Shown here piece by piece: positions 1-64,000 of a stretch of 64,000 nt of DNA. Location of the stretch: positions 372,001 to 436,000 of the forward strand of contig NC_013521.1 of the NCBI RefSeq assembly GCF_000024925.1, in the 5' to 3' direction. This DNA is from Sanguibacter keddieii DSM 10542. GTDB taxonomy: Bacteria; Actinomycetota; Actinomycetes; Actinomycetales; Cellulomonadaceae. Within the stretch, counting starts at the first letter, position 1, and each line of letters begins with the position of its first letter. The notes beneath the pieces are model-generated. The model saw nothing but the letters and a program-made list of their open reading frames with translations, was not told the origin of the DNA and ran no database searches. The translations under genes and the position numbers were made by a program.

Positions 1-1
1 A

Positions 2-313
2 GAGTGGACCACCGCCCTCGGCGAGGCGTGCTTCGCGCCGGTCGAGCGTCGTGAGACCTCCTTCGAGGCCTCCGCCACCACCACCGACGGCGCCCGCTAC
101 ATGGCACTGCACCTGGCCAAGAACCGCGACCGCATCGCCGACGACCTCTCGCCCGAGGACCTCGCCGGCCTCGACGCGACCATCGCCGCCCTCGAGGCCG
201 GGACCTCCGGGCTCCGCTCGACCTCGGGCCGCATCGTCTGGGTCGCGGTGCGCCCGGCCGACGACCGCACCACCACCCCGACCACCCCCACCCAGGACGG
301 AGACGCACGATGA
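2..313 (+). CDS. class I SAM-dependent methyltransferase, C-terminal fragment (5' end outside window)
   Basis: The frame is open from the window edge and encodes the last 103 residues of a protein whose start lies upstream. The pattern (W..LGEACFAPVERR, then DGARYMALHLAKNRDRI, then a terminal strand IVWVAVRP) resembles the last helix and strands of Rossmann-fold methyltransferases. The SAM-binding motifs would be upstream, so the call rests on the C-terminal pattern only. Its TGA overlaps the ATG of the next gene by 4 bp, so the two are co-translated. It could be another alpha/beta enzyme. Confidence 0.55.
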   Translation, partial: EWTTALGEACFAPVERRETSFEASATTTDGARYMALHLAKNRDRIADDLSPEDLAGLDATIAALEAGTSGLRSTSGRIVWVAVRPADDRTTTPTTPTQDGDAR

Positions 314-1362
314 CCGAGGACACTCACGCGGACCTCCGCGCAGACCTGCACGCCGACGTCGTCGTCGTCGGAGGCGGCACGGCCGGGCTCGCCGCGGCCG
401 TCGCGCTCGCCCGGTCGCGGCGCAGCGTCGTCGTGGTCGACGCGGGCGAGCCCCGCAACGCCCCGGCCGACGGCGCGCACAACGTCCTCGGCCAGGAGGG
501 CATCTCGCCGCTCGAGCTGCTGGCGCGCGGGCGTGCCGAGGCCGAGGGGTACGGCGTCCGCGTCGTCCGGGGGCTGGTGACCGGCGCGTCGGGCGTCGTC
601 GACGACTTCCGCCTCGAGGTCGACGGCGCGGACGAGGGAGACGGCGCGGTGCAGCGAGTCACTGCACGCCGCGTGATCCTGGCGGCCGGGCTGGTCGACC
701 AGCTGCCCGACGTGCCCGGCGTCGCCGAGGGCTGGGGTCACTCCGTGCTGCACTGCCCCTTCTGCCACGGGTGGGAGGTGCGCGACCAGCGCATCGCGGT
801 CCTCGGCACCACCGAGAACGCCCTGCACCAGGTGATGCTGTTCCGGCAGCTGAGCGACGACGTGACGTTCTTCGTGCACGACGCCCCCGAGCCGACCGAG
901 GAGCAGTGGGACCAGCTCGCCGCCCTCGGCGTCCGGGTGGTGACGCCCCGCGTCGAGCGCCTCGTGGTCGACGGCCGGCAGGTGCAGGCGGTCGAGGTCG
1001 AGGGCGGACGGTCGTTCCCGATGGACGCCGTCGTCGTCGCGCCGCGCTTCGTCGCGCGGACCGAGCTCTACGAGGCCCTCGGCGGCGAGCGGACGGTCAC
1101 GCCCTTCGGGGAGCACGTCGCCCCCGACCCGCGCGGCGCCACCGCCGTGCCGGGTGTGTGGGTCGCGGGCAACACCGGTGACCTCATGGCGATGGTCGTC
1201 GCGGCTGCCGCGTCCGGTGTGATGGCCGGCGCCGCCGTCCACGGGGACCTCGCCGTCGCCGACCTCGCGAAGGCCGTCGCCGAGCGTCGCGCACCGTTCT
1301 CGGCCGCCATGGAGTCCGAGGTCCACGAGGCCGTCCTCGCCGACCGCCGCCACGGCGTCTGA
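310..1362 (+). CDS. NAD(P)/FAD-dependent oxidoreductase, thioredoxin-reductase-like
   Basis: This is a 350-residue flavoprotein of the thioredoxin reductase-like family. An N-terminal FAD-binding motif (VVVVGGGTAGLAAA, about residues 14-27) is followed by CPFCHGWE with cysteines near 149 and 152, the position of the redox-active CxxC. A second nucleotide-binding strand (IAVLGTTENAL) lacks a full GxGxxG motif, and a late FAD contact (GVWVAGNTGD) is present. These actinobacterial proteins are often annotated as thioredoxin reductases, but the CPFC motif and absence of a nearby thioredoxin suggest a different partner. It overlaps the preceding methyltransferase by 4 bp and is followed by a 20-bp-phased repeat element. 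Confidence 0.85.
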   Translation: MTEDTHADLRADLHADVVVVGGGTAGLAAAVALARSRRSVVVVDAGEPRNAPADGAHNVLGQEGISPLELLARGRAEAEGYGVRVVRGLVTGASGVVDDFRLEVDGADEGDGAVQRVTARRVILAAGLVDQLPDVPGVAEGWGHSVLHCPFCHGWEVRDQRIAVLGTTENALHQVMLFRQLSDDVTFFVHDAPEPTEEQWDQLAALGVRVVTPRVERLVVDGRQVQAVEVEGGRSFPMDAVVVAPRFVARTELYEALGGERTVTPFGEHVAPDPRGATAVPGVWVAGNTGDLMAMVVAAAASGVMAGAAVHGDLAVADLAKAVAERRAPFSAAMESEVHEAVLADRRHGV

Positions 1363-1421
1363 CGCTCTCCCGCACCGCACCGACGGCGGATCGGACCCCG
1401 CTCGCCCGTCAGGTCTCCCGC

Positions 1422-1627
1422 GAGGTCGTACCAGTGCTCGCGAAGTCGTAGCAGTGCCCGCGAAGTCGTACAGAAACGCCAGAACTTCGTCCAGACGGGT
1501 GTGCTCCTGTGTGTCGGTACGACCTCGGCGCAGGAGGTAGGACCTCGTGGTGGGGGATACGACCTCGGCGCAGGAGGTACGACCTCGTGGCGAGCAGGTA
1601 CGACCTCGGGACGAGCGATGCGATCTC
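1422..1627 (+). repeat. phased 20-bp repeat element, family A copy 1 (expanded form)
   Basis: Left units (GAGGTCGTAC or GAAGTCGTAC/G) begin at 1422, 1442 and 1462. Right inverted units (GTACGACCTC and variants) begin at 1517, 1537, 1557, 1577, 1598 and 1618. Spacing is 20 bp with one 21-bp step. The inner stem arms (1472-1481 and 1507-1516) are degenerate here, but the 25-nt loop and the 55-bp distance between inner units match the other copies. It starts 60 nt after the stop of the upstream flavoprotein and fills the gap to the convergent sortase locus. Peptides readable from it are repeat artefacts. Confidence 0.85.
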
Positions 1628-1654
1628 GGGGCCCAGGGCAGGCCTTGCGAGCCG

Positions 1655-1816
1655 TCAGCCGATGCCGGGGTCGCGGTCGAGGAAGCTGAAGGTCTCGGCG
1701 GCCCAGGGGAACACCCAGAGGAACAGGGCGGCGACCACGAGCCCCACGAGCAGCACGGCCTCGATGATCCGCAGGAACAGCGGCCCGGGCAGGTGCCGGA
1801 AGATCCACGGGTACAT
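1655..1816 (-). CDS. 53-residue membrane protein downstream of class E sortase
   Basis: A short frame starts MYPWIFRHLPGPLFLRIIEA and continues into one hydrophobic helix (about residues 13-38), ending DRDPGIG. Its ATG overlaps the sortase stop codon (TGA at 1818-1816), so it is translationally coupled. Small one-helix proteins of this kind are commonly seen beside actinobacterial class E sortases; their function is unknown to me. The reading is supported by the tight coupling and by a composition typical of a membrane protein. Confidence 0.7.
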   Translation of the reverse strand: MYPWIFRHLPGPLFLRIIEAVLLVGLVVAALFLWVFPWAAETFSFLDRDPGIG

Positions 1817-2628
1817 CAGACGACTCCTGGGTTCTCGAGGACCTGCTCGGGCATGCCATCGGCACGGTCCATCCACCCGACGAACTTCGCGTAGGTGATC
1901 CACCGGTGGTCGTTGCCGTACTCGCCGAGCGTCAGCGAGTGGCAGGTGGTGAGCGTGAGCATCCGCTCGGTCGGCTCGACACCCGGCTGGTTGGGCACGG
2001 GGGCGGTGACCTCGATGGCGCTCGGCAGCACGATCTCGTGCTCGGTCACCTCGTAGACGTACCAGGCCTCGGCGGTCTCGACGATCACCTGGTCGCCGGC
2101 GACCAGCTCGTTGACGTACCGGAACGAGTTGCCGTAGGTGCGGCGGTGCCCGGCGAGCGCGTAGTTGCCCACCTCGCCCACCTGCTGGGTGTGCTCGTAG
2201 TGCCCGGCCGTCGCACGGTCGAGCAGGTCGAGCCCGGTGCCCTCGACGATGGGCATCGTGTTGTTCGTTTTGCCGTACCAGCTCGGGACGATGAGCACGC
2301 CCGTCGTCTCCCCGTAGGCGGCCTTCGCCGGGACGGGCGGGTCGTCGGTCCGGAGCTCGGCGACCACCTCGGGGGCGGGCGGCAGGGTCTGCTGGAACTC
2401 CTCGACCAGCTGCGCGGCCTCGTTGTTCGCCTCGACGCTCGTCCACCACAGCTGCCACACGACGAACAGGCCGATGACGACGCCCGCGGTGATGAGCAGC
2501 TCGCCGATGCCGCCGACGATCGCGGAGCCGACACCCCCGCCGCGACGCTCCTGACGAGCGTCGCGCTCACGGCTCTTCTGGTGTCTCACCTGTCTGGCTC
2601 CTCCGCCTGGCGGGCTCGTGGCATGCAT
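1816..2628 (-). CDS. srtE: class E sortase
   Basis: This is a 270-residue membrane-anchored cysteine transpeptidase. A basic N-terminus precedes a transmembrane helix at about 34-60. The sortase barrel carries the catalytic His in YALAGHRRTYG (H161), the catalytic Cys in LTLTTCHS (C229) and a likely Arg in NDHRWI (R242). Class E sortases of actinobacteria recognise LAxTG instead of LPxTG. This window holds three proteins with such signals: LAQSG at the end of the protein starting at 4400, and LAATG in the two proteins at 36.1-40.7 kb. The enzyme would join them to the peptidoglycan at the outer face of the membrane. The gene is followed by a coupled 53-residue membrane protein. Confidence 0.88.
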   Translation of the reverse strand: MHATSPPGGGARQVRHQKSRERDARQERRGGGVGSAIVGGIGELLITAGVVIGLFVVWQLWWTSVEANNEAAQLVEEFQQTLPPAPEVVAELRTDDPPVPAKAAYGETTGVLIVPSWYGKTNNTMPIVEGTGLDLLDRATAGHYEHTQQVGEVGNYALAGHRRTYGNSFRYVNELVAGDQVIVETAEAWYVYEVTEHEIVLPSAIEVTAPVPNQPGVEPTERMLTLTTCHSLTLGEYGNDHRWITYAKFVGWMDRADGMPEQVLENPGVV

Positions 2629-2694
2629 CCGGTGCGCGACTCGCGTGCGCAGGTTGCCGAGTATGTCACGACCTGCTGAGGACCGGCAGGAGGG

Positions 2695-3993
2695 TCAGGC
2701 GGTGGGTTCTCCGCGTCCGCTTCCGCCACCCTTGGGCGGGCGGACGGTCGGCACGTCGCCGACGATCGGCACCTGCTTGCGGTGGAACGGGAAGCCGTAG
2801 CGGGTCACCAGGCCGGCGAGCGTCGTGAGGCGGTTGCGGGGGCCGATGAGGCCCATGATGTGCACGAACAGCCAGGCGAGCCACGCCGACCCGCGGGTCA
2901 GCTGCACCTTCCCGACGATGTCCGCGATCGCGGCCCGGCGCCCGATGACCGCCATGGTGCCCTTGTCGAAGTACCGCAGCGGCGTGGTCTGCCGCCCCTC
3001 GACGAGCGCGAGGACGTTCTTGGCGGCCTGCTTGCCCGACTGGATCGCCGGCTGGGCCAGCTGGGGGAGGCCGTCGGGGGTGATGGCGAGGTCGCCGACC
3101 ACGAAGACGCCGGGACGCCCCGGCACCTGGAGGTCGCGGCCGACCGCCACCCGGTCGCCCTCGCCGCGCGGCAGGTCCCAGGCGTCCACCTCCTCGTGCG
3201 GGCGCACGCCCGTGGACCAGATGGTGAGGTCGGAGCGGAGCTTGGTGCCGTCGGTGAGCAGCACGCCGTCGGTGTGCACCTCGGCGACGCCGGCGCCCAG
3301 GTGCAGGGCGACGCCGCGGCGGCGCAGCTCGTCCGCCGTGTAGTCGCGGAGGCGCTGCGGGAACGCCTTGAGCAGCTCGGTGCCGCGCTGCACGATCTTC
3401 ACCTCGAAGGCGTCACCGTGGATCTCCGGGTACGCGGGGCGCAGGCCTGCGGTGCGGAGCTCGGCGAGGGCACCGGCGACCTCGACGCCCGTCGCGCCAC
3501 CGCCGACGACGATGATGCGCAGCCCCTCGTCCGTGCCCGGTGTGGACGCGGCCTCCTCGAGGCGCACGAACAGCGCGTCGCGGATCTTGACCGCCTGGCT
3601 CCGCGAGTACATGGGGAACGCGTTCTCCTTGGCACCGGGGGTGCCGAAGAAGTTGGTCGTCACGCCTGTGGCGACGATGAGGTAGTCGAAGTCGATGGTG
3701 TCGTCGTTGAGCAGCCGCAGCTGCTTGGCCTCGTGGTCGATGCTCGCGAGGTGCTCGTGGACCACCCGCACGTTCTTCTGGTCCAGGCGCAGCCCTCGGA
3801 GGAAGTACGTGACGTCGCCGGGGTTCAGGCCGCCCGTGGCCACCTGGTAGAGCAGCGGCTGGAAGGTGTTGTAGACGCGGCGGTCGAGCAGCGTCACACG
3901 GACGTCCGCACCCGCGAGGGCCTTCACGGCAGCCACACCACCGAACCCACCTCCGACCACGACGACGTGCGGGGTCTTCGGGGCCTGCGGCAC
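2695..3993 (-). CDS. ndh: type II NADH:quinone oxidoreductase (NDH-2)
   Basis: This 432-residue single-subunit flavoprotein would oxidise NADH and pass electrons to menaquinone at the inner face of the membrane without pumping protons. The N-terminal FAD motif VVVGGGFGGVAAVKAL is followed by YNTFQPLLYQVATGGL, typical of NDH-2. A second dinucleotide site is IIVVGGGATGVEVAGAL, and a late FAD contact is GVFVVGDLA. The C-terminal part (AWLAWLFVHIMGLIGPRNR, then LVTRYGFPFHRK) is the amphipathic membrane-contact region. The start is GTG at 3993, preceded by AGGAGA. A divergent gap of 406 bp separates it from the next wall-protein gene. Confidence 0.92.
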   Translation of the reverse strand: MPQAPKTPHVVVVGGGFGGVAAVKALAGADVRVTLLDRRVYNTFQPLLYQVATGGLNPGDVTYFLRGLRLDQKNVRVVHEHLASIDHEAKQLRLLNDDTIDFDYLIVATGVTTNFFGTPGAKENAFPMYSRSQAVKIRDALFVRLEEAASTPGTDEGLRIIVVGGGATGVEVAGALAELRTAGLRPAYPEIHGDAFEVKIVQRGTELLKAFPQRLRDYTADELRRRGVALHLGAGVAEVHTDGVLLTDGTKLRSDLTIWSTGVRPHEEVDAWDLPRGEGDRVAVGRDLQVPGRPGVFVVGDLAITPDGLPQLAQPAIQSGKQAAKNVLALVEGRQTTPLRYFDKGTMAVIGRRAAIADIVGKVQLTRGSAWLAWLFVHIMGLIGPRNRLTTLAGLVTRYGFPFHRKQVPIVGDVPTVRPPKGGGSGRGEPTA

Positions 3994-4156
3994 GGGCTTC
4001 TCCTGACGGGGGGGTGAGGCGTCCCGCGGAGCGGCGGGCGTCGTCTCTCACCGTACGACTCCTCCCGAGCCCCTGCGAACTCGACATGACGAACTGTCAC
4101 CGGTGTCACTGTCACGCAGGCCCCGACCGCTCCCCAGCACTCACCACTGATCCCTC

Positions 4157-4200
4157 GACACGCTGGCGGGGTATCGCGCGAGGTACCCCGCCAGCGTGTC
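4157..4200. other. perfect 17-bp inverted repeat in a divergent intergenic region
   Basis: GACACGCTGGCGGGGTA (4157-4173) and its exact complement TACCCCGCCAGCGTGTC (4184-4200) flank a 10-nt loop. The genes on either side diverge (ndh on the minus strand from 3993, wall protein on the plus strand from 4400), so a terminator is not expected unless an unannotated small transcript ends here. It could also be an operator. I see no other feature in the 3994-4399 gap except likely promoter sequence. Confidence 0.6.
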
Positions 4201-4399
4201 GCGTGGTGGGGGCAGGGACATCAGGCGGTGAGGTCGTCGACGGGAGCGGACGAGGGTGCGCTCCGTGCGTCTGTGCAGGTCGCGGCGGTGCGGACGCGGT
4301 TTAGGTAGTGATTACCGACGATCGGCGGGGCGTGCGTCGATAGCGTCGAGAGAGCTGCCACGGAGCCCCGAGGCGGTCCGCCGTCCGAGAGGTCTCACC

Positions 4400-6388
4400 G
4401 TGCCTGCCACCCGTCACCCGTCGTCCTCCGCCCTGCGCTGGCGGTCCAGGCTGCTCGCCGTGGTGACCGCCGTGGCGCTCGGGATCGTGCCCTCCGTCGC
4501 GCTCGCGGCGCCGAGCGGGGCCGCTCCGGGCAGCGAGGACTCGACCTCGGTCGCAGCGGCGGGCTCTCTGACGGTCACGGCGCCCTCCACGGTGCTCACA
4601 GGAGACGAGTTCGTCCTCCGGGTGACATCCCCGGAGGGCCGGCTGGGAGCCGTCCAGTGGACGGCGGCGATGGGCACCTACCTGGGGAACGTCTCACTGG
4701 ACGAGTTCACGGAGGAGGTCCGCTTCCGGGCCGGGTTCGATGTCGGGACCTACGACGTGTACATCGACGGGCAGGGCGGCTCCACCCCGACCGTGAGGGT
4801 CTCCGTCGAGATCCAGAAGCGCCCGACCGCTGCCTCGCTCGAGGTCGTGGGAGACCTGGTCGCAGGCGGCTCCGGCAACGTCCGGTACGCGCTGGGGTGG
4901 GAGAGGACCACGGTGGCCCCGACCGGAGGGCTCACCATGACGGTGGGGTCCACGACGACTCCCGTGAACGGCCTCTCCGACGTGTTCGTCCTCTCCCCGG
5001 TGCCGGCCGGGACGAGCCTCCTCACCGTGAGCTACCCGGGAGACGGGTGGTTCGAGGCGTCGTCCAGCAGCGTGGTCGTCACCGTCCCGTACGAGACCCC
5101 CGACGTGACGGTCACGCTCGACCCGGCCGCCCCGCTCCTGGGCCAGACGGTGACGGCGACCGCCACCGTCACCAACCCGGCGCTGGACCGCGGGTCGCGG
5201 GCGACCTACGCGGACACGATCACCTTCGCTTTCCCTGACGGCACGACCGCCACCCCGACGGCGGCGCAGGTCAGCGAGGGAACCTCTCGCGCCAGCGCGA
5301 CCTTCGTCGCGGGACTCGGTGAGCAGACGGTCACGGCGACCACGGTGCAGGACGCGTACTTCTCCGCGTCGAGCGGCTCCGTCACGGCTGACGTCGACCG
5401 CGCCAGCACGGACCTCGCCCTCGAGGTCCCGACGGCTCACGCCCTCCAGGACCGGACGATCACCGTGACGGCGTCCGCAGCAGGTGCCTCGGCAGCACCG
5501 ACCGGCCAGGTGATCCTCGACGCCGGGACCGTGGACCTCGGCCCGATCGACCTGGTCGACGGCGTCGGGACGTGGACCGGGCGGCTTCCGGCCGGCACCT
5601 ACGACGTCCTCGCCTTCTACCCGGGAGACGACCTGACCCTGCCGGCAGAGAAGGCAGTCCCCGTGGTCGTCGAGCGAGCCGTCCCCCTGGTCGACGTGGT
5701 CGCCCCGACCTCGCTGACCCTCGGCCAGGCGTGGACCGTCGACGTCGACGTGCGGGAGCAGGCACCTGGGGCGCCTGACGACACGGCTGGTCCGGTGCAC
5801 CTCGCCGCGGCGTCTGGGGACCTCGCGGCGCTCGCGGCACCGGTTCCGGCCGTCGTCGGGACCGGGCAGGTGCGGGTGCTGCTCGACGGCGCCGAGCTCA
5901 GCTCGACGTCGCTGGTCGACGGCCGTGCGACGGTCACGGTCGACAGCTCCGGCTGGACGCTCAGCCCGGGGACGCACACGCTGAGCGTGGTCTACGACGG
6001 CGACGAGAACTTCGCGTCCAGGACGGTCGACGCCGTCCTGGAGGTGGCGGCCCTTCCCAGCGAGGAGCCGCCGGTCGTCGAACCTCCCGCCGAGGAGCCA
6101 CCCGTCGTGACGCCCCCGGGCGAGGAGCCGCCGTCGGTCGAGGTCCCTGTCGTCAGTCCGGAACCGGTCGGACCGGTGACCTCGACACCCCTCCCTGGCG
6201 TCGTGCAGCAGCCCGCGCTCCTGCCCGCCCCCGCCGCGACGCCCCCCGCGTCGGACGTGGCGGCGCCGACCCGGGCGCTCGCCCAGTCCGGTGCGGACGC
6301 GCGGCTGCTCCTCCTGCTCGGCCCCCTCCTGCTGGCCGGCGCGACGCTCGTCGTCGCCCGCCGATCAACGCCCGGCACCACCCCCTGA
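4400..6388 (+). CDS. secreted Ig-like-repeat cell wall protein with LAQSG sorting signal
   Basis: From the GTG at 4400 the protein has 662 residues. A signal peptide (LLAVVTAVALGIVPSVALA, cleavage before APSG) is followed by bacterial Ig-like repeats, recognisable by recurring VSYPGDGWF, AFYPGDDL and VVYDGDENF strands. Next comes a Pro/Glu-rich linker (EEPPVVEPPAEEPPVV), then a C-terminal sorting signal: LAQSG near 627-631, a hydrophobic helix and a basic tail ARRSTPG. The motif differs from the LAxTG preference of class E sortase by Ser for Thr. A GTG start was chosen because it places the signal peptide correctly; a longer frame exists upstream. It is probably a wall-anchored adhesin or stalk protein. 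Confidence 0.8.
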   Translation: MPATRHPSSSALRWRSRLLAVVTAVALGIVPSVALAAPSGAAPGSEDSTSVAAAGSLTVTAPSTVLTGDEFVLRVTSPEGRLGAVQWTAAMGTYLGNVSLDEFTEEVRFRAGFDVGTYDVYIDGQGGSTPTVRVSVEIQKRPTAASLEVVGDLVAGGSGNVRYALGWERTTVAPTGGLTMTVGSTTTPVNGLSDVFVLSPVPAGTSLLTVSYPGDGWFEASSSSVVVTVPYETPDVTVTLDPAAPLLGQTVTATATVTNPALDRGSRATYADTITFAFPDGTTATPTAAQVSEGTSRASATFVAGLGEQTVTATTVQDAYFSASSGSVTADVDRASTDLALEVPTAHALQDRTITVTASAAGASAAPTGQVILDAGTVDLGPIDLVDGVGTWTGRLPAGTYDVLAFYPGDDLTLPAEKAVPVVVERAVPLVDVVAPTSLTLGQAWTVDVDVREQAPGAPDDTAGPVHLAAASGDLAALAAPVPAVVGTGQVRVLLDGAELSSTSLVDGRATVTVDSSGWTLSPGTHTLSVVYDGDENFASRTVDAVLEVAALPSEEPPVVEPPAEEPPVVTPPGEEPPSVEVPVVSPEPVGPVTSTPLPGVVQQPALLPAPAATPPASDVAAPTRALAQSGADARLLLLLGPLLLAGATLVVARRSTPGTTP

Positions 6389-6442
6389 CCGGTCCCCAGG
6401 CTCCTCACGAGTGAGAGCTCGACGCGCCACCGGGCGCCCGCT

Positions 6443-6513
6443 CTCATGCTCCTGGCGCGACGGCTGAGTGCTCCGCGCACCCCTCCACCGTCGCGCCTCG
6501 GGCATGGGGTGGG
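6443..6513 (+). terminator. dispersed palindrome family B, copy 1 (terminator-like, convergent gap)
   Basis: CTCATG, then GGCGCGACGG, a central segment, CCGTCGCGCC and GGGCATGGGGTGGG form a long imperfect stem. It lies 55 nt after the stop of the wall-protein gene and directly before the convergent stop of the dehydrogenase. It matches the copies at 44308 and 45681 in the outer CATG...GGGCATG arms. Confidence 0.6.
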
Positions 6514-7497
6514 TCAGGCGGTGGTGGGGAGGTCGGTGGCGTGGACCTCGTGGGTCAGGGGGAGGCCGGCCGCCAGCCTCTCGACCTCGTCGACGGCCGC
6601 TGCCCCGAGGCGGCGGACCTCGGTGCCGAGCGACCCGGCGACGTGCGGGGTGAGGAGGACGCCGTCCGCCTCGTAGAAGGGGTGGTCGGCGGGGAGCGGC
6701 TCGGGGTCGGTGACGTCGAGGACGGCGCGCAGCCGACCGGACAGCACCTCGGTGACCAGGGCGTCGGTGTGCACCAGGGCGCCGCGGGCGGTGTTGATCA
6801 GCGTCGTGCCGTCGCGCATGAGCGCCAGCTCGGGTGCGCCGATCATCCGGTAGGTCTCCGGGAGCGACGGGGCGTGCAGGGACACGACGTCGGACCGCCG
6901 CAGCAGCGCGTCGAGCGGCACCGCCGTGACGCCCAGCGCCCGCGCGGCCTCCGCGTCGACGTAGGGGTCGTGCAGCAGCACCTCCATGTCGAAGGGCCGC
7001 AGCAGCTCGATCACCAGCCGGCCGATCTTGGACGCGCCGACCAGCCCGACGACCAGTCCGTTGTTGCCGTGCGGCGCGGGGAGCGTGAAGCCGAAGGACC
7101 GCTCCTGGCGGAAGAGCTGCGCGGACTGGAGCACCCGCTTCCCGGCGAGCAGCACCATCGCCAGCGTGTACTCGGCGACCGGCTGGGCGTTGGCCGCGGC
7201 GGCGCTCGACACCCGCACGCCGCGCGCCCACGACGCCTCGGTCACCAGCCGCTTGACCGTCCCCCCGGTGTGCACGACGGCCCGCAGCCTCGGGGCGCGC
7301 CGCAGCAGGTCGTCGTCGAGCGGGGGAGCGCCCCACGCGGTGACGAGCACCTCGACCTGGCGGAGGTCGGTCCCGGGCCCGACGACGCCGGGGAGCAGGT
7401 CGACGGCGGCCCGCAGCCGGGCGAGCGTCTGCGCGTCGAAGAGGTCGTCGAGCAGCGCGGCGTCGCGCGCCGCGAAGGCGGCGACCGGCCGGGTCAT
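6514..7497 (-). CDS. D-isomer-specific 2-hydroxyacid dehydrogenase family protein
   Basis: This is a 327-residue NAD(P)-dependent dehydrogenase. The nucleotide-binding loop reads GLVGASKIGRLVIELL, and the three catalytic residues appear in order: Arg in INTARGALVHTDAL, Glu in DVTDPEPL and His in LLTPHVAGSLG. It would interconvert a 2-keto acid and a D-2-hydroxy acid in the cytoplasm; the substrate is not readable from sequence. The ATG at 7497 overlaps the stop of the DUF2264 gene by 4 bp, so the pair forms one operon. The neighbouring regulator and binding protein suggest a role in sugar or sugar-acid catabolism. Confidence 0.85.
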   Translation of the reverse strand: MTRPVAAFAARDAALLDDLFDAQTLARLRAAVDLLPGVVGPGTDLRQVEVLVTAWGAPPLDDDLLRRAPRLRAVVHTGGTVKRLVTEASWARGVRVSSAAAANAQPVAEYTLAMVLLAGKRVLQSAQLFRQERSFGFTLPAPHGNNGLVVGLVGASKIGRLVIELLRPFDMEVLLHDPYVDAEAARALGVTAVPLDALLRRSDVVSLHAPSLPETYRMIGAPELALMRDGTTLINTARGALVHTDALVTEVLSGRLRAVLDVTDPEPLPADHPFYEADGVLLTPHVAGSLGTEVRRLGAAAVDEVERLAAGLPLTHEVHATDLPTTA

Positions 7498-9719
7498 GAC
7501 AGCACCTCCGACGACAGGTCCGCGAGACCGGCGAGCGGGCGGAGGTCGACGACGTCGACTACACCGTCGTACCAGCGGACCTCGACCGCCCGGGCGTCGC
7601 CGGTGCCCACGACCGCGACGCGCACGACGTCCGACGCGTCCTCGGGCGAGACCGCGGTGTCGCCGGACGCCGTGCTGCCCGGCTGCACGTCGCCTGACGA
7701 CGCGCCGCCTGACGACGCGCCGCCCGACAAGGTCACGAGCGCCGCGCACGGCTGGCCCTCGGCGAGGACCGACCCCGTCGCAGCCCACGGCGTCGCAGAC
7801 CCTGCGCCCAGCGGGTCCGCCCCGGTGCGGCGCTGGCTCCCGACGTCGTCGAGGCTCAGGAGCGACCGGACGGTCGACGTCACCCCGTCGCTCCGGACGA
7901 CGCGCACCCACCCGGGTCCGGACTCGACCTCGAGCTCGTCGGCGGCCAGCGCCCACCCGCCGACCCGCAGGCGCCACGGCCCGGGGTCGTGGGGCCAGGC
8001 GGTGTCGTCGTCGAGCGGGCCGTCAGGTCGTCGGCCGGTCACCGCGGGTGCCGCGTCCCACCAGGCGATGCGCACCTCGTGCGGTCCGCGGACCACAGAG
8101 GCCGTCGTGAGGGTGGGGCCGCGCCGCAGGGAGGCCCAGGTCGAGGCGTCTCCAGCACCGTCGTCGTGCGCGGTGTCGTGGCCGCCCTCGTCGGCGCTGC
8201 TCCCCGCCCCGGGCAGGTCGAGCCAGTGCACCCGGGACCGGGAGACGGCGACGTGCTCGTCGAGGCGGACCCGGACGATCCCGTCGCGGTGCGACGGACG
8301 GCCACGACCGTCGAGGAGCGCGACGTGCGACTCGACCGGGGCGGCGATCGCGTCGGGTGACAGCTGAGGGGACGTCACCGTCGAGTAGCCGTGGCGCCGG
8401 TACCAGGGATCGTCGGCGCGCGGCTCTGCCGGGTGCTCGAGCATCCTGTCGGAGCCGTGGTTGTGCACGCGGACGATCCCGTCGGCGACGGTCGACGACA
8501 CGAGCCAGCCGGGTGCGGGCAGCAGGGTCACCGTGTCTCGCCGCCAGGCGTCCGGCACCGCAGGCTCGGCCGTCCAGACCTCGTGGTCGGCGGGGAGCAG
8601 CAGCCCGAGGAACCCCTTCGACGCCCAGTACGTCGACCCGCCACCGGTGTACAGCTGGCGGACGCGCTCGAACCGCCCGTGCCAGCCGACGCTCAGCAGC
8701 CCGTCGGCGTCGACCGCGCCACGGCTGACGAAGTGCTCGGCGACGGCCGACGTCAGGGTGCGGGTCTGGCCCGCGGCCAGCGGCGTCGCATCGGCGAGGG
8801 CCCCGGCCCAGAAGGGTGCGAGCATCCCCCAGCGGTAGGTGACCGACCGGCCCTGGAGCAGCGGGGCGCCGTCGGCGCCCACCAGGTGCTGGGCCTGCCC
8901 GAGGTAGGCATGCAGGCGCTCGGCGTGGTGCGCCTCGAGCGGCTGCCCCACCATCCGTGCGCGCATCAGGGGGTACAGGTGCCAGGCCCACCCGGCGTAC
9001 CAGTCGTAGGACTGCCGGCGTCCGTCGCGTCCCCGCCCGTCGGAGTACCAGCCGTCGCCGACGTACAGCGACTCCTGGATCTCGGTGCAGCGGTCGAGGT
9101 CGGCCTGGTCCCACGGGCCGCCGACCTGCGCGAGGAAGGTCTCGATGACGACCTGGAACCACGTCCAGTTGTTGCGGTACCCGCTCGTCCCCACGATGTC
9201 GCCCAGCCACGCGACCACCCGCTCCTGTGTGCCGGCGTCGAGGCGGTCCCACAGCCACGGGCGCGTCTCGGACAGCCCGACGGCGATCGACGCGGCCTCG
9301 ACCACGGCCTGGCGTCGCTCCGGGATGCGGGGCCAGCGCTCGGGGCTCGCCGGGTCCGTCCCGTGCCGCAGACCCTCGGCGAACCTGTCGAGCAGGCCGT
9401 GCGGGTCGTCGCCGTCGGCGCCGCGCAGCCGCAGCGCTGCGAGGAAGAAGGTGCGGGCGAAGCCCTCGAGACCGTCGCTCCACCGCCCCGACGCGCTCAC
9501 CGGCCCGGGCAGGTGGATCAGTGCACGGCCGGGGGACACGTGCGGCTCGGTCGCCGCGAGCAGGGCGTCGGCGAGGTCGACCCAGTGCTGGCGGTCCCAC
9601 GTCGTCGCGGTCGTGAGCGCAGTGGTCGCCAGCGCCGCGGTCGAGGGCGACGTGCCACCTCCGGGCGCAGCAGCGGGGATCAGCGGGTCACGGGTGCGGG
9701 CGTCGTCGGTCGCAGTCAC
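7494..9719 (-). CDS. DUF2264 domain-containing protein
   Basis: This is a 741-residue protein without signal peptide or membrane segment. The N-terminal two-thirds (DRQHWVDLADALL, WSDGLEGFARTFFLAALRL, YRNNWTWFQVVIETFLAQ, DGWYSDGRGRDGRRQSYDWY) is rich in paired helices and aromatic residues, as in DUF2264 proteins, which look like an alpha/alpha toroid. The C-terminal part is beta-rich. That architecture fits a polysaccharide-active or sugar-modifying enzyme, but no activity can be assigned with certainty. Start is GTG at 9719. It is divergent from the DeoR/LacI-type regulator, with a candidate operator between them, and is coupled to the downstream dehydrogenase. Confidence 0.85.
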   Translation of the reverse strand: MTATDDARTRDPLIPAAAPGGGTSPSTAALATTALTTATTWDRQHWVDLADALLAATEPHVSPGRALIHLPGPVSASGRWSDGLEGFARTFFLAALRLRGADGDDPHGLLDRFAEGLRHGTDPASPERWPRIPERRQAVVEAASIAVGLSETRPWLWDRLDAGTQERVVAWLGDIVGTSGYRNNWTWFQVVIETFLAQVGGPWDQADLDRCTEIQESLYVGDGWYSDGRGRDGRRQSYDWYAGWAWHLYPLMRARMVGQPLEAHHAERLHAYLGQAQHLVGADGAPLLQGRSVTYRWGMLAPFWAGALADATPLAAGQTRTLTSAVAEHFVSRGAVDADGLLSVGWHGRFERVRQLYTGGGSTYWASKGFLGLLLPADHEVWTAEPAVPDAWRRDTVTLLPAPGWLVSSTVADGIVRVHNHGSDRMLEHPAEPRADDPWYRRHGYSTVTSPQLSPDAIAAPVESHVALLDGRGRPSHRDGIVRVRLDEHVAVSRSRVHWLDLPGAGSSADEGGHDTAHDDGAGDASTWASLRRGPTLTTASVVRGPHEVRIAWWDAAPAVTGRRPDGPLDDDTAWPHDPGPWRLRVGGWALAADELEVESGPGWVRVVRSDGVTSTVRSLLSLDDVGSQRRTGADPLGAGSATPWAATGSVLAEGQPCAALVTLSGGASSGGASSGDVQPGSTASGDTAVSPEDASDVVRVAVVGTGDARAVEVRWYDGVVDVVDLRPLAGLADLSSEVLS

Positions 9720-9761
9720 CCGGCCAGTCTGCGTACGCGCGAGTCGAGACGGTCAGGTGCG

Positions 9762-9776
9762 GACATTTTCGATCAC
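9762..9776. promoter_or_regulatory. candidate operator O1 of the DeoR/LacI-type regulator
   Basis: GACATTTTCGATCAC lies between the divergent DUF2264 and regulator genes. Its pattern GACA-WWWW-CG-W-TCAC recurs in inverted orientation at 10952-10966, upstream of the solute-binding protein. Ten of 15 positions are identical and the other five are A/T in both. Confidence 0.5.
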
Positions 9777-9833
9777 TACCCGTGCAGACCCGCTAGGGTG
9801 CGGACCACCAGTCGACGAGGACGGGAGACACCG

Positions 9834-10955
9834 GTGGACCTGCCCCGAGCACGCCACGAGTACCTGCTGCGCGAGGTCGAGCTGCGCGGCAGCGTCCGGT
9901 CCGCGCAGGCCGCCACGCACCTCGGGGTCTCCGAGGTCACCGTGCGCCGCGACATCGCCGCCCTCGACCGCGACGGCCGACTCGTCCGCGTGCACGGCGG
10001 CGCGATCGCCGCCCGCTCCACCCGCGCACCCACCGCCGCCCGGGCGCTCGTCGGCGTCGTCGTGCCGAGCACCACCGCCCACTTCCCGCAGATGGTCCGC
10101 GGCATGGAGGCCCTCGCGCCCTCCCTCCACGCCCGCCTCGTCCTCGGTGTCTCCCACTACCGACCCGAGGTCGAGGAGGCCCAGACGGAACGCCTCCTCG
10201 CGCTCGGCGTCTCCGGCCTGGTGCTCGCCCCCACCCTCCGCGACCGCGACGAGGCCCAGCTCGGCCGCTGGCTCGCGACGCTCACCGTGCCCGTCGTCCT
10301 CGTCGAGCGCCGCGTCGAGCCGCCCGGCGCCCGCGAGCTCGACCTCGCCCGCACCGACCACGCGCACGGCGCCGTGATCGCCGTCGAGCACCTCGCCCGC
10401 CTGGGGCACACGCGGGTCGCGCTCGCGGTCTACGACCGCACGCCCACGGCACCCTGGATCCGCCAGGGTCACGCCGACGCCGTCGCCCGGCTCGGGCTCG
10501 ACGCCGCGCCGGACACGTCCCTGCCCAAGGGGTACGACGACCCGGCCGAGCTCGCCCAGGCCCTCGAGGCGCTGCTCGACGACTGCGCCGCGACGGGCAC
10601 CCGCGCCGTCCTGGTGCACACCGACGACCACGCCGCGCGCCTCGTCGAGACCGCCCTCGACCGCGGGATGCGGGTGCCCGAGGACCTCGCGGTCGTCGCC
10701 TACGACGACGAGAACGCGGAGCTCGCCGCCGTCCCGCTCACCGCTGTGACCCCGCCGCGGCGCGAGGTGGGGCGCGAGGCGCTGCGGCTCGTCCTCGACC
10801 GGGTGGGTGATGTCGGGCAGGGCGAGGGCGTGCGCGCGTCCCGGCACGTCGAGCTGCTGCCGCGCCTCACAGTGCGCGAGTCCTGCGGCGCCGCGCTGGG
10901 CGGTGCTGCACCGGACGGCGCCGGGCTGACTGGTCCGGTGGCACGTCGTTCGTGA
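9834..10955 (+). CDS. transcriptional regulator with DeoR-type HTH and LacI-type sugar-binding domain
   Basis: From GTG 9834 the protein has 373 residues. Residues about 5-60 form a DeoR-type winged helix (GSVRSAQAATHLGVSEVTVRRDIAALDRDGRLVRVHGGA). The rest is a periplasmic-binding-protein-like effector domain of the LacI class (LVGVVVPSTTAHFPQMVRGM, RTDHAHGAVIAVEHLARLGHTRVAL, VPEDLAVVAYDDENAELAAVPLTAV). Such hybrids bind a sugar effector and act as local repressors. It is divergent from the DUF2264/dehydrogenase operon and precedes the solute-binding lipoprotein. The shared 15-bp motif at both promoters supports control of both sides. Confidence 0.88.
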   Translation: MDLPRARHEYLLREVELRGSVRSAQAATHLGVSEVTVRRDIAALDRDGRLVRVHGGAIAARSTRAPTAARALVGVVVPSTTAHFPQMVRGMEALAPSLHARLVLGVSHYRPEVEEAQTERLLALGVSGLVLAPTLRDRDEAQLGRWLATLTVPVVLVERRVEPPGARELDLARTDHAHGAVIAVEHLARLGHTRVALAVYDRTPTAPWIRQGHADAVARLGLDAAPDTSLPKGYDDPAELAQALEALLDDCAATGTRAVLVHTDDHAARLVETALDRGMRVPEDLAVVAYDDENAELAAVPLTAVTPPRREVGREALRLVLDRVGDVGQGEGVRASRHVELLPRLTVRESCGAALGGAAPDGAGLTGPVARRS

Positions 10956-10966
10956 ACGTTTTTGTC
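10952..10966. promoter_or_regulatory. candidate operator O2 of the DeoR/LacI-type regulator
   Basis: GTGAACGTTTTTGTC is the inverse form of the O1 pattern (GACAAAAACGTTCAC on the minus strand). It overlaps the stop codon of the regulator and lies about 95 bp before the binding-protein start, so it could control a promoter in the 106-bp gap. Confidence 0.5.
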
Positions 10967-11061
10967 GGTTCTCGTCCGTGCGCGTCGCGGCCGGTGCCAC
11001 GATGCCAGCGGCGGTGCAGCGACATCCGCGGTGCAGCGACGTACTGAGCAAGGAGGCTCAT

Positions 11062-12393
11062 ATGAGGCGACCACACGCACGAGCGACGACAGGACCCACC
11101 GTCTCGGCGGCAGGCCGGGCGACCCGACGAGCGCGGACGGCCGTGGCCGGTGCCCTGGCCGTGGTGCTCCTGACGGCAGGGTGCTCCAGCGGCGACGCCG
11201 ACGCCGGCGGCAAGACGGTCATCGACTTCACGTGGTGGGGCGACGTGTCCCGCGCCGAGCGCTACGAGGAGGCCGTGGCGGTCTTCGAGAAGGAGAACCC
11301 CGACATCGACGTCCGCACCAGCTACGGCGCGTGGGACAGCTACTGGTCCTCGCGCAACGTCGAGGCCGCGAGCGGGAACCTGCCCGACGTCATGCAGATG
11401 GACATCGCCTACGTCACCGAGTACGGCTCGACCGGGCGCCTCGCGCCCCTCGACGAGCACATCGGCAGCACCATCGACGTGAGCACCCTGCCCGACACCC
11501 TCCTGCCCACCGGGCAGATCGACGGGACCACCGTCGCGATCCCCACGAGCACCGCGACGCTCGCGACCATGGTCAACACCGACCTCTTCACCGAGCTCGG
11601 CGTCGACGTCCCGACCGAGCCGCTCACCTGGGACGAGTACGACACGCTCCTCGGCGACCTCGCGACCGCCGGTGCGTCCGGCGACCCGACGGTCTACGGG
11701 TCGGTCGACTACACGCAGATCTTCTGGCTGTTCCAGATCTGGCTCGGCCAGCAGGGCAAGACGATGTTCGACGGCGACGCCCTCGGCTTCGACGAGTCCG
11801 ACCTCGCCACCTGGTGGGAGCGCGCGCAGCCCTTGCACGCGGACGGCACCTTCATGCCGCCGGCGCGCCTCACCCAGCTCGAGGGCGTCGACGCCCTCGG
11901 CATCGGGGAGACCGCGTCGGAGATCAGCTGGGACAACTTCCTGGTGCGCTTCAGCGAGGGCAGCCGCAGCGGCACCCTCGAGCTGCTGCAGCCGCCCGCC
12001 GACGACCCCGACCAGTCCGGGCTGTTCCTCAAGCCGTCGCTGCTGCTGTCGGTGGGGGCGAACACGGAGCACCCCGAGGAGTCGGCGAAGCTGGTCGACT
12101 TCCTCACCAACAGCCCCGAGGTCGGCGAGATCTTCGGGATGTCGCGGGGCGTCCCGTCGTCGAGCAGTGCCATCGAGGGCTTCGAGCCCGAGGGCCTCGA
12201 CCTGCAGATCCTCGAGTACGAGCAGTCCCTCGAGCCGTACCTCACCAGCTCCCCGCCGCCGCCCGTCTCGGGCTTCGGCACCCTCGAGTCCACGTTCGTC
12301 CGCCTCAGCGAGGAGCTCGGCTACGGGACGATGACGGTCGACCAGGCCGTCGAGCAGTGGTTCGCCGAGGCCGAGAGCGTCCTGGCGAGCTGA
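11062..12393 (+). CDS. ABC transporter extracellular sugar-binding lipoprotein (no adjacent permease)
   Basis: This 443-residue family 1 solute-binding protein starts at ATG 11062 behind AAGGAGG. The signal peptide ends in the lipobox LLTAGC (Cys 41), so the mature protein is a lipoprotein on the outer face of the membrane. FTWWGDVSRAERYEEAVAVF and LPDVMQMDIAYVTEYGSTG are typical of carbohydrate-binding members such as maltose or oligosaccharide binders. Permease genes normally follow, but here the next gene is a convergent PIN toxin after a 24-bp gap. The permeases must be elsewhere or have been lost. Its promoter carries the candidate operator of the preceding regulator. Confidence 0.9.
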   Translation: MRRPHARATTGPTVSAAGRATRRARTAVAGALAVVLLTAGCSSGDADAGGKTVIDFTWWGDVSRAERYEEAVAVFEKENPDIDVRTSYGAWDSYWSSRNVEAASGNLPDVMQMDIAYVTEYGSTGRLAPLDEHIGSTIDVSTLPDTLLPTGQIDGTTVAIPTSTATLATMVNTDLFTELGVDVPTEPLTWDEYDTLLGDLATAGASGDPTVYGSVDYTQIFWLFQIWLGQQGKTMFDGDALGFDESDLATWWERAQPLHADGTFMPPARLTQLEGVDALGIGETASEISWDNFLVRFSEGSRSGTLELLQPPADDPDQSGLFLKPSLLLSVGANTEHPEESAKLVDFLTNSPEVGEIFGMSRGVPSSSSAIEGFEPEGLDLQILEYEQSLEPYLTSSPPPPVSGFGTLESTFVRLSEELGYGTMTVDQAVEQWFAEAESVLAS

Positions 12394-12417
12394 GTGCGGC
12401 TGTCCGACGCGCCGTCG

Positions 12418-12990
12418 TCAGCCCACCCGACGCAGGAGGCTGACGGCGGCGGACATGCCGTAGCGGACGTCCAAGATGTCCAGGAGCTGGTCGACGGTCC
12501 GCGGCGTCCGGACGGACCGGATGGAGATCTCGACCAGCGCTCGTCGCGCGAGCGCCGGCGAGACCTCCACCGTCTCGAGCGCGAAGTCCCGAGGTGTGAC
12601 CACCTGGACACCTGATGGCATCTTCTCGACCGGGAGGTCTCGGAGGTTGTCCGTGACGATCACCCCAGCCCCGCCGACGACCGCTGCGGCAACCAGGTGC
12701 TCGTCATCGATGTCCGGCAGCCCGAAGGTGCCCTCGAGCGGTTCCCAGCCGGAGACGCAGGCGTCGTCGAAGGCTCGACGCATCGCGCCGACGAGATGGC
12801 GCGCCGCGGCGTCGGCGCCTTCAGGGTCTGCTCCGCGGCCGACGAGCTTTCGGGTCTCGTGCTCCTGCAGCTCAGCGAGGACGGCCGACGACCACAGCGG
12901 CCGGTACAGTCCTTCGGCTGCGAGGCTGAGCAAGAAGTCGCGCTGGAGGCTGGGCCAGAGGACACAGGTGTCGAGGACCGCGGCGAACAC
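12418..12990 (-). CDS. PIN-domain ribonuclease toxin
   Basis: This 190-residue protein starts MFAAVLDTCVLWPSLQRDF with the first acidic residue of the PIN active site at D7. Further conserved acids appear in SSAVLAELQEHE, LPDIDDEHLVAAAVVGGA and VIVTDNLRDLP. PIN toxins of the VapC type cleave RNA with Mg2+. It lies 13 bp after the helix-turn-helix gene on the same strand, the usual antitoxin-then-toxin order. It is longer than classical VapC (about 130 residues), with an extra C-terminal region after residue 140. Confidence 0.82.
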   Translation of the reverse strand: MFAAVLDTCVLWPSLQRDFLLSLAAEGLYRPLWSSAVLAELQEHETRKLVGRGADPEGADAAARHLVGAMRRAFDDACVSGWEPLEGTFGLPDIDDEHLVAAAVVGGAGVIVTDNLRDLPVEKMPSGVQVVTPRDFALETVEVSPALARRALVEISIRSVRTPRTVDQLLDILDVRYGMSAAVSLLRRVG

Positions 12991-13003
12991 GCGCAGCTCG
13001 GCT

Positions 13004-13558
13004 CTACTGCCCTGACTCGGTCATGGCTGCGCGACGGCGTCTCGCCACGGTGCTGCGGACGTCACGCAGCTGGGCGAGCGCCTCTCCCGGGTCATCGTCG
13101 TCGATCTCGATCGAGGTGGCCGCGAGGACGTCGTACTGGTGCTGGCGTCGTCGCTCTCGGTAGTCGAGCACGTCGCGGAGCAGGAGCTGGCGCCGAGTCC
13201 CAGGGCGCTCCGCAGGGAGCTCTCCGCTGTCGATCAGACGGACCACGGTCGGCCGTGAGACGCCGAGCAGGTCCGCAGCCTGCTGTGTGGTGAGCGTCGT
13301 CGACCGCGGCGCGATCGTGACTGCCCGGCCGGCTGTCAGCGCATCGACGACCTGGTGCAGCAGGTGGTACATCGACTCCGGCAGCTCGACCTGGTCGCCC
13401 TCCCCGTCGCCGACGAGAAGGTACCGCTGCGGGACCGTGCCGTGCTTGCGCTCGTGCGCCTCCAGGAAGCTGTGAACCTCGGCGAGCTCACCGGCCTGGC
13501 TGGGGAGGAATGTCTGCTCTACGAGCTCAGCTCCGGACACGGGCATCTCCTTCGTCAT
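13004..13558 (-). CDS. excisionase-type helix-turn-helix protein, probable antitoxin of the PIN toxin
   Basis: The 184-residue reading starts at ATG 13558; an internal ATG at 13546 would give 180 residues. The central HTH (TLTTQQAADLLGVSRPTVVRLIDSGELPAERPGTRRQLLLRDVLDY) belongs to the MerR/excisionase-like class. The C-terminal tail is charged (ATSIEIDDDDPGEALAQLRDVRS), as expected of a toxin-neutralising segment. It precedes the PIN gene by 13 bp on the same strand. Repeated GTTCGTA motifs just upstream may be its own binding site. Confidence 0.8.
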   Translation of the reverse strand: MTKEMPVSGAELVEQTFLPSQAGELAEVHSFLEAHERKHGTVPQRYLLVGDGEGDQVELPESMYHLLHQVVDALTAGRAVTIAPRSTTLTTQQAADLLGVSRPTVVRLIDSGELPAERPGTRRQLLLRDVLDYRERRRQHQYDVLAATSIEIDDDDPGEALAQLRDVRSTVARRRRAAMTESGQ

Positions 13559-13570
13559 CGTCGAACACAG

Positions 13571-13596
13571 CGTACTGGTGTTCGTAACGTTCGTAC
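13571..13596. promoter_or_regulatory. candidate operator of the PIN/HTH toxin-antitoxin pair
   Basis: GTTCGTA occurs at 13580-13586 and 13589-13595, nine bases apart, inside a segment bounded by CGTAC on both sides. It lies just upstream of the HTH start, where an autoregulatory operator would be expected. Confidence 0.35.
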
Positions 13597-13716
13597 AGCG
13601 CCTCTGGTGGTGATGGGGGTGTGGCGAGCTGACGTCTTGTCCGCATCGCGAGCACGTAACGACCAGCAGGTGTGCGCGGGGTGGCGTGCGGGGCTGCGGG
13701 CGCGCACGCTGCACCC

Positions 13717-14481
13717 GTGACAGACGAGAGCACGCCCCCCGCCGCCGCGCCCACCCCGAGCACGACGACGGGCGACGCGCCGCTCGCACCGGACCCCTCC
13801 GTCGGTCCTGGCGTCGCCGCCACCTCCGACGGGGTCGGCGCACCCGTGCACGACGGGGCGCCCGTCCCCGACCCGGTCGCGGAGCTCGTCACCCGCCCGC
13901 ACCGCCTGGTCGAGGACGTCGTCGCCCTGCTCATCGGGTCCCTGGCGCTGTCCTTCGGGCTCATGCTGCTCAAGGACGTCGGCGGCGTCTCCGGCGGGAT
14001 CGCAGGCATCGCGTTCCTCGTCAACTACTCGACGGGCTGGTCCTTCGGTCTCGTCTTCTTCCTCATCAACCTGCCGTTCTACGCCCTCGCGATCATCCGC
14101 ATGGGCTGGCCCTTCACCATCAAGACCTTCACCGTCGTCGCGCTCATCTCGGTCCTCACGAGCTTCCACGCGGCGAACATCACCATCGAGCACATGACGC
14201 CGTTCTACGCCTGCGCCCTCGGTGGCATGTTCATGGGCCTGGCGTTCCTCGCGCTGTTCCGCCACGGGGCGAGCGCCGGCGGGCTCGGCATCTTCGTGTT
14301 CTACCTGCAGGACCGCTTCGGCCTCAGCGCCGGCGTCGTCCAGCTGTGCTTCGACGCCGTGATCGTCCTCTGCGCGCTGTTCGTCGCCGACGTCCCCACG
14401 GTCCTCGCCTCGGTGCTCGGCGTGGTCGTCCTCAACGTCATCCTCGCCATGAACCACCGCCCCGGGCGCTACCGGGCCTGA
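13717..14481 (+). CDS. YitT family membrane protein
   Basis: From GTG 13717 the protein has 254 residues. An unusual Pro/Ala/Thr-rich, low-complexity N-terminal tail of about 55 residues precedes five to six hydrophobic helices (DVVALLIGSLALSFGLMLL, GVSGGIAGIAFLVNYSTGW, GLVFFLINLPFYALAIIRMG). The sequence GGVSGGIAGIAFL is characteristic of YitT/DUF161 membrane proteins. These lack a clear function, though an uptake or permease role is often proposed. It is divergent from the toxin-antitoxin pair and convergent with the lipoprotein gene. Confidence 0.85.
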   Translation: MTDESTPPAAAPTPSTTTGDAPLAPDPSVGPGVAATSDGVGAPVHDGAPVPDPVAELVTRPHRLVEDVVALLIGSLALSFGLMLLKDVGGVSGGIAGIAFLVNYSTGWSFGLVFFLINLPFYALAIIRMGWPFTIKTFTVVALISVLTSFHAANITIEHMTPFYACALGGMFMGLAFLALFRHGASAGGLGIFVFYLQDRFGLSAGVVQLCFDAVIVLCALFVADVPTVLASVLGVVVLNVILAMNHRPGRYRA

Positions 14482-14526
14482 GAGCCGGACTGCCACGGGC
14501 AGCGCCGCCGCGAGCGCGGACCGGCG

Positions 14527-15501
14527 CTAGGCCTCCGGGTCGAGGGTCGCCACCAGCGTCCCGGTGTTGTCTCGTGCGAGCTCCCCGGTCAGGGTCACCT
14601 CCACCTCCGCCGGGGTGCCGTCGACGGTGATGGCGAGCGCGCCGGGCTGTGCCTCGAAGCGCCACGTCTCGCCGTCGTCGGTCCAGAGCCGGTCGAGCAC
14701 GGCGACCGGTGCGGCAGCCACGGCCTGCACCGACCCTGGGTCTGCTCCGGCGAGGGCTGAGGGGCAGGACGGGTCGGTGAGGTCGGAGTCGAGGCACGCG
14801 TCGAGCGCGTCGACGAAGGCCTCGCCAGCCTCGCCGGAGAGCAGGTTGAAGCCGAGCGTGGGGACGGCCTCGAGAGCGCTGAGGTCGTCGGTGCCGATGG
14901 TCTGCTGCTCGGGTACCCGCTGGATGACGTGCTCGGACCGCTCGAGCACCCCGGTCGGGTCGACGATCGTCACGTCGTGGCTGCCGGGCGGCATGACGAC
15001 GTGCGCCTGGCTGTCGACGACGGGGACCCGGCAGGTGTCGTCGACGACGACCTCGGCGACGGTGGGGCCGTCGAAGGTGACGGTGACGGCGTAGGACTCG
15101 GGGAGGGCGGGGCTCCACCGACCGAGGACCTGGGTGAGCTCGAGGACCTCCTCCTGCGGGCCGCCGAGGGAGTACCGGACCTCGGCCGTCGCGGTGTCGC
15201 CGGTGACGGTCACGTCGCCGACCTCGGGGAGCACGAAGGGCATGGTCGTCTCGGCGTCCTGGAAGAGGTCGGGGCAGGCGAGCGACGACCGCTCCTCCGA
15301 GGTGAGCGTGAGTGCCTCGGCGAAGTTCCCGGCGGCGACGGTGCTGATGAAGGTCTCGACGTCGTCGATGACCTTCTGCTCGATCGTGGCCGGCCCTTCG
15401 ACGGGTTGCTCGGAGGACTGGGTGCACCCCGCGGTCGCCAGGACGAGCGCGGTCAGAGCCACAGCGGTCACGGCGGTCGAGGCGTGCTGGTGGCGGGCCA
15501 T
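14527..15501 (-). CDS. secreted lipoprotein of unknown function
   Basis: This 324-residue protein has a signal peptide with lipobox LATAGC (Cys 26). After a short linker it begins PATIEQKVIDDVETFISTVAAGNFAEAL, which looks like an NTF2- or DUF4878-like helical start, followed by beta-rich segments (VTVTGDTATAEVRYSLGG) that may form two or three small domains. Two cysteine pairs (SLACPDLF and DDTCRVPV; DACLDSDLTDPSC) could form disulfides outside the membrane. I do not recognise a specific family. It is divergent from the ABC operon starting at 15672 and may share regulation with it. Confidence 0.75.
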   Translation of the reverse strand: MARHQHASTAVTAVALTALVLATAGCTQSSEQPVEGPATIEQKVIDDVETFISTVAAGNFAEALTLTSEERSSLACPDLFQDAETTMPFVLPEVGDVTVTGDTATAEVRYSLGGPQEEVLELTQVLGRWSPALPESYAVTVTFDGPTVAEVVVDDTCRVPVVDSQAHVVMPPGSHDVTIVDPTGVLERSEHVIQRVPEQQTIGTDDLSALEAVPTLGFNLLSGEAGEAFVDALDACLDSDLTDPSCPSALAGADPGSVQAVAAAPVAVLDRLWTDDGETWRFEAQPGALAITVDGTPAEVEVTLTGELARDNTGTLVATLDPEA

Positions 15502-15538
15502 CGTCGGAGCATAGCGAAGCGCCTCTCGTGCCTGGTCT

Positions 15539-15558
15539 CCTCCTCCTCGAGGAGGAGG
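15539..15558. promoter_or_regulatory. perfect 20-bp palindrome between divergent lipoprotein and ABC genes
   Basis: CCTCCTCCTC is followed directly by its reverse complement GAGGAGGAGG with no spacer. It is 38 bp upstream of the lipoprotein start and about 113 bp upstream of the ABC operon. It may be an operator for the two-component system encoded in that operon, or low-complexity sequence. Confidence 0.4.
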
Positions 15559-15671
15559 TCGAGCCCGCGCGGATCTCGGTCTGCGGCAGGTGCCGTGGCC
15601 TCTACCTCTCTCCGTAGCGTCGACGTCAGGCAGGCCAACACCGGTGCGGGCCGCGACACGTCAGGAGAGTC

Positions 15672-16430
15672 ATGATCCAGGTAGAGGCGCTGACCAAGCG
15701 CTACGGGACGACCACGGCGGTCGACGGGCTGAGCTTCACGGCCAGCCCCGGGACCGTCACCGGGTTCCTCGGCCCCAACGGCGCCGGGAAGTCCACGACC
15801 ATGCGGATGATCGTCGGGCTCGAGCGCCCCACCTCGGGGACCGCGACCGTCGACGGCCGCCGCTACGCGGACCTGCCGGCGCCGCTGCACTCCGTCGGCG
15901 TCATGCTCGACGCCCGGTCGGTGCACCCCGGCCGCACGGCGTACCGACACCTGCTGGCCCACGCCCGCACCCACGGCATCGGCAAGGCCCGAGTCCGGGA
16001 GGTCATCGAGATGACCGGCCTGGAGTCCGTCGCCCGCCGCCGCGCCGGGACCTTCTCCCTCGGGATGGGGCAGCGCCTCGGGATCGCGACGGCCCTGCTG
16101 GGCGACCCGCAGACGCTCATCCTCGACGAGCCCGTCAACGGCCTCGACCCCGACGGCGTCCTCTGGGTCCGCCGCCTCGTCCGTGACCTCGCCGCGGAGG
16201 GGCGCACCGTCCTGCTGTCCTCCCACCTCATGCACGAGCTCGCGCTGTGCGCGGACCGGGTGGTCATCATCGGCAAGGGGCGCCTGCTCGCCGACGCCCC
16301 GGTCCAGGAGATCGTCGACCGCTCGGCGGGCGGCTCCCTCGAGGAGGCGTACCTCGAGCTCACCTCCGGGTCGGTCGAGTACCGCGGCCGCGCCGCCGGC
16401 GAGACCTCGACGTCGGGAGGTGCACGATGA
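15672..16430 (+). CDS. ABC transporter ATP-binding protein
   Basis: This 252-residue ATPase has Walker A GPNGAGKST (34-42), signature FSLGMGQRLGIA (about 136), Walker B TLILDEPVNGLD and the switch SSHLMHELALCADRV. It groups with BcrA/CcmA-type ABC-2 exporters used for antibiotic resistance, lipid export or self-protection. The second residue of the signature, usually SGGQ/SGGM, reads SLGMGQ, common in this class. Its stop overlaps the start of the first permease gene. With the two permeases and the kinase/regulator it forms a five-gene operon. Confidence 0.93.
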   Translation: MIQVEALTKRYGTTTAVDGLSFTASPGTVTGFLGPNGAGKSTTMRMIVGLERPTSGTATVDGRRYADLPAPLHSVGVMLDARSVHPGRTAYRHLLAHARTHGIGKARVREVIEMTGLESVARRRAGTFSLGMGQRLGIATALLGDPQTLILDEPVNGLDPDGVLWVRRLVRDLAAEGRTVLLSSHLMHELALCADRVVIIGKGRLLADAPVQEIVDRSAGGSLEEAYLELTSGSVEYRGRAAGETSTSGGAR

Positions 16431-17335
16431 CCTCGTCAGCCACCTCCCGCCCGACCTCCGCCGGCGCCCCTGAGCACAGTGCCGCCCGCACCCCGGCCCC
16501 TGCCCACCGCGGCGCGACCCTCCCCCGGCTCGTGGCCTCGGAGTGGGTCAAGCTCACCAGCCTGCGCTCGACACTGTGGGTCGCGGTCGTCACGGTGGCG
16601 GTCGCCTTCGCCTTCACGTTCCTCGCGGCGAACGCGTCCTCCGGCGACCCCGGGTTCGACCCGACGCGCTCCTTGCCCGACGGCGTCGGCCTCTCCCAGC
16701 TCGGCACCCTCGTCCTCGGGGTGCTCGCCGGCACCGCGGACTTCCGCACCGGCGCGTTCCGGTCCACCTTCACCGCGGCGCCCCGCCGGGTGCTCGTCCT
16801 CGTCGCCCGCACCGTCGCGACGACCGGCGTCGCCGTGGTGGTCGCCCTGCTGACGCTCGCCGCGACGGTGCTCGGCGTGCTGCCCGCCGCGCAGTCCCGC
16901 GACATGTCCCTCGACCTCACCACAGGCTCGACGCCCCAGGTGCTGCTCGGCTCCGGGCTGCTCCTCGTCGGCATGGCGCTGCTCGGGCTGGGCCTCGGCT
17001 CGCTCCTGCGGCGCACCGTCCCGGCGATGGTCACGGCGCTCGCGCTCGTCTTCGTCCTCCCTGTCGGCATCAGCCTCGGGGGTGACCTCTCGACGTCGCC
17101 CACGGAGATGACCGCCGAGGTCGAGACCGGACCCACGGGCCTCGACCCCGTGAGCACCGTGCTCGCCTTCCTCCCGGGAGACGCCGCCTTCCGCATGACC
17201 ACCACCTCGGAGGACGGCGGCGTCGACGGCGCTCCGGACCTCGGCCCGTGGGGCGGCGGCCTCGTCTTCGCCGGGTGGATCCTCCTCCCGCTCACCGCTG
17301 CAGGGATCCGCCTGCGCACCCGGGACGTCACGTGA
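16427..17335 (+). CDS. ABC-2 type transporter permease (first)
   Basis: This 302-residue protein has a polar Ser/Ala/Thr-rich N-terminus of about 35 residues, then ASEWVKLTSLRSTLWVAVV, the typical first helix of ABC-2 permeases that accompany BcrA-type ATPases. About six hydrophobic helices follow (LPDGVGLSQLGTLVLGVLAG, TGVAVVVALLTLAATVLG, VLLGSGLLLVGMALLGLGLG, FAGWILLPLTAAGIRL). The 4-bp overlaps at both ends show operonic translation. It is homologous to the following permease, so the transporter probably contains a heterodimer. Confidence 0.88.
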   Translation: MTSSATSRPTSAGAPEHSAARTPAPAHRGATLPRLVASEWVKLTSLRSTLWVAVVTVAVAFAFTFLAANASSGDPGFDPTRSLPDGVGLSQLGTLVLGVLAGTADFRTGAFRSTFTAAPRRVLVLVARTVATTGVAVVVALLTLAATVLGVLPAAQSRDMSLDLTTGSTPQVLLGSGLLLVGMALLGLGLGSLLRRTVPAMVTALALVFVLPVGISLGGDLSTSPTEMTAEVETGPTGLDPVSTVLAFLPGDAAFRMTTTSEDGGVDGAPDLGPWGGGLVFAGWILLPLTAAGIRLRTRDVT

Positions 17336-18177
17336 CCGCCGAGGCCGCCGGACGGACCCGCACGACCGCCCGGCACGGTGACCCCACCAGCCGCCCAGCC
17401 GTCACCTTCGCCAGGGTCCTCGCCTCGGAGTGGACCAAGACCGCCGGGCTCGCCTGGACGCTGTGGGTCCCGCTCGCGACCGTGCTGGTCGCCGCCGCGA
17501 TGCCCCTCGGTCTCGGCATGTTCGCCCGGCCCGGCGACGGCACCACCGCTGCGGGCCTCGTCGTCTCCGGCGTCGTCCTCGCCCAGCTCGGGCCCCTCGT
17601 CCTCGGGGTGCTCGTCGGCACCTCCGACTTCTCCACCTCCACCGCAGCCACCACCTACACCGCCGTCCCACGGCGCCTCCCGGTACTTGCCGCCCAGGTG
17701 GTCCTCACGACGGGCATCGCACTCGTCACCTCCCTCGCCGCGCTCGGCACGTCGGTCGCCGTGACCGTGGCCCAGAGCGGCACGACAGGGCTGACGCTCG
17801 ACCTCGCCGCGCACGACGGGACGGCCCGGGCGCTCGCGGGCGTCGTCCTCTACCTCACCGCGGTCGCGCTGCTCGGCCTCGGGCTCGGAGCCCTCGTGCG
17901 CCGGCCCGCCGGTGCGCTCGTCGTCGGCGTGGTGCTGCTCGTGGTCGCCGACAGGGTCCTCGCGGCCAACCCGGGACGCGTCGCCGACACGGTGCGCGTC
18001 CTGCTGCCCGGGGTCGGCACACGCCTCGTGGAGACCGACGGTCGGCTCGCGGTCACCGAGGCGGCGAGCCTCGGCCCGCACCTCGGGACCTGGGGCCCCG
18101 GGCTGGTGCTGGCCGCGTGGGCGGTCGGCCTGCTGGTCGCCGCCGGAGCCCGGCTGCGACACGGAGACGTCACGTGA
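17332..18177 (+). CDS. ABC-2 type transporter permease (second)
   Basis: From GTG 17332 the protein has 281 residues and the same layout as the preceding gene: FARVLASEWTKTAGLAWTLWVP as first helix, VSGVVLAQLGPLVLGVLVGTSDFS, VVLTTGIALVTSLAALGTS, and a final helix VLAAWAVGLLVAAGARLRHGDVT. Both genes end in RDVT/GDVT, indicating tandem duplication. The product probably pairs with the first permease under the common ATPase. The GTGA overlap with the previous stop favours this start. Confidence 0.87.
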   Translation: MTAEAAGRTRTTARHGDPTSRPAVTFARVLASEWTKTAGLAWTLWVPLATVLVAAAMPLGLGMFARPGDGTTAAGLVVSGVVLAQLGPLVLGVLVGTSDFSTSTAATTYTAVPRRLPVLAAQVVLTTGIALVTSLAALGTSVAVTVAQSGTTGLTLDLAAHDGTARALAGVVLYLTAVALLGLGLGALVRRPAGALVVGVVLLVVADRVLAANPGRVADTVRVLLPGVGTRLVETDGRLAVTEAASLGPHLGTWGPGLVLAAWAVGLLVAAGARLRHGDVT

Positions 18178-18305
18178 CCGGCCCCGGGGGCCAGCGCCCC
18201 GCCGTCACAGGCACGCACGACCTCCGCCGCGCGCTGCAGCCTGAGCCCGTCCCTGTCCCACACACGGAAGAGCACCCCCGCACGGGTGGTGAGAGAGTAG
18301 GCGCC

Positions 18306-19760
18306 ATGCCCGCCACGATCCCCGCCGCGCCGCTCCTCGGTGCCGGACACGCGGCCGCACGGGCGGAGCGCAGCCCGAGCCCAGGTCGGCGCCGCGGTGG
18401 GCATCACTCGTGGCTCGTCCAGACCGTGCTCGCCCTCGTCGTCCTGCTCGTCGGGGCCGCCACCGCTGTCTACGCCCACTCGACGGTCCAGGGCATCGTC
18501 GCCCTCGGGATGTTCCCCGAGGGCACCGACCGGCTGCAGACCGTCCCGACCGTCTGGCTCGCCGGAGCCGCCGTCGGTGCCGTGCTGCTCGTCGCGCTGC
18601 GCACCCGGCCGGTCCTCGCCGTCGGGATCCTCACCGCGCTCGCCCTCGCGTCCCTCGTGACCGCCGGGATCTTCGGCGTCCTCGGCCTGTGCCTGGCCGT
18701 CGCCCTGTACTCGGTCGCCAGCACCCGGACCGCCCTCGTCACCTGGTCCGCCGTCGTCGCGGTGGTCGTGGTGCTGACCACCGCGGCCTGGCGGTGGCAG
18801 GTCATCGGGGTGGGGGAGATGTTCGTCTGGGGGACCTTCCAGCGACCCGCGGGCACCGAGCCCTTCCACCAGCTGATCCAGCCCGAGTTCTCCTCCGGAC
18901 GGCGGTCCGCGACCGTCGCGCTCCTCGTGGTGCTCCTTCTCCTCGGTGTCGCCGCCGGGGCCAGCTCGCGCGCCCGGCGCCTCAAGCTCGAGGCCGAGGC
19001 CGACCACCGCGAGGCAGCAGCCCGCGACCGCGAGGCCAGCGCAGCGCTCGGCCGCGCCTCCGAGCGCGCCCGCATCGCCCGCGAGATGCACGACATCGTC
19101 GCGCACAGCGTCTCGGTGATGATCGCGCTCTCCGACGGTGCCTCCGCCGCGCTCGACCGCGCGCCCGACCGCTCCCGCGAGGCGCTGGGCGAGCTCTCCG
19201 CGACCGGGCGCACGGCGCTCACCGACATGCAGCGCGTGCTCGGCGCCCTCGACCCCGACGGCGAGCCGGGACCGTCGGCCTCCGGGTCGACGGAACCCAC
19301 GGAGACCGACCTGCAGACCATCGTCGAGCGCTTCCGGGCGGCCGGGCTGCCCGTCACGGCGACGGGCCTGGACGTCGACCTCCCGGCGAGCACCTCGGTG
19401 CGGCTCGCCCTCGTGCGCATCGTCACGGAGGCGCTCACCAACGTGCTGCGGCACGCACCCGGGACCACGTTGGTCTCGGTGGACGTCCGCCGCACCGGGC
19501 GGACGGTCGAGGCGGAGGTCGTCGACACCGGAGGCACCCAGGCGGGCGACGGAGGGTCGGGCCGCGGGGTCCCCGGCATGCGTGACCGCGCCGCGCTGCT
19601 CGGCGGGAGCGTCGAGGCCGGCCCGCTGGTCGGCGGTGGGTGGCGCGTGCACGTCGTGCTGCCGTGCGACGAGCTCGCCCCGCGCACGTCGACCAGCACG
19701 ACCGGCGTCGCCACCAGCAGCGCCACCACCGACGACGACGCCACCCAGGAGACCCCGTGA
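18306..19760 (+). CDS. sensor histidine kinase (NarL/DesK-type)
   Basis: Starting at ATG 18306 the protein has 484 residues; a coupled GTG at 18174 would add 44 and cannot be excluded. Four to six N-terminal hydrophobic helices (LVQTVLALVVLLVGAATAVYA and others) form the sensor. A HisKA_3 segment ERARIAREMHDIVAHSVSVM carries the phospho-acceptor H262, and the ATPase domain shows VTEALTNVLRHAPG and GRGVPGMRDRAALLGG. It would phosphorylate the response regulator encoded immediately downstream (4-bp overlap). Being co-transcribed with an ABC transporter, it probably senses the transported compound or membrane stress. The Thr/Asp-rich tail after residue 460 is low-complexity. Confidence 0.92.
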   Translation: MPATIPAAPLLGAGHAAARAERSPSPGRRRGGHHSWLVQTVLALVVLLVGAATAVYAHSTVQGIVALGMFPEGTDRLQTVPTVWLAGAAVGAVLLVALRTRPVLAVGILTALALASLVTAGIFGVLGLCLAVALYSVASTRTALVTWSAVVAVVVVLTTAAWRWQVIGVGEMFVWGTFQRPAGTEPFHQLIQPEFSSGRRSATVALLVVLLLLGVAAGASSRARRLKLEAEADHREAAARDREASAALGRASERARIAREMHDIVAHSVSVMIALSDGASAALDRAPDRSREALGELSATGRTALTDMQRVLGALDPDGEPGPSASGSTEPTETDLQTIVERFRAAGLPVTATGLDVDLPASTSVRLALVRIVTEALTNVLRHAPGTTLVSVDVRRTGRTVEAEVVDTGGTQAGDGGSGRGVPGMRDRAALLGGSVEAGPLVGGGWRVHVVLPCDELAPRTSTSTTGVATSSATTDDDATQETP

Positions 19761-20437
19761 CCACCGTCCTCCTCGTCGACGACCAGGCGCTCATCCGCAT
19801 GGGCCTGCGCCTCGTCATCGACTCCGAGCCCGACCTCGAGGTGGTCGGCGAGGCCTCGGACGGCGCCGTCGCCCTCGACCAGGTCGCGGCGCTCGCCCCC
19901 GACGTGGTCCTCATGGACATCCGCATGCCCGGGGTCGACGGCATCGAGGCGACCCGGCGGGTCGTCGCCGAGCACCCGGCCGTGCGGGTCCTCGTCCTGA
20001 CGACCTTCGACGTCGACGAGTACGCCTTCGCGGCGCTGCGGGCCGGGGCGAGCGGGTTCCTGCTCAAGAGCGCACGCCCCGAGGAGCTCGCCGACGCGAT
20101 CCGCACCATCGCGTCGGGCAGCTCCGTCGTCGCGCCGCGCGTGGTGCGGCGGATGCTCGACCTCTTCGCCCCGCACCTGCCGGGCGGCGACGACGCGTCA
20201 CCGGCCCGTCCCGACGAGGTCGCCCCTGTGCTGCGCGACCTCACCCCGCGCGAGACCGACGTGCTGCGGGCCGTGGCCGAGGGGCTGTCGAACGCCGAGA
20301 TCGCCGAGCAGCTCGTGCTCTCGACCACCACGGTGAAGACCCACGTCGGCAACATGCTCGCCAAGCTGGGTGTCCGCGACCGCGTCCAGGCCGTCATCCT
20401 CGCCTACGAGTCCGGCCTCGTCCGCTCGCAGGGGTGA
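19757..20437 (+). CDS. LuxR-type response regulator
   Basis: From GTG 19757 the protein has 226 residues. The receiver domain has acidic pair D8/D9, phospho-acceptor D54 in VVLMDIRMPGVDG and a Lys in FLLKSARPEELADAI. The C-terminal NarL/LuxR helix-turn-helix reads LTPRETDVLRAVAEGLSNAEIAEQL followed by STTTVKTHVGNMLAKLGV. It forms a pair with the preceding kinase and probably regulates the ABC operon it belongs to. A phased repeat element begins 19 nt after its stop. Confidence 0.95.
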   Translation: MTTVLLVDDQALIRMGLRLVIDSEPDLEVVGEASDGAVALDQVAALAPDVVLMDIRMPGVDGIEATRRVVAEHPAVRVLVLTTFDVDEYAFAALRAGASGFLLKSARPEELADAIRTIASGSSVVAPRVVRRMLDLFAPHLPGGDDASPARPDEVAPVLRDLTPRETDVLRAVAEGLSNAEIAEQLVLSTTTVKTHVGNMLAKLGVRDRVQAVILAYESGLVRSQG

Positions 20438-20455
20438 GCCGAGGCCCCGGCCAGC

Positions 20456-20580
20456 GAGGCCGCACAGCTGCACACCAGGTCGCACACCGACCCGCGAGGT
20501 CGCACGGACACGCCAGACGGACGCGGTCAGGCGGAGGATCTGGCGTGTCAGTGCGACCTCGGCGGAGAAGGTGCGACCTC
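20456..20580 (+). repeat. phased 20-bp repeat element, family A copy 2
   Basis: Left units GAGGCCGCAC, CAGGTCGCAC and GAGGTCGCAC begin at 20456, 20476 and 20496. The stem arms GGACACGCCA (20506-20515) and TGGCGTGTCA (20541-20550) enclose a 25-nt loop, and right units GTGCGACCTC begin at 20551 and 20571. Left and right inner units are 55 bp apart. It lies 19 nt after the response-regulator stop, in a convergent gap. Confidence 0.9.
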
Positions 20581-20630
20581 GCGGATGGGGAGCAGAAGGG
20601 GAGAGGGGTGACCTGGTCGGCGCCGACAGC

Positions 20631-21701
20631 TCAGGCGTCGACGGTCTCGCGGTCGAGGGCTGCGACGGCGGCGTCGATGCGGCGCTGGGTGGCCAGCTCG
20701 CGGCGACGGCGGGTGCGGCGGACCAGCAGCACCGCGGCGACCGCGAGGGCCAGCAGGGCGAGCTGCGCCCACGGCAGGGCCCACGCCGACCAGCCGGCCG
20801 CGACGGTCGGGACCTCGACCTCGACGACGTCGTCGCCGACGACCACCGGCACCACGGTCACCTCGCCCGACACCGGTCCCAGCGGCCAGGTCCCGGCGAG
20901 CACCACGGTCGACGTGACGGCCTGGCGCGGCAGCAGCTCGCGCTGAGCGACACCCTCGCCGCTCGTCGAGGCCCAGCCGAACGGTCCGGCGGCGTCGGCC
21001 GTGATCCCGGCACCCAGCCGGACGTTGCCCTCGTTGGTCACCGTGTACTCGACCTCGACGGAGCCGGGCGCGAAGGGGTTCCACGACGGCGAGTAGCCGG
21101 CCTGGACGTCGGTCACCGCGAGGGTCGGCAGCACGTCGCCTGCTACCCGCAGGTGCAGGCGCACGCCCACGCGCGCGTCGAAGGACACCTGCTGCTCGCC
21201 CGCGACGGGCACGAGCGCGGCGACGATGCCCGCGGGGTGGTCGCCCGGGGTCGCATCCGCCGGGACGGTCAGGGTGAAGGGCACGGTGACGGTCGCCTCG
21301 GGGGCGACCTCGACGCGCATCGGCGTGCTGCCCTCGGTCGCGGGCACGCCGCCCTCGCCGACGGACACCCATGCCCCCGAGTCGACGGGGGTGGTGCCGG
21401 AGGGCAGCAGGTCGAACTGGCCGTCAGCGGTGACGAGGCCGTCGCTCGCGTAGAGCTCGAAGGTCGCGGGGTGCTCCGAGTAGTTCGTGACGGCCACGTG
21501 GTCGGCCACGGTCTGCCCGGGCTCCGCGTCGATGCGGTGCGAGACGCGACCGTCGGGGCCGTCGGCGGTCGCGGGCTCGACGGTCCACGTGGTCCCGGGG
21601 AGCGGCGCGTCGTCGGCGGCCGTGGCGGGGAGCGTGCCGAGGGCGGAGAGCAGCGAGGCGGCGGCGAGCAGCAGCGCGGCGCGAGCAGGGCGAGAGGTCA
21701 T
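20631..21701 (-). CDS. DUF916-like (WxL-interacting) surface protein with C-terminal membrane anchor
   Basis: This 356-residue secreted protein has a signal peptide (ARAALLLAAASLLSALGTLPATA, cleavage near 29). Two beta-sandwich segments follow: WTVEPATADGPDGRVSHRI and VADHVAVTNYSEHPATFELYA match the DUF916 / WxL-interacting pattern, with DHPAGIVAALVPV a conserved mid-domain strand. A C-terminal helix (LALLALAVAAVLLV, about 311-330) and a basic RRTRRRR stretch fix it in the membrane. In Firmicutes DUF916 proteins bind peptidoglycan and WxL domains. The gene upstream on the same strand encodes a phosphatase with a WxL-like tail, which fits a partner role. Confidence 0.82.
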   Translation of the reverse strand: MTSRPARAALLLAAASLLSALGTLPATAADDAPLPGTTWTVEPATADGPDGRVSHRIDAEPGQTVADHVAVTNYSEHPATFELYASDGLVTADGQFDLLPSGTTPVDSGAWVSVGEGGVPATEGSTPMRVEVAPEATVTVPFTLTVPADATPGDHPAGIVAALVPVAGEQQVSFDARVGVRLHLRVAGDVLPTLAVTDVQAGYSPSWNPFAPGSVEVEYTVTNEGNVRLGAGITADAAGPFGWASTSGEGVAQRELLPRQAVTSTVVLAGTWPLGPVSGEVTVVPVVVGDDVVEVEVPTVAAGWSAWALPWAQLALLALAVAAVLLVRRTRRRRELATQRRIDAAVAALDRETVDA

Positions 21702-21760
21702 GGGGTGTCAGCGACTTCCGGGAGAGGTGGGAGCAGCACGGAGGAGCGGGGGACGACGAG

Positions 21761-21794
21761 AGGTGCCGGCCGGCCCGGAGGCCGACCGGCACCT
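21761..21794 (-). terminator. terminator-like hairpin after the phosphatase gene
   Basis: AGGTGCCGGCCGG (21761-21773) and CCGACCGGCACCT (21782-21794) form a 13-bp stem with one mismatch. It begins 9 nt past the phosphatase stop on the minus strand, between that gene and the DUF916 gene. It could attenuate read-through into DUF916. Confidence 0.65.
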
Positions 21795-21802
21795 GACGCA
21801 GG

Positions 21803-23698
21803 TCAGTCGACCGGGAAGAGCGAGACGCTCATCGAGCCCGTGTAGTCGCCGGCACGCGTGTCGACGGGGACCTCGAGGCCGATCTCGGCGCCGAGGTCGG
21901 TGGTGCCGAGACGGCCCTCGCTGCTCGCGGTCGCGAGGGTCGCGGGGGAGCCGAGGCCCTCGCCGCCGCCGAGCACGGTGCGCACGGGGGAGCCGAGGGA
22001 CAGCCCGGGCTTGGCCGCCGCGGTGCTGGGCGTCCAGCCGAGGTGCGCGGCGCGGATGGTGCGCGGGCCCGACGACAGGTCGGTCGCCTGGCCGGACACG
22101 GTCCAGCCACCGGTGCCCACAGCCGAGCTGGCCCGCGAGTCCGTCACCGAGACGGTCGGGAGCTGGCCGAGGAACCGCAACCGGTCACCGATGTTCTTCC
22201 CGCCGTCGAGGGCCACGACGCCGTCGGCGACGGTGAGGGTCAGGCTGCCCTCGGCCTCGCCGATCTCCGGGACGGTCGCCTCGATCGGGATGCCCGACTC
22301 CTCGGGTGCGTCCTCGAAGCCCCAGGACTCGAAGGCCACCCGGGCGATGTCGACGTTGTCGAGGTAGGCGCCGCGGACCGGGTCCGTGCCGACCGCGTAC
22401 GACGCGAGCAGGTCCGAGCCGGCGCCCTTGGCGAAGACCGGGACGAGCTGGTTGGTGTGGTTGCCCGAGAACCACTTCTGGTCGGGCAGCTGGCCCTGCT
22501 CACCGGTGATCGGCGTCCACGTCGGGTCGGAGGCGGAGCCGTCGAGGTAGCCGGTCTCGTGGTCGGCGGTGACGATGACGAGGGTCTCGTCCCAGCTCGA
22601 CTCGGTCTCGACCCACTCGACGACCGTCTCGACGGCCGCGTTGAAGTCGACGGTCTCCTCGATGTTGCGGGTGGTCTCGTTGGCGTGGCCGGTCCAGTCG
22701 ATCGCGCCGCCCTCGACCATGAGGAACAGGCCTTCTTCGTCCTGCTCGAGGACGTTGAGCGCACCCGAGGTGAGGGTCGCGAGGCTGGGGACGTCGTTCT
22801 GCGGGACCTCGAAGGGCAGGGTGCCGAGCGAGTCGCCCGGGCGCGCCTGCTGGAGGGTCGAGCCCACCTGGACGAGGCCGAACAGCTTGTCCGGGACGTT
22901 CTCGCCCGCGGCGAGCGCCTCGAAGTCGGCGGTGTCCTCGACGAGCGTGAAGTCGGTCTGGCCGTCCTTGAGGGAGTTCCAGCCCTGCTCGCTGAGGTAG
23001 TCGAAGCGGGGCGTGGCGAGCGGCTGGTGGCCGTCGTCGAAGAGCGGGTGGCCGGCGCCGACGATCACGTCGAGCGGGCCGGAGATCATCTCCTCGGAGA
23101 TGCCGTGCAGGTCGTTGCGGCTCGCGTTGTGCGCGCCCCAGGCCGCGGGCGTCGCGTGGCTGAACTGGACCGACGTGACGACGCCGGTCGCCTTGTCGAG
23201 CTCGGCGGCGCGCTCGGCGACGTTCTTCACGCTGTTGCCCTCGGGGTCGACGCCGAGGATCCCGTTGTTCGTCTTGACGCCCGTGGCGAGCGCGGTGCCC
23301 GCGGCGGCCGAGTCGGTGGCGCCCGTGGCGATCCACGTGAAGTCCGCCCACGCCTTCGCGGGGTCGTACTCGGCACGGCCGTTGGCGGAGTGGGTCGACA
23401 TGCCGACCTGCACGGGGAAGGACTCGAACACCTGGGACGCGGTGCCCGGCACGTGCTCGATGGTCCCGGCGGCGGGGTCGACGGCGACCTGGTGGTTCGT
23501 GGTGCCGTGCTGGTACAGGCTCGCGGCGTCGACGTGGTTGTAGCCCATGCCGTCGCCGATCAGCACGATGATGTTCTTGGGGCCGGCGGGGTCGGTGTCG
23601 GTGGCGAGCGCGGGCGTCGATGCCCCGAGCGCGAGGGATCCGGCGAGGGCGCCGGTGCCGGCGACCTTCAGCCAGGCGGAGGGAACGCGTGAAGTCAT
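21803..23698 (-). CDS. secreted PhoA-family alkaline phosphatase with C-terminal WxL-like domain
   Basis: From ATG 23698 (AAGGAA upstream) the protein has 631 residues. The signal peptide ends near ASTPALA (residue 32). The alkaline phosphatase core shows IVLIGDGMGYNH (metal ligand D49), ATDSAAAGTALATG (nucleophile S130), HATPAAWGAH, VEGGAIDWTGHA and VTADHETGY. From about 478 to the end a separate beta-rich domain follows: LPTVSVTDSRASS, GWTVSGQATDL (W532), AHLGWTP (W555) and RAGDYTGSMSVSLFPVD. This layout resembles WxL surface domains, with Val for Leu in the first motif. It probably ties the enzyme to the wall through the DUF916 protein encoded next. It releases phosphate from organic esters outside the cell. 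Confidence 0.85.
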   Translation of the reverse strand: MTSRVPSAWLKVAGTGALAGSLALGASTPALATDTDPAGPKNIIVLIGDGMGYNHVDAASLYQHGTTNHQVAVDPAAGTIEHVPGTASQVFESFPVQVGMSTHSANGRAEYDPAKAWADFTWIATGATDSAAAGTALATGVKTNNGILGVDPEGNSVKNVAERAAELDKATGVVTSVQFSHATPAAWGAHNASRNDLHGISEEMISGPLDVIVGAGHPLFDDGHQPLATPRFDYLSEQGWNSLKDGQTDFTLVEDTADFEALAAGENVPDKLFGLVQVGSTLQQARPGDSLGTLPFEVPQNDVPSLATLTSGALNVLEQDEEGLFLMVEGGAIDWTGHANETTRNIEETVDFNAAVETVVEWVETESSWDETLVIVTADHETGYLDGSASDPTWTPITGEQGQLPDQKWFSGNHTNQLVPVFAKGAGSDLLASYAVGTDPVRGAYLDNVDIARVAFESWGFEDAPEESGIPIEATVPEIGEAEGSLTLTVADGVVALDGGKNIGDRLRFLGQLPTVSVTDSRASSAVGTGGWTVSGQATDLSSGPRTIRAAHLGWTPSTAAAKPGLSLGSPVRTVLGGGEGLGSPATLATASSEGRLGTTDLGAEIGLEVPVDTRAGDYTGSMSVSLFPVD

Positions 23699-23753
23699 GG
23701 ACTCTTCCTTGGTGAGGTACTCATCAGGAGCGGACACCGACAACCCTGTGCGT

Positions 23754-23786
23754 TGGCTGTGGACCCAGGGTTAACCCGGGTGAAAC
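23754..23786 (-). promoter_or_regulatory. PHO-box-like array upstream of the alkaline phosphatase
   Basis: On the minus strand, three contiguous 11-bp units read GTTTCACCCGG, GTTAACCCTGG and GTCCACAGCCA (23786 down to 23754). The first two agree well with the actinobacterial PhoP direct-repeat unit (GTTCACC-type), the third weakly. The array is 56-88 bp upstream of the ATG, a suitable distance for activation of a promoter under phosphate starvation. Confidence 0.65.
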
Positions 23787-23882
23787 TCTCGCGGAACGCT
23801 CATGGTTCGTCGGCGACGTGCCGATGGTCTTCCCCATACCGGTCCGTGACGCGCCGCGCTGCCGCGTCGGTCATGCTCCGGC

Positions 23883-24593
23883 TCAGCCGACCTCGCGTGC
23901 TCGCCGAGCCACCCGCTCGGCGTCCTCGGCGCTCGTCGCGTGGGCGAGGGCGCCCCGCGCCGCTCTGACGCTGAAGTGCTCGAGCACCGCGCTGTCGGTG
24001 CGGCTGTCACCGGACCGGATGCGCACGGTCCCCGAGTCGACGCGCTCGTTCTTCGACGGCTGGAGCCCGGAGACCAGCCAGGCGCCAGTCCCCGGACGGA
24101 TCTCCACCTCGAGGGCACGCCGGTCGTCGGTAGGGCGGACGGCGAGCACGCTGTCCCACGGGATCTCGGCGCTGGTGAGGGGCTTGCGGGGTGGGCTGAG
24201 CGGGGCGACGATCCCGCGGGCGTCGAGCGAGAGGACGTGCTGCGGCTCGCGCGACCGACGCGACAGGGATCGGATCCCGTGCGCCAGGAGCGCGAGCCAC
24301 CCGACCAGCACCACGAGCCCGAGGGCGAGCTGCGGGTAGGACCGTCCGCAGGAGGCCGCGGTCCGCAGCGCGATGCAGGAGCGCGTGTCCGCAGCCCACG
24401 ACGCGTCGACGAGCGCGAGCAGAGGTGGCAGCAGGAGACCGAGCGGGAGGATCGACAGCGCCACCGACGTCGTGATCAACGCGATCACCTCGCCGCGCAT
24501 CGGTGGTGGAGCCGACGCCATGAGGGTCCCGTGGGCCCAGCGCCAGGTGGTCGTCACCCTGTGACCTGCCGTACGCGCCTTCTCACCAGCCAT
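23883..24593 (-). CDS. membrane protein of unknown function
   Basis: This 236-residue protein has two hydrophobic helices: EVIALITTSVALSILPLGLLLPPLLALVDA and LALGLVVLVGWLALLAHGI. After residue 120 a soluble beta-rich part begins (HVLSLDARGIVAPLSPPRKPLTSAEIPWDSVLAVRPT), resembling a PH-like domain found in small actinobacterial membrane proteins. A loop between the helices carries two cysteines (SCIALRTAASCGRS). The C-terminus is a charged helix. I do not recognise a specific family. It lies apart from its neighbours and shows no operon partner. Confidence 0.65.
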   Translation of the reverse strand: MAGEKARTAGHRVTTTWRWAHGTLMASAPPPMRGEVIALITTSVALSILPLGLLLPPLLALVDASWAADTRSCIALRTAASCGRSYPQLALGLVVLVGWLALLAHGIRSLSRRSREPQHVLSLDARGIVAPLSPPRKPLTSAEIPWDSVLAVRPTDDRRALEVEIRPGTGAWLVSGLQPSKNERVDSGTVRIRSGDSRTDSAVLEHFSVRAARGALAHATSAEDAERVARRAREVG

Positions 24594-24635
24594 CAGCCCT
24601 GCCGCCCCCCCGCCGTCCGTGTGGTCCGCGCAGCC

Positions 24636-25979
24636 TCAGACCGCCGGCAGCACGACGATGCCGCCGAACCGGGCTTCCTGGGCGTAGTAGCGGCGCCCGT
24701 CGATGAGCACCCGGCCGGAGCGCGCCGCGGCCGACGCGGGCGTGCCGTCGTCGTACTGGGCGTCGAGGCCGCCCGAGAAGCTCGCGTTGAACAGCAGGAC
24801 GCCGCGCCCGGTCTCGTCGGTCGCCCACGCCACGCACCACAGGCACACCTGGTCGGGGTAGCGCTCGAGCTGGCGGCTCACCGTGCCGCACACCGGGCAG
24901 CTCTGCCCGGTCTCGGGTGTGGTCAGCGCCGTACCGGACGCGTCGGTGCCGGGAGAGTCGCTGCCGCCGACCGACGCGTCGAACAGCCCGTGCTGCGCGG
25001 TCCGGCGCCCCATCCGCGACACGTCGATGCCGCGCACCCCTGGCCAGCCGTGCACCGCGAAGGCCCACTCGCGCGGGATGTAGCGCGTGCCGTGCCGCGC
25101 GCCCAGGAGCGCGCCCGCGATCGCTGCGACGGTGTCGGTGTCCCCGCCGATGCGCACCGCACGGTGCAGCGCGTCGGGCAGGTGCGAGACCACGTGGTCG
25201 TACTCGGTGATCTCCCCGGCCGAGAAGAACGGCGACCGGTAGATGGCGTGCCATGCGGCCTGGAAGGCCGTCACGGTGAAGCCGTTGTTGCCGAGGTCGG
25301 CGACGGGGCGCTCGGACTCGGCGTCCGCGATCCACGCGGCCCAGAGCTCACGACGGTCCGCAGGCAGCAGGTCGAGGCCCGAGCGCAGGTCGAGGCGCTC
25401 CTCGGTGACCGCCACCCGGATGGCTTCCGACCACAGCACGCAGGACTCCGCCGCGAGCGGGTCGGCGTGCGTCAGGCGCGCCACGGCCGTCGCGGCCCGT
25501 GCGGTCGCCTCCCGGTCGGTGAGCGCCACGAGCCCCACGACGCCGGTGCGCATGAGGGCGCCGTTGCCGGCCGTCTTCCCCGTGCGCAGGTGCAGGTGCT
25601 CCGACGCCGACACCAGGCGTGCCGACGGTGAGCCCTCGAGCCGGGCCGCCTCGTCGAGCACCGTGCGGGTCTGCGCACCCACGTCGGTCGCGCCCCGCGC
25701 GAACCACTCCTCGAAGGCCGCCGCGATCTCGTCGAGCTCCGCCTCCGTGTCGAGCGCCCCGCCGCGCTCGCTCACCCGGGCCACGCAGATGGCCATCTGG
25801 GTGTCGTCGCTCCACTCGCCCGGGGCGTACGGGCCGAGGCCGCCGCCGCGCATCTCCGCCTCGCCCTCGGGCGGGTAGTCGAACTCGTAGGGGACCCCGA
25901 GAGCGTCGCCGCACGCCTGCCCGAGCAGCACCCCGGAGGCGCGGTCGAGCACGTCGAAGGAGACCGGGTCGGGAGTCAT
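24636..25979 (-). CDS. ADP-ribosylglycohydrolase family protein with C-terminal zinc ribbon
   Basis: The first 330 of 447 residues form an ADP-ribosylglycohydrolase (DraG/ARH-like) domain: SGVLLGQACGDALGVPYEF, the metal motif GEWSDDTQMAICVA, and the second metal cluster IGGDTDTVAAIAGALLGARHG. The protein would hydrolyse ADP-ribose from proteins or nucleic acids, using Mg2+, in the cytoplasm. After a Ser/Asp/Gly linker, residues about 360-447 carry a four-cysteine cluster (CPVCG and CLWC, 20 residues apart) followed by a beta-rich RVLIDGRRYYAQEARFGGIVVLPAV segment. Such a zinc ribbon extension is not part of the core family and could bind a target. It is divergent from the JetABC operon. Confidence 0.85.
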   Translation of the reverse strand: MTPDPVSFDVLDRASGVLLGQACGDALGVPYEFDYPPEGEAEMRGGGLGPYAPGEWSDDTQMAICVARVSERGGALDTEAELDEIAAAFEEWFARGATDVGAQTRTVLDEAARLEGSPSARLVSASEHLHLRTGKTAGNGALMRTGVVGLVALTDREATARAATAVARLTHADPLAAESCVLWSEAIRVAVTEERLDLRSGLDLLPADRRELWAAWIADAESERPVADLGNNGFTVTAFQAAWHAIYRSPFFSAGEITEYDHVVSHLPDALHRAVRIGGDTDTVAAIAGALLGARHGTRYIPREWAFAVHGWPGVRGIDVSRMGRRTAQHGLFDASVGGSDSPGTDASGTALTTPETGQSCPVCGTVSRQLERYPDQVCLWCVAWATDETGRGVLLFNASFSGGLDAQYDDGTPASAAARSGRVLIDGRRYYAQEARFGGIVVLPAV

Positions 25980-26185
25980 GGTCGAACCCTATCGAGTCGG
26001 GGCACCCGACGGCAGGACCCCTCGCCGCCGGAGCAGCGAGAACACCCGCCACCCCCTCCTCGCAGGTCACGTGAGCAGCACCGTGAGCACGACCGCGAGA
26101 CGACCGCAGGACGACCGGCGGACCGCCTCGACCGCGTAGGCTAGGGCGGCTTCCCACCCCCCCACCGAAGCCGCGAGAGAGAGCG

Positions 26186-27718
26186 ATGAACCACGACGAC
26201 GTCGAGGCCCTGCGCCGCGACAACGCCGCCTGGCGGCTGCTCCGAGCCGACTCCGCGCCCCTCGTGCTGAGCTTCCTCGGGCGTGTGTTCATCGAGCAGA
26301 ACGTCCGTGCCATCGGCGAGACCGAGCTGGTCTCACTGCTCGACGACGCCCTCTACGACCTCAACGCCGGGCACGACCCCGCGCCCTACCCGCGCACCCC
26401 CAAGGCGTACCTAGACACCTGGGCCGCGCCCGAGGCCGGCTGGCTGCGCAAGTACTACCGGCCCGGCTCCGACGAGCCGCAGTACGACGCGACACCGTCG
26501 GTCGAGAAGGCCGTCGGCTGGGTGGCCACCCTGCGCGGACGGTCCTTCGTCGGGACCGAGTCGCGCCTCAACACCGTCTTCGAGCTGCTCCGCCAGCTCG
26601 CCGTGGGCACCGAGACCGACCCCGACGTCCGGCTCGGTCAGCTCGAGGCCCGCCGGGCGCAGATCGACGCCGAGATCGAGCAGGTCCGTGCCGGCGTCGT
26701 CCCCGTGCTCGACGCCGGGTCGCAGCGCGACCGCTACCAGCAGTTCGCCGCCATGGCCGCCGAGCTGCTCTCCGACTTCCGCGAGGTCGAGGACAACTTC
26801 CGCTCCCTGGACCGCGAGATGCGCGAGCGCATCACCGGCTGGGACGGCGCCAAGGGCGAGCTGCTCGAGCAGGTGGTCGGCAGCCGCGACGCCATCGCCG
26901 AGTCCGACCAGGGCCGCTCCTTCCACGCGTTCTACGACTTCCTCCTCTCGCGCGAGCGCCAGGAGGAGTTCACCGAGCTCATCACCAAGGTGCAGACCCT
27001 CGACGCCGTGAGCGCCATGAGCGGCGGGGACAAGCGCCTGCGCCGCATCCACTACGACTGGCTCGACGCCGGCGAGCGCACCCAGGCCACGGTCCGCGTG
27101 CTCTCCGAGCAGCTCCGGCGGTTCCTCGACGACCAGGTGTGGCTCGAGAACCGCCGCGTCATGGACCTGCTGCGCAGCATCGAGGGGCACGCGCTCGCCG
27201 TCCGCGACAGCGCCGTGGGGGCGCCCGAGCTCGTCACCGAGATCGACGGCGTGAGCCTCGACATCGTGCTGCCCATGGAGCGCCCGCTGTTCCGCCCGCA
27301 GACCGTCGCCAAGATCGACTCCGAGCACGTGGCTCCCGGCGAGGTCGACTTCGACACCAGCCGCCTGTTCGACCAGGTCCACGTCGACCCCGCGCGCCTG
27401 ACGGCGGGTGTGCGCGACGCGCTGCGGCACGAATCGCAGGTGTCGCTGCCCGACGTCGTCGCCGCGCAGCCCCTCGACCAGGGACTCGCCGAGCTGGTCA
27501 CCTACCTGTCGCTCGACGACCCACGGTTCCGCGTGGTCGTCGACGCCGAGCACACGGACGAGGTGCGCTGGATGCTCGGCGACGTCGAGCGCGTCGCGAC
27601 CGTCCCGCGCGTGACCTTCGTGCGCAGGTCCGGATCGAGCCCGTCCGACCTCACCGCAGCACCGTCCGACCAGATCGCAGCGCCCGCATCTCACGCACAG
27701 CCTGAGGAGACCTCATGA
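26186..27718 (+). CDS. jetA: Wadjet/Mks condensin subunit JetA-like (DUF3375, MukF/MksF role)
   Basis: This 510-residue protein is the kleisin-like subunit. It begins EALRRDNAAWRLLRADSAPLVLSFLGRVF, the N-terminal winged-helix pattern of DUF3375 proteins. A long coiled region with DRYQQFAAMAAELLSDFREVEDNFRSLDREMRERI follows, then LSRERQEEFTELITKVQTL. The family serves as JetA in Wadjet plasmid-defence systems and as MksF in related condensins, bridging the ATPase heads. Gene order JetA, JetB, JetC with 4-bp and 1-bp overlaps matches Wadjet. The C-terminal 30 residues (SGSSPSDLTAAPSDQIAAPA) are disordered. Confidence 0.88.
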   Translation: MNHDDVEALRRDNAAWRLLRADSAPLVLSFLGRVFIEQNVRAIGETELVSLLDDALYDLNAGHDPAPYPRTPKAYLDTWAAPEAGWLRKYYRPGSDEPQYDATPSVEKAVGWVATLRGRSFVGTESRLNTVFELLRQLAVGTETDPDVRLGQLEARRAQIDAEIEQVRAGVVPVLDAGSQRDRYQQFAAMAAELLSDFREVEDNFRSLDREMRERITGWDGAKGELLEQVVGSRDAIAESDQGRSFHAFYDFLLSRERQEEFTELITKVQTLDAVSAMSGGDKRLRRIHYDWLDAGERTQATVRVLSEQLRRFLDDQVWLENRRVMDLLRSIEGHALAVRDSAVGAPELVTEIDGVSLDIVLPMERPLFRPQTVAKIDSEHVAPGEVDFDTSRLFDQVHVDPARLTAGVRDALRHESQVSLPDVVAAQPLDQGLAELVTYLSLDDPRFRVVVDAEHTDEVRWMLGDVERVATVPRVTFVRRSGSSPSDLTAAPSDQIAAPASHAQPEETS

Positions 27719-28347
27719 GCCAGCCCACGGCCCGCGCCGACTCGGAGCTGTCGCACGTCGTCACGGCCCTGATGAAGGGCGTCGTCTACCGCGACACCCA
27801 TGCCCAGACCTTCGCCGACCTCATCACCCTGCAGCCGCAGGTGCGCGACTACGTCGCCGTCATCGGGCTGAGCGTCGTGGTCGACGACACCGAGGGCTAT
27901 GCCTACCTGCGCTCCATGGACGACGACACGGAGCGCGAGGGCACCCTGCGTCTCGTCGCCCGCCGCTCGCTGCCCTTCGAGGTGAGCCTGCTGCTCGCGC
28001 TGCTGCGCAAGCGCCTCGCGCTGTTCGACTCCGAGGGCGGTCAAACGCGCCTCATCCTCGGGCGTGACGAGATCGTCGAGATGGTCCGGGTGTTCCTGCC
28101 CACGTCGAGCAACGAGGTGCGCCTCGTGACGCGCGTCGAGGGCATGGTGCACCGCGCCGTCGAGCTCGGGTTCCTGCGGGGGCTGGGCGAGGGGCAGTAC
28201 GAGGTGCGGCGCGTGCTCAAGGCCTTCGTCGACGCGCAGTGGCTGGCCGACCTCGACGCGCGGCTGGCCGAGTACTCCGGGTACGCAGCACAGGGACACG
28301 CGAGCCAGGCTGCTCAGGACGTGCAGACCGACGGGACGGTGGAGTGA
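27715..28347 (+). CDS. jetB: Wadjet/Mks condensin subunit JetB-like (DUF4194, MukE/MksE role)
   Basis: This 210-residue protein shows SHVVTALMKGVVYRDTHAQTFADLITLQPQVRDYVAVIGL and the helix-rich core SLPFEVSLLLALLRKRLALFDSE, followed by VEMVRVFLPTSSNEVRLVTRVEG, as in DUF4194 proteins. It is the MukE-like winged-helix partner that binds the kleisin and regulates the SMC-like ATPase. It overlaps the JetA stop by 4 bp (ATGA) and its TGA overlaps the JetC ATG by one base. The tail after residue 195 (AQGHASQAAQDVQTDGT) is disordered. Confidence 0.88.
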   Translation: MSQPTARADSELSHVVTALMKGVVYRDTHAQTFADLITLQPQVRDYVAVIGLSVVVDDTEGYAYLRSMDDDTEREGTLRLVARRSLPFEVSLLLALLRKRLALFDSEGGQTRLILGRDEIVEMVRVFLPTSSNEVRLVTRVEGMVHRAVELGFLRGLGEGQYEVRRVLKAFVDAQWLADLDARLAEYSGYAAQGHASQAAQDVQTDGTVE

Positions 28348-31300
28348 TGGAAGGCCTGTTCAGCGCAGTCGAGCTGCACGACGCGGAGGCGGACGTCGAC
28401 CAGCGCGCCGGGTTCCGGCTCGAGCGCCTCGAGGTGCTCAACTGGGGCACCTTCGACCGCACCACATGGTCCTTCGACCTCGAGGGGCGCAACGCCCTGC
28501 TCACCGGGGACATCGGCTCGGGCAAGTCGACCATCGTCGACGCCGTCACCACCCTGCTGCTGCCCGCCAACCGCATCAGCTACAACAAGGCGGCCGGCGC
28601 CGAGGCCAAGGAGCGCACGCTGCGCTCGTACGTGTCGGGCTACTACAAGTCCGAGCGCAACGAGGCCACGGGCACCTCGCGCCCCGTGGGCCTGCGCGAG
28701 GGCTCGACGTACTCGGTGATCCTCGGTGAGTTCGTCAACCGCGGCTTCGAGGCCACGGGCGTCCTCGCCCAGGTGTTCTGGCTCAAGGACGGCGACCAGG
28801 GGCAGCCCAGCCGCTTCTACGTCACCGCGGCGTCGAGCATGACGATCGCCGAGCACTTCGCGAACTTCGACGGGGACATCACGCGGCTGCGCAAGCGCCT
28901 GCGCGAGGCCGGTGCGCAGGTCCGCGACACCTTCCCCGAGTACGGCAAGGACTTCCGCCGCATGCTCGGCATCGAGTCCGACCAGGCCATGGACCTGTTC
29001 CACCAGACCGTGTCGATGAAGTCCGTCGGCGACCTCAACGAGTTCGTCCGCCAGCACATGCTCGAGCCCTTCGACTCCGGGCAGTGGACCGACCGTCTGG
29101 TCGCGCACTTCGACGACCTCACCCGCGCCCACGACGCCGTGACCCGGGCGCGCGCGCAGATCATGCAGCTCACGCCGCTCGTCGCCGACTGCGACCGCTT
29201 CGCGGGTCTCGTCGACCAGGCGAGCGCCGCGACCGCGCAGCGCGACGCCCTGCGGGTGTTCACCGCGCAGCGCAAGGACAGCGTCCTCACCGCGCAGATC
29301 GACGCCTACGACGCGGCGATCCGCGCCCGCGACGAGCGGCTCGTGTCCCTCGACGTCGAGATCAGGACGAGCGAGGCCGAGCGTCGTCGGCTCGAGCTCG
29401 AGCGGGCCGGGCACGGCGGCGACCGCCTCGCCCAGATCGAGGCCGAGTCCGCGCGCCTCGACGCGGTGCGCGCCGACCGCGAGAAGCGCGCGGCCGAGTA
29501 CCGCAGCAACCTCGAGGCCGCCGGGCTCGAGGGCGTCGCCGACGCCGCGGAGTTCGCCGCGCGCCGCGACCAGGTCCTCGCGCAGGTCGCGACGGAGAAG
29601 ACCGAGCTGCAGCAGGTCGAGACCGCGATCGGCGAGATCGACTACGCGCTCCGTGAGCAGAAGGTCGTCTCCCGCGAGATCACCGAGGAGATCCGCAGCC
29701 TCCAGGGACGCAGCTCGAGCCTGCCCGCGCGCAGCCTGCAGGTCCGCGCGCAGATCGCGACCGAGCTGGGCATCCCCGAGGACGAGCTGGCCTTCGCCGG
29801 CGAGCTCATCGCCGTGCGCGACGACCACCGCGACTGGGAGGGCGCCGCGGAGCGTGTGCTCCGCAGCTTCGCGCTGTCACTGCTGGTGCCCGCCGCGCAC
29901 TACGACGCGGTGTCCGGGTGGATCAACAGCAACCACCTCGGCCAGCGCCTCGAGTACTACCGGGTGCCTGCCGAGGTCCGACCGCGCGTCGAGAGCGGCG
30001 GCGGGGCGGACTGGCCGCACCTGTCCGAGATGCTCGAGATCCAGGAGTCGACGGTCTCGCGGTGGCTCGAGCAGGAGCTCGCGCGCCGTGCCGACTACGC
30101 CTGCGTGGACTCCCTCGACGAGTTCCGCCGTGCGCACCGCGCCGTGACGCGCGAGGGCCAGATCAAGCACTCGGCCAGCCACCACGTGAAGAACGACCGC
30201 AACCGCGTCGACGACCGCTCGACCTACGTGCTCGGCTGGAGCAACCAGACCAAGGTCGACACGCTCCTCGCGCAGGCGACCACGGTCTCCGAGACGGTCG
30301 CCGACCTCACCGACCAGCGGGCTGCGCTCATCGCGACCAAGGACGCCGTGGTCGACCGCGCGCACGCCCTCAACCGCCTCGAGATGTTCCGTGACTTCAC
30401 CGAGCTCGACTGGGAGCAGGTGGTCCACCAGGTCGGCGAGCTCACCGCCGAGAAGCGCCGCATCGAGGCGAACTCCGTCGAGCTGGCCGAGCTCGCGTCG
30501 ACCCTCCAGGAGCAGACGCGCCGCGGTGCCGAGCTCGCGGAGGAGCGCGACCGTCTCATCAGCCGCAACGGCGGGGAGCGGCACGCGGTCGAGTCCTTCC
30601 GGACGCAGCGCGAGGCCGCGCGGAAGGTCAGCGGCGGTGCGGGTGCGGGCGCCGGTGCCGACGGTGCTGCGACCACCGGTGCTGCGGGCGTCGACCAGGA
30701 GGCGCTCGACGCCGTCGCCGCGCTGTGGGAGGCGCTGCCGGGCCAGGGCGGCGGCCGGCCGGGTGCCACCGTCGCGGGTGGTCCGGGCTCGGGCGACGCC
30801 GCCACGACCATGGCTGAGATCGACGCGGCCGAGGCCGCGCTGCGCACCCAGCTCACCGGGGTGGTCGAGGCGCGTCAGCGCGAGCAGGGCCAGCTGGCGA
30901 CGAGCGTCGCGAAGCAGATGACGGCCTTCAGCCAGCAGTTCCCCGTCGAGACCTCTGAGATGGACAACGACGTGCGGGCCGCGGGGGAGTACCGCGAGCT
31001 GCTCGAGCGCCTCGAGCGCGACGACCTGCCGCGCTTCGAGGAGAACTTCAAGGAGTACCTCAACACCAACACCATCCGCGACGTCGCCCAGTTCGCGGCC
31101 GAGCTGCAGAAGCAGTCCGACCTCATGAGCGACCGCGTGGACGTCATCAACGACTCGCTGCGCGCGATCGACTACAACCCTGGGACGTACATCCGCCTCG
31201 AGATGACCAGCACGCCCAACACCGAGGTGCGCGACTTCCGCACCCAGCTGCGGGCCTGCACGGACGGGATCCTCGGCGAGGACCTCGACCAGTACTCCGA

Positions 31301-31847
31301 GCAGCGGTTCTTGCGGGTCAAGGAGATCATCGAGCGGTTCCGGGGGCGCGAGGGTCAGACCGAGGCCGACCAGGCGTGGACGGTCCGGGTCACGGACGTG
31401 CGCAACTGGTTCGTGCTGTCCGCGTCGGAGCGGTCCAAGGCCGACGACGTCGAGCTCGAGCACTACTCCGACTCCGGTGGTAAGTCCGGTGGTCAGAAGG
31501 AGAAGCTCGCGTACACGATCCTCGCGGCGTCGCTGGCCTACCAGTTCCGCCTCGACTGGGGCGCGGTGCGGTCCAAGGCCTTCCGCTTCGTGGTGATCGA
31601 CGAGGCCTTCGGGCGCGGGTCCGACGAGTCGACGCGCTTCGCGTTGCAGCTGTTCCGCAACCTCGGGCTGCAGCTGCTCATCGTCACGCCGCTGCAGAAG
31701 ATCCACGTGATCGAGCCGTTCATCTCCGCCGTCGGCTACGTCGACAACCCCACGGGCCGCGGCTCGCGGCTGCAGACGCTCACCATCAACCAGTACCGCA
31801 GCAAGCGCTCCGAGCACCTCCTGGGAGCCCTCGGCGCCGAGGTCTGA
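28347..31847 (+). CDS. jetC: Wadjet/Mks condensin SMC-like ATPase JetC-like (MukB/MksB role)
   Basis: From ATG 28347 the protein has 1166 residues. The N-terminal head starts RLERLEVLNWGTFDRTTWSF and has Walker A GDIGSGKST (54-62). Long coiled-coil arms surround a hinge near the middle. The C-terminal head has signature SGGKSGGQKEKLAYTI (about 1042) and Walker B RFVVIDEAFGRGSDEST (about 1078). Such proteins load on DNA and extrude loops using ATP. A Gly/Ala/Thr-rich disordered insert (about residues 761-825, beginning SGGAGAGAGADGAATTGAAG) interrupts the C-terminal coil and looks unusual for an SMC arm. No JetD nuclease follows: a repeat element and convergent hipA come next. Confidence 0.92.
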   Translation: MEGLFSAVELHDAEADVDQRAGFRLERLEVLNWGTFDRTTWSFDLEGRNALLTGDIGSGKSTIVDAVTTLLLPANRISYNKAAGAEAKERTLRSYVSGYYKSERNEATGTSRPVGLREGSTYSVILGEFVNRGFEATGVLAQVFWLKDGDQGQPSRFYVTAASSMTIAEHFANFDGDITRLRKRLREAGAQVRDTFPEYGKDFRRMLGIESDQAMDLFHQTVSMKSVGDLNEFVRQHMLEPFDSGQWTDRLVAHFDDLTRAHDAVTRARAQIMQLTPLVADCDRFAGLVDQASAATAQRDALRVFTAQRKDSVLTAQIDAYDAAIRARDERLVSLDVEIRTSEAERRRLELERAGHGGDRLAQIEAESARLDAVRADREKRAAEYRSNLEAAGLEGVADAAEFAARRDQVLAQVATEKTELQQVETAIGEIDYALREQKVVSREITEEIRSLQGRSSSLPARSLQVRAQIATELGIPEDELAFAGELIAVRDDHRDWEGAAERVLRSFALSLLVPAAHYDAVSGWINSNHLGQRLEYYRVPAEVRPRVESGGGADWPHLSEMLEIQESTVSRWLEQELARRADYACVDSLDEFRRAHRAVTREGQIKHSASHHVKNDRNRVDDRSTYVLGWSNQTKVDTLLAQATTVSETVADLTDQRAALIATKDAVVDRAHALNRLEMFRDFTELDWEQVVHQVGELTAEKRRIEANSVELAELASTLQEQTRRGAELAEERDRLISRNGGERHAVESFRTQREAARKVSGGAGAGAGADGAATTGAAGVDQEALDAVAALWEALPGQGGGRPGATVAGGPGSGDAATTMAEIDAAEAALRTQLTGVVEARQREQGQLATSVAKQMTAFSQQFPVETSEMDNDVRAAGEYRELLERLERDDLPRFEENFKEYLNTNTIRDVAQFAAELQKQSDLMSDRVDVINDSLRAIDYNPGTYIRLEMTSTPNTEVRDFRTQLRACTDGILGEDLDQYSEQRFLRVKEIIERFRGREGQTEADQAWTVRVTDVRNWFVLSASERSKADDVELEHYSDSGGKSGGQKEKLAYTILAASLAYQFRLDWGAVRSKAFRFVVIDEAFGRGSDESTRFALQLFRNLGLQLLIVTPLQKIHVIEPFISAVGYVDNPTGRGSRLQTLTINQYRSKRSEHLLGALGAEV

Positions 31848-31857
31848 CACGCGTCGC

Positions 31858-31982
31858 GAGGTCGCACCCCCGTCACCGAGACCGCACGCCTGCCGCCGAG
31901 GTCGCACAGACACGCCAGATGTCCGTCCTCGGACGGTGGTCCTGGCGTGTCCGTGCGACCTGGACCGCGCAGGTGCGACCTC
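31858..31982 (+). repeat. phased 20-bp repeat element, family A copy 3
   Basis: Left units GAGGTCGCAC, GAGACCGCAC and GAGGTCGCAC begin at 31858, 31878 and 31898. The arms AGACACGCCA (31908-31917) and TGGCGTGTCC (31943-31952) flank a 25-nt loop. Right units GTGCGACCTG and GTGCGACCTC begin at 31953 and 31973. It lies 11 nt after the JetC stop and 7 nt before the convergent hipA stop. Confidence 0.9.
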
Positions 31983-31988
31983 GGCGAC

Positions 31989-33272
31989 CTACAGGGCGCG
32001 GAGGACGGTGTGGGCCTGCTCGCGGACGGCGGGCAAGAGCCGGGCGGACACGTCGGACGCCGCGCCGTCCCAGTCGTCGATCCCCGCGAGAGCCTCGGCC
32101 ATCGCGTCGGGAGCGACCTCGGCAACCTCCCGGATCTTCTCGAGGACAGGTGTCTCGTCCACGGACACCGTCTCGCAGAATCTCTTCCAGGTGTCGGGCG
32201 TGACGCGGGCCGGGTCGAGCTGCCCCGCGATGCTCATCGAGAGTGCTCTCGAACCGCCCGCCGGAGGGTCGTACGCGAGCCCGGTCGCGACGTCGAACAA
32301 CGGCGCCAGCTCCACATCGTCGCCCTGCAGCAGCACGGCGTAGTTGCGCGCGTGCGCGTCCGGCGCAGCGATGACGGCGTTGTAGACCAGCCCGTCGAGG
32401 AACCGGGCGACGTTCGTAGCAGCGGCTCGCGCGGTGGACGAGCTCTCTCGCAAGAGCCGGACGACCGCGCGCGCGTCCGGGCCGCCCTCGCTCTCGTACT
32501 TCTCACGGACCCCGAGCGCCTGGCAGAGGTCTTCCTGGTGCAGACGGCGCAGACCACCGGGCTCTCCGGTCGAGGCTCGGTCGAAGCGCGTGATGACGAT
32601 CGCGTCCTCGCTCTTGAACGAGGCGTACTCCGTCTCCGCTGCGGGCACTCCGCAGCGGACAGCGGCCCGCATGCTCACGTGCTCGATCATCGCCTGGGCG
32701 CGGAGGGCGTAGATCCCGGGCTTCACGATGTGGCTCGTGGGCTCGGACCCGGTCGCCTCGAACCATCGGTCGTCGTGTCGTCGGAGCGCGAACTTCTGCT
32801 GGCTCCCGCCGAGAGACCAGTGCTCGCCAGGCATCGTCCAGCTCGCGTCCCTGTCGGTCCGGAGCGTCGCGAGGCGCATCTCCACGTCGGAGTCCGAGAC
32901 CGGGACGAGCCGCCCTGTGCGCGCTGCGGTGACGTCGACCTCGTCCGGTGGGCAGAGCTGGACCGCTCCCGGGCAGTCCTTGCCGACGGCGGCCAGGAGG
33001 CTCAGGACGTCGTTCGCGTCTGCGCCGTGGACGCGCGCGACGGCACGACGGGCGACGTCGTCGTCGGGGACCAGCCCGGAGAGGAAGGTGTCGACCGGGG
33101 CGCCGGTGATCGTCCCGGTCGACGTCGGCAGGGACAAGGACAGGGGAGTGCGACCTGGCCCGCGCGCACTCTCGGTGAACTCGAGCCTGAGGGTGCCGCT
33201 CCGACCGCGTCCGACCTCGGCGACCACCTCGCCGTCGAGCAGCACGGCGAGGTGAGGGCTGCTAGGAGGCAT
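31989..33272 (-). CDS. hipA: HipA-family serine/threonine kinase toxin
   Basis: This 427-residue protein has the HipA N-terminal domain (LAVLLDGEVVAEVGRG, LSLSLP, VDTFLSGLVPDDDVARR) and the kinase core: EHWSLGGSQQKFALR (ATP loop, SLxGxQxK), AIVITRFDRAS, NAVIAAPDAHARNYAVLL (catalytic D..AxN) and LAPLFDVATGL (metal D). In the E. coli system HipA phosphorylates GltX and arrests growth until HipB silences it. The ATG lies inside the end of hipB with an 11-bp overlap, and the gene runs convergent to jetC. Confidence 0.9.
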   Translation of the reverse strand: MPPSSPHLAVLLDGEVVAEVGRGRSGTLRLEFTESARGPGRTPLSLSLPTSTGTITGAPVDTFLSGLVPDDDVARRAVARVHGADANDVLSLLAAVGKDCPGAVQLCPPDEVDVTAARTGRLVPVSDSDVEMRLATLRTDRDASWTMPGEHWSLGGSQQKFALRRHDDRWFEATGSEPTSHIVKPGIYALRAQAMIEHVSMRAAVRCGVPAAETEYASFKSEDAIVITRFDRASTGEPGGLRRLHQEDLCQALGVREKYESEGGPDARAVVRLLRESSSTARAAATNVARFLDGLVYNAVIAAPDAHARNYAVLLQGDDVELAPLFDVATGLAYDPPAGGSRALSMSIAGQLDPARVTPDTWKRFCETVSVDETPVLEKIREVAEVAPDAMAEALAGIDDWDGAASDVSARLLPAVREQAHTVLRAL

Positions 33273-33510
33273 CGTCGGGCCTGTCGTCGCGCACCATGAG
33301 CGAGGCGTCGAGCGTGTCGAGCAGGTGCATGACCAGCCCCACCTCGAGACCGTGCTTCGAGCCGCTCTCGACGGCGACGACCCACTGTCGGGAGACGCCG
33401 GCGGCTTCGGCGAGCTGCGCCTGGGTCATGCCGCGGTCGGAGCGCAGGCGCCGGACGGCAGCGCCCAGCTTCGGGAGCGACCGTGCGAGGGTGATCGACT
33501 GGCCTGTCAT
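33262..33510 (-). CDS. hipB: HipB-like XRE-family antitoxin
   Basis: From ATG 33510 the protein has 82 residues. The XRE helix-turn-helix reads LGAAVRRLRSDRGMTQAQLAEAAGVSRQWVVAVESGSKHGLEVG. It binds the HipA kinase and represses its own promoter. The reading frame is open upstream to 33594 and would add a nine-residue repeat (SSYDDTT, SSYVDTT, SPYADIM), but this repeat comes from tandem operator DNA. The internal ATG is therefore preferred. It overlaps hipA by 11 bp. Confidence 0.88.
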   Translation of the reverse strand: MTGQSITLARSLPKLGAAVRRLRSDRGMTQAQLAEAAGVSRQWVVAVESGSKHGLEVGLVMHLLDTLDASLMVRDDRPDDAS

Positions 33511-33520
33511 GATGTCAGCA

Positions 33521-33590
33521 TACGGCGACACCAACGTGGTGTCTACGTACGACGACATGACCGTCGTGTCATCGTACGACGACACGAGGG
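33521..33590. promoter_or_regulatory. tandem 27-bp-phased palindromic operator upstream of hipBA
   Basis: TACGGCGACACC, TACGACGACATG and TACGACGACACG begin at 33521, 33548 and 33575, exactly 27 bp apart. The first unit holds the perfect inverted repeat GACACCA-acg-TGGTGTC and the second GACATGA-ccg-TCGTGTC. The array begins 11 bp before the hipB ATG, where HipB would bind to repress the operon. Confidence 0.7.
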
Positions 33591-33607
33591 CCACGAGGTC
33601 GGTCGGC

Positions 33608-34624
33608 TCAGCCCTGACCAGCCTGGGTCTGCTGGCGGCGGTAGCGGCCCGGGCTGGTGCCCATCTGCTGGGAGAAGGCCGCGCTCAGGGCGAAGGGGCT
33701 GCCGTAGCCGACGTCGGTCGCGATGGACGCGAGGGTGCGGTCGGTCGTCGTGAGCAGGTCTGCGGCGAGGGTGAGCCGCCAGCGGGTGAGGTAGGCCATC
33801 GGCGGGGAGCCCACCTGCGCTCGGAAGCGCGCCGCGAAGGTCGCGCGCGAGACGTCGACCTCGCGCGCCAGCGCGACCACCGTCCACGGCTCGGCGGGGC
33901 GGTCGTGGATCGCCCGGAGCGCGCCGTGGACCACGGGGTCGTGCGGGGCGGACAGCCACCCGGGTGCGTCGTCCGGGTGCGCGGAGAGCCAGGCGCGCAC
34001 CGTGGTCACGAGGAGCACGTCGACGAGCCGGTCGAGCACCGTCTCCTGCCCGACGCCGTCAGCGGCGACCTCGCCGACGAGCAGGTCGACGAGCGTCGTC
34101 CCCGGGCCTGAGCCCGCGGGGACGTGGGCCACGCGCGGGAGCGCCTCGGTCGCGAGCCGCCCCACCTCGCCCGCGCCCTGGTAGGTGGCGACGAGCAGCG
34201 AGTCCGCGCCGTCGGCGGAGTTGCCCCAAGTGCGCGTCCCGTGCGCCATGGCGAGGTGGAGGTCGGTGCCGTCAGGCGTCGAGCAGGACTGGTCCGGGCC
34301 GATCACGGCGCTGGTCGGCGCTGTCGTCGCCGGTCTTGCCGGCGGACGTGTGGCGGCGTCGGTCGAGGGGGTGGGTGATGGTCGAGGCGCCGTCAGGTGC
34401 TCGACGACGTACGGCTCAGGCCCGCGCACCAGGGCGACGTCACCCGGCCGCAGCTCGGTCGTGGCACCGCCGGCGACCAGCCGCCCGCCGCCGCGGAGGA
34501 CTACGACGAGGGTGAGTGCAGCCTCGTCCCGGACGTCGACCGACCACGGCGGGTCCATGACGACGCGGAGCGTGAACGCTCCGCGGGCACGGGGGTGGTC
34601 GAGCAGACCGGACAACGGGTCCAT
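33608..34624 (-). CDS. AraC-family transcriptional regulator with N-terminal cupin domain
   Basis: This 338-residue regulator has an N-terminal cupin-like domain (WSVDVRDEAALTLVVVLRGGGRLV, LRPGDVALVRGPEPYVV), then a low-complexity Thr/Pro/Ala insert near residues 80-108. The AraC double helix-turn-helix lies at the C-terminus: WTVVALAREVDVSRATFAARF and LASIATDVGYGSPFALSAAF followed by MGTSPGRYRRQ. It is divergent from the DUF1772 gene, a frequent arrangement that suggests it controls that gene. The ligand is unknown. Confidence 0.9.
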   Translation of the reverse strand: MDPLSGLLDHPRARGAFTLRVVMDPPWSVDVRDEAALTLVVVLRGGGRLVAGGATTELRPGDVALVRGPEPYVVEHLTAPRPSPTPSTDAATRPPARPATTAPTSAVIGPDQSCSTPDGTDLHLAMAHGTRTWGNSADGADSLLVATYQGAGEVGRLATEALPRVAHVPAGSGPGTTLVDLLVGEVAADGVGQETVLDRLVDVLLVTTVRAWLSAHPDDAPGWLSAPHDPVVHGALRAIHDRPAEPWTVVALAREVDVSRATFAARFRAQVGSPPMAYLTRWRLTLAADLLTTTDRTLASIATDVGYGSPFALSAAFSQQMGTSPGRYRRQQTQAGQG

Positions 34625-34680
34625 GCCTCGACCCTAGACGCTCACGTATGTTCTGACACGGATGAACTATTCACAGTCTC

Positions 34681-34697
34681 GTCCACAGGCTGTGGAC
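34681..34697. promoter_or_regulatory. inverted repeat between AraC-type regulator and DUF1772 gene
   Basis: GTCCACAG and CTGTGGAC are perfect complements separated by one G. The palindrome ends 7 bp before the DUF1772 ATG, where it would overlap the ribosome-binding region. It could be an operator or a 5' hairpin. Confidence 0.4.
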
Positions 34698-34704
34698 TGA
34701 CCGC

Positions 34705-35193
34705 ATGACCTCCTCCACAGCACACCTCCTCGCGGCCTGCGGCGCGGCCGTCACCGGCGGGGTCTACCTCGCCTTCTCCGCGATGGTCATGCCCGCGCTG
34801 CGCTCCCGGCCCGCCGCCGACGCGATCGCCACGATGCAGCAGGTCAACCTCGCGGCGGTCCGGCCGCCGTTCATGGTGGTCTTCTTCGGTGCGGCTGCCA
34901 GCGCGGTCGTGGTGGTCGTCGTCGAGGTGGTCCGGGCGAGGGGGGACGGTGCCGTCGGGCTGGGGACCGTCGTCGGCGTCGCGGGAGCCGCGCTCTCCCT
35001 CGCCGGATTCGTCGTCACGGTCACCTACAACGTGCCGCGCAACGACCTCGTCGCCGGGCTCGACCCGTCGTCGGCGGCCGGCCAGGCGCGCTGGCTCACC
35101 CTGGCCCGCGAGTGGACGGGGGCCAACACCCTGCGCGGCGCGCTGTCCGTCCTCGGGGCTGCGCTGCTCGGGACACGGGTCCTGCTGCCCTGA
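34705..35193 (+). CDS. DUF1772 (anthrone-oxygenase-like) membrane protein
   Basis: This 162-residue protein has four hydrophobic helices: LLAACGAAVTGGVYLAFSAMV, FMVVFFGAAASAVVVVVVEVV, TVVGVAGAALSLAGFVVTV and GALSVLGAALLGTRVLL. The motif GGVYLAFSAMVMPAL near the N-terminus and VTYNVPRNDLVAGLDP with the downstream ARWLTLAREWTGANTLRG segment mark DUF1772. Relatives include fungal anthrone oxygenases, but bacterial members have no firm function. It is divergent from an AraC regulator and 26 bp upstream of a GntR gene. Confidence 0.85.
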   Translation: MTSSTAHLLAACGAAVTGGVYLAFSAMVMPALRSRPAADAIATMQQVNLAAVRPPFMVVFFGAAASAVVVVVVEVVRARGDGAVGLGTVVGVAGAALSLAGFVVTVTYNVPRNDLVAGLDPSSAAGQARWLTLAREWTGANTLRGALSVLGAALLGTRVLLP

Positions 35194-35218
35194 CCACCCG
35201 CTCGACTATCCTCGGGAC

Positions 35219-36031
35219 ATGCCTGTGCCGCCCACCCCGACGCCTGACCAGACGACGTCGAGCCTGCGCAGCCCCCGCGATCCCGTCCCGCCGCAGCAGC
35301 GTGGTCTGCTCACCGAGCAGATCGCCCGCAGGCTCGAGCACGACATCCGCTCCGGGGACATCGCCGTGGGGGCCAAGCTGCCGTCGGAGCGGGAGCTCGC
35401 CATCCAGTTCGGGGCCAGCCGCAACGTGGTCCGCGAGGTGCTGCGGCGGCTCGAGGCGCAGAGCCTCATCGAGGTCGCCCCTGGTCGTGGGTCCTTCGTC
35501 AGCGAGCACTCCTCCGCACAGGCCCGCGGGTACGACGCCCTCTACCGTGCCGAGCGGCCCACCGCCCGGCACCTCATCGAGGCGCGCATCCCGCTCGAGG
35601 TCGAGATCATCGGCCTCGCGACCGAGCGTGCCACCGAGGCCGACATCGCCGCCATGACCGTCGCCAACGACATCCTGCTCACCGCGCAGGACGTCGTCAC
35701 GCAGGCCAGGGCTGACCTCGACTTCCACGACGCCATCGCCGCGGCGTCGGGGAACCCGGTGCTGCGCATCATGCTGTCGTCCATCAGCGGCATGATGTTC
35801 GAGATGATGCTGCGGTCCAACTCCGACCCGTCCATCGGCGAGCCCGGCGTCCCGCACCACCCCGAGATCCTCGAGGCCGTCAAGGCCCGCGACGTCGACC
35901 TCGCCCGCCACCGCATGCGCGAGCACCTGTCCCTCGGCCTGCGGACCTACGGCGCCGACCTCGACGTGTCCCTCGACGTCATGGCCACCCGGCACATCGA
36001 GACGTTGCTCCGGGGGCAGCAGGGCGGGTGA
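35219..36031 (+). CDS. GntR-family (FadR/FCD subfamily) transcriptional regulator
   Basis: From ATG 35219 the protein has 270 residues. The winged helix reads LTEQIARRLEHDIRSGDIAVGAKLPSERELAIQFGASRNVVREVLRRLEAQ, followed by a helical FCD effector domain (HLIEARIPLEVEIIGLA, DLDFHDAIAAASGNPVLRIM, LARHRMREHL). FCD metal and acid ligands include D and H in FHDAI and H in HHPEI. FadR-type regulators often respond to sugar acids and bind TGGT-n3-ACCA sites. A perfect site of this kind lies 5 kb away before the mannonate operon (40846), so it may be the regulator of that operon. It sits alone, 26 bp after DUF1772. Confidence 0.9.
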   Translation: MPVPPTPTPDQTTSSLRSPRDPVPPQQRGLLTEQIARRLEHDIRSGDIAVGAKLPSERELAIQFGASRNVVREVLRRLEAQSLIEVAPGRGSFVSEHSSAQARGYDALYRAERPTARHLIEARIPLEVEIIGLATERATEADIAAMTVANDILLTAQDVVTQARADLDFHDAIAAASGNPVLRIMLSSISGMMFEMMLRSNSDPSIGEPGVPHHPEILEAVKARDVDLARHRMREHLSLGLRTYGADLDVSLDVMATRHIETLLRGQQGG

Positions 36032-36074
36032 CCGCCCACGCACGGCGTCGGCGGTAGCCGGTGCCGTGACGCGG

Positions 36075-36111
36075 GAGAGCCCCCGACCGCGCGCGGCGGT
36101 CGGGGGCTCTC
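36075..36111. terminator. bidirectional terminator between GntR and LAATG protein genes
   Basis: GAGAGCCCCCGACCGC and GCGGTCGGGGGCTCTC form a perfect 16-bp stem with a 5-nt loop. The two flanking genes converge, so it probably ends both transcripts. Confidence 0.85.
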
Positions 36112-36140
36112 GTCGTCGTGCGGGAGCGTCGTGCAGGTGC

Positions 36141-38321
36141 TCAGCGAGCCGACGTGGTGAGGCGTCGGCGGCCGGCGAGCAGGAGCACACCCGAGCCGAG
36201 GAGCACGCTGACGAGCAGCGCGGTCGAGCCGATCTCGGCGCCGGTGGCGGCGAGCGGGGCTGCGGTGACTGCCGCGGGCGCTGCCGGTGCGGCAGCCGCC
36301 GGAGCGGCGACCACGGGTGCGACCGGTGCTGCGACGGGGACGGTGACGATCGGGCCGGTCTCGACGGGGGTCTCGACGGCAGGGGTGCCCTCGGTGACGG
36401 TCACGGGGATCTCGGCCCAGCGTCCCGAGGTGCCGCCGGTGGCCTGGACGTGGTGCTGACCGGCGGGGACGCCCGCCGGGAGTGCGACCACGAGGGTCGC
36501 GACGCCGTTCTCGTCGGCGACGGCCGTGCCGAGGAAGACGGGGTCGGAGTGCAGGTAGAACGTGACGGTCTCGCCGGGGAGGAAGTCGCGGGCGACGAGC
36601 GTGATCTTCTTGCCGGTCACGAGCGTCTTCGTGGAGCCGGTGAGGTCGGCGTTCGGGGTGGTCGAGCCCTTGGCGGGCTCGCCGGTGACGACGACGCGGA
36701 CGATGTTCTTGGTGCCGTTGACGGTCTTCGAGGCTGCGGTCTCGACGACGACCTCGTGGGTGCCGGGGGCGAGGACGGGCAGAGTGACGGTGACGTCACC
36801 GGTGGCGGGGACGGTCAGGTCGATCGGTGCGTCGGTGCCGGTGACCCGCAGGGCGACGGGGCGGTTCTCGGCGGGGAGGCCGACCGTGAAGGTCGCCGGG
36901 GTGCCGACGGTGGTGGTGACCGTCGCAGGGACGGTGACCTTCGGGGTCACCGGGGTGACGGGTGGGATCACGGGCGGGGCCTCGACGGACGTCGAGGAGA
37001 TCCCGAAGGAGTCCTGGAAGCGCTCGTCGCCGGAGTAGGAGGCGTCGACCGTGTAGTTGCCCGGCTGCGTGCTCTCGAAGACGACGGTCGCGACGCCGTC
37101 GACCAGGGTCGCCTCCTTCTGCAAGCCCTTCGTGCCGAGCCTGACGAGGACGGTCCCGGTCGGGTGCTCGACCTCGGCGACCCCAGCGATCGACGGCAGC
37201 TGGGCGCGTGCGACCGTCACCGCGATCTCGACGCGGGGGCTGCTGACCTTCGGGACGTCGACCGTGACGGTCGTGGGCGCCTTGCCGACCGGCCGGGGAG
37301 CCTCGACGACCATCTGCGCGCCCTCGGACGCACCCTTCGAGTAGCTCTTGTCACCCGAGTAGGTGGCGATCACGTCCCGGTAGGTCCCTGGGGCGAGGCC
37401 CGGGACGACGACCTCGACGGCGCCGCCGGTGAGCGGGGTCGCGGTGCCCAGGGGCTTCCCGCCGTCGTAGGTGAAGGTGATCGTGCCACCCGGGGTCGGG
37501 AGCTCCGGAGCCTGGACGACCTGGGCCTTCAGGGTGGCCTGCGAACCCGTCACGAGCGAGGGGACAGGCGCGAGGACCGCGGACTTCCACTTGACCCGGA
37601 TGTCCTGGGCGAGGGAGGTGGACTCCTTGAGGTTGAGGTCCTTCGAGCCGCTGTAGGTCGCCGTCAGCTCGTGGTGACCGGGTGCGGCGTCGATACGCGC
37701 GTCGGCGGTGCCTGCGGCGACGGGTGACGCCGGACCGGTCAGCCGACCGTCGAGGTAGAACGCGACGGTGCCCCCGGTGACCGGTCCGTTCGCGCTGAAG
37801 ACCACGGCCTGGGCGACGATCTGCTCGCCCGGCTCGACGACGGTCGAGTAGACGTTGAGGCCCGTCGTCGTCTCGAGGACCTCAGGGGCGTCGGACGTCA
37901 CGACGACCTGCTGCGACTGGCTCCGGACATCGGCGATGTCGGAGTACTGGCACACGGCGGTGAGGTCGTGGGTCCCGGGGGTCGCGAAGGTCACCCACGC
38001 GGCGTAGTAGCGCTGCGACGCGTCGCTGCTGATCTCCTGGGCGTAGCCGCCGGTGCTGTCCGAGGTCTCCCATGACGCGCCGAGGAGCGGGAACTCGACG
38101 TTCTGCGGGCAGGCGATCTCCGCCCAGTACTCCTTGCCGACGACGACCTCGCTCTCGTAGAAGCCGATCACCGGCTGGGCCGGCTCGGCGGCGGCAGGTA
38201 GTGCCGTCGCTGCGAGGGCGCCGAGGGCGAGGGGTGCGGTGAGAGCCGCGGCGACGAGCCTGCGCAGCTGCGCCGCGCGGGGCCTGGACGAGTGGGGAGC
38301 CGGGGTGCGACGAGTGCGCAT
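36141..38321 (-). CDS. secreted Ig-like cell wall protein with LAATG sorting signal (paralog 1)
   Basis: This 726-residue protein has a signal peptide (LRRLVAAALTAPLALGALAATALPAAA) and Ig-like repeats recognised by ATYSGSKDL, ATYSGDKSY and ASYSGDERF strands. A C-terminal region rich in Val/Ala/Pro (VPVAAPVAPVVAAPAAAAPAA) leads to LAATG, a hydrophobic helix and the basic tail AGRRRLTTSAR. LAATG fits the LAxTG signal of class E sortase, here encoded at 1816. The last 270 residues are almost identical to those of the next gene upstream, while the central domains differ. It is probably displayed on the cell surface as an adhesin or structural fibre. Confidence 0.85.
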   Translation of the reverse strand: MRTRRTPAPHSSRPRAAQLRRLVAAALTAPLALGALAATALPAAAEPAQPVIGFYESEVVVGKEYWAEIACPQNVEFPLLGASWETSDSTGGYAQEISSDASQRYYAAWVTFATPGTHDLTAVCQYSDIADVRSQSQQVVVTSDAPEVLETTTGLNVYSTVVEPGEQIVAQAVVFSANGPVTGGTVAFYLDGRLTGPASPVAAGTADARIDAAPGHHELTATYSGSKDLNLKESTSLAQDIRVKWKSAVLAPVPSLVTGSQATLKAQVVQAPELPTPGGTITFTYDGGKPLGTATPLTGGAVEVVVPGLAPGTYRDVIATYSGDKSYSKGASEGAQMVVEAPRPVGKAPTTVTVDVPKVSSPRVEIAVTVARAQLPSIAGVAEVEHPTGTVLVRLGTKGLQKEATLVDGVATVVFESTQPGNYTVDASYSGDERFQDSFGISSTSVEAPPVIPPVTPVTPKVTVPATVTTTVGTPATFTVGLPAENRPVALRVTGTDAPIDLTVPATGDVTVTLPVLAPGTHEVVVETAASKTVNGTKNIVRVVVTGEPAKGSTTPNADLTGSTKTLVTGKKITLVARDFLPGETVTFYLHSDPVFLGTAVADENGVATLVVALPAGVPAGQHHVQATGGTSGRWAEIPVTVTEGTPAVETPVETGPIVTVPVAAPVAPVVAAPAAAAPAAPAAVTAAPLAATGAEIGSTALLVSVLLGSGVLLLAGRRRLTTSAR
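36150..36960 (-). repeat. near-identical C-terminal coding repeat, copy 1 (pairs with 38545-39350)
   Basis: About 0.8 kb encoding the last 270 residues is nearly identical to 38545-39350, with only scattered differences. The central parts of the two genes have diverged. This points to tandem duplication with later homogenisation of the ends. Confidence 0.85.
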
Positions 38322-38476
38322 GGCTGTCCTCCTGGGACAAGGGACCGATGCGGCGGAGATGTCCGCTGCTGACCGTCCATCGGCAGGACGGCGGGTCTCG
38401 TGAGGGGTCGTGGTGGGGGAATCTCGTCCTGCGGACCTGACGGGGAGCGTGTCGTCAGACGGTCACCCCGGACGTG

Positions 38477-38513
38477 CCAGAGCCCCCGACCGCGGTGCGG
38501 TCGAGGGCTCTGG
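38477..38513. terminator. terminator after the second LAATG gene
   Basis: CCAGAGCCC-cCGACCGC and GCGGTCG-aGGGCTCTGG form a stem of about 17 bp around GGT. It lies 21 bp after the stop of the minus-strand gene ending at 38534, in the gap before the next LAATG gene. Confidence 0.8.
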
Positions 38514-38533
38514 TGTCGTGCGGTGCTGCGGAG

Positions 38534-40723
38534 TCAGCTCGGTGTGCTGAACCGGCGACGGCCCGCGAGGAGCAGTGCGCCGGACGTGAGGAGCACGCTG
38601 ACGAGCAGTGCGGTCGAGCCGGTCTCGGCGCCGGTGGCGGCGAGCGGGGCTGCGGTGACTGCCGTCGACGCTGCCGGTGCGGCAGCCGCCGGAGCGGCGA
38701 CCACGGGTGCGACCGGCGCTGCGACGGGGACCGTGACGATCGGACCGGTCTCCACCGGGGTCTCGACGGCAGGGGTGCCCTCGGTGACGGTCACGGGGAT
38801 CTCGGCCCAGCGGCCCGAGGTGCCACCGGTCGCCTGGACGTGGTGCGCTCCAGCCGGCACGCCGGCGGGGAGTGCGACGACCAGGGTCGCGACGCCGTTC
38901 TCGTCGGCGACCGCGGTGCCGAGGAAGACGGGGTCGGAGTGCAGGTAGAACGCGACGGTCTCGCCAGGGAGGAAGTCGCGGGCGACGAGCGTGATCTTCT
39001 TGCCGGTCACGAGCGTCTTCGTGGAGCCGGTGAGGTCGGCGTTCGGGGTGGTCGAGCCCTTGGCGGGCTCGCCGGTGACGACGACGCGGACGGTGTGCTT
39101 GGTCCCGTTGAGGGTCTTCGAGGCTGCGGTCTCGACGACGACCTCGTGGGTGCCGGGGGCGAGGACGGGCAGGGCGACGGTGACGTCACCGGTGGCGGGG
39201 ACGATCAGGTCGATCGGTGCGTCGGTGCCGGTGACCCGCAGGGCGACGGGGCGGTTCTCGGCGGGGAGGCCGACCGTGAAGGTCGCCGGGGTGCCGACGG
39301 TCGTGGTGACGGTCGCGGGGACGGTGACCTTCGGGTTCACGGGCGTGGGCGGCGTCACGACGGGCAGCGCCTCGACCACGGTCGTGGCGCTGCCGACAGA
39401 CACGTCGAAGTACTCGTCGCCGGTGTAGGAGCCCTCGATCTCGTACGTCCCGGGCTTCACGCCCTCGAAGACGACGGTCGCGGTGCCCTCCACGAGGGTG
39501 ACCTTCTGGGTCGGGCCGCCCTTGGCGAGCGAGACGGAGACGGTGCCGCTCGGCGTCCTGGCTGCCGCGACGCCGACGGCGGTCCAGTGCATGCCGGGTG
39601 CGACCGAGATCTTGGCCTTCACTGAGGAACCGACGATCGTGGCGGGCACGTCGACCGTCACGACGGTCGCGTCCTTGACCGGGGTCACGGGCAACGCCTT
39701 GTCGACGATCATGTCGCGTCGTCCGGTGCTGCCGTCACCGTAGTTCTCGTCGCCGGAGTACACCGCGAAGACCTCGGGGTAGATGCCGTGGGCGAGCTCG
39801 GGGAGCTGCAGGACAGCGGTCCCGTCGACGAGAGGAGCGGAGCCGAGACGCGCTCCCTCGCTGTAGCGGAAAGTCACGGTGCCGGACGGGACAGGCAGGC
39901 CTGCCGTCTGCGCCACCGAGGCGCGCAGCGTGGTGAACGGTGCGCGGACACGGTCGGGGACCACCGAGGTGACGATGGCCTTGGACTTCACCCAGACCTC
40001 GTCCTGGCCGTTCGAGGCCTCGAAGAGCTCCGTGCCGGCGTACGAGGCGCCGACCGTGTAGGTGCCCCACCCGGGGTTCGGGATCGACGTGGAGACATAG
40101 CCGTGGGAGTCGACGGCGACGGCGCTTCCGACCGGATCACCGTTGAGGGAGAACTGCACGGTGCCGTCGGAGACGAGGCCGCTCTTGGTGGAGACGGTCG
40201 CCTCGACACCGATGGGGTTGCCCGGCTCGACCGCCTCCGGGTAGGCGCGCGCCGCAGTCGTGGTGGGTGCTGCGACGGGGGCGGCAGCCTCGATGGTGAA
40301 GTAGAAGCGGTTCGCCCCGACGACCGTGGGAACGCCGCCGGTCTCGGTCACGCACTGGACGTCGACGTACTGCTCGCCCGCGGTGGGGAACGAGAAGTTC
40401 TCGGAGTACTGCTTCTCGTCCTCGACGACGGTTCCCCGGATGTGAGAGGTGCCGTTGCCCGCGGAAGACAGCCAGTCGATCTTGTTGTAGTCGACGTCGC
40501 TGACGTTCGGGCACGTGAAGACGACGTTGATGGTCTCGTCGACCTTCGCGCTGGCCGGAGCGCCGGACATGGTCGGGTAGCCCGGCTCGGCCGCGGCCGG
40601 CAGCGCCGTCGCTGCGAGGGTGCCGAGGGCGAGCGGCAGGGCGAGCGTGGCGGCGACGACGCGTCGCAGGCTGGCTGCGCGGAGACGGGACTGGTGGGGA
40701 GCCGGGGTGCGACGAGTGCGCAT
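38534..40723 (-). CDS. secreted Ig-like cell wall protein with LAATG sorting signal (paralog 2)
   Basis: This 729-residue paralog of the downstream gene shares the signal peptide and the C-terminal 270 residues including LAATG and the membrane anchor; the Ig-like centre differs (ASYAGTELF, AVYSGDENY, GSYTGDEYF). It has its own leader almost identical to that of the downstream paralog, including the same ribosome site CCAGGAGGA six bases before ATG. The first domain (TINVVFTCPNVSDVDYNKIDWLSS) has a possible disulfide. The pair looks like recently duplicated surface antigens kept with variable middles and constant ends. Confidence 0.85.
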   Translation of the reverse strand: MRTRRTPAPHQSRLRAASLRRVVAATLALPLALGTLAATALPAAAEPGYPTMSGAPASAKVDETINVVFTCPNVSDVDYNKIDWLSSAGNGTSHIRGTVVEDEKQYSENFSFPTAGEQYVDVQCVTETGGVPTVVGANRFYFTIEAAAPVAAPTTTAARAYPEAVEPGNPIGVEATVSTKSGLVSDGTVQFSLNGDPVGSAVAVDSHGYVSTSIPNPGWGTYTVGASYAGTELFEASNGQDEVWVKSKAIVTSVVPDRVRAPFTTLRASVAQTAGLPVPSGTVTFRYSEGARLGSAPLVDGTAVLQLPELAHGIYPEVFAVYSGDENYGDGSTGRRDMIVDKALPVTPVKDATVVTVDVPATIVGSSVKAKISVAPGMHWTAVGVAAARTPSGTVSVSLAKGGPTQKVTLVEGTATVVFEGVKPGTYEIEGSYTGDEYFDVSVGSATTVVEALPVVTPPTPVNPKVTVPATVTTTVGTPATFTVGLPAENRPVALRVTGTDAPIDLIVPATGDVTVALPVLAPGTHEVVVETAASKTLNGTKHTVRVVVTGEPAKGSTTPNADLTGSTKTLVTGKKITLVARDFLPGETVAFYLHSDPVFLGTAVADENGVATLVVALPAGVPAGAHHVQATGGTSGRWAEIPVTVTEGTPAVETPVETGPIVTVPVAAPVAPVVAAPAAAAPAASTAVTAAPLAATGAETGSTALLVSVLLTSGALLLAGRRRFSTPS
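38545..39350 (-). repeat. near-identical C-terminal coding repeat, copy 2
   Basis: This is the counterpart of 36150-36960. The signal-peptide region and leader are also matched between the genes (38225-38378 and 40625-40780), so the divergent part is confined to the central Ig-like domains. Confidence 0.85.
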
Positions 40724-40845
40724 GGCTGTCCTCCTGGGACAAGTGACCGATGCGGCGGAGATGTCCGCTGCTGACGATCTATCGGCGGGGTCGGGTTCGC
40801 TGTGAGGGTGCGAGGGGGTGGAAAAAGTCGTTCATCCTCTGCTAC

Positions 40846-40872
40846 GGTCCAACTGGTCCTACCAGTTGGACC
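40846..40872. promoter_or_regulatory. perfect FadR-type palindrome upstream of the mannonate operon
   Basis: GGTCCAACTGGT, centre CCT, and ACCAGTTGGACC form a perfect 12-bp inverted repeat with TGGT-n3-ACCA in the middle, the core pattern of FadR-subfamily GntR operators. A TANNNT-type -10 hexamer (TACGGT, 40843-40848) overlaps its left edge, so binding would block transcription. It lies 98 bp before the binding-protein ATG. Confidence 0.75.
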
Positions 40873-40969
40873 ACTAGTCTCGACGGGCAGCGAGACAGCA
40901 GCACCCGCACCACCCACCCAGAGCACGAGGCCCCGCGACGCTGCGGGGCAGAGAGCGACGAGGATGACG

Positions 40970-42364
40970 ATGTCCCTGATCCGCCCCACCTCCGGCAGCG
41001 CCGGAGGCTTGGACCGCGTGACTGCCGGGCTCACGACCGGCTCGCCCACCAGCGGCTCGCTGGCGAGCACCGCGCTGTCGCGCCGGTCCTTCGGCAAGCT
41101 GCTCGTCGCAGCCGCCGGCACCGCGGCCCTCACGGCCTGCGCCCCGCGCAGCGGCACCCCGAGCCCCGACGCCCCGCTGCGCGTCATGGCCATCAACCAC
41201 GTGTGGTCCCAGGCGATCTCCGCGTACTTCCCGGAGTTCGAGGACATGATCGGCCGCCGCGTCTCCATGCAGATGCTCACCGCCGACCAGCTGTCCAACT
41301 CCTACAACGTCAAGCTCAACGCCTCCGCTACGGACATCGACGTCATGATGGTCCGCGCCCTCCAGGAGCAGCTGCTCTTCGCCCGCAACGGGTGGATGGC
41401 CGACCTCACCGACCGTGTCGAGGACAGTGCTTTCGAGTGGGACGACTTCCAGGAGGCGCCGCGCGACCGCTCGGTCACGCGCGACAAGGTGCTCAGCGTC
41501 CCTGTCGTCACGGAGCGCCCGGCGCTCTACTACCGCAAGGACCTCGTCGAGGGCTTCGGCGGTGCGCCGCAGACCCTCGACGACCTGCTCGCCATGTCCC
41601 TCGAGCTCGCCGACCGGGACAACGGCCAGTTCGGGTTCGTCGGACGTGGGCAGCGCGCCGGGGCGGTGAGCCAGTGGTCGAGCTTCCTGTTCTCCCACGG
41701 TGGCGACTTCACGCTCGCCGACGGGTCGTCGGGCATCGGCACGCCCGAGGCCGTCGCCGCCTACGAGTACTACGGGCGCCTGCTGCACGAGGCCGGGCCT
41801 CCCGGGGCCACCAACATGAGCCTCGAGCAGGCCATGCCGATCTTCGCGCAGGGCAAGGCCGCCTTCTACGTCGACGCCGACGCCATCTACTCCAACTTCT
41901 TGGATCCGTCGATCTCGACCGTCCAGGAGACCGTCGGCTTCGCCCCCTTCCCGGCGGGGCCGGCCGGCTCCAAGCCGCACAACATCCCGTCGTGGAGCAT
42001 CGGCGTCAACGCCTTCTCGCGGATGCAGGACGACGCCTGGGCGTTCGTCCAGTGGGCCTCGAGCCCCGAGATGGTCGCGCGGCTCCAGGCCGAGGGCATC
42101 CCCGGTGCCCGCCAGTCGGCGTGGTCGGACCCCGAGACCCTCGCGGCCTTCCCGCCCGAGCTCGCCGAGACCATGCGCATCAACGCCGAGAACGGCATCG
42201 GGCACGACCGCCCCGAGGTGATCCAGGTGGGCCGCGCCCGCGACATCGTCGGCCGCCCGCTCGTCGCCGGGATCCTCGGCGAGGACGTCGCGCCCGTCGC
42301 GGCCGACGCCGACGCCGAGTTCCGCGACTTCCTCGACCGTGACAACCGTCAGCAGGAGTTCTGA
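40970..42364 (+). CDS. ABC transporter sugar-binding lipoprotein, Tat-exported
   Basis: From ATG 40970 (GAGG seven bases before) the protein has 464 residues; a second ATG at 40964 is possible. The N-terminal tail carries the twin-arginine motif SRRSFGKLL (R38/R39) and a lipobox ALTAC (Cys 57), so it is exported folded and lipidated. The rest is a family 1 solute-binding protein (VMAINHVWSQAISAYFPEFEDMIG, DIDVMMVRALQEQLLFARNG, FSHGGDFTLADGSSGIG). It delivers a sugar, sugar acid or oligosaccharide to the two permeases encoded next. No dedicated ATPase is nearby; a shared MsiK-like ATPase is likely. Confidence 0.9.
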   Translation: MSLIRPTSGSAGGLDRVTAGLTTGSPTSGSLASTALSRRSFGKLLVAAAGTAALTACAPRSGTPSPDAPLRVMAINHVWSQAISAYFPEFEDMIGRRVSMQMLTADQLSNSYNVKLNASATDIDVMMVRALQEQLLFARNGWMADLTDRVEDSAFEWDDFQEAPRDRSVTRDKVLSVPVVTERPALYYRKDLVEGFGGAPQTLDDLLAMSLELADRDNGQFGFVGRGQRAGAVSQWSSFLFSHGGDFTLADGSSGIGTPEAVAAYEYYGRLLHEAGPPGATNMSLEQAMPIFAQGKAAFYVDADAIYSNFLDPSISTVQETVGFAPFPAGPAGSKPHNIPSWSIGVNAFSRMQDDAWAFVQWASSPEMVARLQAEGIPGARQSAWSDPETLAAFPPELAETMRINAENGIGHDRPEVIQVGRARDIVGRPLVAGILGEDVAPVAADADAEFRDFLDRDNRQQEF

Positions 42365-43362
42365 TGAGCCGCAGCACGACGGACGCACCGTCGCTCCCCG
42401 AGGCCAGCCCGGCCACGTCGTCGACGACGGGACGCGCATCCCGCGGACCCAAGGCTTCGCGTGGGCTGAAGGCCCCGCGCACCTTCGAGCAGGCGAACCG
42501 CCGGCTCAAGTGGCTGATGCTGTCCCCGGCCCTCGCCTTCGTCGGGCTGATGATCGTGTTCCCGCTGATCTTCACGGTGAACCTCAGCTTCACCGACGCC
42601 TTCGGTGCCGTGAACGCCGACAACCGCTACATCGGGTTCCAGAACTACGCCGACGCCCTGAGCGACGCCCGCCGGTTCTGGCCGGCCGCCTGGCGCACCG
42701 TGATCTTCACGGTCGTCGCCGTCACCCTCGAGGTGGTCCTCGGCCTGGCCCTCGCGATGCTCATGCGCAAGGCCTTCCGCGGCATGCGCATGGTCCGCAC
42801 GGTGCTCATGATCCCGCTGCTCGCGACGCCCGTGGCCATCGGCATCCTCTGGCTGCTCATCCTCGACCCGACCAACGGCATCGCGAACCACCTGCTGGGC
42901 TTCGTCGGCATCCCGCCGCAGGAGTTCCTCGGGTCGGTCAGCCAGTCGCTGCCCACCCTCATGCTCATCGACGTGTGGCAGTGGACGCCCATGATGACGC
43001 TGCTGCTCCTCGCCGGGCTCACCACCCTGCCCGAGGAGCCCGAGGAGGCGGCCCGCGTCGACGGCGCGACGGCCTGGCAGCGGTTCCGGCACATCATCCT
43101 GCCGATGCTCTGGACCACCCTGCTCACCGCGCTGGTGCTGCGGGCGGTCGACGCCCTCAAGACCTTCGACATCCTCTACGCCACCAAGGGCGCAGGCGGC
43201 GGGTCGAGCTTCGAGGTCGAGACGCTCAACGTGTACGCCTACGGCCTCACCTTCGACTACCAGGAGTACGGCCTCGCCTCGGCGGTCCTCGTCCTCTTCA
43301 CCCTGTTCATCATCGGAGTCGTCGTCCTGCTGCGCCTCCGCTCCGGAAGGAAGTCCGCATGA
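42364..43362 (+). CDS. carbohydrate ABC transporter permease (MalF-type)
   Basis: This 332-residue protein has six or seven transmembrane helices starting LKWLMLSPALAFVGLMIVFPLIFTVNLS. The conserved cytoplasmic EAA loop reads EEPEEAARVDGATAWQRFRHIILPML, where the ATPase docks. Start ATG overlaps the preceding TGA by one base. A long polar N-terminal tail of 45 residues precedes the first helix. It pairs with the downstream MalG-type permease. Confidence 0.93.
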   Translation: MSRSTTDAPSLPEASPATSSTTGRASRGPKASRGLKAPRTFEQANRRLKWLMLSPALAFVGLMIVFPLIFTVNLSFTDAFGAVNADNRYIGFQNYADALSDARRFWPAAWRTVIFTVVAVTLEVVLGLALAMLMRKAFRGMRMVRTVLMIPLLATPVAIGILWLLILDPTNGIANHLLGFVGIPPQEFLGSVSQSLPTLMLIDVWQWTPMMTLLLLAGLTTLPEEPEEAARVDGATAWQRFRHIILPMLWTTLLTALVLRAVDALKTFDILYATKGAGGGSSFEVETLNVYAYGLTFDYQEYGLASAVLVLFTLFIIGVVVLLRLRSGRKSA

Positions 43363-44255
43363 GCGCCGTCGCCACGCGACCTGCCGGCTCGCCCCGTCCT
43401 GCAGGCACCGGGGAGACCCGGCCGCCCGTCGTCCTGCGCAAGGCTCCGCGCTCCCCGTGGGGCTGGTTGCGCGGTGTCGCCATCACCGTCGTCTCGCTGA
43501 TCTTCGCGATGCCCGTCGTCTGGATGATCGCCGCCGCCCTCAAGACGAACGTCCAGGTGACCGACCCGACCGTCGGCCTGATCTTCTCGCCCACCCTCGA
43601 CAACTTCCGCAACATCCTCGCCGACGGCGAGATCCTGCGGTCGATGGGCAACTCGCTGATCGTCGGGCTGGCGTCGACCGCGTTCTCCGTGGTCATCGCC
43701 GTCCCGGCCGCGTGGGCCGTCGGGCGCTTCTCGATGCAGCGCACCGGGTCCGTCGTGCTCGTCGCGCGCATCGTGCCGGCCGTGTCGCTGCTGGTGCCCT
43801 GGTACTACCTCTTCGCGCAGGTCGGGCTGGTCGGCACCTACACAGTGCTGATCCTCAGCCACATGTTCGTGTCCGTCCCGCTGATCCTCTGGATCATGAT
43901 CGGGTTCTTCGAGGGGCTCCCCGTCGAGCTCGAGGAGGCGGCCCGGACCGACGGGCTCACCGCCTTCGGGGCGTTCTGGCGGATCGCCCTGCCGCTCGCG
44001 GCGCCCGGCACCGCGACGGCCTCGGTGCTCGCCTTCATCTTCAGCTGGAACAACTTCATGTTCGCGCTGATCCTCGCCGACGAGAACACCAAGACCATGC
44101 CGGTCACCCTGTTCAGCTTCATCTCGTACGCCAGCACCGACTGGGGCGGCCTCATGGCCGCCGCGGCGCTCATGACCGTCCCGGTCGTCCTCGCGGCGGT
44201 CTTCGGCCAGAAGTACCTCGTCGCCGGCCTCACCGCCGGCGCCACCAAGGGCTGA
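43359..44255 (+). CDS. carbohydrate ABC transporter permease (MalG-type)
   Basis: From ATG 43359 the protein has 298 residues. Six helices include GWLRGVAITVVSLIFAMPVVWMIA near the start, and the EAA loop reads LPVELEEAARTDGLTAFGAFWRIALPLAAPG. The 4-bp overlap with the MalF-type gene shows coupling. A family B palindrome follows its stop and separates it from manD, so manD may be expressed at a different level. Confidence 0.93.
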   Translation: MSAVATRPAGSPRPAGTGETRPPVVLRKAPRSPWGWLRGVAITVVSLIFAMPVVWMIAAALKTNVQVTDPTVGLIFSPTLDNFRNILADGEILRSMGNSLIVGLASTAFSVVIAVPAAWAVGRFSMQRTGSVVLVARIVPAVSLLVPWYYLFAQVGLVGTYTVLILSHMFVSVPLILWIMIGFFEGLPVELEEAARTDGLTAFGAFWRIALPLAAPGTATASVLAFIFSWNNFMFALILADENTKTMPVTLFSFISYASTDWGGLMAAAALMTVPVVLAAVFGQKYLVAGLTAGATKG

Positions 44256-44307
44256 CCCGCCACCGCACACGACAGCACAGCACCCCCGCACCACAGCACC
44301 ACCCGCC

Positions 44308-44380
44308 CTCATGCCCGGGGCGCGCCAGCGAGGACCTCCACGGAGGATCGTGCGGGCGCGCCACGAGCATGAAGGTGGGG
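44308..44380 (+). terminator. dispersed palindrome family B, copy 2
   Basis: CTCATGCCC, GGGGCGCGCCAGCGAGG, ACCTCC-aC-GGAGG, GGGCGCGCCACGAGCATG and AAGGTGGGG form a long imperfect stem-loop in the 180-bp gap after the permease gene. It matches copies at 6443 and 45681. Confidence 0.65.
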
Positions 44381-44435
44381 CCTCGCCGGCTCGGGACCCG
44401 ACCGGCAGCACACGACAGGAAGAGCGCAGAACCTC

Positions 44436-45671
44436 ATGAAGATCGTCGACGCCCAGGTCATCGTCACCAACCCCGGACGCAACTTCGTCACCCTGAAGAT
44501 CACCACGGACACAGGTGTCACCGGGCTCGGGGACGCGACGCTCAACGGGCGCGAGCTGTCGGTGGTGTCGTACCTCAAGGACCACGTCGCCCCGCTGCTC
44601 GTCGGCACGGACCCGCACCGCATCGAGGACACCTGGCAGCTCCTCTACCGCGGCGCGTACTGGCGCCGCGGCCCGGTGACCATGGCCGCGATCGCCGCCG
44701 TCGACGTCGCGCTGTGGGACATCAAGGCGAAGGTCGCCGGCCTGCCGCTGTACCAGCTGCTCGGCGGGGCGAGCCGCGAGCGTGTCCGCACCTACGGGCA
44801 CGCCAACGGGGCGGACCTCCCCGAGCTCTTCGACTCGGTCCGCGCGCGTCTCGCCGAGGGGTACACGGCGGTCCGCATCCAGACGGGCGTCCCCGGTCTG
44901 AAGACCGTCTACGGCGTGCACCAGGGCACGGCCATCGCCGAGGCCGACGGTGTCGCCGGTGCGCCCCGTCTTGACCAGACGGCCCGCCCGGTCGTCGAGG
45001 ACTGGGACACGCGCGCCTACCTGCGCCACATCCCGACGGTCTTCGAGGCCGTGCGCAACGAGTTCGGCCCCGAGATCCCGCTGCTGCACGACGCGCACCA
45101 CCGCCTCACGCCCATCGAGGCGGCGCGCCTGGGCAGGTCGCTCGAGCCGTACGACCTGTTCTGGCTCGAGGACTGCACCCCGGCCGAGAACCAGGACGCG
45201 CTGCGCCTGGTCCGCGAGCACACGACCACCCCGCTGGCCATCGGCGAGGTCTTCAACACCGTCTTCGACTACCAGACGCTCGTGGGCGAGCAGCTCATCG
45301 ACTACGTGCGGTCGGCCGTGACGCACTTCGGCGGGGTGTCGCCGCTGCGCAAGCTCTTCGACTACGCCGCGCAGCACAACATCAAGAGCGCGATCCACGG
45401 CCCCGAGGACATCTCGCCCGTCGGCATGGCGGCCGCGATCCACCTGGACCTCGCCATCCACAACTTCGGCATCCAGGAGTACTCCGGGTACACCGACCGC
45501 ACGCACGAGGTGTTCCAGCACGCCTTCACCTTCACCGACGGCCACCTGCACCCCGGCGAGGCCCCCGGTATCGGCGTCGACCTCGACGAGGAGATGGCAG
45601 CCGGCCACCCCTACGAGCGCGCCTACCTCCCCGTCAACCGCCTCGCCGACGGCACCGTCCACGACTGGTAG
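44436..45671 (+). CDS. manD: D-mannonate dehydratase (ManD/RspA family, enolase superfamily)
   Basis: This 411-residue enzyme dehydrates D-mannonate to 2-keto-3-deoxygluconate with Mg2+. It begins [22 protein letters not shown] and shows [23 protein letters not shown], the capping domain common to ManD. The metal ligands appear in order: D in [12 protein letters not shown] in [11 protein letters not shown] and E in [10 protein letters not shown]. The catalytic HGPEDISP and the family's typical end [18 protein letters not shown] are intact. Some ManD-family members have very low or no activity, so a related D-sugar acid is possible. The preceding transporter probably imports the substrate or its oligosaccharide. 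Confidence 0.93.
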
Positions 45672-45680
45672 ACCACGCAC

Positions 45681-45771
45681 CCCCACCCACCACATCTCAT
45701 GGCCGTGGCGCGTCGGCGTGACCCTCTGCGAGAGGTCATGGCGGCGCGCCACGGGCATGAAGGTGGGAGCG
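45681..45771 (+). terminator. dispersed palindrome family B, copy 3
   Basis: CCCACC...TCATGGCCGTGGCGCG on the left pairs with CGCGCCACGGGCATGAAGGTGGG on the right, and an inner ACCCTCTGCGAGAGGT hairpin caps it. It starts 10 nt after the manD stop, fitting a terminator. Confidence 0.7.
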
Positions 45772-45812
45772 GGGGTGGTGTGCGGGAGGGCTGAGGGAGG
45801 GGAGTGAGGGAA

Positions 45813-45834
45813 AACGCTGAACGGGCGTTAAGGT
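45813..45834 (+). promoter_or_regulatory. candidate operator/promoter of the GH3 gene
   Basis: AACGC-n7-GCGTT forms an inverted repeat directly adjoining a TAAGGT -10-like hexamer (45829-45834). The layout fits a LacI-type operator over a promoter 73 bp before the start, but the arms are only five bases long. Confidence 0.35.
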
Positions 45835-45906
45835 AGTTGCGCGCCTGCGGGGCGGCCGAGGACGGCACCCGTGCCCTGCGCACACCGAGCCGATGGAGCC
45901 TTCGTG

Positions 45907-48204
45907 ATGACCGAGACCCTGCCGTACCGCGACGCCACCCTGCCGATCCCGGAGCGGATCGAGGACCTGCTGAGCCGCATGACGCTGCCCGAGAAGGTCG
46001 GGCAGATGATGCAGCTGGACTCGCGGGACGGCGTCGACGGGCTCGTCGCCGACTACCACGTCGGCTCGATCCTCCACACCTCCCCGGAGACCCTGAACCG
46101 CGCGATCGACCTCGCGGAGCAGACGCGTCTCGGCATCCCGCTGCTCGTCGGCGAGGACTGCATCCACGGCCACTCCTTCTGGCCCGGCGCGACCATCTTC
46201 CCGACACAGCTGGGCATGGCGGCCACCTGGGACGCCGACCTCGTCGAGCGCGCCGCCCGCGTGACCGCCGTCGAGGTCTCGGCCACCGGCATCCACTGGA
46301 CCTTCTCGCCGGTCCTGTGCATCACCCGCGACCTGCGCTGGGGCCGCGTCTCCGAGACCTTCGGCGAGGACCCCTTCCTCATCGGCGAGCTCGGGTCTGC
46401 CATGGTCCGCGGCTACCAGGGCGACGGCCTCGACGACCCGACCGCGATCCTCGCCTGCGCCAAGCACTTCGCCGGGTACTCCGAGACCCAGGGTGGTCGC
46501 GACGCGAGCGAGGCCGACATCAGCCGGCGCAAGCTGCGCTCGTGGTTCCTGCCGCCCTTCGAGCGCGTGGCCCGCGAGGGCTGTCGGACCTTCATGATCG
46601 GCTACCAGTCGATGGACGGCGTCCCGATCACCGCCAACCGGTGGCTGCTCGACGACGTGCTCCGCGGCGAGTGGGGCTACACCGGCACGCTCATCACCGA
46701 CTGGGACAACGTCGGTCGCATGGTGTGGGAGCAGGAGGTCTGCGCCGACGTCGCCGAGGCCTCGGCCCGCGCCGTCACCGCCGGAAACGACCTCGTCATG
46801 ACGACGCCCGGGTTCTTCCAGGGGGCCCAGGACGCGATCGCGCAGGGGACGCTCACGGAGGGCCAGGTCGACGAGGCCGTGCGCCGCATCCTCCTGCTGA
46901 AGTTCGAGCTCGGGCTCTTCGAGGACCCGCGCCGCCCCGACGAGGCCCGCCAGGCCGAGGTCGTCGGCGTCGCCGCGCACGCCGACCTCAACCTCGAGAT
47001 GGCCCGCCGGTCCCTCGTCCTGCTCTCGAACGACGGCACGCTCCCGATCGACGGCGGGTACGTGGCGGGCTCCGACGGCCGTGCGGTCGCCCCGGAGGGC
47101 GCCGCGCGCCCAGCGCGACGGATCGCCGTCGTCGGACCCAACGCCGATGACCAGCACGCGCAGCTCGGCGACTGGGCCGGGGCGTCCGGGCAGGTCGACT
47201 GGATGCCCGACGGTCACCCGCGCGAGCTCACCGAGACAGTCCTCGACGGCCTGCGCCGCGTCGTCCCGGACTGCTGGACGGTCACCCACGACCGAGGCGC
47301 CGACATCGCCGTCATGGGCCCGGACCCCGAGGGCGAGACCTTCCCCGACGGACAGCCGCGCCCGCAGGTCGTCCACCACGCGGCGCCGGACGAGCAGATG
47401 ATCGCCGACGCCGTCGCGAGCGCCCGCGAGGCCGACTACGTCGTCGCCGTGGTCGGCGACACCATCGGACTCATGGGCGAGGGGCGCTCGACCGCGACAC
47501 TCGAGCTCGTCGGCGCGCAGGTCGCCCTGCTCGACGCGCTCGCCGAGACCGGGACGCCGACGGTCGTCGTGGTCGTCTCCTCGAAGCCGCTCGTGCTTCC
47601 CGCCTCCGCCCTCGGCGCGGCCGCGGTGGTCCAGGCCTTCAACCCGGGGATGCGCGGTGGCCGCGCCGTCGCCGAGCTCGTGCTCGGGCTCGTCGAGCCC
47701 TCGGGGCGGCTGCCGGTGACGGCTGCGCGGCACGTCGGGCAGCAGCCGATCTACTACAACCAGCTGCGTGGCCAGCACGGAGACCGGTACGCCGACCTCA
47801 CCCAGGACCCGCAGTTCGCCTTCGGCGAGGGCCTCAGCTACACGACGGTCGAGTACTCCGACCTGGTCGTGGCCGTCCCGGAGGTCACGGAGACGGGTAC
47901 GGTGCGCGCCGAGGTCACGCTGACCAACACCGGGGCACGGCCGTCCCGTGAGACCGTCCAGGTGTACGTGCGCGACCTCGTCACCTCGGTCACCTGGGCG
48001 ACCAAGGAGCTCAAGACCTTCCGGCAGGTCGACGTGCCGGCGGGGGAGAGCGTCACGGTCGCCCTCGAGCTCCCGGTCGCCGACTGCACCCTGGTGACGT
48101 CCGACGAGCGCCGCGTCGTCGAGCCCGGCGACTTCGACCTCCTCGTCGGCCCGAGCTCACGCGACGCAGCCCTCCTCGCAGCCCGCTTCACGGTCACCGC
48201 CTGA
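45907..48204 (+). CDS. glycoside hydrolase family 3 (beta-glucosidase/beta-xylosidase-like)
   Basis: From ATG 45907 the protein has 765 residues and no signal peptide, so it acts in the cytoplasm. The (beta/alpha)8 domain starts IEDLLSRMTLPEKVGQMMQLD and shows RDLRWGRVSETFGEDPFLIGE, CAKHFAGYSETQGGRD and TLITDWDNVGRM, with catalytic nucleophile D265. The second alpha/beta domain (LVLLSNDGTLPI, AVVGPNADDQ) and a C-terminal fibronectin-III-like domain (TVRAEVTLTNTGARPSRETVQVYVRDL) complete the family's three-domain layout. It would hydrolyse imported beta-linked oligosaccharides. Sequence alone does not separate glucose from xylose specificity. Confidence 0.92.
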   Translation: MTETLPYRDATLPIPERIEDLLSRMTLPEKVGQMMQLDSRDGVDGLVADYHVGSILHTSPETLNRAIDLAEQTRLGIPLLVGEDCIHGHSFWPGATIFPTQLGMAATWDADLVERAARVTAVEVSATGIHWTFSPVLCITRDLRWGRVSETFGEDPFLIGELGSAMVRGYQGDGLDDPTAILACAKHFAGYSETQGGRDASEADISRRKLRSWFLPPFERVAREGCRTFMIGYQSMDGVPITANRWLLDDVLRGEWGYTGTLITDWDNVGRMVWEQEVCADVAEASARAVTAGNDLVMTTPGFFQGAQDAIAQGTLTEGQVDEAVRRILLLKFELGLFEDPRRPDEARQAEVVGVAAHADLNLEMARRSLVLLSNDGTLPIDGGYVAGSDGRAVAPEGAARPARRIAVVGPNADDQHAQLGDWAGASGQVDWMPDGHPRELTETVLDGLRRVVPDCWTVTHDRGADIAVMGPDPEGETFPDGQPRPQVVHHAAPDEQMIADAVASAREADYVVAVVGDTIGLMGEGRSTATLELVGAQVALLDALAETGTPTVVVVVSSKPLVLPASALGAAAVVQAFNPGMRGGRAVAELVLGLVEPSGRLPVTAARHVGQQPIYYNQLRGQHGDRYADLTQDPQFAFGEGLSYTTVEYSDLVVAVPEVTETGTVRAEVTLTNTGARPSRETVQVYVRDLVTSVTWATKELKTFRQVDVPAGESVTVALELPVADCTLVTSDERRVVEPGDFDLLVGPSSRDAALLAARFTVTA

Positions 48205-48214
48205 CGGCCCCCGC

Positions 48215-48339
48215 GAGGTCGCACGCCTGCTGGCGAGGTCGTATGTCTGCCGGCGAGGTCGCACGGACACGCCACATCATCGTCCCCGAGGCGGTGTCCT
48301 GGCGTGTCCGTGCGACCTCGAGCTCGGGCGTGCGACTTC
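48215..48339 (+). repeat. phased 20-bp repeat element, family A copy 4
   Basis: Left units GAGGTCGCAC, GAGGTCGTAT and GAGGTCGCAC begin at 48215, 48235 and 48255. Arms GGACACGCCA (48265-48274) and TGGCGTGTCC (48300-48309) flank a 25-nt loop. Right units GTGCGACCTC and GTGCGACTTC begin at 48310 and 48330. It starts 11 nt after the GH3 stop and lies in a tandem rather than convergent gap. Confidence 0.92.
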
Positions 48340-48422
48340 GGAGGAGCGGAGGGCGCGTCGGGCGTAGGGTCGCGGGGAGCGTGGTCGGCGTCGGGCCGGC
48401 CGTCGAGCGGAAGGCCTGCACC

Positions 48423-48725
48423 ATGACGACGATCGTCCACCTCGAGATCCAGATCGACCCGAGCCACCTGGCCGGCGCCGCCGAGCACCTCAGTGCGACG
48501 CTCGCGGCGACCCGCGCCTGGCCGGGCAACGAGGGCCTCGAGGCGCTCGTCGACGACGCCGACCCCGGGCACGTGATCATCGTCGAGCGCTGGGCCACGA
48601 CCGCCGACCACGACGCCTACGCCGCGTGGCGCGCCACGCCCGAGGGGCGCGGGAGCCTCGGCGAGATCCTCGCCGCGCCTCCGGTCAAGCGCATCTACTC
48701 CGAGAGCCTGCCGCTCAGCCTCTGA
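48423..48725 (+). CDS. antibiotic-biosynthesis-monooxygenase-like (ABM) small protein
   Basis: This 100-residue protein has a dimeric alpha-beta barrel pattern: TIVHLEIQIDPSHLAGAAEHLSATLAATRAWPGN, LEALVDDADPGHVIIVERWATTADHDAYAAW and APPVKRIYSESLPL. ABM domains oxidise quinone-like compounds or bind heme, and many are uncharacterised. It stands alone with its own gap upstream. Given the neighbouring TetR/EamA genes it may take part in detoxification, but this is only inference. Confidence 0.8.
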   Translation: MTTIVHLEIQIDPSHLAGAAEHLSATLAATRAWPGNEGLEALVDDADPGHVIIVERWATTADHDAYAAWRATPEGRGSLGEILAAPPVKRIYSESLPLSL

Positions 48726-48799
48726 GCCTCTGGTCGTCGGCGGTCGCCGCCTGGTCCCGCGAAGGGCACCGGCTGCGACCGCCGCGCAGGTTCTGAGCC

Positions 48800-49405
48800 T
48801 CAGGCCCGCGGGGCCTGCGCGAGCACCTGCCGCGCGGCCTCGCGGGCGACCACGAAGGGCTCGCCGAAGGCCGCCGTGCCGACGGTGACGATCGCGCCCT
48901 CGTAGAACAGCATGAGCATCCGCGCGACCCCCTCGGGGTCCGCGACCCCGGCGTCCCGGCACAGGTCGGCTAAGACGCCGAGCAGCCACACCTTCTGCCG
49001 GGTGACCTCGCGGGAGACCGGCGCCGCCAGGTCGGCCGTCTCCGCGCGCGCGTTGATCGCGCTGCACCCGCGCGGGCTGTGCTCGTCGGACCACGCCGCA
49101 GCCGCGTCGAAGACCACGAGCGGACCGTCGGTCCCGGCCCGGTCTGACGCCGCCTGGTCCGACGCCGCCACGAAGACCTCGAGGAACTCGCGCCACCGCC
49201 GGTCGCGCCCCTGCAGGTAGGCGACCACGAGCGCGTCCTTCGAGCCGAACCGTGCGTAGAGCGTCTTCTTGGTGACGCCCGCGGTCTCGGCCACGAGGTC
49301 GACCCCGACGGCGTGGATGCCGCGCTCGTAGAACAGGTCGGACGCGGCGTCGAGCACGCGTCGGGCGGCCGGGGTGAGCTCAGGGGCGGCGGGGACGGTC
49401 TCCAT
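48800..49405 (-). CDS. TetR-family transcriptional regulator
   Basis: From ATG 49405 the protein has 201 residues. The N-terminal HTH reads ARRVLDAASDLFYERGIHAVGVDLVAETAGVTKKTLYARFGSKDALV. The C-terminal domain is the usual helical ligand-binding part (FDAAAAWSDEHSPRGCSAINARAET, LLGVLADLCRDAG) resembling TetR members with a TetR_C_33-type tail. It is divergent from an EamA transporter gene, and a perfect 7-bp inverted repeat between them is a likely operator. Confidence 0.9.
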   Translation of the reverse strand: METVPAAPELTPAARRVLDAASDLFYERGIHAVGVDLVAETAGVTKKTLYARFGSKDALVVAYLQGRDRRWREFLEVFVAASDQAASDRAGTDGPLVVFDAAAAWSDEHSPRGCSAINARAETADLAAPVSREVTRQKVWLLGVLADLCRDAGVADPEGVARMLMLFYEGAIVTVGTAAFGEPFVVAREAARQVLAQAPRA

Positions 49406-49412
49406 GCGCACC

Positions 49413-49432
49413 ACTATACCGATCTGTATAGT
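49413..49432. promoter_or_regulatory. candidate TetR operator O1
   Basis: ACTATAC-cgatct-GTATAGT is a perfect 7-bp inverted repeat between the divergent TetR and EamA genes. A second partly matching site follows at 49444-49461. Confidence 0.7.
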
Positions 49433-49439
49433 CGCCGTC

Positions 49440-50519
49440 ATGAGTAAACAGATCGGTATACCCGCTGCGCTCGGGCTCGCGCTCCTCTCCGCCGTCTTCG
49501 TCCTGTGCTGGTCCTCCGGGTTCCTCGTGGCCGCCGTCGACGTCGGAGCGCCCGTCGCGACGCTCCTGCTGTGGCGCTTCGCCGTGGTCGTCGCGGTCCT
49601 GGCCGTGGTCGTCGCCGCGCTGCGGCGGCGCAGGGTCGGTGCGCGCCGCGCTGCCCGCGGCGCCGGCGACGAGGGCCACGGCCACAGCGTCGACGTCGAC
49701 AGCGACAGTGACGACGACGACAGCGACGACGACGACGGCGACGGCGACGACGGCGACGGCGACGACGGCGGCCGGGGTGCGCCCGCGCGTCCCGAGAGAG
49801 CCCGCCAGGCGCTCGTCGGCCTGTTCTCGCAGGTCGGCTACGTGGTGCCCGTCTACCTCGCGATCGGTCTGGGGGTGAGCACCGGGACGACGGCGCTCAT
49901 CGACGCGGTCCAGCCGCTCGTCGTCGCGACCCTCGTGGGGCCGCTGCTCGGGCTGCGTGTCCGCGGCGCCCAGTGGGCCGGCCTGGCGGTCGGCGCCGTC
50001 GGCGTCGTGCTCGTGGTCGGCGCCGACCTCGGGTCGGGGACCGCGCCCTGGACCGCCTACCTGCTGCCGCTCGCGGCGATGGCGAGCCTCGTGGCCGGGA
50101 CTTTCGTCGAGCGGCGGCACCCGACGTCGTCGGGGGTGCTCGACACGCTGCTCGTCCACGCGGTGGTCGCCCTGCTGGCGATCGGCGCCTTCGCGGTGCT
50201 CGCGGGCCAGGCCGTCCCGCCGACCACCGCGACCTTCTGGTGGACCGTCGTCTTCGTCGCGCTGTCGCCGACCCTCGCCGCCTACGGGCTGTACTGGTAC
50301 CTCGTGGGCCGGCTGGGCATCACCGCCCTCAACGCGCTGCTGTTCTGCGTCGCCCCGACCACGGCCGTCGCCGGGGCGCTGCTCTTCGACGAGGTCGTCA
50401 CCGCCGGGACGCTCGCCGGGCTGGTGCTCTGCGCGGCGGGCGTCGGCGTCGTGCTGACCAGCGAGGCCCGTGGCCGACGGGCAGCGCGGTCCCTTGCGTC
50501 GGTCTCGCCCGCGACCTAG
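49440..50519 (+). CDS. EamA-family (DMT) transporter with acidic loop insert
   Basis: From ATG 49440 the protein has 359 residues with ten hydrophobic helices in two EamA halves: ALGLALLSAVFVLCWSSGFLVA and WRFAVVVAVLAVVVAALRRRR, then VALLAIGAFAVLAG and LSPTLAAYGLYWYLVGRLG. It probably exports a small metabolite or drug. Residues 79-111 are an Asp/Gly-rich run (for example VDVDSDSDDDDSDDDD and DGDGDDGDGDD) in the first cytoplasmic loop, encoded by a degenerate GACGGC-type repeat. This insert is not part of the family. It is divergent from a TetR repressor that probably controls it. Confidence 0.87.
   Translation: MSKQIGIPAALGLALLSAVFVLCWSSGFLVAAVDVGAPVATLLLWRFAVVVAVLAVVVAALRRRRVGARRAARGAGDEGHGHSVDVDSDSDDDDSDDDDGDGDDGDGDDGGRGAPARPERARQALVGLFSQVGYVVPVYLAIGLGVSTGTTALIDAVQPLVVATLVGPLLGLRVRGAQWAGLAVGAVGVVLVVGADLGSGTAPWTAYLLPLAAMASLVAGTFVERRHPTSSGVLDTLLVHAVVALLAIGAFAVLAGQAVPPTTATFWWTVVFVALSPTLAAYGLYWYLVGRLGITALNALLFCVAPTTAVAGALLFDEVVTAGTLAGLVLCAAGVGVVLTSEARGRRAARSLASVSPAT
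49444..49461. promoter_or_regulatory. candidate TetR operator O2 inside the EamA start
   Basis: On the minus strand the segment reads TATACCGATCTGTTTA, sharing TATACCGATCTGT with O1. It lies across the first codons of the transporter, so binding could also block transcription through the start. Confidence 0.5.
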
Positions 50520-50567
50520 TCTCCTCAGGGCGCCGTGGTGCGCCTCCCGACCACTAGGAGCACACTC

Positions 50568-51293
50568 ATGGGCGCCCCCGCCGGCTGGTACGACGACCCG
50601 ATGGACCAGCAGCTGATCCGGTACTTCGACGGCACGCGCTGGACCGAGCACACCGGCCCCCGCCCCGGCGCGGGTGCGCAGACGTCCTCGCAGCAGCCGC
50701 AGGCCGGAGGCTCGGGAGCGCAGCCGCAGGGCTCCGCCGGGTGGGGCGCAGGTCAGTCGTCCTGGCAGTCCGCCGCCCCCGGCTCGCGCCCCGACGCCCA
50801 GCAGCAGCCGCAGTCACCGACGGCGGGGTTCCAGTTCGGCGGTGCACAGCGCTACCCGACCGCCGACGCGACGCCGTCGCCCGGCACCCCCAAGGGCGTC
50901 AAGCTCGGGATCCTCGGCGCGTTCCTCGCCTGCGCGGCGCTGTTCGCCGTCGGCTACGCCATGACGGACCGCGACAGCGACCAGGGTGAGCCGCTGACCG
51001 CGAGCGAGCTCGGGGTGGTGGGCCTCGGGTGCACCGAGCTCGCCGACCAGTACGTGTCGCTCTCGGCCGGCGACCCCGACGCGAATCGCCTCGTCTCGGC
51101 GACCGGCGGTGTCGAGGACGTCAACGAGGTCGGCACGGTCCGTGCGCCGTCGGGCTCGGGCCAGAACCTCGTCCTCGGCTGCTCGTACCCGACCGCGGAG
51201 TGGGGCGACGGCTCGCAGACCCCGCTCCTGCTCGACGTCCTCGTCGACAAGGACCTCGGCCTCTACCTCGAGGCCACCGCCTCCGAGCGCTGA
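50568..51293 (+). CDS. DUF2510-containing membrane protein
   Basis: This 241-residue protein begins MGAPAGWYDDPMDQQLIRYF DGTRWTEHTGP, the DUF2510 motif of actinobacterial membrane proteins. A Gln/Ser/Gly/Pro-rich linker (residues 35-100) follows, then one transmembrane helix (GILGAFLACAALFAVGYAM) and a C-terminal outside domain with two cysteines (GLGCTELADQYVSLSAG and LVLGCSYPT). The ATG is preceded by TAGGAG. The outside domain may be a sensor or binding domain, but its ligand is unknown. A terminator-like palindrome begins 21 nt after the stop. Confidence 0.8.
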   Translation: MGAPAGWYDDPMDQQLIRYFDGTRWTEHTGPRPGAGAQTSSQQPQAGGSGAQPQGSAGWGAGQSSWQSAAPGSRPDAQQQPQSPTAGFQFGGAQRYPTADATPSPGTPKGVKLGILGAFLACAALFAVGYAMTDRDSDQGEPLTASELGVVGLGCTELADQYVSLSAGDPDANRLVSATGGVEDVNEVGTVRAPSGSGQNLVLGCSYPTAEWGDGSQTPLLLDVLVDKDLGLYLEATASER

Positions 51294-51314
51294 CCCCTCC
51301 CGTCCCGAGGGACG

Positions 51315-51360
51315 GGGCGCGCCGGCGAGGGACCTCCCGGAGACCCTCGCCGTCGCGCCC
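51315..51360 (+). terminator. palindrome family B, copy 4 (terminator)
   Basis: GGGCGCGCCGGCGAGGG (51315-51331) pairs with CCCTCGCCGTCGCGCCC (51344-51360) with one mismatch around a 12-nt loop that contains CTCCCGGAG. It directly follows the DUF2510 gene. Confidence 0.8.
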
Positions 51361-51409
51361 GGTCGTGAGGGGTGGGAATGCCGTGCGGCGGACGGTGGTT
51401 GTCGACGGC

Positions 51410-52102
51410 ATGACTGCTCCCCTCAAGGTCGACATCTGGTCCGACATCGCGTGCCCGTGGTGCTACGTCGGCAAGCGCCGCTTCGAGGAGGCCCTCGTGG
51501 CCTTCGACGCGTCGGGCGCCGCCCGGCCCGTCGAGATCGAGTACCACTCCTTCGAGCTCGCGCCCGACACCCCGGTGGACTTCGACGGCTCCGAGGTCGA
51601 CTTCCTCGCCGGGCACAAGGGCATGCCGCGCGAGCAGGTCGTCCAGATGCTCGGGCAGATGACCGAGGTCGCCGCGTCGGTCGGCCTCGACTACGACTTC
51701 GACGCCCTCCAGCACACCAAGACCCTCAAGGCCCACGAGCTGCTGCACCACGCGAAGGCGCACGGCCTCCAGGGCGAGCTCAAGGAGCGCCTGCTCCGCG
51801 CGTACTTCGTCGAGGGTCGTCACCTCGGCCGCATCGACGACCTCGTCGAGCTCGCGGCAGAGGTGGGCCTCGACGCCGACGCCGCCCGCGCCGTCCTCGA
51901 GTCGGGCGAGCTCGCGCCGGCCGTTGCCCAGGACATCGCGCAGGCCCAGGCCTACGGGATCCAGGGTGTGCCGTTCTTCGTGGTCGACGGGAAGTACGGC
52001 GTGAGCGGCGCGCAGGAGCCGGCCGTGTTCGTCCAGGTGCTCGAGAAGGCCGCGTCCGACGCGGACGAGCCCGCTGACCAGGCGACCTCCACCCGTGGCT
52101 GA
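51410..52102 (+). CDS. DsbA-family oxidoreductase (FrnE-like)
   Basis: This 230-residue thioredoxin-fold protein begins APLKVDIWSDIACPWCYVGKRRFEEAL with the active-site CPWC (C15/C18). An inserted helical domain (GMPREQVVQMLGQMTEVAASVGLDY, HTKTLKAHELLHHAKAHG) and the cis-Pro loop YGIQGVPFFVVDGKYGVSGAQ match the FrnE group, which are cytoplasmic disulfide-linked proteins associated with oxidative stress or polyketide biosynthesis. There is no signal peptide, so it acts inside the cell. Its stop overlaps the start of a 57-residue frame. Confidence 0.9.
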   Translation: MTAPLKVDIWSDIACPWCYVGKRRFEEALVAFDASGAARPVEIEYHSFELAPDTPVDFDGSEVDFLAGHKGMPREQVVQMLGQMTEVAASVGLDYDFDALQHTKTLKAHELLHHAKAHGLQGELKERLLRAYFVEGRHLGRIDDLVELAAEVGLDADAARAVLESGELAPAVAQDIAQAQAYGIQGVPFFVVDGKYGVSGAQEPAVFVQVLEKAASDADEPADQATSTRG

Positions 52103-52268
52103 GGGGCTCGCAGGGCAGACGACGCAGACGGCGCCGGTGCTCCCGGCCCTCGCCGGGCTGCAGATGCTCGGCTCGGACGACGTGGGCGTGTGCGTCGACG
52201 GGGTCTGCGAGATCCCCGGGGCCGCGTCCTCGCCCGTCGTCCCGCAGGACCAGCCCGAGGACTCCTAG
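52095..52268 (+). CDS. 57-residue conserved-looking small protein coupled to FrnE-like oxidoreductase
   Basis: A GTG at 52095 lies inside the end of the DsbA gene and opens a frame that ends at TAG 52268, giving 57 residues. The central part LPALAGLQMLGSDDVGVCVDGVCEIPG contains the pair CVDGVC (Cys-x4-Cys) and the tail is PVVPQDQPEDS. The 8-bp overlap suggests coupled translation, and the two cysteines suit a substrate or partner of the DsbA-like enzyme. I do not know its function. Confidence 0.65.
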   Translation: MAEGLAGQTTQTAPVLPALAGLQMLGSDDVGVCVDGVCEIPGAASSPVVPQDQPEDS

Positions 52269-52304
52269 CGCCAGCCGCCGCGCCGGTCGCCTAGGCTCAC
52301 CGGC

Positions 52305-54236
52305 ATGACCACCGAGCAGCGCCCTGCAGCGCCAGCCGCCTCCGGCCTCGTGGCGTCAGACGCCTCAGGCTCTGCCGCGCGAGACGCCTCCGCTGCCGCC
52401 GCCGCGTCCCGGGCCCTCAACGGCACCGACGCCGACCTCGCGGCGGTCGGCGCCGGCTCCACGGCGCGGGCCGCCTCGTCGGACCCGGCGACCGTCGAGG
52501 ACCTCGGCACGATCACCCTCGGCGAGGCCGCACGGCAGAGCTGGCGCCGGTGGGCCTCGCACATCAACGACCCGCGCCTTCCTCCGGTGCCTAAGACCCC
52601 GCACTGGTGGTCCCTGCACGGGGTGGGCGCCTGGTTCGGCGTGCTCTTCTACTCGTGGTCGATGAGCGCCTCGCTCCTCCCGCGCCCCTGGTACCTGCAG
52701 GCGCTCGCGACGGGCATCTGCGTCGCGCTCGGCTACGGCGTCGGCGTGACGCTCGCGACCCTGCTGCGTCGGCTCGGCTTCTCGCCCGACTGGAAGGCGA
52801 GCCGCCGTCGCTGGGCATGGATCCTGCTCGCCGTCGTGACCGTGGTGATCGTGCCGCTCGCGTTCTTCCTCGGCGGGCACGCGCAGACCGTCACCCAGGA
52901 GCTCGTCGGCCTGCCGTCGGAGAGCCGCTGGTTCCACGCCCTCGCGATCCCGGTGGCCGGCCTGGTGGCCGTAGCGCTGATCGGGCTGTTCCGGGCGCTC
53001 ATCCAGCTCGGGAAGATCGTCGCGCGCTTCGGCTCACGGTTCGTCCCCGCGCTCCCGGCCAAGGTCTTCGGCACGGTGACGGCGGTGGTCCTCGCCGTCG
53101 TGCTCGTGCAGGACGGTGTGCTGCCCGCGGTCCTCGCGGTCGGCGGTCGGGCTGCGGCCGCGACGGACCGGGCCGACGTGCCCGGGGTCGAGCAGCCTGC
53201 GGACCGCGAGCGCACCGGTTCTCCGGAGTCGCTGGTGGACTGGGACGGGCTGGGGCGCAACGGCAAGGTGTTCGTGGCGGGCGGTCCGACGGTCGAGGAC
53301 CTCGAGGCGTTCAGCGGCGAGCCGGCCATGACGCCGGTCCGTGCGTACGCGGGGCTGGAGACTTCGGACGACCTCCGTGAGGTCGCCGCCATGGTGGTCG
53401 CGGAGCTCGAGCGTGAGGGTGGTTTTGGCCGCGAGGTGCTGGCGGTCGCGACGACGACGGGCAGCGGGTGGGTGAACGAGGCGCCGAGCACGTCGCTCGA
53501 GTACCTGCACAACGGGGACACGGCGATCGCGGCGATGCAGTACTCGTACCTGCCGAGCCCGCTGGCCTTCTTGGCGGACCGGGGGACTCCGCAGGAGGCG
53601 GGGCGTGCGCTGTTCGAGGCGGTGTACGCGGTGTGGGAGCAGCTGCCGGAGGGTGACCGGCCGAGCCTGGTGGTCTTCGGGGAGAGCCTGGGGTCCTACG
53701 GCGGGCAGGCGGCCTTCAGCGGTGTGGACGACATGGCGGCGCGGGTCGACGGTGCGCTGTGGATCGGGACGCCGAACTTCACGGAGCCGTGGGGTCGGAT
53801 CACGGAGGGGCGCGACGCGGGCTCGCCCGAGCGTCTGCCGGTGGTCGACGGCGGTGAGCACGTGCGGTTCGTGGACACCCCTGAGGCGCTCACGGCGCTG
53901 GGGCCGTGGGAGGCGCCGCGGATCGTGTACCTGCAGCACGCGACCGACCCGGTGGTCTGGTGGTCGCCGGACCTGATCCTGCAGCAGCCGGACTGGCTCC
54001 GTGAGGACCTGGCGCCCTCGGTCAACCCGGACATGCAGTGGTACCCCTTCGTGACGTTCTGGCAGGTGACGGTCGACATGGCGTTCTCGATCGACATGCC
54101 GGACGGGTACGGGCACAACTACGAGCTGGGGACGGTCGACTCGTGGGCGGCGATCGTCCCGCCGGAGGGCTGGACGGAGTCCGACACGACGGCCCTGCGC
54201 GAGTGGGTGGCGGCCCTCGGTCCGCAGCGGAGCTGA
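52305..54236 (+). CDS. membrane-anchored alpha/beta hydrolase (Abhydrolase_9/DUF2319 type)
   Basis: This 643-residue protein has a low-complexity N-terminus, four to five hydrophobic helices (about residues 105-275, including FGVLFYSWSMSASLLPRPWYLQ and WAWILLAVVTVVIVPLAFFLGG) and a large outside domain. That domain contains the nucleophile elbow VVFGESLGSYGGQAAF (S461), IWIGTPNF-like LWIGTPNFTEPWG and VYLQHATDPVVWWSPDL. It matches the two-part actinobacterial Abhydrolase_9 family; members have unknown substrate, possibly envelope lipids or esters. It stands alone and is followed by a terminator. Confidence 0.88.
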   Translation: MTTEQRPAAPAASGLVASDASGSAARDASAAAAASRALNGTDADLAAVGAGSTARAASSDPATVEDLGTITLGEAARQSWRRWASHINDPRLPPVPKTPHWWSLHGVGAWFGVLFYSWSMSASLLPRPWYLQALATGICVALGYGVGVTLATLLRRLGFSPDWKASRRRWAWILLAVVTVVIVPLAFFLGGHAQTVTQELVGLPSESRWFHALAIPVAGLVAVALIGLFRALIQLGKIVARFGSRFVPALPAKVFGTVTAVVLAVVLVQDGVLPAVLAVGGRAAAATDRADVPGVEQPADRERTGSPESLVDWDGLGRNGKVFVAGGPTVEDLEAFSGEPAMTPVRAYAGLETSDDLREVAAMVVAELEREGGFGREVLAVATTTGSGWVNEAPSTSLEYLHNGDTAIAAMQYSYLPSPLAFLADRGTPQEAGRALFEAVYAVWEQLPEGDRPSLVVFGESLGSYGGQAAFSGVDDMAARVDGALWIGTPNFTEPWGRITEGRDAGSPERLPVVDGGEHVRFVDTPEALTALGPWEAPRIVYLQHATDPVVWWSPDLILQQPDWLREDLAPSVNPDMQWYPFVTFWQVTVDMAFSIDMPDGYGHNYELGTVDSWAAIVPPEGWTESDTTALREWVAALGPQRS

Positions 54237-54260
54237 CCCGTGCGGGCCTTCCCGAGGGTC

Positions 54261-54308
54261 GGGGCGCGACGGCGAGGGTCTCCGGGGAGTGCCTCGCCGT
54301 CGTGCCCC
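54261..54308 (+). terminator. palindrome family B, copy 5 (terminator)
   Basis: GGGGCGCGACGGCGAGG (54261-54277) pairs with CCTCGCCGTCGTGCCCC (54292-54308) with one mismatch. It lies 25 nt after the hydrolase stop. Confidence 0.78.
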
Positions 54309-54341
54309 GGTGCTCGTCGGTGCGTCGCTCGCCCTCGATGG

Positions 54342-54380
54342 TTGACAGTACAACTAATGAATGATCAACTAGTTTCCCCA
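54342..54380 (+). promoter_or_regulatory. promoter and nested operators of the VOC dioxygenase gene
   Basis: A TTGACA -35 hexamer (54342-54347) lies within the 14-bp palindrome GTTG-acagta-CAAC. Next to it AACTA...TAGTT (54353-54375) is a second inverted repeat. The AT-rich pattern differs sharply from the GC-rich surroundings and resembles MarR/MhqR-type operators. A GGAGGAG ribosome site follows before ATG 54401. Confidence 0.6.
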
Positions 54381-54400
54381 CACCCCGGAGGAGCACCCGC

Positions 54401-55402
54401 ATGAGCCGCGACATGATCGACACCACCGCCCGCACGGCCGACCTCGCAGCCACCGCACGGGTCACCGCCGAGCGCGCCGCCGCGCCGCACGCCCTGGGGG
54501 CTGTCGACCTGCTCGCCGCCGACACCGCGATGGACGCCGTCACGCTCTACGTCCACGACATCGACGCCATGGTCGCCTTCTACACGAGCGCCATCGCCCT
54601 CGACGTCATCGCCCCCGCGGGCGGGGAGTCCTCCGCGGCCGCCGACCGTCGCGCCGGCATCGTCACGCTCGGACGCGGGCGCACCCCGCTCGTCGTCCTG
54701 CGCCACGCACCCGACATGCCCGCCCGCCGCCCGGGCGAGGCCGGGCTCTTCCACACCGCGATCCTCTTCCCGACGCAGGCGGCGCTGGCCGCCACGATGC
54801 TGCGCGTCGCCGAGCACGCACCGCAGCTGTACACCGGCAGCGCCGACCACCTCGTCTCCGAGGCCTTCTACCTCGACGACCCCGAGGGCAACGGCATCGA
54901 GCTCTACGTCGACCGCGCCCGCGACCAGTGGTCCTGGCAGGGCAGCCAGGTGGTCATGGACAACCGGCCCCTCGACCCCAACGGGTTCATCCGCACGCAC
55001 CTCACCGACGAGGTCGCCGCAGCCCCCAACGCCCAGGACGCCGTGGTCGGCCACGTCCACCTGCAGGTCGGCGACGTCGAGCGTGCCCGCCAGTTCTACG
55101 TCGACACCGTCGGCTTCGAGGCCACCGCCGAGTGGCACAGCGCCCTGTTCGTGTCCGCCGGCGGCTACCACCACCACATGGCCATGAACACCTGGAGCTC
55201 GATGGGCGCCGGGCCGCGCGCCGTCTCGCTCGGCCTCGGCGAGGTCTCGATCGTCGTCCCGACCGCGGACGACGTCAGCGCGCTCGCCGACCGCCTGCGC
55301 CACCACGACGTCCCCGTCGCTCACGAGGCCGCCGGCGGCCCCGGCGAGCTCCTCACCTTCGACGACCCCTGGCGCAACCGCATCGCCGTCTCGGCCGCCT
55401 GA
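54401..55402 (+). CDS. VOC-family extradiol dioxygenase-like protein (CatE/MhqO-like)
   Basis: This 333-residue protein has two vicinal-oxygen-chelate halves. The first begins VTLYVHDIDAMVAFYTSAIALDVI, the second VVGHVHLQVGDVERARQFYVDTVGFE, and a metal set is suggested by H of VHLQVG, H in GGYHHHMAMNTW and E near the end of the first domain (EGNGIELYVDR). Similar proteins open quinones or catechols in quinone-stress responses. A polar 35-residue N-terminal tail precedes the domains. The MarR-like operator upstream supports induction by aromatic compounds, although no MarR gene is adjacent. Confidence 0.85.
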   Translation: MSRDMIDTTARTADLAATARVTAERAAAPHALGAVDLLAADTAMDAVTLYVHDIDAMVAFYTSAIALDVIAPAGGESSAAADRRAGIVTLGRGRTPLVVLRHAPDMPARRPGEAGLFHTAILFPTQAALAATMLRVAEHAPQLYTGSADHLVSEAFYLDDPEGNGIELYVDRARDQWSWQGSQVVMDNRPLDPNGFIRTHLTDEVAAAPNAQDAVVGHVHLQVGDVERARQFYVDTVGFEATAEWHSALFVSAGGYHHHMAMNTWSSMGAGPRAVSLGLGEVSIVVPTADDVSALADRLRHHDVPVAHEAAGGPGELLTFDDPWRNRIAVSAA

Positions 55403-55446
55403 GCTGCACGGCCCCTGGCCGGCACAGCCCTCGACCTGCACAGGGA

Positions 55447-55470
55447 CCGGCATGACAGATGTCATGCCGG
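55447..55470. promoter_or_regulatory. perfect palindrome upstream of the second ABC module
   Basis: CCGGCATGACA and TGTCATGCCGG are perfect 11-bp arms separated by GA, 76 bp before the ABC ATPase gene. The core ATGACA-n2-TGTCAT suits a dimeric LuxR-type response regulator, such as the one encoded at 58710. Confidence 0.7.
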
Positions 55471-55545
55471 ACCCGGGACGCCCTCACCCCGGACTGGTGA
55501 GCGCACGCACTGACCTCTGAGCCTGCCCGCCGGGACAGTAGAGGT

Positions 55546-56589
55546 ATGAGCCAGCACACCACCTCCAGCCCGGCGCAGAACGGTGACCTCGTCATCGACG
55601 TGCGCGACGCCCGGCGCCGCTACGGTGCCCCGACCTCCCGGCGCAAGGGCGCCTCGCGCGGCTTCGACGCCGTCCGCGGCGTCGACCTCCAGGTGCGCCG
55701 CGGGGAGCTCTTCGCCCTCCTCGGCACCAACGGCGCCGGCAAGACCTCGCTCATGGAGATGATCGAGGGCATCGCCGCACCGACCGGCGGCTCGATCCGC
55801 GTCCTCGGCAAGGACCCGTTCCTGGACCGGTCCGCCGTGCGCCCGCACACCGGCATCATGCTCCAGGACGCCGGGTTCCCCGCCGACCTCACCGTCAAGG
55901 ACATGGCCAAGGCCTGGGCCGGCACCCTCACCGACCCGCGTCCCGTGGGGGAGGCCCTCGACCTCGTGGACCTCGGCCGCCGCGAGAGCGTCGCCATCCA
56001 GAGCCTGTCCGGCGGCGAGCGCCGCCGCCTCGACCTCGCGCTCGCCATCATGGGCCGCCCGTCCGTCCTGTTCCTCGACGAGCCGACCACCGGCCTCGAC
56101 CCCGAGAGCCGCATCGCGGCCTGGGAGCTCATCGCCACGCTGCGCGACGCCGGCACCACGATCATGCTCACCACGCACTACCTCGACGAGGCGGCCCGCC
56201 TCGCCGACCGGCTCGCGATCATGCACCACGGGCAGGTGGTCGTCACCGGCACCCAGTCCGAGATCGTCTCCGGCTACCCCTCGCGCATCGGCGCGACTCT
56301 CCCGGCCGACGCACCGCCCCTGCCGCCCGAGATCGTCCGCGGCCTCCGCGGCGACGGACCCCGCGCGCTCGTCGAGACCGACGACCTCCAGGGCGACCTC
56401 ACCCGCCTGCTCGCCTGGGCCCAGCAGCACCAGGTGACCCTCGGCGACCTCGACGCCCGCGCGTCGACCCTCGAGCAGGCCTTCCTGTCGATCGCCGCCC
56501 AGCCGCGCGTCGACGACCAGACCTCCGCCGCCTCGACAGGCATGGCGCCCACCACCCTGCACGCCGCACCGAAGGAGCACGCAGCATGA
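55546..56589 (+). CDS. ABC transporter ATP-binding protein (drug/lipid exporter type)
   Basis: This 347-residue ATPase has Walker A LLGTNGAGKTSLM (60-68), signature SLSGGERRRLDLALAIM, Walker B VLFLDEPTTGLDP and switch LTTHYLDEAARLADRL. A 15-residue insert RRYGAPTSRRKGASRGFDA precedes the domain core. The 80-residue C-terminal extension (ALVETDDLQGDLTRLLAWAQQHQVTLGDLDA) is typical of DrrA-like exporters. It overlaps the permease gene by 4 bp and is the first gene of a four-gene module with a kinase and regulator. Confidence 0.93.
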   Translation: MSQHTTSSPAQNGDLVIDVRDARRRYGAPTSRRKGASRGFDAVRGVDLQVRRGELFALLGTNGAGKTSLMEMIEGIAAPTGGSIRVLGKDPFLDRSAVRPHTGIMLQDAGFPADLTVKDMAKAWAGTLTDPRPVGEALDLVDLGRRESVAIQSLSGGERRRLDLALAIMGRPSVLFLDEPTTGLDPESRIAAWELIATLRDAGTTIMLTTHYLDEAARLADRLAIMHHGQVVVTGTQSEIVSGYPSRIGATLPADAPPLPPEIVRGLRGDGPRALVETDDLQGDLTRLLAWAQQHQVTLGDLDARASTLEQAFLSIAAQPRVDDQTSAASTGMAPTTLHAAPKEHAA

Positions 56590-57434
56590 GCACCGCGACC
56601 CAGCCCGCACCGTCCACGAGCGTGCCCACCTCGTCCCCGAGCGACCGGAAGCTGTCCCCGCGCCGCACCTGGTCGCTGGCCGCCGCCGAGATCCGTCTGC
56701 TCCTGCGCAACAAGGCGCTGCTGTTCTACTCGGCCGGCCTGCCGATCCTCGGTGGCCTCTTCATGCTGCGCATCCTCCCCGACACCGGCGAGGGCGCGAG
56801 CGAGCAGGCCACCCGGCTCGTCGTCACCATCACCGGCTTCGCCCTGCTGTTCGGCGTCTACTACTCGCTCGTGTCGACCTTCGTGGCACGCCGCCAGGAC
56901 CTCGTGCTCAAGCGGCTGCGCTCGGGCGAGAGCTCGGTCGTCGACGTCCTCACGGCCATCTCGATGCCGTCGCTGCTCGTCATGCTCGTCCAGACCGTCG
57001 TCGCGTCGGTGCTCGCCGTGGTGCTCGTGGGGGCCTTCACACCCGTCAACGTGGCCCTCGTCGTGATCGCCGTCCTCGGTGGTGGTGTGGTCGTGGCGCT
57101 GCTCGCCGCGATCAGCTCGGCCTTCAGCAGCACCGTCGAGTCCGTCCAGGTGACCACCCTCCCGCTGATCCTCGTGCTCATGGCGGCTCCGGGCTTCGCG
57201 GTCCCCGCCTCGGTCATGCCCGACACCTTCCTCGACATCGCGCGCTTCCTGCCGATGAGCCCCGTCGTCGAGCTCATCGAGCTGGGCATCTCCGGCGTCG
57301 GGCGCAGCGGCGAGGTCCTCGACCTCGCAGGGACCTTCTCGGCCGCGGCCCTGCCGCTCGCGGTCCTCGTCGCCTGGGGCGTCGTCGGCGTCACGGCGAC
57401 CATCCGGTACTTCCGCTGGGAGCCGCGTCGCTGA
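56586..57434 (+). CDS. ABC-2 type transporter permease
   Basis: This 282-residue protein begins with a polar 30-residue tail and RTWSLAAAEIRLLLRNKALLFYSAGLPILGGLF, then five further hydrophobic helices (LVVTITGFALLFGVYYSLVSTFVA, LLVMLVQTVVASVLAVVLVGAF, VVIAVLGGGVVVALLAAISSAF). A single permease here implies a homodimer with two copies of the ATPase. The kinase follows after 26 bp. Confidence 0.9.
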   Translation: MSTATQPAPSTSVPTSSPSDRKLSPRRTWSLAAAEIRLLLRNKALLFYSAGLPILGGLFMLRILPDTGEGASEQATRLVVTITGFALLFGVYYSLVSTFVARRQDLVLKRLRSGESSVVDVLTAISMPSLLVMLVQTVVASVLAVVLVGAFTPVNVALVVIAVLGGGVVVALLAAISSAFSSTVESVQVTTLPLILVLMAAPGFAVPASVMPDTFLDIARFLPMSPVVELIELGISGVGRSGEVLDLAGTFSAAALPLAVLVAWGVVGVTATIRYFRWEPRR

Positions 57435-57460
57435 GGGGAGCGTGTGACAGGGTAGGGCTC

Positions 57461-58717
57461 GTGGAACGACGCCAGGCCGCGCGCACGCGGCGCAGCCAGA
57501 CCGACTCCCTCGACCTGCTCATCCGCGGGACGCTCTACGCGATGCTCTTCTTCGAGGTCTTCCTCTTCGCCCAGGTCCCGCTGGGCGGCTCGGCCGGTCA
57601 CGTCGTCGCAGGGCTGCTCCTCGGAGCGGTCCACGCGGCGGCGTGCGCCGTCGTCCTGCGGGCCGCCCTCGGGACCATGCTGACCGGTCAGGAGCTGGAC
57701 CGTCGCCTGCTGATCGGCTTCGGTGCGGCGAGCCTGCTGGTCCTCGCGGTGTCCGTCGCCCTCGCGGGTGGTCCCGACGCGCGGGGCACCATCAGCCTCG
57801 CGGTCATGATCGTCGCCTCCTTCGGCCTGTTCGCCCTCGCCCCGGTCATGGTGAGCCGCACGCTGACTCTCCTCTCGCTCGCCGTCACGGGCATCACGCT
57901 CGCGGTCGTGCTGTCCGGCGACGGCCTCGGGGGCGAGTCCGCGCTGCCCGTGGTGCTCTTTGCCGTCCTGTGGCCGCTGTTCCTCGTGGTCGTCGCCGGG
58001 CGCATGACCTGCTGGATGCTGTCCCTCGTCTGGCAGCTCGACGCCGCCCGCACCGCGCAGGCGCAGCTCGCCGTCGCGGAGGAGCGCCTGCGGTTCTCCC
58101 GGGACCTGCACGACGTGGTCGGGCGCACCCTCTCCGTCGTTGCCGTGAAGAGCGAGCTGGCCGCCGAGCTCGCCCGCCGCGGGCTCGACGGGGCCGCCGA
58201 GCAGATGCTCGAGGTGCGGCAGATCGCGCAGGAATCGCTCCGCGAGGTACGGACCCTCGCCGTCGGGTACCGCACCGCCGACCTCGACGCCGAGCTCGCG
58301 GGTGCCCGCTCCCTGCTGCGCTCCGCGGGTATCGACGCCCGGACGACGCTGGACGCCGAGCTCCCCGGACCGGCCGAGCGCGAGGTGCTCGCCTGGGTGG
58401 TGCGCGAGGGGACCACCAACGTCGTGCGGCACTCCGACGCCCGCTGGTGCACCCTCGTCATCGTGCAGGACGACGACGGCACCTCGGTCCGCCTGGTCAT
58501 CACCAACGACGGCATCGCGTCCGGTGCCGCCACGCCCGTCAGCGGGACGGGGCTCACCGGCCTGCGCGAGCGCCTCTCCGCCGTGGGCGGGCGGCTCGAC
58601 ACGCGTGTCGAGGGAGAGACCTTCGTGGTCACCGCGACCGTCCCGGCGGCACCCGCACCCGCACCCGCAGCCTCGACCGAGCACGAGCCCACCGACGGAG
58701 CGCCCCACCGTGACTGA
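57461..58717 (+). CDS. DesK-like sensor histidine kinase
   Basis: From GTG 57461 the protein has 418 residues. Six hydrophobic helices (LLIRGTLYAMLFFEVFLFAQV to VLFAVLWPLFLVVVAGRMTCWML) form the sensor. The HisKA_3 segment EERLRFSRDLHDVVGRTLSVVAVKSEL carries H217, and the ATPase part has WVVREGTTNVVRHSDARWCTL and GTGLTGLRERLSAVGG. It resembles DesK/YvfT kinases, which sense membrane properties or the substrate of a linked ABC exporter. It overlaps the response regulator start. Confidence 0.92.
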   Translation: MERRQAARTRRSQTDSLDLLIRGTLYAMLFFEVFLFAQVPLGGSAGHVVAGLLLGAVHAAACAVVLRAALGTMLTGQELDRRLLIGFGAASLLVLAVSVALAGGPDARGTISLAVMIVASFGLFALAPVMVSRTLTLLSLAVTGITLAVVLSGDGLGGESALPVVLFAVLWPLFLVVVAGRMTCWMLSLVWQLDAARTAQAQLAVAEERLRFSRDLHDVVGRTLSVVAVKSELAAELARRGLDGAAEQMLEVRQIAQESLREVRTLAVGYRTADLDAELAGARSLLRSAGIDARTTLDAELPGPAEREVLAWVVREGTTNVVRHSDARWCTLVIVQDDDGTSVRLVITNDGIASGAATPVSGTGLTGLRERLSAVGGRLDTRVEGETFVVTATVPAAPAPAPAASTEHEPTDGAPHRD

Positions 58718-59354
58718 CCCCTCGACCCCCGCCGTCCCCGTGCCGACCGCCATCCGTGTCCTGCTCGCGGACGACGAGAACCTCATCCGTACCGCCGTCG
58801 CCACGCTGCTCGGGCTGGAGGACGACCTCGACGTCGTCGCCCAGGCGGCGACCGGCGACGAGGCGCTCGCCGTCGCGCTGCGCACCACCCCCGACGTCGC
58901 GGTCCTCGACCTGCAGATGCCCGGCCTCGACGGCATCGAGGTCGCCGAGCGCCTCGCGACGCAGCTGCCCGGTTGTCGCTGCATCATCGTCACGAGCCAC
59001 GGCCGCCCCGGCTACCTCAAGCGCGCGCTCGCCGTCGGAGTCCGCGGGTTCCTGCCCAAGACGGCCTCCGCGCTCGTGGTCGCCGACGTCGTGCGGTCCG
59101 TGCACGCCGGCGGTCGCTACGTCGACCCCGAGCTCGCCGCCGAGGCCATCGCCTCCGGTGACAGCCCGCTCACCGCCCGCGAGGCCGACGTGCTCGCACT
59201 GGCAGCGGACGGCTCCCCGGTCGACGAGATCGCCCAGCGGGTGTCGCTGTCGGCGGGCACGGTCCGCAACTACCTGTCGACCGCCGTCATGAAGCTCGGC
59301 GTCTCCAACCGCCACGAGGCAGCGGCGACGGCCCGCCGCCACGGCTGGATCTGA
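58710..59354 (+). CDS. DesR/YvfU-like response regulator
   Basis: From GTG 58710 the protein has 214 residues; the first 14 (Pro/Thr-rich) precede the receiver. Active-site residues are D21/D22, phospho-acceptor D67 in VAVLDLQMPGLDG and K in FLPKTASALVVADVV. The sequence HGRPGYLKRALAVGVRGFLPK is a hallmark of DesR-like regulators. The C-terminal HTH reads LTAREADVLALAADGSPVDEIAQRVSLSAGTVRNYLSTAVMKLGV. It probably acts at the 55447 palindrome to regulate the module. Confidence 0.94.
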   Translation: MTDPSTPAVPVPTAIRVLLADDENLIRTAVATLLGLEDDLDVVAQAATGDEALAVALRTTPDVAVLDLQMPGLDGIEVAERLATQLPGCRCIIVTSHGRPGYLKRALAVGVRGFLPKTASALVVADVVRSVHAGGRYVDPELAAEAIASGDSPLTAREADVLALAADGSPVDEIAQRVSLSAGTVRNYLSTAVMKLGVSNRHEAAATARRHGWI

Positions 59355-59379
59355 TGCGCGGGTGCCACGCTCCTGAGGT

Positions 59380-60162
59380 TCACCGACGGCGTCGGGGGTC
59401 AGGGACCAGTGTGTTGACCAGCGCTCGGATCCGCGCCTGCGAGGCCTTCTCCCGGGTGGCCCTCTTCGGACCTGCCGAGCTGGCGTCGCCGAAGTGCGTC
59501 CGCAAGGACAGCGCGCCGTCACGCCCCTCGGTGCCGCTCGGCCACTCGTCGCTCCTGATGCCGGCTGCGTGCGCGGCCTCGAGGAGGCGCCAGACGTCGA
59601 GGGCGTCTCGGTCGGCGAAGCGACCACGGTAGGCAGAGGACTTCAGGACCAGCGCCGAGTGCAGGTCCGGGAGGTGAACGCGGAAGGCGATGCGCTCGCC
59701 GTGCGACAGCGCGACTGCGACTGCGACGACGATCGCGGGCCTGGCGAGCGCGAGGCCCAGTCCAGGGACCGCGTCGACGACCACGGAACCGGCGGCCTGG
59801 TTCGAGAGCATGGTGCCCGAGTAGGACGGCGCCAGCAGGTCGATCGTGAGTACCCGCCCCGCGGTCTTCCGCTCGAACCGCGAGCCGTCCAGCTGCGCGT
59901 AGGCCCGCTCCGAGAGCGCTGCCAGCAGACCAGGGCTGCCGCAGACCTGCAGAGAAGCGCCCATGTCCGCGTCTGCGGTCTCTCGCTCAGGCACTCTGCC
60001 CGCGACACCGTGGACGTGGGTCAAGAGGGTCACCGAGTTCCCACCGACGAGCCGGTACTCGACACCGGCGGCCACTGCGGCCGAGGCGACGTCTGCGGCT
60101 GCCATCCAGGCACCGTCGGTCGCACGAGACGTCGACAGCAGCTCGAGCGAGGTCTCGCTCAC
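59380..60162 (-). CDS. AbiEii-like nucleotidyltransferase, probable toxin
   Basis: This 260-residue protein has the minimal nucleotidyltransferase pattern VEYRLVGGNSVTLLTHVHG (GG-x-S-type loop) followed by RETADADMGASLQV with the D-x-D metal pair. AHAAGIRSD and RFADRDALDVWRLLEA lie in the helical C-terminal half, as in AbiEii/AbiGii toxins. Such proteins transfer nucleotides to tRNA and arrest growth in phage defence or maintenance. The gene overlaps the upstream gene by 4 bp, an antitoxin/toxin-like order. Confidence 0.75.
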   Translation of the reverse strand: MSETSLELLSTSRATDGAWMAAADVASAAVAAGVEYRLVGGNSVTLLTHVHGVAGRVPERETADADMGASLQVCGSPGLLAALSERAYAQLDGSRFERKTAGRVLTIDLLAPSYSGTMLSNQAAGSVVVDAVPGLGLALARPAIVVAVAVALSHGERIAFRVHLPDLHSALVLKSSAYRGRFADRDALDVWRLLEAAHAAGIRSDEWPSGTEGRDGALSLRTHFGDASSAGPKRATREKASQARIRALVNTLVPDPRRRR

Positions 60163-61172
60163 GTAGCCTCGATCAGCATCGTGCGGAGCGCGTGCGCGGC
60201 ATCGTCATGCCCCTCAGCCCGCAGGTCGAGCCAGACCCGCCACGGTTCGGTGGTCCACAGGCCGTCGACACGGCGCCTGGTCTGCAGCACATAGGGGTCG
60301 GACGAGACGTCCATCAGCACGTTCGCGGTGTCTCTCGGAGCAGGAGTGAGGCCGAGCGGCGCGAGGTCGAGAGGGGCGTTGACGCTGATGCGCAGCACGG
60401 TGGGGTTGGCCCAGGGAGCGATGAGATCGGCGACGACGTCTCCGCTCAGTGCGTAGTCGACGGACTGCTCCTCGAGATACGTCGCTGTCGTCCGGGCGAG
60501 CGGCGCCAGAGGCTCGAGCGTCAACCACGCCGTCTCCACCATCGAGCGACGGGGGTACTCACGGACCAACCAGTCCGACAGCGCGATCGGGTCGGACACA
60601 TGGATCCCCGTGTCGCTCCGGGTCCAGAACGGGCGCAGGGAGCCGAGGATCTTCGACACACGCCCTTGCGTGATGCCGCAACGCTCCGCCAGCGCCGTCT
60701 GTGAGGGGGCCGGCGACTCGAGCAGGCTGGCAGCGACGGCATAGGTCGACCACGCCACGGGGCCTGGACGTCCGGGCTGTTTCGGCGGTGCGTCAGGCCC
60801 GACCATCATGACGAGCCCGGTCTGCGGGTGGACCAGCAGCCCGGTGGTGGGACGACCATCACGCGGTGCGACCAAGACCGAGATGCCCAGCCGCCCTGCC
60901 TGGAGAACCACGCTGTCGGTGGCCTCGCCGGTCACGACCAGCAGAGACACGTGGATCGGGTCGTCCGGAGCGCAGGACTCTCGTGCCAAGCGTGCGAGCA
61001 CACCCGGCCGCAGCGGCGTGCGGAGGGCCTTGACCTGGTAGCGAGCCGCATCCCACCCGGGGCCGTCGAGCACGATGTCCACGCTGTCGTGGGTGGCCTC
61101 GGGCGTGCGGGGAGCGCGGTCGAGCACCAGGCCTCGCTCCGCGAGGTCGAGCCAGACCTGCGATATATCCAT
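60159..61172 (-). CDS. HTH-containing partner of the AbiEii-like nucleotidyltransferase
   Basis: This 337-residue protein begins MDISQVWLDLAERGLVLDRA. Residues about 30-125 look like a restriction-type or effector domain (YQVKALRTPLRPGVLARLARES, VSLLVVTGEATDSVVLQAGRLGISVLVAP). A winged helix follows near 160 (SPAPSQTALAERCGITQGRVSKILGSLRPF). The C-terminal half (LARTTATYLEEQSVDYALSGDVVADLIAPW) resembles the partner domain of AbiEi-type antitoxins. It precedes and overlaps the nucleotidyltransferase. A TAGATT -10-like hexamer lies upstream in an AT-rich stretch (about 61195). Confidence 0.7.
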   Translation of the reverse strand: MDISQVWLDLAERGLVLDRAPRTPEATHDSVDIVLDGPGWDAARYQVKALRTPLRPGVLARLARESCAPDDPIHVSLLVVTGEATDSVVLQAGRLGISVLVAPRDGRPTTGLLVHPQTGLVMMVGPDAPPKQPGRPGPVAWSTYAVAASLLESPAPSQTALAERCGITQGRVSKILGSLRPFWTRSDTGIHVSDPIALSDWLVREYPRRSMVETAWLTLEPLAPLARTTATYLEEQSVDYALSGDVVADLIAPWANPTVLRISVNAPLDLAPLGLTPAPRDTANVLMDVSSDPYVLQTRRRVDGLWTTEPWRVWLDLRAEGHDDAAHALRTMLIEAT

Positions 61173-61246
61173 TGCGCCCCCTAGACGGTGAACAGGAATA
61201 ATCTAGCAGGTGCGACGCCCTCGTCCGTGGGTCGTGCGGGGAAGGG

Positions 61247-62272
61247 TCAGGCGGACTCGCGACGGACCAGCGTCGCCGGGAGCGTGACCGCCGCGGGCTC
61301 CTGGCCCTCGACGACCTCGAGGAGCAACCGCACCATCTCGGACGAGATCCGCTCGAAGGGCTGGCGCATGGTGGTCAGCGGCGGGTCGAGGGTCGCGGCG
61401 AGACCGGAGTCGTCGAAGCCGCCGACGGCCACGTCGCCGGGGATGCTGCGGCCGGAGTCCTTGACCGCGGTCATCGCGCCGGCTGCCATGAGGTCGGAGG
61501 CCACGAACACCGCGTCGAGGTCGGGGCGGGCCTCGAGGAGCTCGGCCATCGCGGCGCGACCACCCTCGCGGGAGTAGTCGCCGTGGCGGACGAGCGACTC
61601 GTCGAAGCGGTCGCCGAGCGCCTCCTTGTACCCGGCGAGGCGCATCGTGCCGCCAGGGGTGTCGAGGGGGCCGGTGACGGTCGCGATCTTGGTGCGGCCG
61701 GAGTCGAGGAGGTGCTGCGTCATCTTGCGCGCGCCGCCCACGTCGTCGGCCGAGACGTACCCGACGGAGTCCTCGTAGCCGATGGGCACGCCACAGGCGA
61801 TCACCGGGATCTCGGCGCGCAGCAGGGACTTCACCATGGGGTTGTCGCGGTGCGACGAGATGAGCAGGACGCCGTCGACGTGGCCGGCGGTGATGTAGTC
61901 GGTGATCCGGCGGCGCTCTTCGGTGGTGCCGGCGACCATGAGCAGCAGGGGCATCTCGCGCTGCCCGAGCGCCTCGGCGGCACCGCGGAGCAGGATCGAG
62001 AAGGTGGGGTCCTCGAACAGCAGGTGCTGGGGCTCGGTGAGCAGGAACGCGATCGAGTTCGACCGTCCGGTCGCGAGCGAGCGGGCGTGCTGGTTCATGG
62101 AGTACCCGGTGGTCCGGATGGCCTCCTGGACGGCGGTGAGGGCCTCGGGGGACACCCAGTGGCCGCCGTTGATCACCCGCGACACCGTCCCTCGGGAGAC
62201 CCCGGCGGCCGCCGCGACGTCGCGGATGGTCGGGCGCTTGCGCGCGGTGCGTGCTTCCATCTCGGGTTCCAC
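61247..62272 (-). CDS. LacI-family transcriptional regulator
   Basis: This 341-residue repressor begins with a LacI helix-turn-helix (RPTIRDVAAAAGVSRGTVSRVINGGHWVSPEALTAVQEAI) and hinge TGYSMNQHARSLATGRSNSIAFL. The effector domain shows FSILLRGAAEALGQREMPLLL, YVSADDVGGARKMTQHLL and DVAVGGFDDSGLAATLDPPLTTM, where a sugar would bind. It lies downstream of two sugar permeases on the same strand but behind a strong terminator, so it may have its own promoter. It probably regulates that transport operon. Confidence 0.93.
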   Translation of the reverse strand: MEPEMEARTARKRPTIRDVAAAAGVSRGTVSRVINGGHWVSPEALTAVQEAIRTTGYSMNQHARSLATGRSNSIAFLLTEPQHLLFEDPTFSILLRGAAEALGQREMPLLLMVAGTTEERRRITDYITAGHVDGVLLISSHRDNPMVKSLLRAEIPVIACGVPIGYEDSVGYVSADDVGGARKMTQHLLDSGRTKIATVTGPLDTPGGTMRLAGYKEALGDRFDESLVRHGDYSREGGRAAMAELLEARPDLDAVFVASDLMAAGAMTAVKDSGRSIPGDVAVGGFDDSGLAATLDPPLTTMRQPFERISSEMVRLLLEVVEGQEPAAVTLPATLVRRESA

Positions 62273-62316
62273 GTTCCAGACTCTAGGTCAACGGGTGGCA
62301 CCTGGTGGTGCCACGA

Positions 62317-62350
62317 GGCGGAGGGGAGCGGGTGAGCGCTCCCCTCCGCC
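62317..62350 (-). terminator. terminator between sugar permease operon and lacI-type gene
   Basis: GGCGGAGGGGAGCG (62317-62330) and CGCTCCCCTCCGCC (62337-62350) form a perfect 14-bp stem with a 6-nt loop, just after the stop of the permease gene at 62365. A second inverted repeat, GTGGCACC-tggt-GGTGCCAC at 62295-62314, follows before the regulator and may be its operator. Confidence 0.85.
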
Positions 62351-62364
62351 GGTGGTGCTGCGGC

Positions 62365-63273
62365 TCAGCTCTTGACGGCGCCGGCGGCGAGGTCGACCTG
62401 CCAGTAGCGCTGCAGCGTGAGGAACAGCGCGATGAGCGGGAGGATCGACAGCAGGGCCCCGGTGATCACCGAGGTGTACATGGCCGGCTGCGACGCACCC
62501 TGGTTGAGCAGGCCCGACAGGCCCACGGTCAGCGGGAACAGCTTGTCGTCGCCGAGCATGATGTACGGCAGCATGTAGTTGTTCCAGATGCCGACGAACT
62601 GGAACAGGAACACGGTGACCAGGCCAGGGAGCATCATCGGGACGGCCATCGTCCGGAAGATCCGGAAGTCCTTGGCGCCGTCGGTGCGGGCCGCCTCGAT
62701 GACGTCGTCGGGGACGGACGCCGCCGCGTAGATGCGGGCGAGGTAGATGCCGTAGGGGCTGATGATGCTCGGCAGCAGGACTGACCAGTAGGTGTTGGTC
62801 ATGCCCAGCTGGGCCAGCAGCAGGTACTGCGGGATCGCCAGGACGACGGCGGGGACCAGCACGCCGGCGAGCAGCATGTTGAACACGGCCTTCTTCCCCG
62901 CGAAGGAGTACTTGGCCAGTCCGTACCCGGCCATCGCGGAGACGATCACGGACAGCAGGGCGCCGACACCGGCGTACAGCCCGGTGTTGAGCATCCAGCG
63001 CCAGAACAGGCCGCCGCGGTAGGCGGACAGCTCCTGGACGTTCTCGACGAGGTGCGTCGACGGTGCGAAGGTGAAGGTCGAGAACAGCTCGGCGGCGCTC
63101 TTCGACGAGGCCACGAGCACCCAGGCGACGGGCAGCAGGCAGTACGCGGCGCCGATCAGCAGGACGATCGTGCCGCCCCAGCCGATGCGGGGGCGCCGGG
63201 AGTGGCGCACCACAGGGTTCTGCTCGGAGGACCGGGGAGCCGAGGCCCGCCGGGACGAGGTCAAGGTGCTCAT
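62365..63273 (-). CDS. carbohydrate ABC transporter permease (MalG-type)
   Basis: From ATG 63273 the protein has 302 residues. Six helices start GGTIVLLIGAAYCLLPVAWVLVAS and the EAA loop reads VPDDVIEAARTDGAKDFRIFRTMAVPMMLPG. It ends ALFLTLQRYWQVDLAAGAVKS, typical of the C-terminus of MalG-type permeases. It begins directly after the stop of the MalF-type gene, so both belong to the same operon. Confidence 0.93.
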   Translation of the reverse strand: MSTLTSSRRASAPRSSEQNPVVRHSRRPRIGWGGTIVLLIGAAYCLLPVAWVLVASSKSAAELFSTFTFAPSTHLVENVQELSAYRGGLFWRWMLNTGLYAGVGALLSVIVSAMAGYGLAKYSFAGKKAVFNMLLAGVLVPAVVLAIPQYLLLAQLGMTNTYWSVLLPSIISPYGIYLARIYAAASVPDDVIEAARTDGAKDFRIFRTMAVPMMLPGLVTVFLFQFVGIWNNYMLPYIMLGDDKLFPLTVGLSGLLNQGASQPAMYTSVITGALLSILPLIALFLTLQRYWQVDLAAGAVKS

Positions 63274-63274
63274 G

Positions 63275-64000
63275 TCACTTCTCCTGGCTGAAGGCACGGC
63301 TCTGCACCAGGCGCAGGAACCCGAACGAGAGGATGAACGTGGCGGCCGCGATGATGATCGACGTCGCGGCGGCCGAGTAGAGGTCGTCGCGGGTGAACGC
63401 GTCGCGGTAGACCTTCATGAGGGGCGACCACGTGGTCGAGATCGTGTTGGTGAGCGGGCGCAGCGTGGTGGGCTCGGCGAACACCTGGAGCGTCGCGATC
63501 ATCGAGAACACGAAGGTCATGATGAGCGACGGCGTGACGATCGGGACCTTGATGCGCAGCGCGATGGTGCGCTCGTTGGCGCCGTCGATGCGCGCGGCCT
63601 CGTAGATGTCGGTCGGGATCGCCTTGAGCGACGTGTAGATGACGATCATGTTGAAGCCGACGCCACCCCAGAGGGCGATGTTCGCGATCGCGAAGAGCAC
63701 GAGGTTCGACGACAGCAGGGACGGCGCGTCCCAGCCGAGCTTCTCGAACACGTAGTAGAACGGGCTGACCGCGGGCAGGTAGAGGAAGCCCCAGAGCAGC
63801 GACGAGATGACCGCGGGCACCGCGTACGGCAGGAAGATCGAGATGCGGCTGAAGCCCTTGGCGCGGGCGCCGCGGGAGTCGAGCAGCAGCGCGAAGAGCA
63901 GCGCCAGGACGATCATCGTCGGGACGAGTAGCAGGCCGTAGAGGCCGACGCGGCCGACGCTCGCGAGGAACTCCGGGTCGCTCAACGCACGCGAGTAGTT
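63275..64000 (-). CDS. carbohydrate ABC transporter permease (MalF-type), N-terminus outside window
   Basis: The frame is open to the window edge, giving 241 codons of the C-terminal part. It reads NYSRALSDPEFLASVGRVGL, then helices LLLVPTMIVLALLFALLLDS and GVGFNMIVIYTSLKAIPTDI, and the EAA loop IYEAARIDGANERTIALRIKVPIVTPS. Missing N-terminal residues would include the first one or two helices. The binding protein and any upstream sugar enzymes are outside the window. Confidence 0.92.
   Translation of the reverse strand, partial: NYSRALSDPEFLASVGRVGLYGLLLVPTMIVLALLFALLLDSRGARAKGFSRISIFLPYAVPAVISSLLWGFLYLPAVSPFYYVFEKLGWDAPSLLSSNLVLFAIANIALWGGVGFNMIVIYTSLKAIPTDIYEAARIDGANERTIALRIKVPIVTPSLIMTFVFSMIATLQVFAEPTTLRPLTNTISTTWSPLMKVYRDAFTRDDLYSAAATSIIIAAATFILSFGFLRLVQSRAFSQEK

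Follow-up and report, generated by a model that had tools for sequence, protein, structure and literature searches.

The element at positions 48215-48339 and its three counterparts in the window, by which we mean the whole 64,000-nt stretch of Sanguibacter keddieii DNA analysed here, are best explained as orphan, geneless solo copies of hairpin arrays that frame small, selfish-looking nuclease genes in Actinomycetota, a reading to which we assign a probability of roughly two in three. The genes in question encode an AbiEi-like part joined to a Vsr/homing-type nuclease part and are often framed on both sides by hairpins that follow the same plan as the elements. The preliminary description of this DNA overlooked that nuclease genes of one family are framed by hairpins of this plan, written in a multitude of sequence dialects.

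A Rigid, Phased Element Past Stop Codons

Each window element opens with three left 10-bp units close to GAGGTCGCAC at 20-bp steps, followed by inner arms, a loop and inverted right units. The element under study (element 4, 48215-48339, + strand) has left units at 48215, 48235 and 48255, 10-bp arms, a 25-nt loop and right units at 48310 and 48330. The 25-nt loop recurs in element 2 (20456-20580, + strand; left units at 20456, 20476 and 20496, arms GGACACGCCA and TGGCGTGTCA, right units at 20551 and 20571) and, between a further pair of arms, in element 3 (31858-31982, + strand; left units at 31858, 31878 and 31898, right units at 31953 and 31973). In element 1 (1422-1627, + strand), with left units at 1422, 1442 and 1462, the inner arms have decayed and the right side is extended to six units starting at 1517, 1537, 1557, 1577, 1598 and 1618 (span 1517-1627). 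These unit starts bear out the initial account of four elements with units in 20-bp phase and of a constant 55 bp from the last left to the first right unit in all four, and the upstream ORFs, ending at 1362, 20437, 31847 and 48204, confirm distances of 60, 19, 11 and 11 nt past the stop codon; the 20-bp steps, said to be exact, are so throughout except for one 21-bp step in element 1 (1577 to 1598). A dialect-blind finder, which looks for two similar 10-mers 19-21 bp apart with an inverted counterpart on the other side, recovered all four elements in the window together with one 21-bp-step match at 49584, and returned 0 matches on 10 Markov shuffles. The match in question (49584-49751) has a 117-bp centre, overlaps a called ORF and resembles coding repeats. 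RNA folding of elements 1 to 4 gave z scores of -2.25, -6.82, -5.52 and -8.68, respectively.

Genome-wide, a double-unit pattern that required neither the inversion nor the 55-bp centre uncovered 20 elements in the 4.25-Mb host genome (G000), the reversed pattern giving 0 forward and 2 reverse matches as a control. With up to 3 mismatches allowed, each of the 20 has two or more units on either side in 20-bp steps, and the centre measures 55 bp in 19 of them and 53 bp in one. In two host elements (L046 and L050) one inner arm is 9 bp deeper and the loop 9 nt shorter, with the 55-bp total unaltered. Sixteen of the 20 lie in the chromosome half centred on the contig ends, although to read an origin bias into this would be a guess. 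Across 59 genomes, the double-unit scan registered 55 forward and 64 reverse matches in Sanguibacter inulinus (G001), and the GAGGTCGCAC-type double unit was without a match in the four other genomes of the genus. The S. inulinus loci that were fetched contain at least 22 elements, 20 with a centre of 55 bp and 2 with one of 54 bp, in a scan that admitted only centres of 52-58 bp, and the total in that genome is probably higher. Further copies therefore exist in the host and in a related genome, their spacing does not vary freely and they are not coding repeats, all of which supports the view of a real, rigid, multicopy element with a fixed plan that is tied to gene 3' ends. The accompanying statement that no named family has this plan held as far as it could be tested, with 0 matches to Rfam 15 at gathering score in the window and no report matching these elements in open-licence PubMed Central full text. 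We rejected a plasmid, phage or viral origin, as the element was unmatched in plasmids and phages and the double unit in viral contigs.

The Same Plan Frames a Family of Nuclease Genes

One case of framing is seen in genome G048, where two hairpins enclose a gene of 343 residues. A repeat search round eight members of the gene family, and then round 50 gene calls, revealed framing hairpins of private sequence round many of them, each framed gene having its own unit dialect. For 33 of the 52 family members with full flanks, as against 1 of 49 neighbour genes, the upstream and downstream flanks resembled each other beyond a threshold set at the 99th percentile of 156 cross-pairs, with 19 of the 52 lacking matching flanks at that threshold and with members drawn partly from genomes picked for carrying arrays. 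A strong hairpin is present in 57 of the 104 flanks of family members, and 41 of 56 distinct hairpin arms contain an internal 9-mer repeat (at least 7/9), whose step is 19 or 20 in 35.5 of the 41 repeat-bearing arms (ties shared), where shuffled arms lead one to expect about 1.8. The framing hairpins accordingly display two or more units of about 10 bp per arm, at a 19-20 bp step and inverted on the opposite arm, next to the 20-bp steps found in 20 of the 20 host elements. In a phylum-wide draw, a member at E 1e-20 was present in 64 of 296 genomes; 29 loci of this draw were read, of which 13 pass the framing threshold and 5 show a visible 19-20 bp step. At L353 and L359, from genus g124 in another family of the class, the flanks are alike and palindromes stand on both sides, with no clear 19-20 bp step. 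Extra copies of GGCGTGTC, which resembles the inner arm of the window elements, occur within the hairpins of L272, a distant family member in G005, and also upstream beside one S. inulinus element (L094).

Family genes are present also in genomes without GAGRTNGYAC arrays, for instance G002-G005, where they are accompanied by other dialects. The gene occupies the same chromosomal place in three species, adjoining a common neighbour gene in G003 and G005 and standing one gene away from it in G002, and given this shared place the gene itself may seldom be mobile; its framing dialect is almost shared between G003 and G005, whereas G002 has a clearly different one. The architecture of the window elements recurs in the GAACTCGTGA elements of G003 and G005, composed of two or three left units at exactly 20 bp, a variable loop and two or three right units. 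Their centre is fixed at 46 bp in 4 of 4 cases in G003 and at 45 bp in 2 of 2 in G005, so that a constant centre round a variable loop characterizes both the host set (55 bp in 19 of 20) and the GAACTCGTGA set (45-46 bp in 6 of 6). At L263, GAACTCGTGA elements at 1176-1291 and 2364-2479 flank a family gene at 1477-2349, and at L264 such elements at 1396-1490 and 2620-2714 flank one at 1504-2370; each of the two genes has one in-frame stop and may be broken. Two GAACTCGTGA elements are solo in G003: the Sanguibacter long form, with two or three units, a fixed centre and two or three inverted units, both frames a gene and stands alone.

No counterpart to these framed genes was encountered in the dialect of the window elements themselves. 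The 5-kb loci round the 20 host elements contain no GAGGTCGCAC-framed family gene, and the two family-gene matches in the host and the two in S. inulinus have no GAGGTCGCAC array alongside, even though other dialects do have a framed gene. This absence is the largest gap in the orphan-copy reading.

Solo Copies and Dialects at Gene Ends

Solo copies carry the dialect of the resident gene in several genomes. The GGTCGTCTAT pair pattern marks five hairpins in G005, two of them gene-framing, and has 5 forward and 4 reverse matches in G003 and none in the four other Sanguibacter genomes; the five G005 hairpins are identical at 61-62 of 62 bp and lie in different flanks. Moreover, one and the same gene end can carry different dialects in sister species. 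The orthologous end of the window gene that stops at 31847 is occupied by element 3 in the host, by a solo GAACTCGTGA element in G003 and by a GGTCGTCTAT hairpin in G005; G001 lacks an element at this end, G002 has a plain hairpin, and in G004 nothing is evident. Similarly, 3' of the window gene that stops at 45671, the host has a CATGnnCGTGGCGCG hairpin (45693-45767, + strand), and the orthologous ends have a GAGGTCGTAC element in G001 and a GGTCGTCTAT hairpin in G005; by eye, the CATGnnCGTGGCGCG dialect resembles the one used by the hairpins on either side of a broken family gene elsewhere in the host genome (G000:C1:3301959-3302816). A check for insertion into terminator loops showed left and right flanks to be scarcely more complementary to each other than when permuted (mean 5.33 vs 4.95, the highest of 300 permutations being 5.36); of 52 elements, 1 exceeded the 95% point.

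Such copies bear directly on a reading that we regard as improbable, namely that the elements are operators bound by a host factor, AbiEi-like or other, that acts as a chromosomal regulator or a nucleoid protein and organises a regulon or the chromosome itself, with no mobility involved. Rigid helical phasing between random spacers and loops is what operators would offer, and the placement of 16 of the 20 host elements in one chromosome half fits as well. The five near-identical 62-bp copies in G005 and the different dialects at a single orthologous gene end look like spread instead, and in the contexts checked the elements lie past stops, not at promoters.

Arrays with 20-bp steps and related units (GAGGTAGYAC, GAGATCGCAC, GAGATTGCAC) extend to other genera, a strict degenerate pattern matching 11 of 396 genomes of the order. 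In a sample of 32 arrays from six genomes, 19 of 20 one-sided arrays (G012, G036, G215 and G381) point in the sense of the preceding gene, after setting aside 5 two-sided arrays, 6 within a called ORF and 1 antisense array whose facing gene is more than 300 bp off; gene calls came from a simple GC-frame script, and single contexts may err. For the GAGGTAGYAC dialect, 10 of the 20 one-sided arrays contain, within their first unit, the TAG on which the called gene ends (at L089, L172, L173, L181, L182, L186, L195, L200 and L205, in the same four genomes), as though the element had landed among the gene's final codons and provided its stop codon.

An AbiEi-like Part Fused to a Vsr-Type Nuclease

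The structure model of the G048 member (mean pLDDT 93.5, pTM 0.91) resolves into two parts. I-Bth0305I, a homing endonuclease, is matched by residues 203-320 (Z 10.7, rmsd 2.9, 96 aligned), Vsr by residues 201-318 (Z 9.3, rmsd 2.5, 102 aligned) and AbiEi by residues 2-198 (Z 9.6, rmsd 6.8, 165 aligned); AbiEi was also the single Foldseek match at E 0.001 or better to the model. E206, D237, E259, D261 and K265 are among the ten columns invariant in 30 members. The AbiEi assignment recurs in PADLOC, whose AbiEi profiles match 3 of 3 family proteins tested. Some members have weak Pfam matches to AbiEi_4, MTES_1575 and DUF559, and the first family member has no Pfam match; NCBIfam gave no match for the one family protein tried and PHROGs none for three. 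Ribosomal protein S20, the main result of a sequence-profile search of solved structures, was taken as a chance match and dismissed.

The protein shares features with several known systems and differs from each. With the EDxHD/Vsr-like homing endonuclease I-Bth0305I it shares the C-terminal nuclease fold and the conserved acidic and lysine residues, but it differs in its AbiEi-like N-terminal part, in being framed by hairpin arrays and in having solo hairpins elsewhere. With the AbiEi antitoxin of type IV toxin-antitoxin systems it shares its N-terminal half, by fold and by PADLOC profiles, which is here instead fused to a nuclease. Tn7-type ends are built of repeated protein sites of about 22 bp, and their TnsA belongs, broadly, to the same nuclease class; the family protein aligns with TnsA at Z 6.8, within the background that the tool warns of, and, unlike at Tn7 ends, each end here is a complete palindrome and no DDE partner was seen.

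Spacing and Units Are Held, Loop and Spacers Are Not

A site-by-site comparison of host and S. inulinus took in nine of the 20 host elements, eight at orthologous sites and the one at 31858. Identity at the eight orthologous sites is 0.93-0.94 in the innermost units and arms and 0.90 in unit R2, with L2 at 0.69 and varying array ends; spacer identity falls to 0.55 and 0.44, and loop identity, at 0.36, equals that of random pairs (0.36). Because nonorthologous copies are already 0.86-0.90 alike in their innermost units and arms, these values reflect a held consensus and a saturated loop rather than site-specific detail. The conservation of position and units between the two species points to selection, something for which a purely selfish relic would have no use.

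The initial account had left the choice between a protein-binding array and a structured 3' RNA, and of the two the binding array is favoured, with spacing kept and loop and spacers near random between orthologues. A paired hairpin state may also occur. Across 42 elements, position 8 of the innermost unit pair is paired (C-G or T-A) in 38, with 21.5 expected after shuffling, and yet the next unit pair shows no covariation (27 of 42 paired, 25.5 expected) and arm position 9 falls below expectation (18 of 42 paired, 23.0 expected). The control unit pairings L3-R2 and L2-R1 display a weak position-8 correlation as well (p 0.047 and 0.02), and the signal therefore belongs in part to the element as a whole. 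With G-T included as a pair, the gap between unit and arm shows weak covariation (26 of 42 vs 21.5 expected, p 0.045), and the spacers of the 42 elements do not covary. Selection on the whole hairpin as RNA was rejected, given the lack of covariation in the spacers and at arm position 9 and the weak signal in the gap; with one free position paired, the remainder looks like a consensus read by a protein.

These data also weigh on a possible, if rather less probable, alternative that is compatible with our preferred one, in which the elements are host 3'-end devices, acting as bidirectional terminators, as roadblocks or as structured 3' RNAs and retained, irrespective of origin, for their effect on the genes that precede them. 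The position past stop codons would be expected of such devices, as would the strong RNA folding of three of the four window elements, the sense orientation of 19 of 20 one-sided arrays in other genera, the covarying position 8 and the preservation of units and spacing at the eight orthologous sites, whereas the static next unit pair and arm position 9 would not. Nor does the element end like an intrinsic terminator, defined by a G+C-rich hairpin and a T-run: the hairpin folds, but the consensus of 39 elements has no T-run past the element and no T-rich columns after the hairpin. A private dialect and a 20-bp phase would, furthermore, be superfluous for a terminator, and at the gene end occupied by element 3 the sister species G001, G002 and G004 manage without the element.

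A Candidate Mechanism and Its Relation to REP Systems

The reading of the window elements as orphan copies of gene-framing arrays would accommodate both the phase and the location of the elements. The AbiEi-like half of the protein would read the units, several molecules binding in register on one DNA face, two helical turns apart, and this mode of reading would keep the spacing fixed. The Vsr/homing-type half would cut DNA, and cutting would in turn let hairpin copies settle at gene ends or overwrite older dialects there. In the window species, the GAGGTCGCAC set would either have outlived its gene or use one that lies outside the matches described above, and selection would maintain it, perhaps because of a function at 3' ends. 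More tentatively, and at somewhat less than even odds, we propose a phylum-wide, undescribed class of selfish DNA in which a homing-type nuclease with a fused AbiEi-like DNA reader, framed by two phased hairpins in its own dialect, gives rise to solo hairpins at the 3' ends of genes and overwrites rivals, one dialect having been adopted by the host and kept in place in the window species and S. inulinus after loss of the enzyme; the overwriting of rival dialects at the same sites would then explain why sister species differ in the dialect found at one gene end.

As described in PMC3733652, REP sequences are dispersed extragenic palindromes near gene ends that also frame a dedicated enzyme gene, and the present elements resemble such REPtrons in being scattered extragenic palindromes at gene ends, both solo and round a framed enzyme gene. 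It is nevertheless very improbable that they are themselves REP sequences mobilized by a RAYT transposase of the HUH/Y1 type. No match to Y1_Tnp (PF01797) was found in 6 of 6 Sanguibacter genomes at E 0.001, the control being positive in 5 of 14 genomes; the consensus of 39 elements carries neither a GTAG nor a CGTC end tag, and the elements exceed 100 bp vs 20-40 bp for a REP palindrome. The framed gene, too, is of another fold, an AbiEi-like part with a Vsr-type nuclease in place of an HUH/Y1 enzyme, and the arrays consist instead of 10-bp units in 19-20 bp phase, with a private dialect for each gene. By analogy, the hairpin-framed nuclease elements would work like a REPtron, yet they are not one.

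Taken with their framed relatives, the window elements may represent a form of selfish DNA that is so far undescribed. To our knowledge, REP palindromes and RAYT enzymes are the main known dispersed bacterial palindromes with a dedicated enzyme; if our reading is true, the hairpin arrays would constitute a second, unrelated palindrome-enzyme system, built on a Vsr/homing-type nuclease. Its private dialects would make the co-evolution of a protein and its DNA site readable from sequence, and the multiplication of hairpins by a nuclease and their settling in sense direction past stop codons would become directly testable. A large group of AbiEi/DUF559-type genes in Actinomycetota, represented in the 64 of 296 genomes of the phylum-wide draw, would on the same reading gain a possible role.
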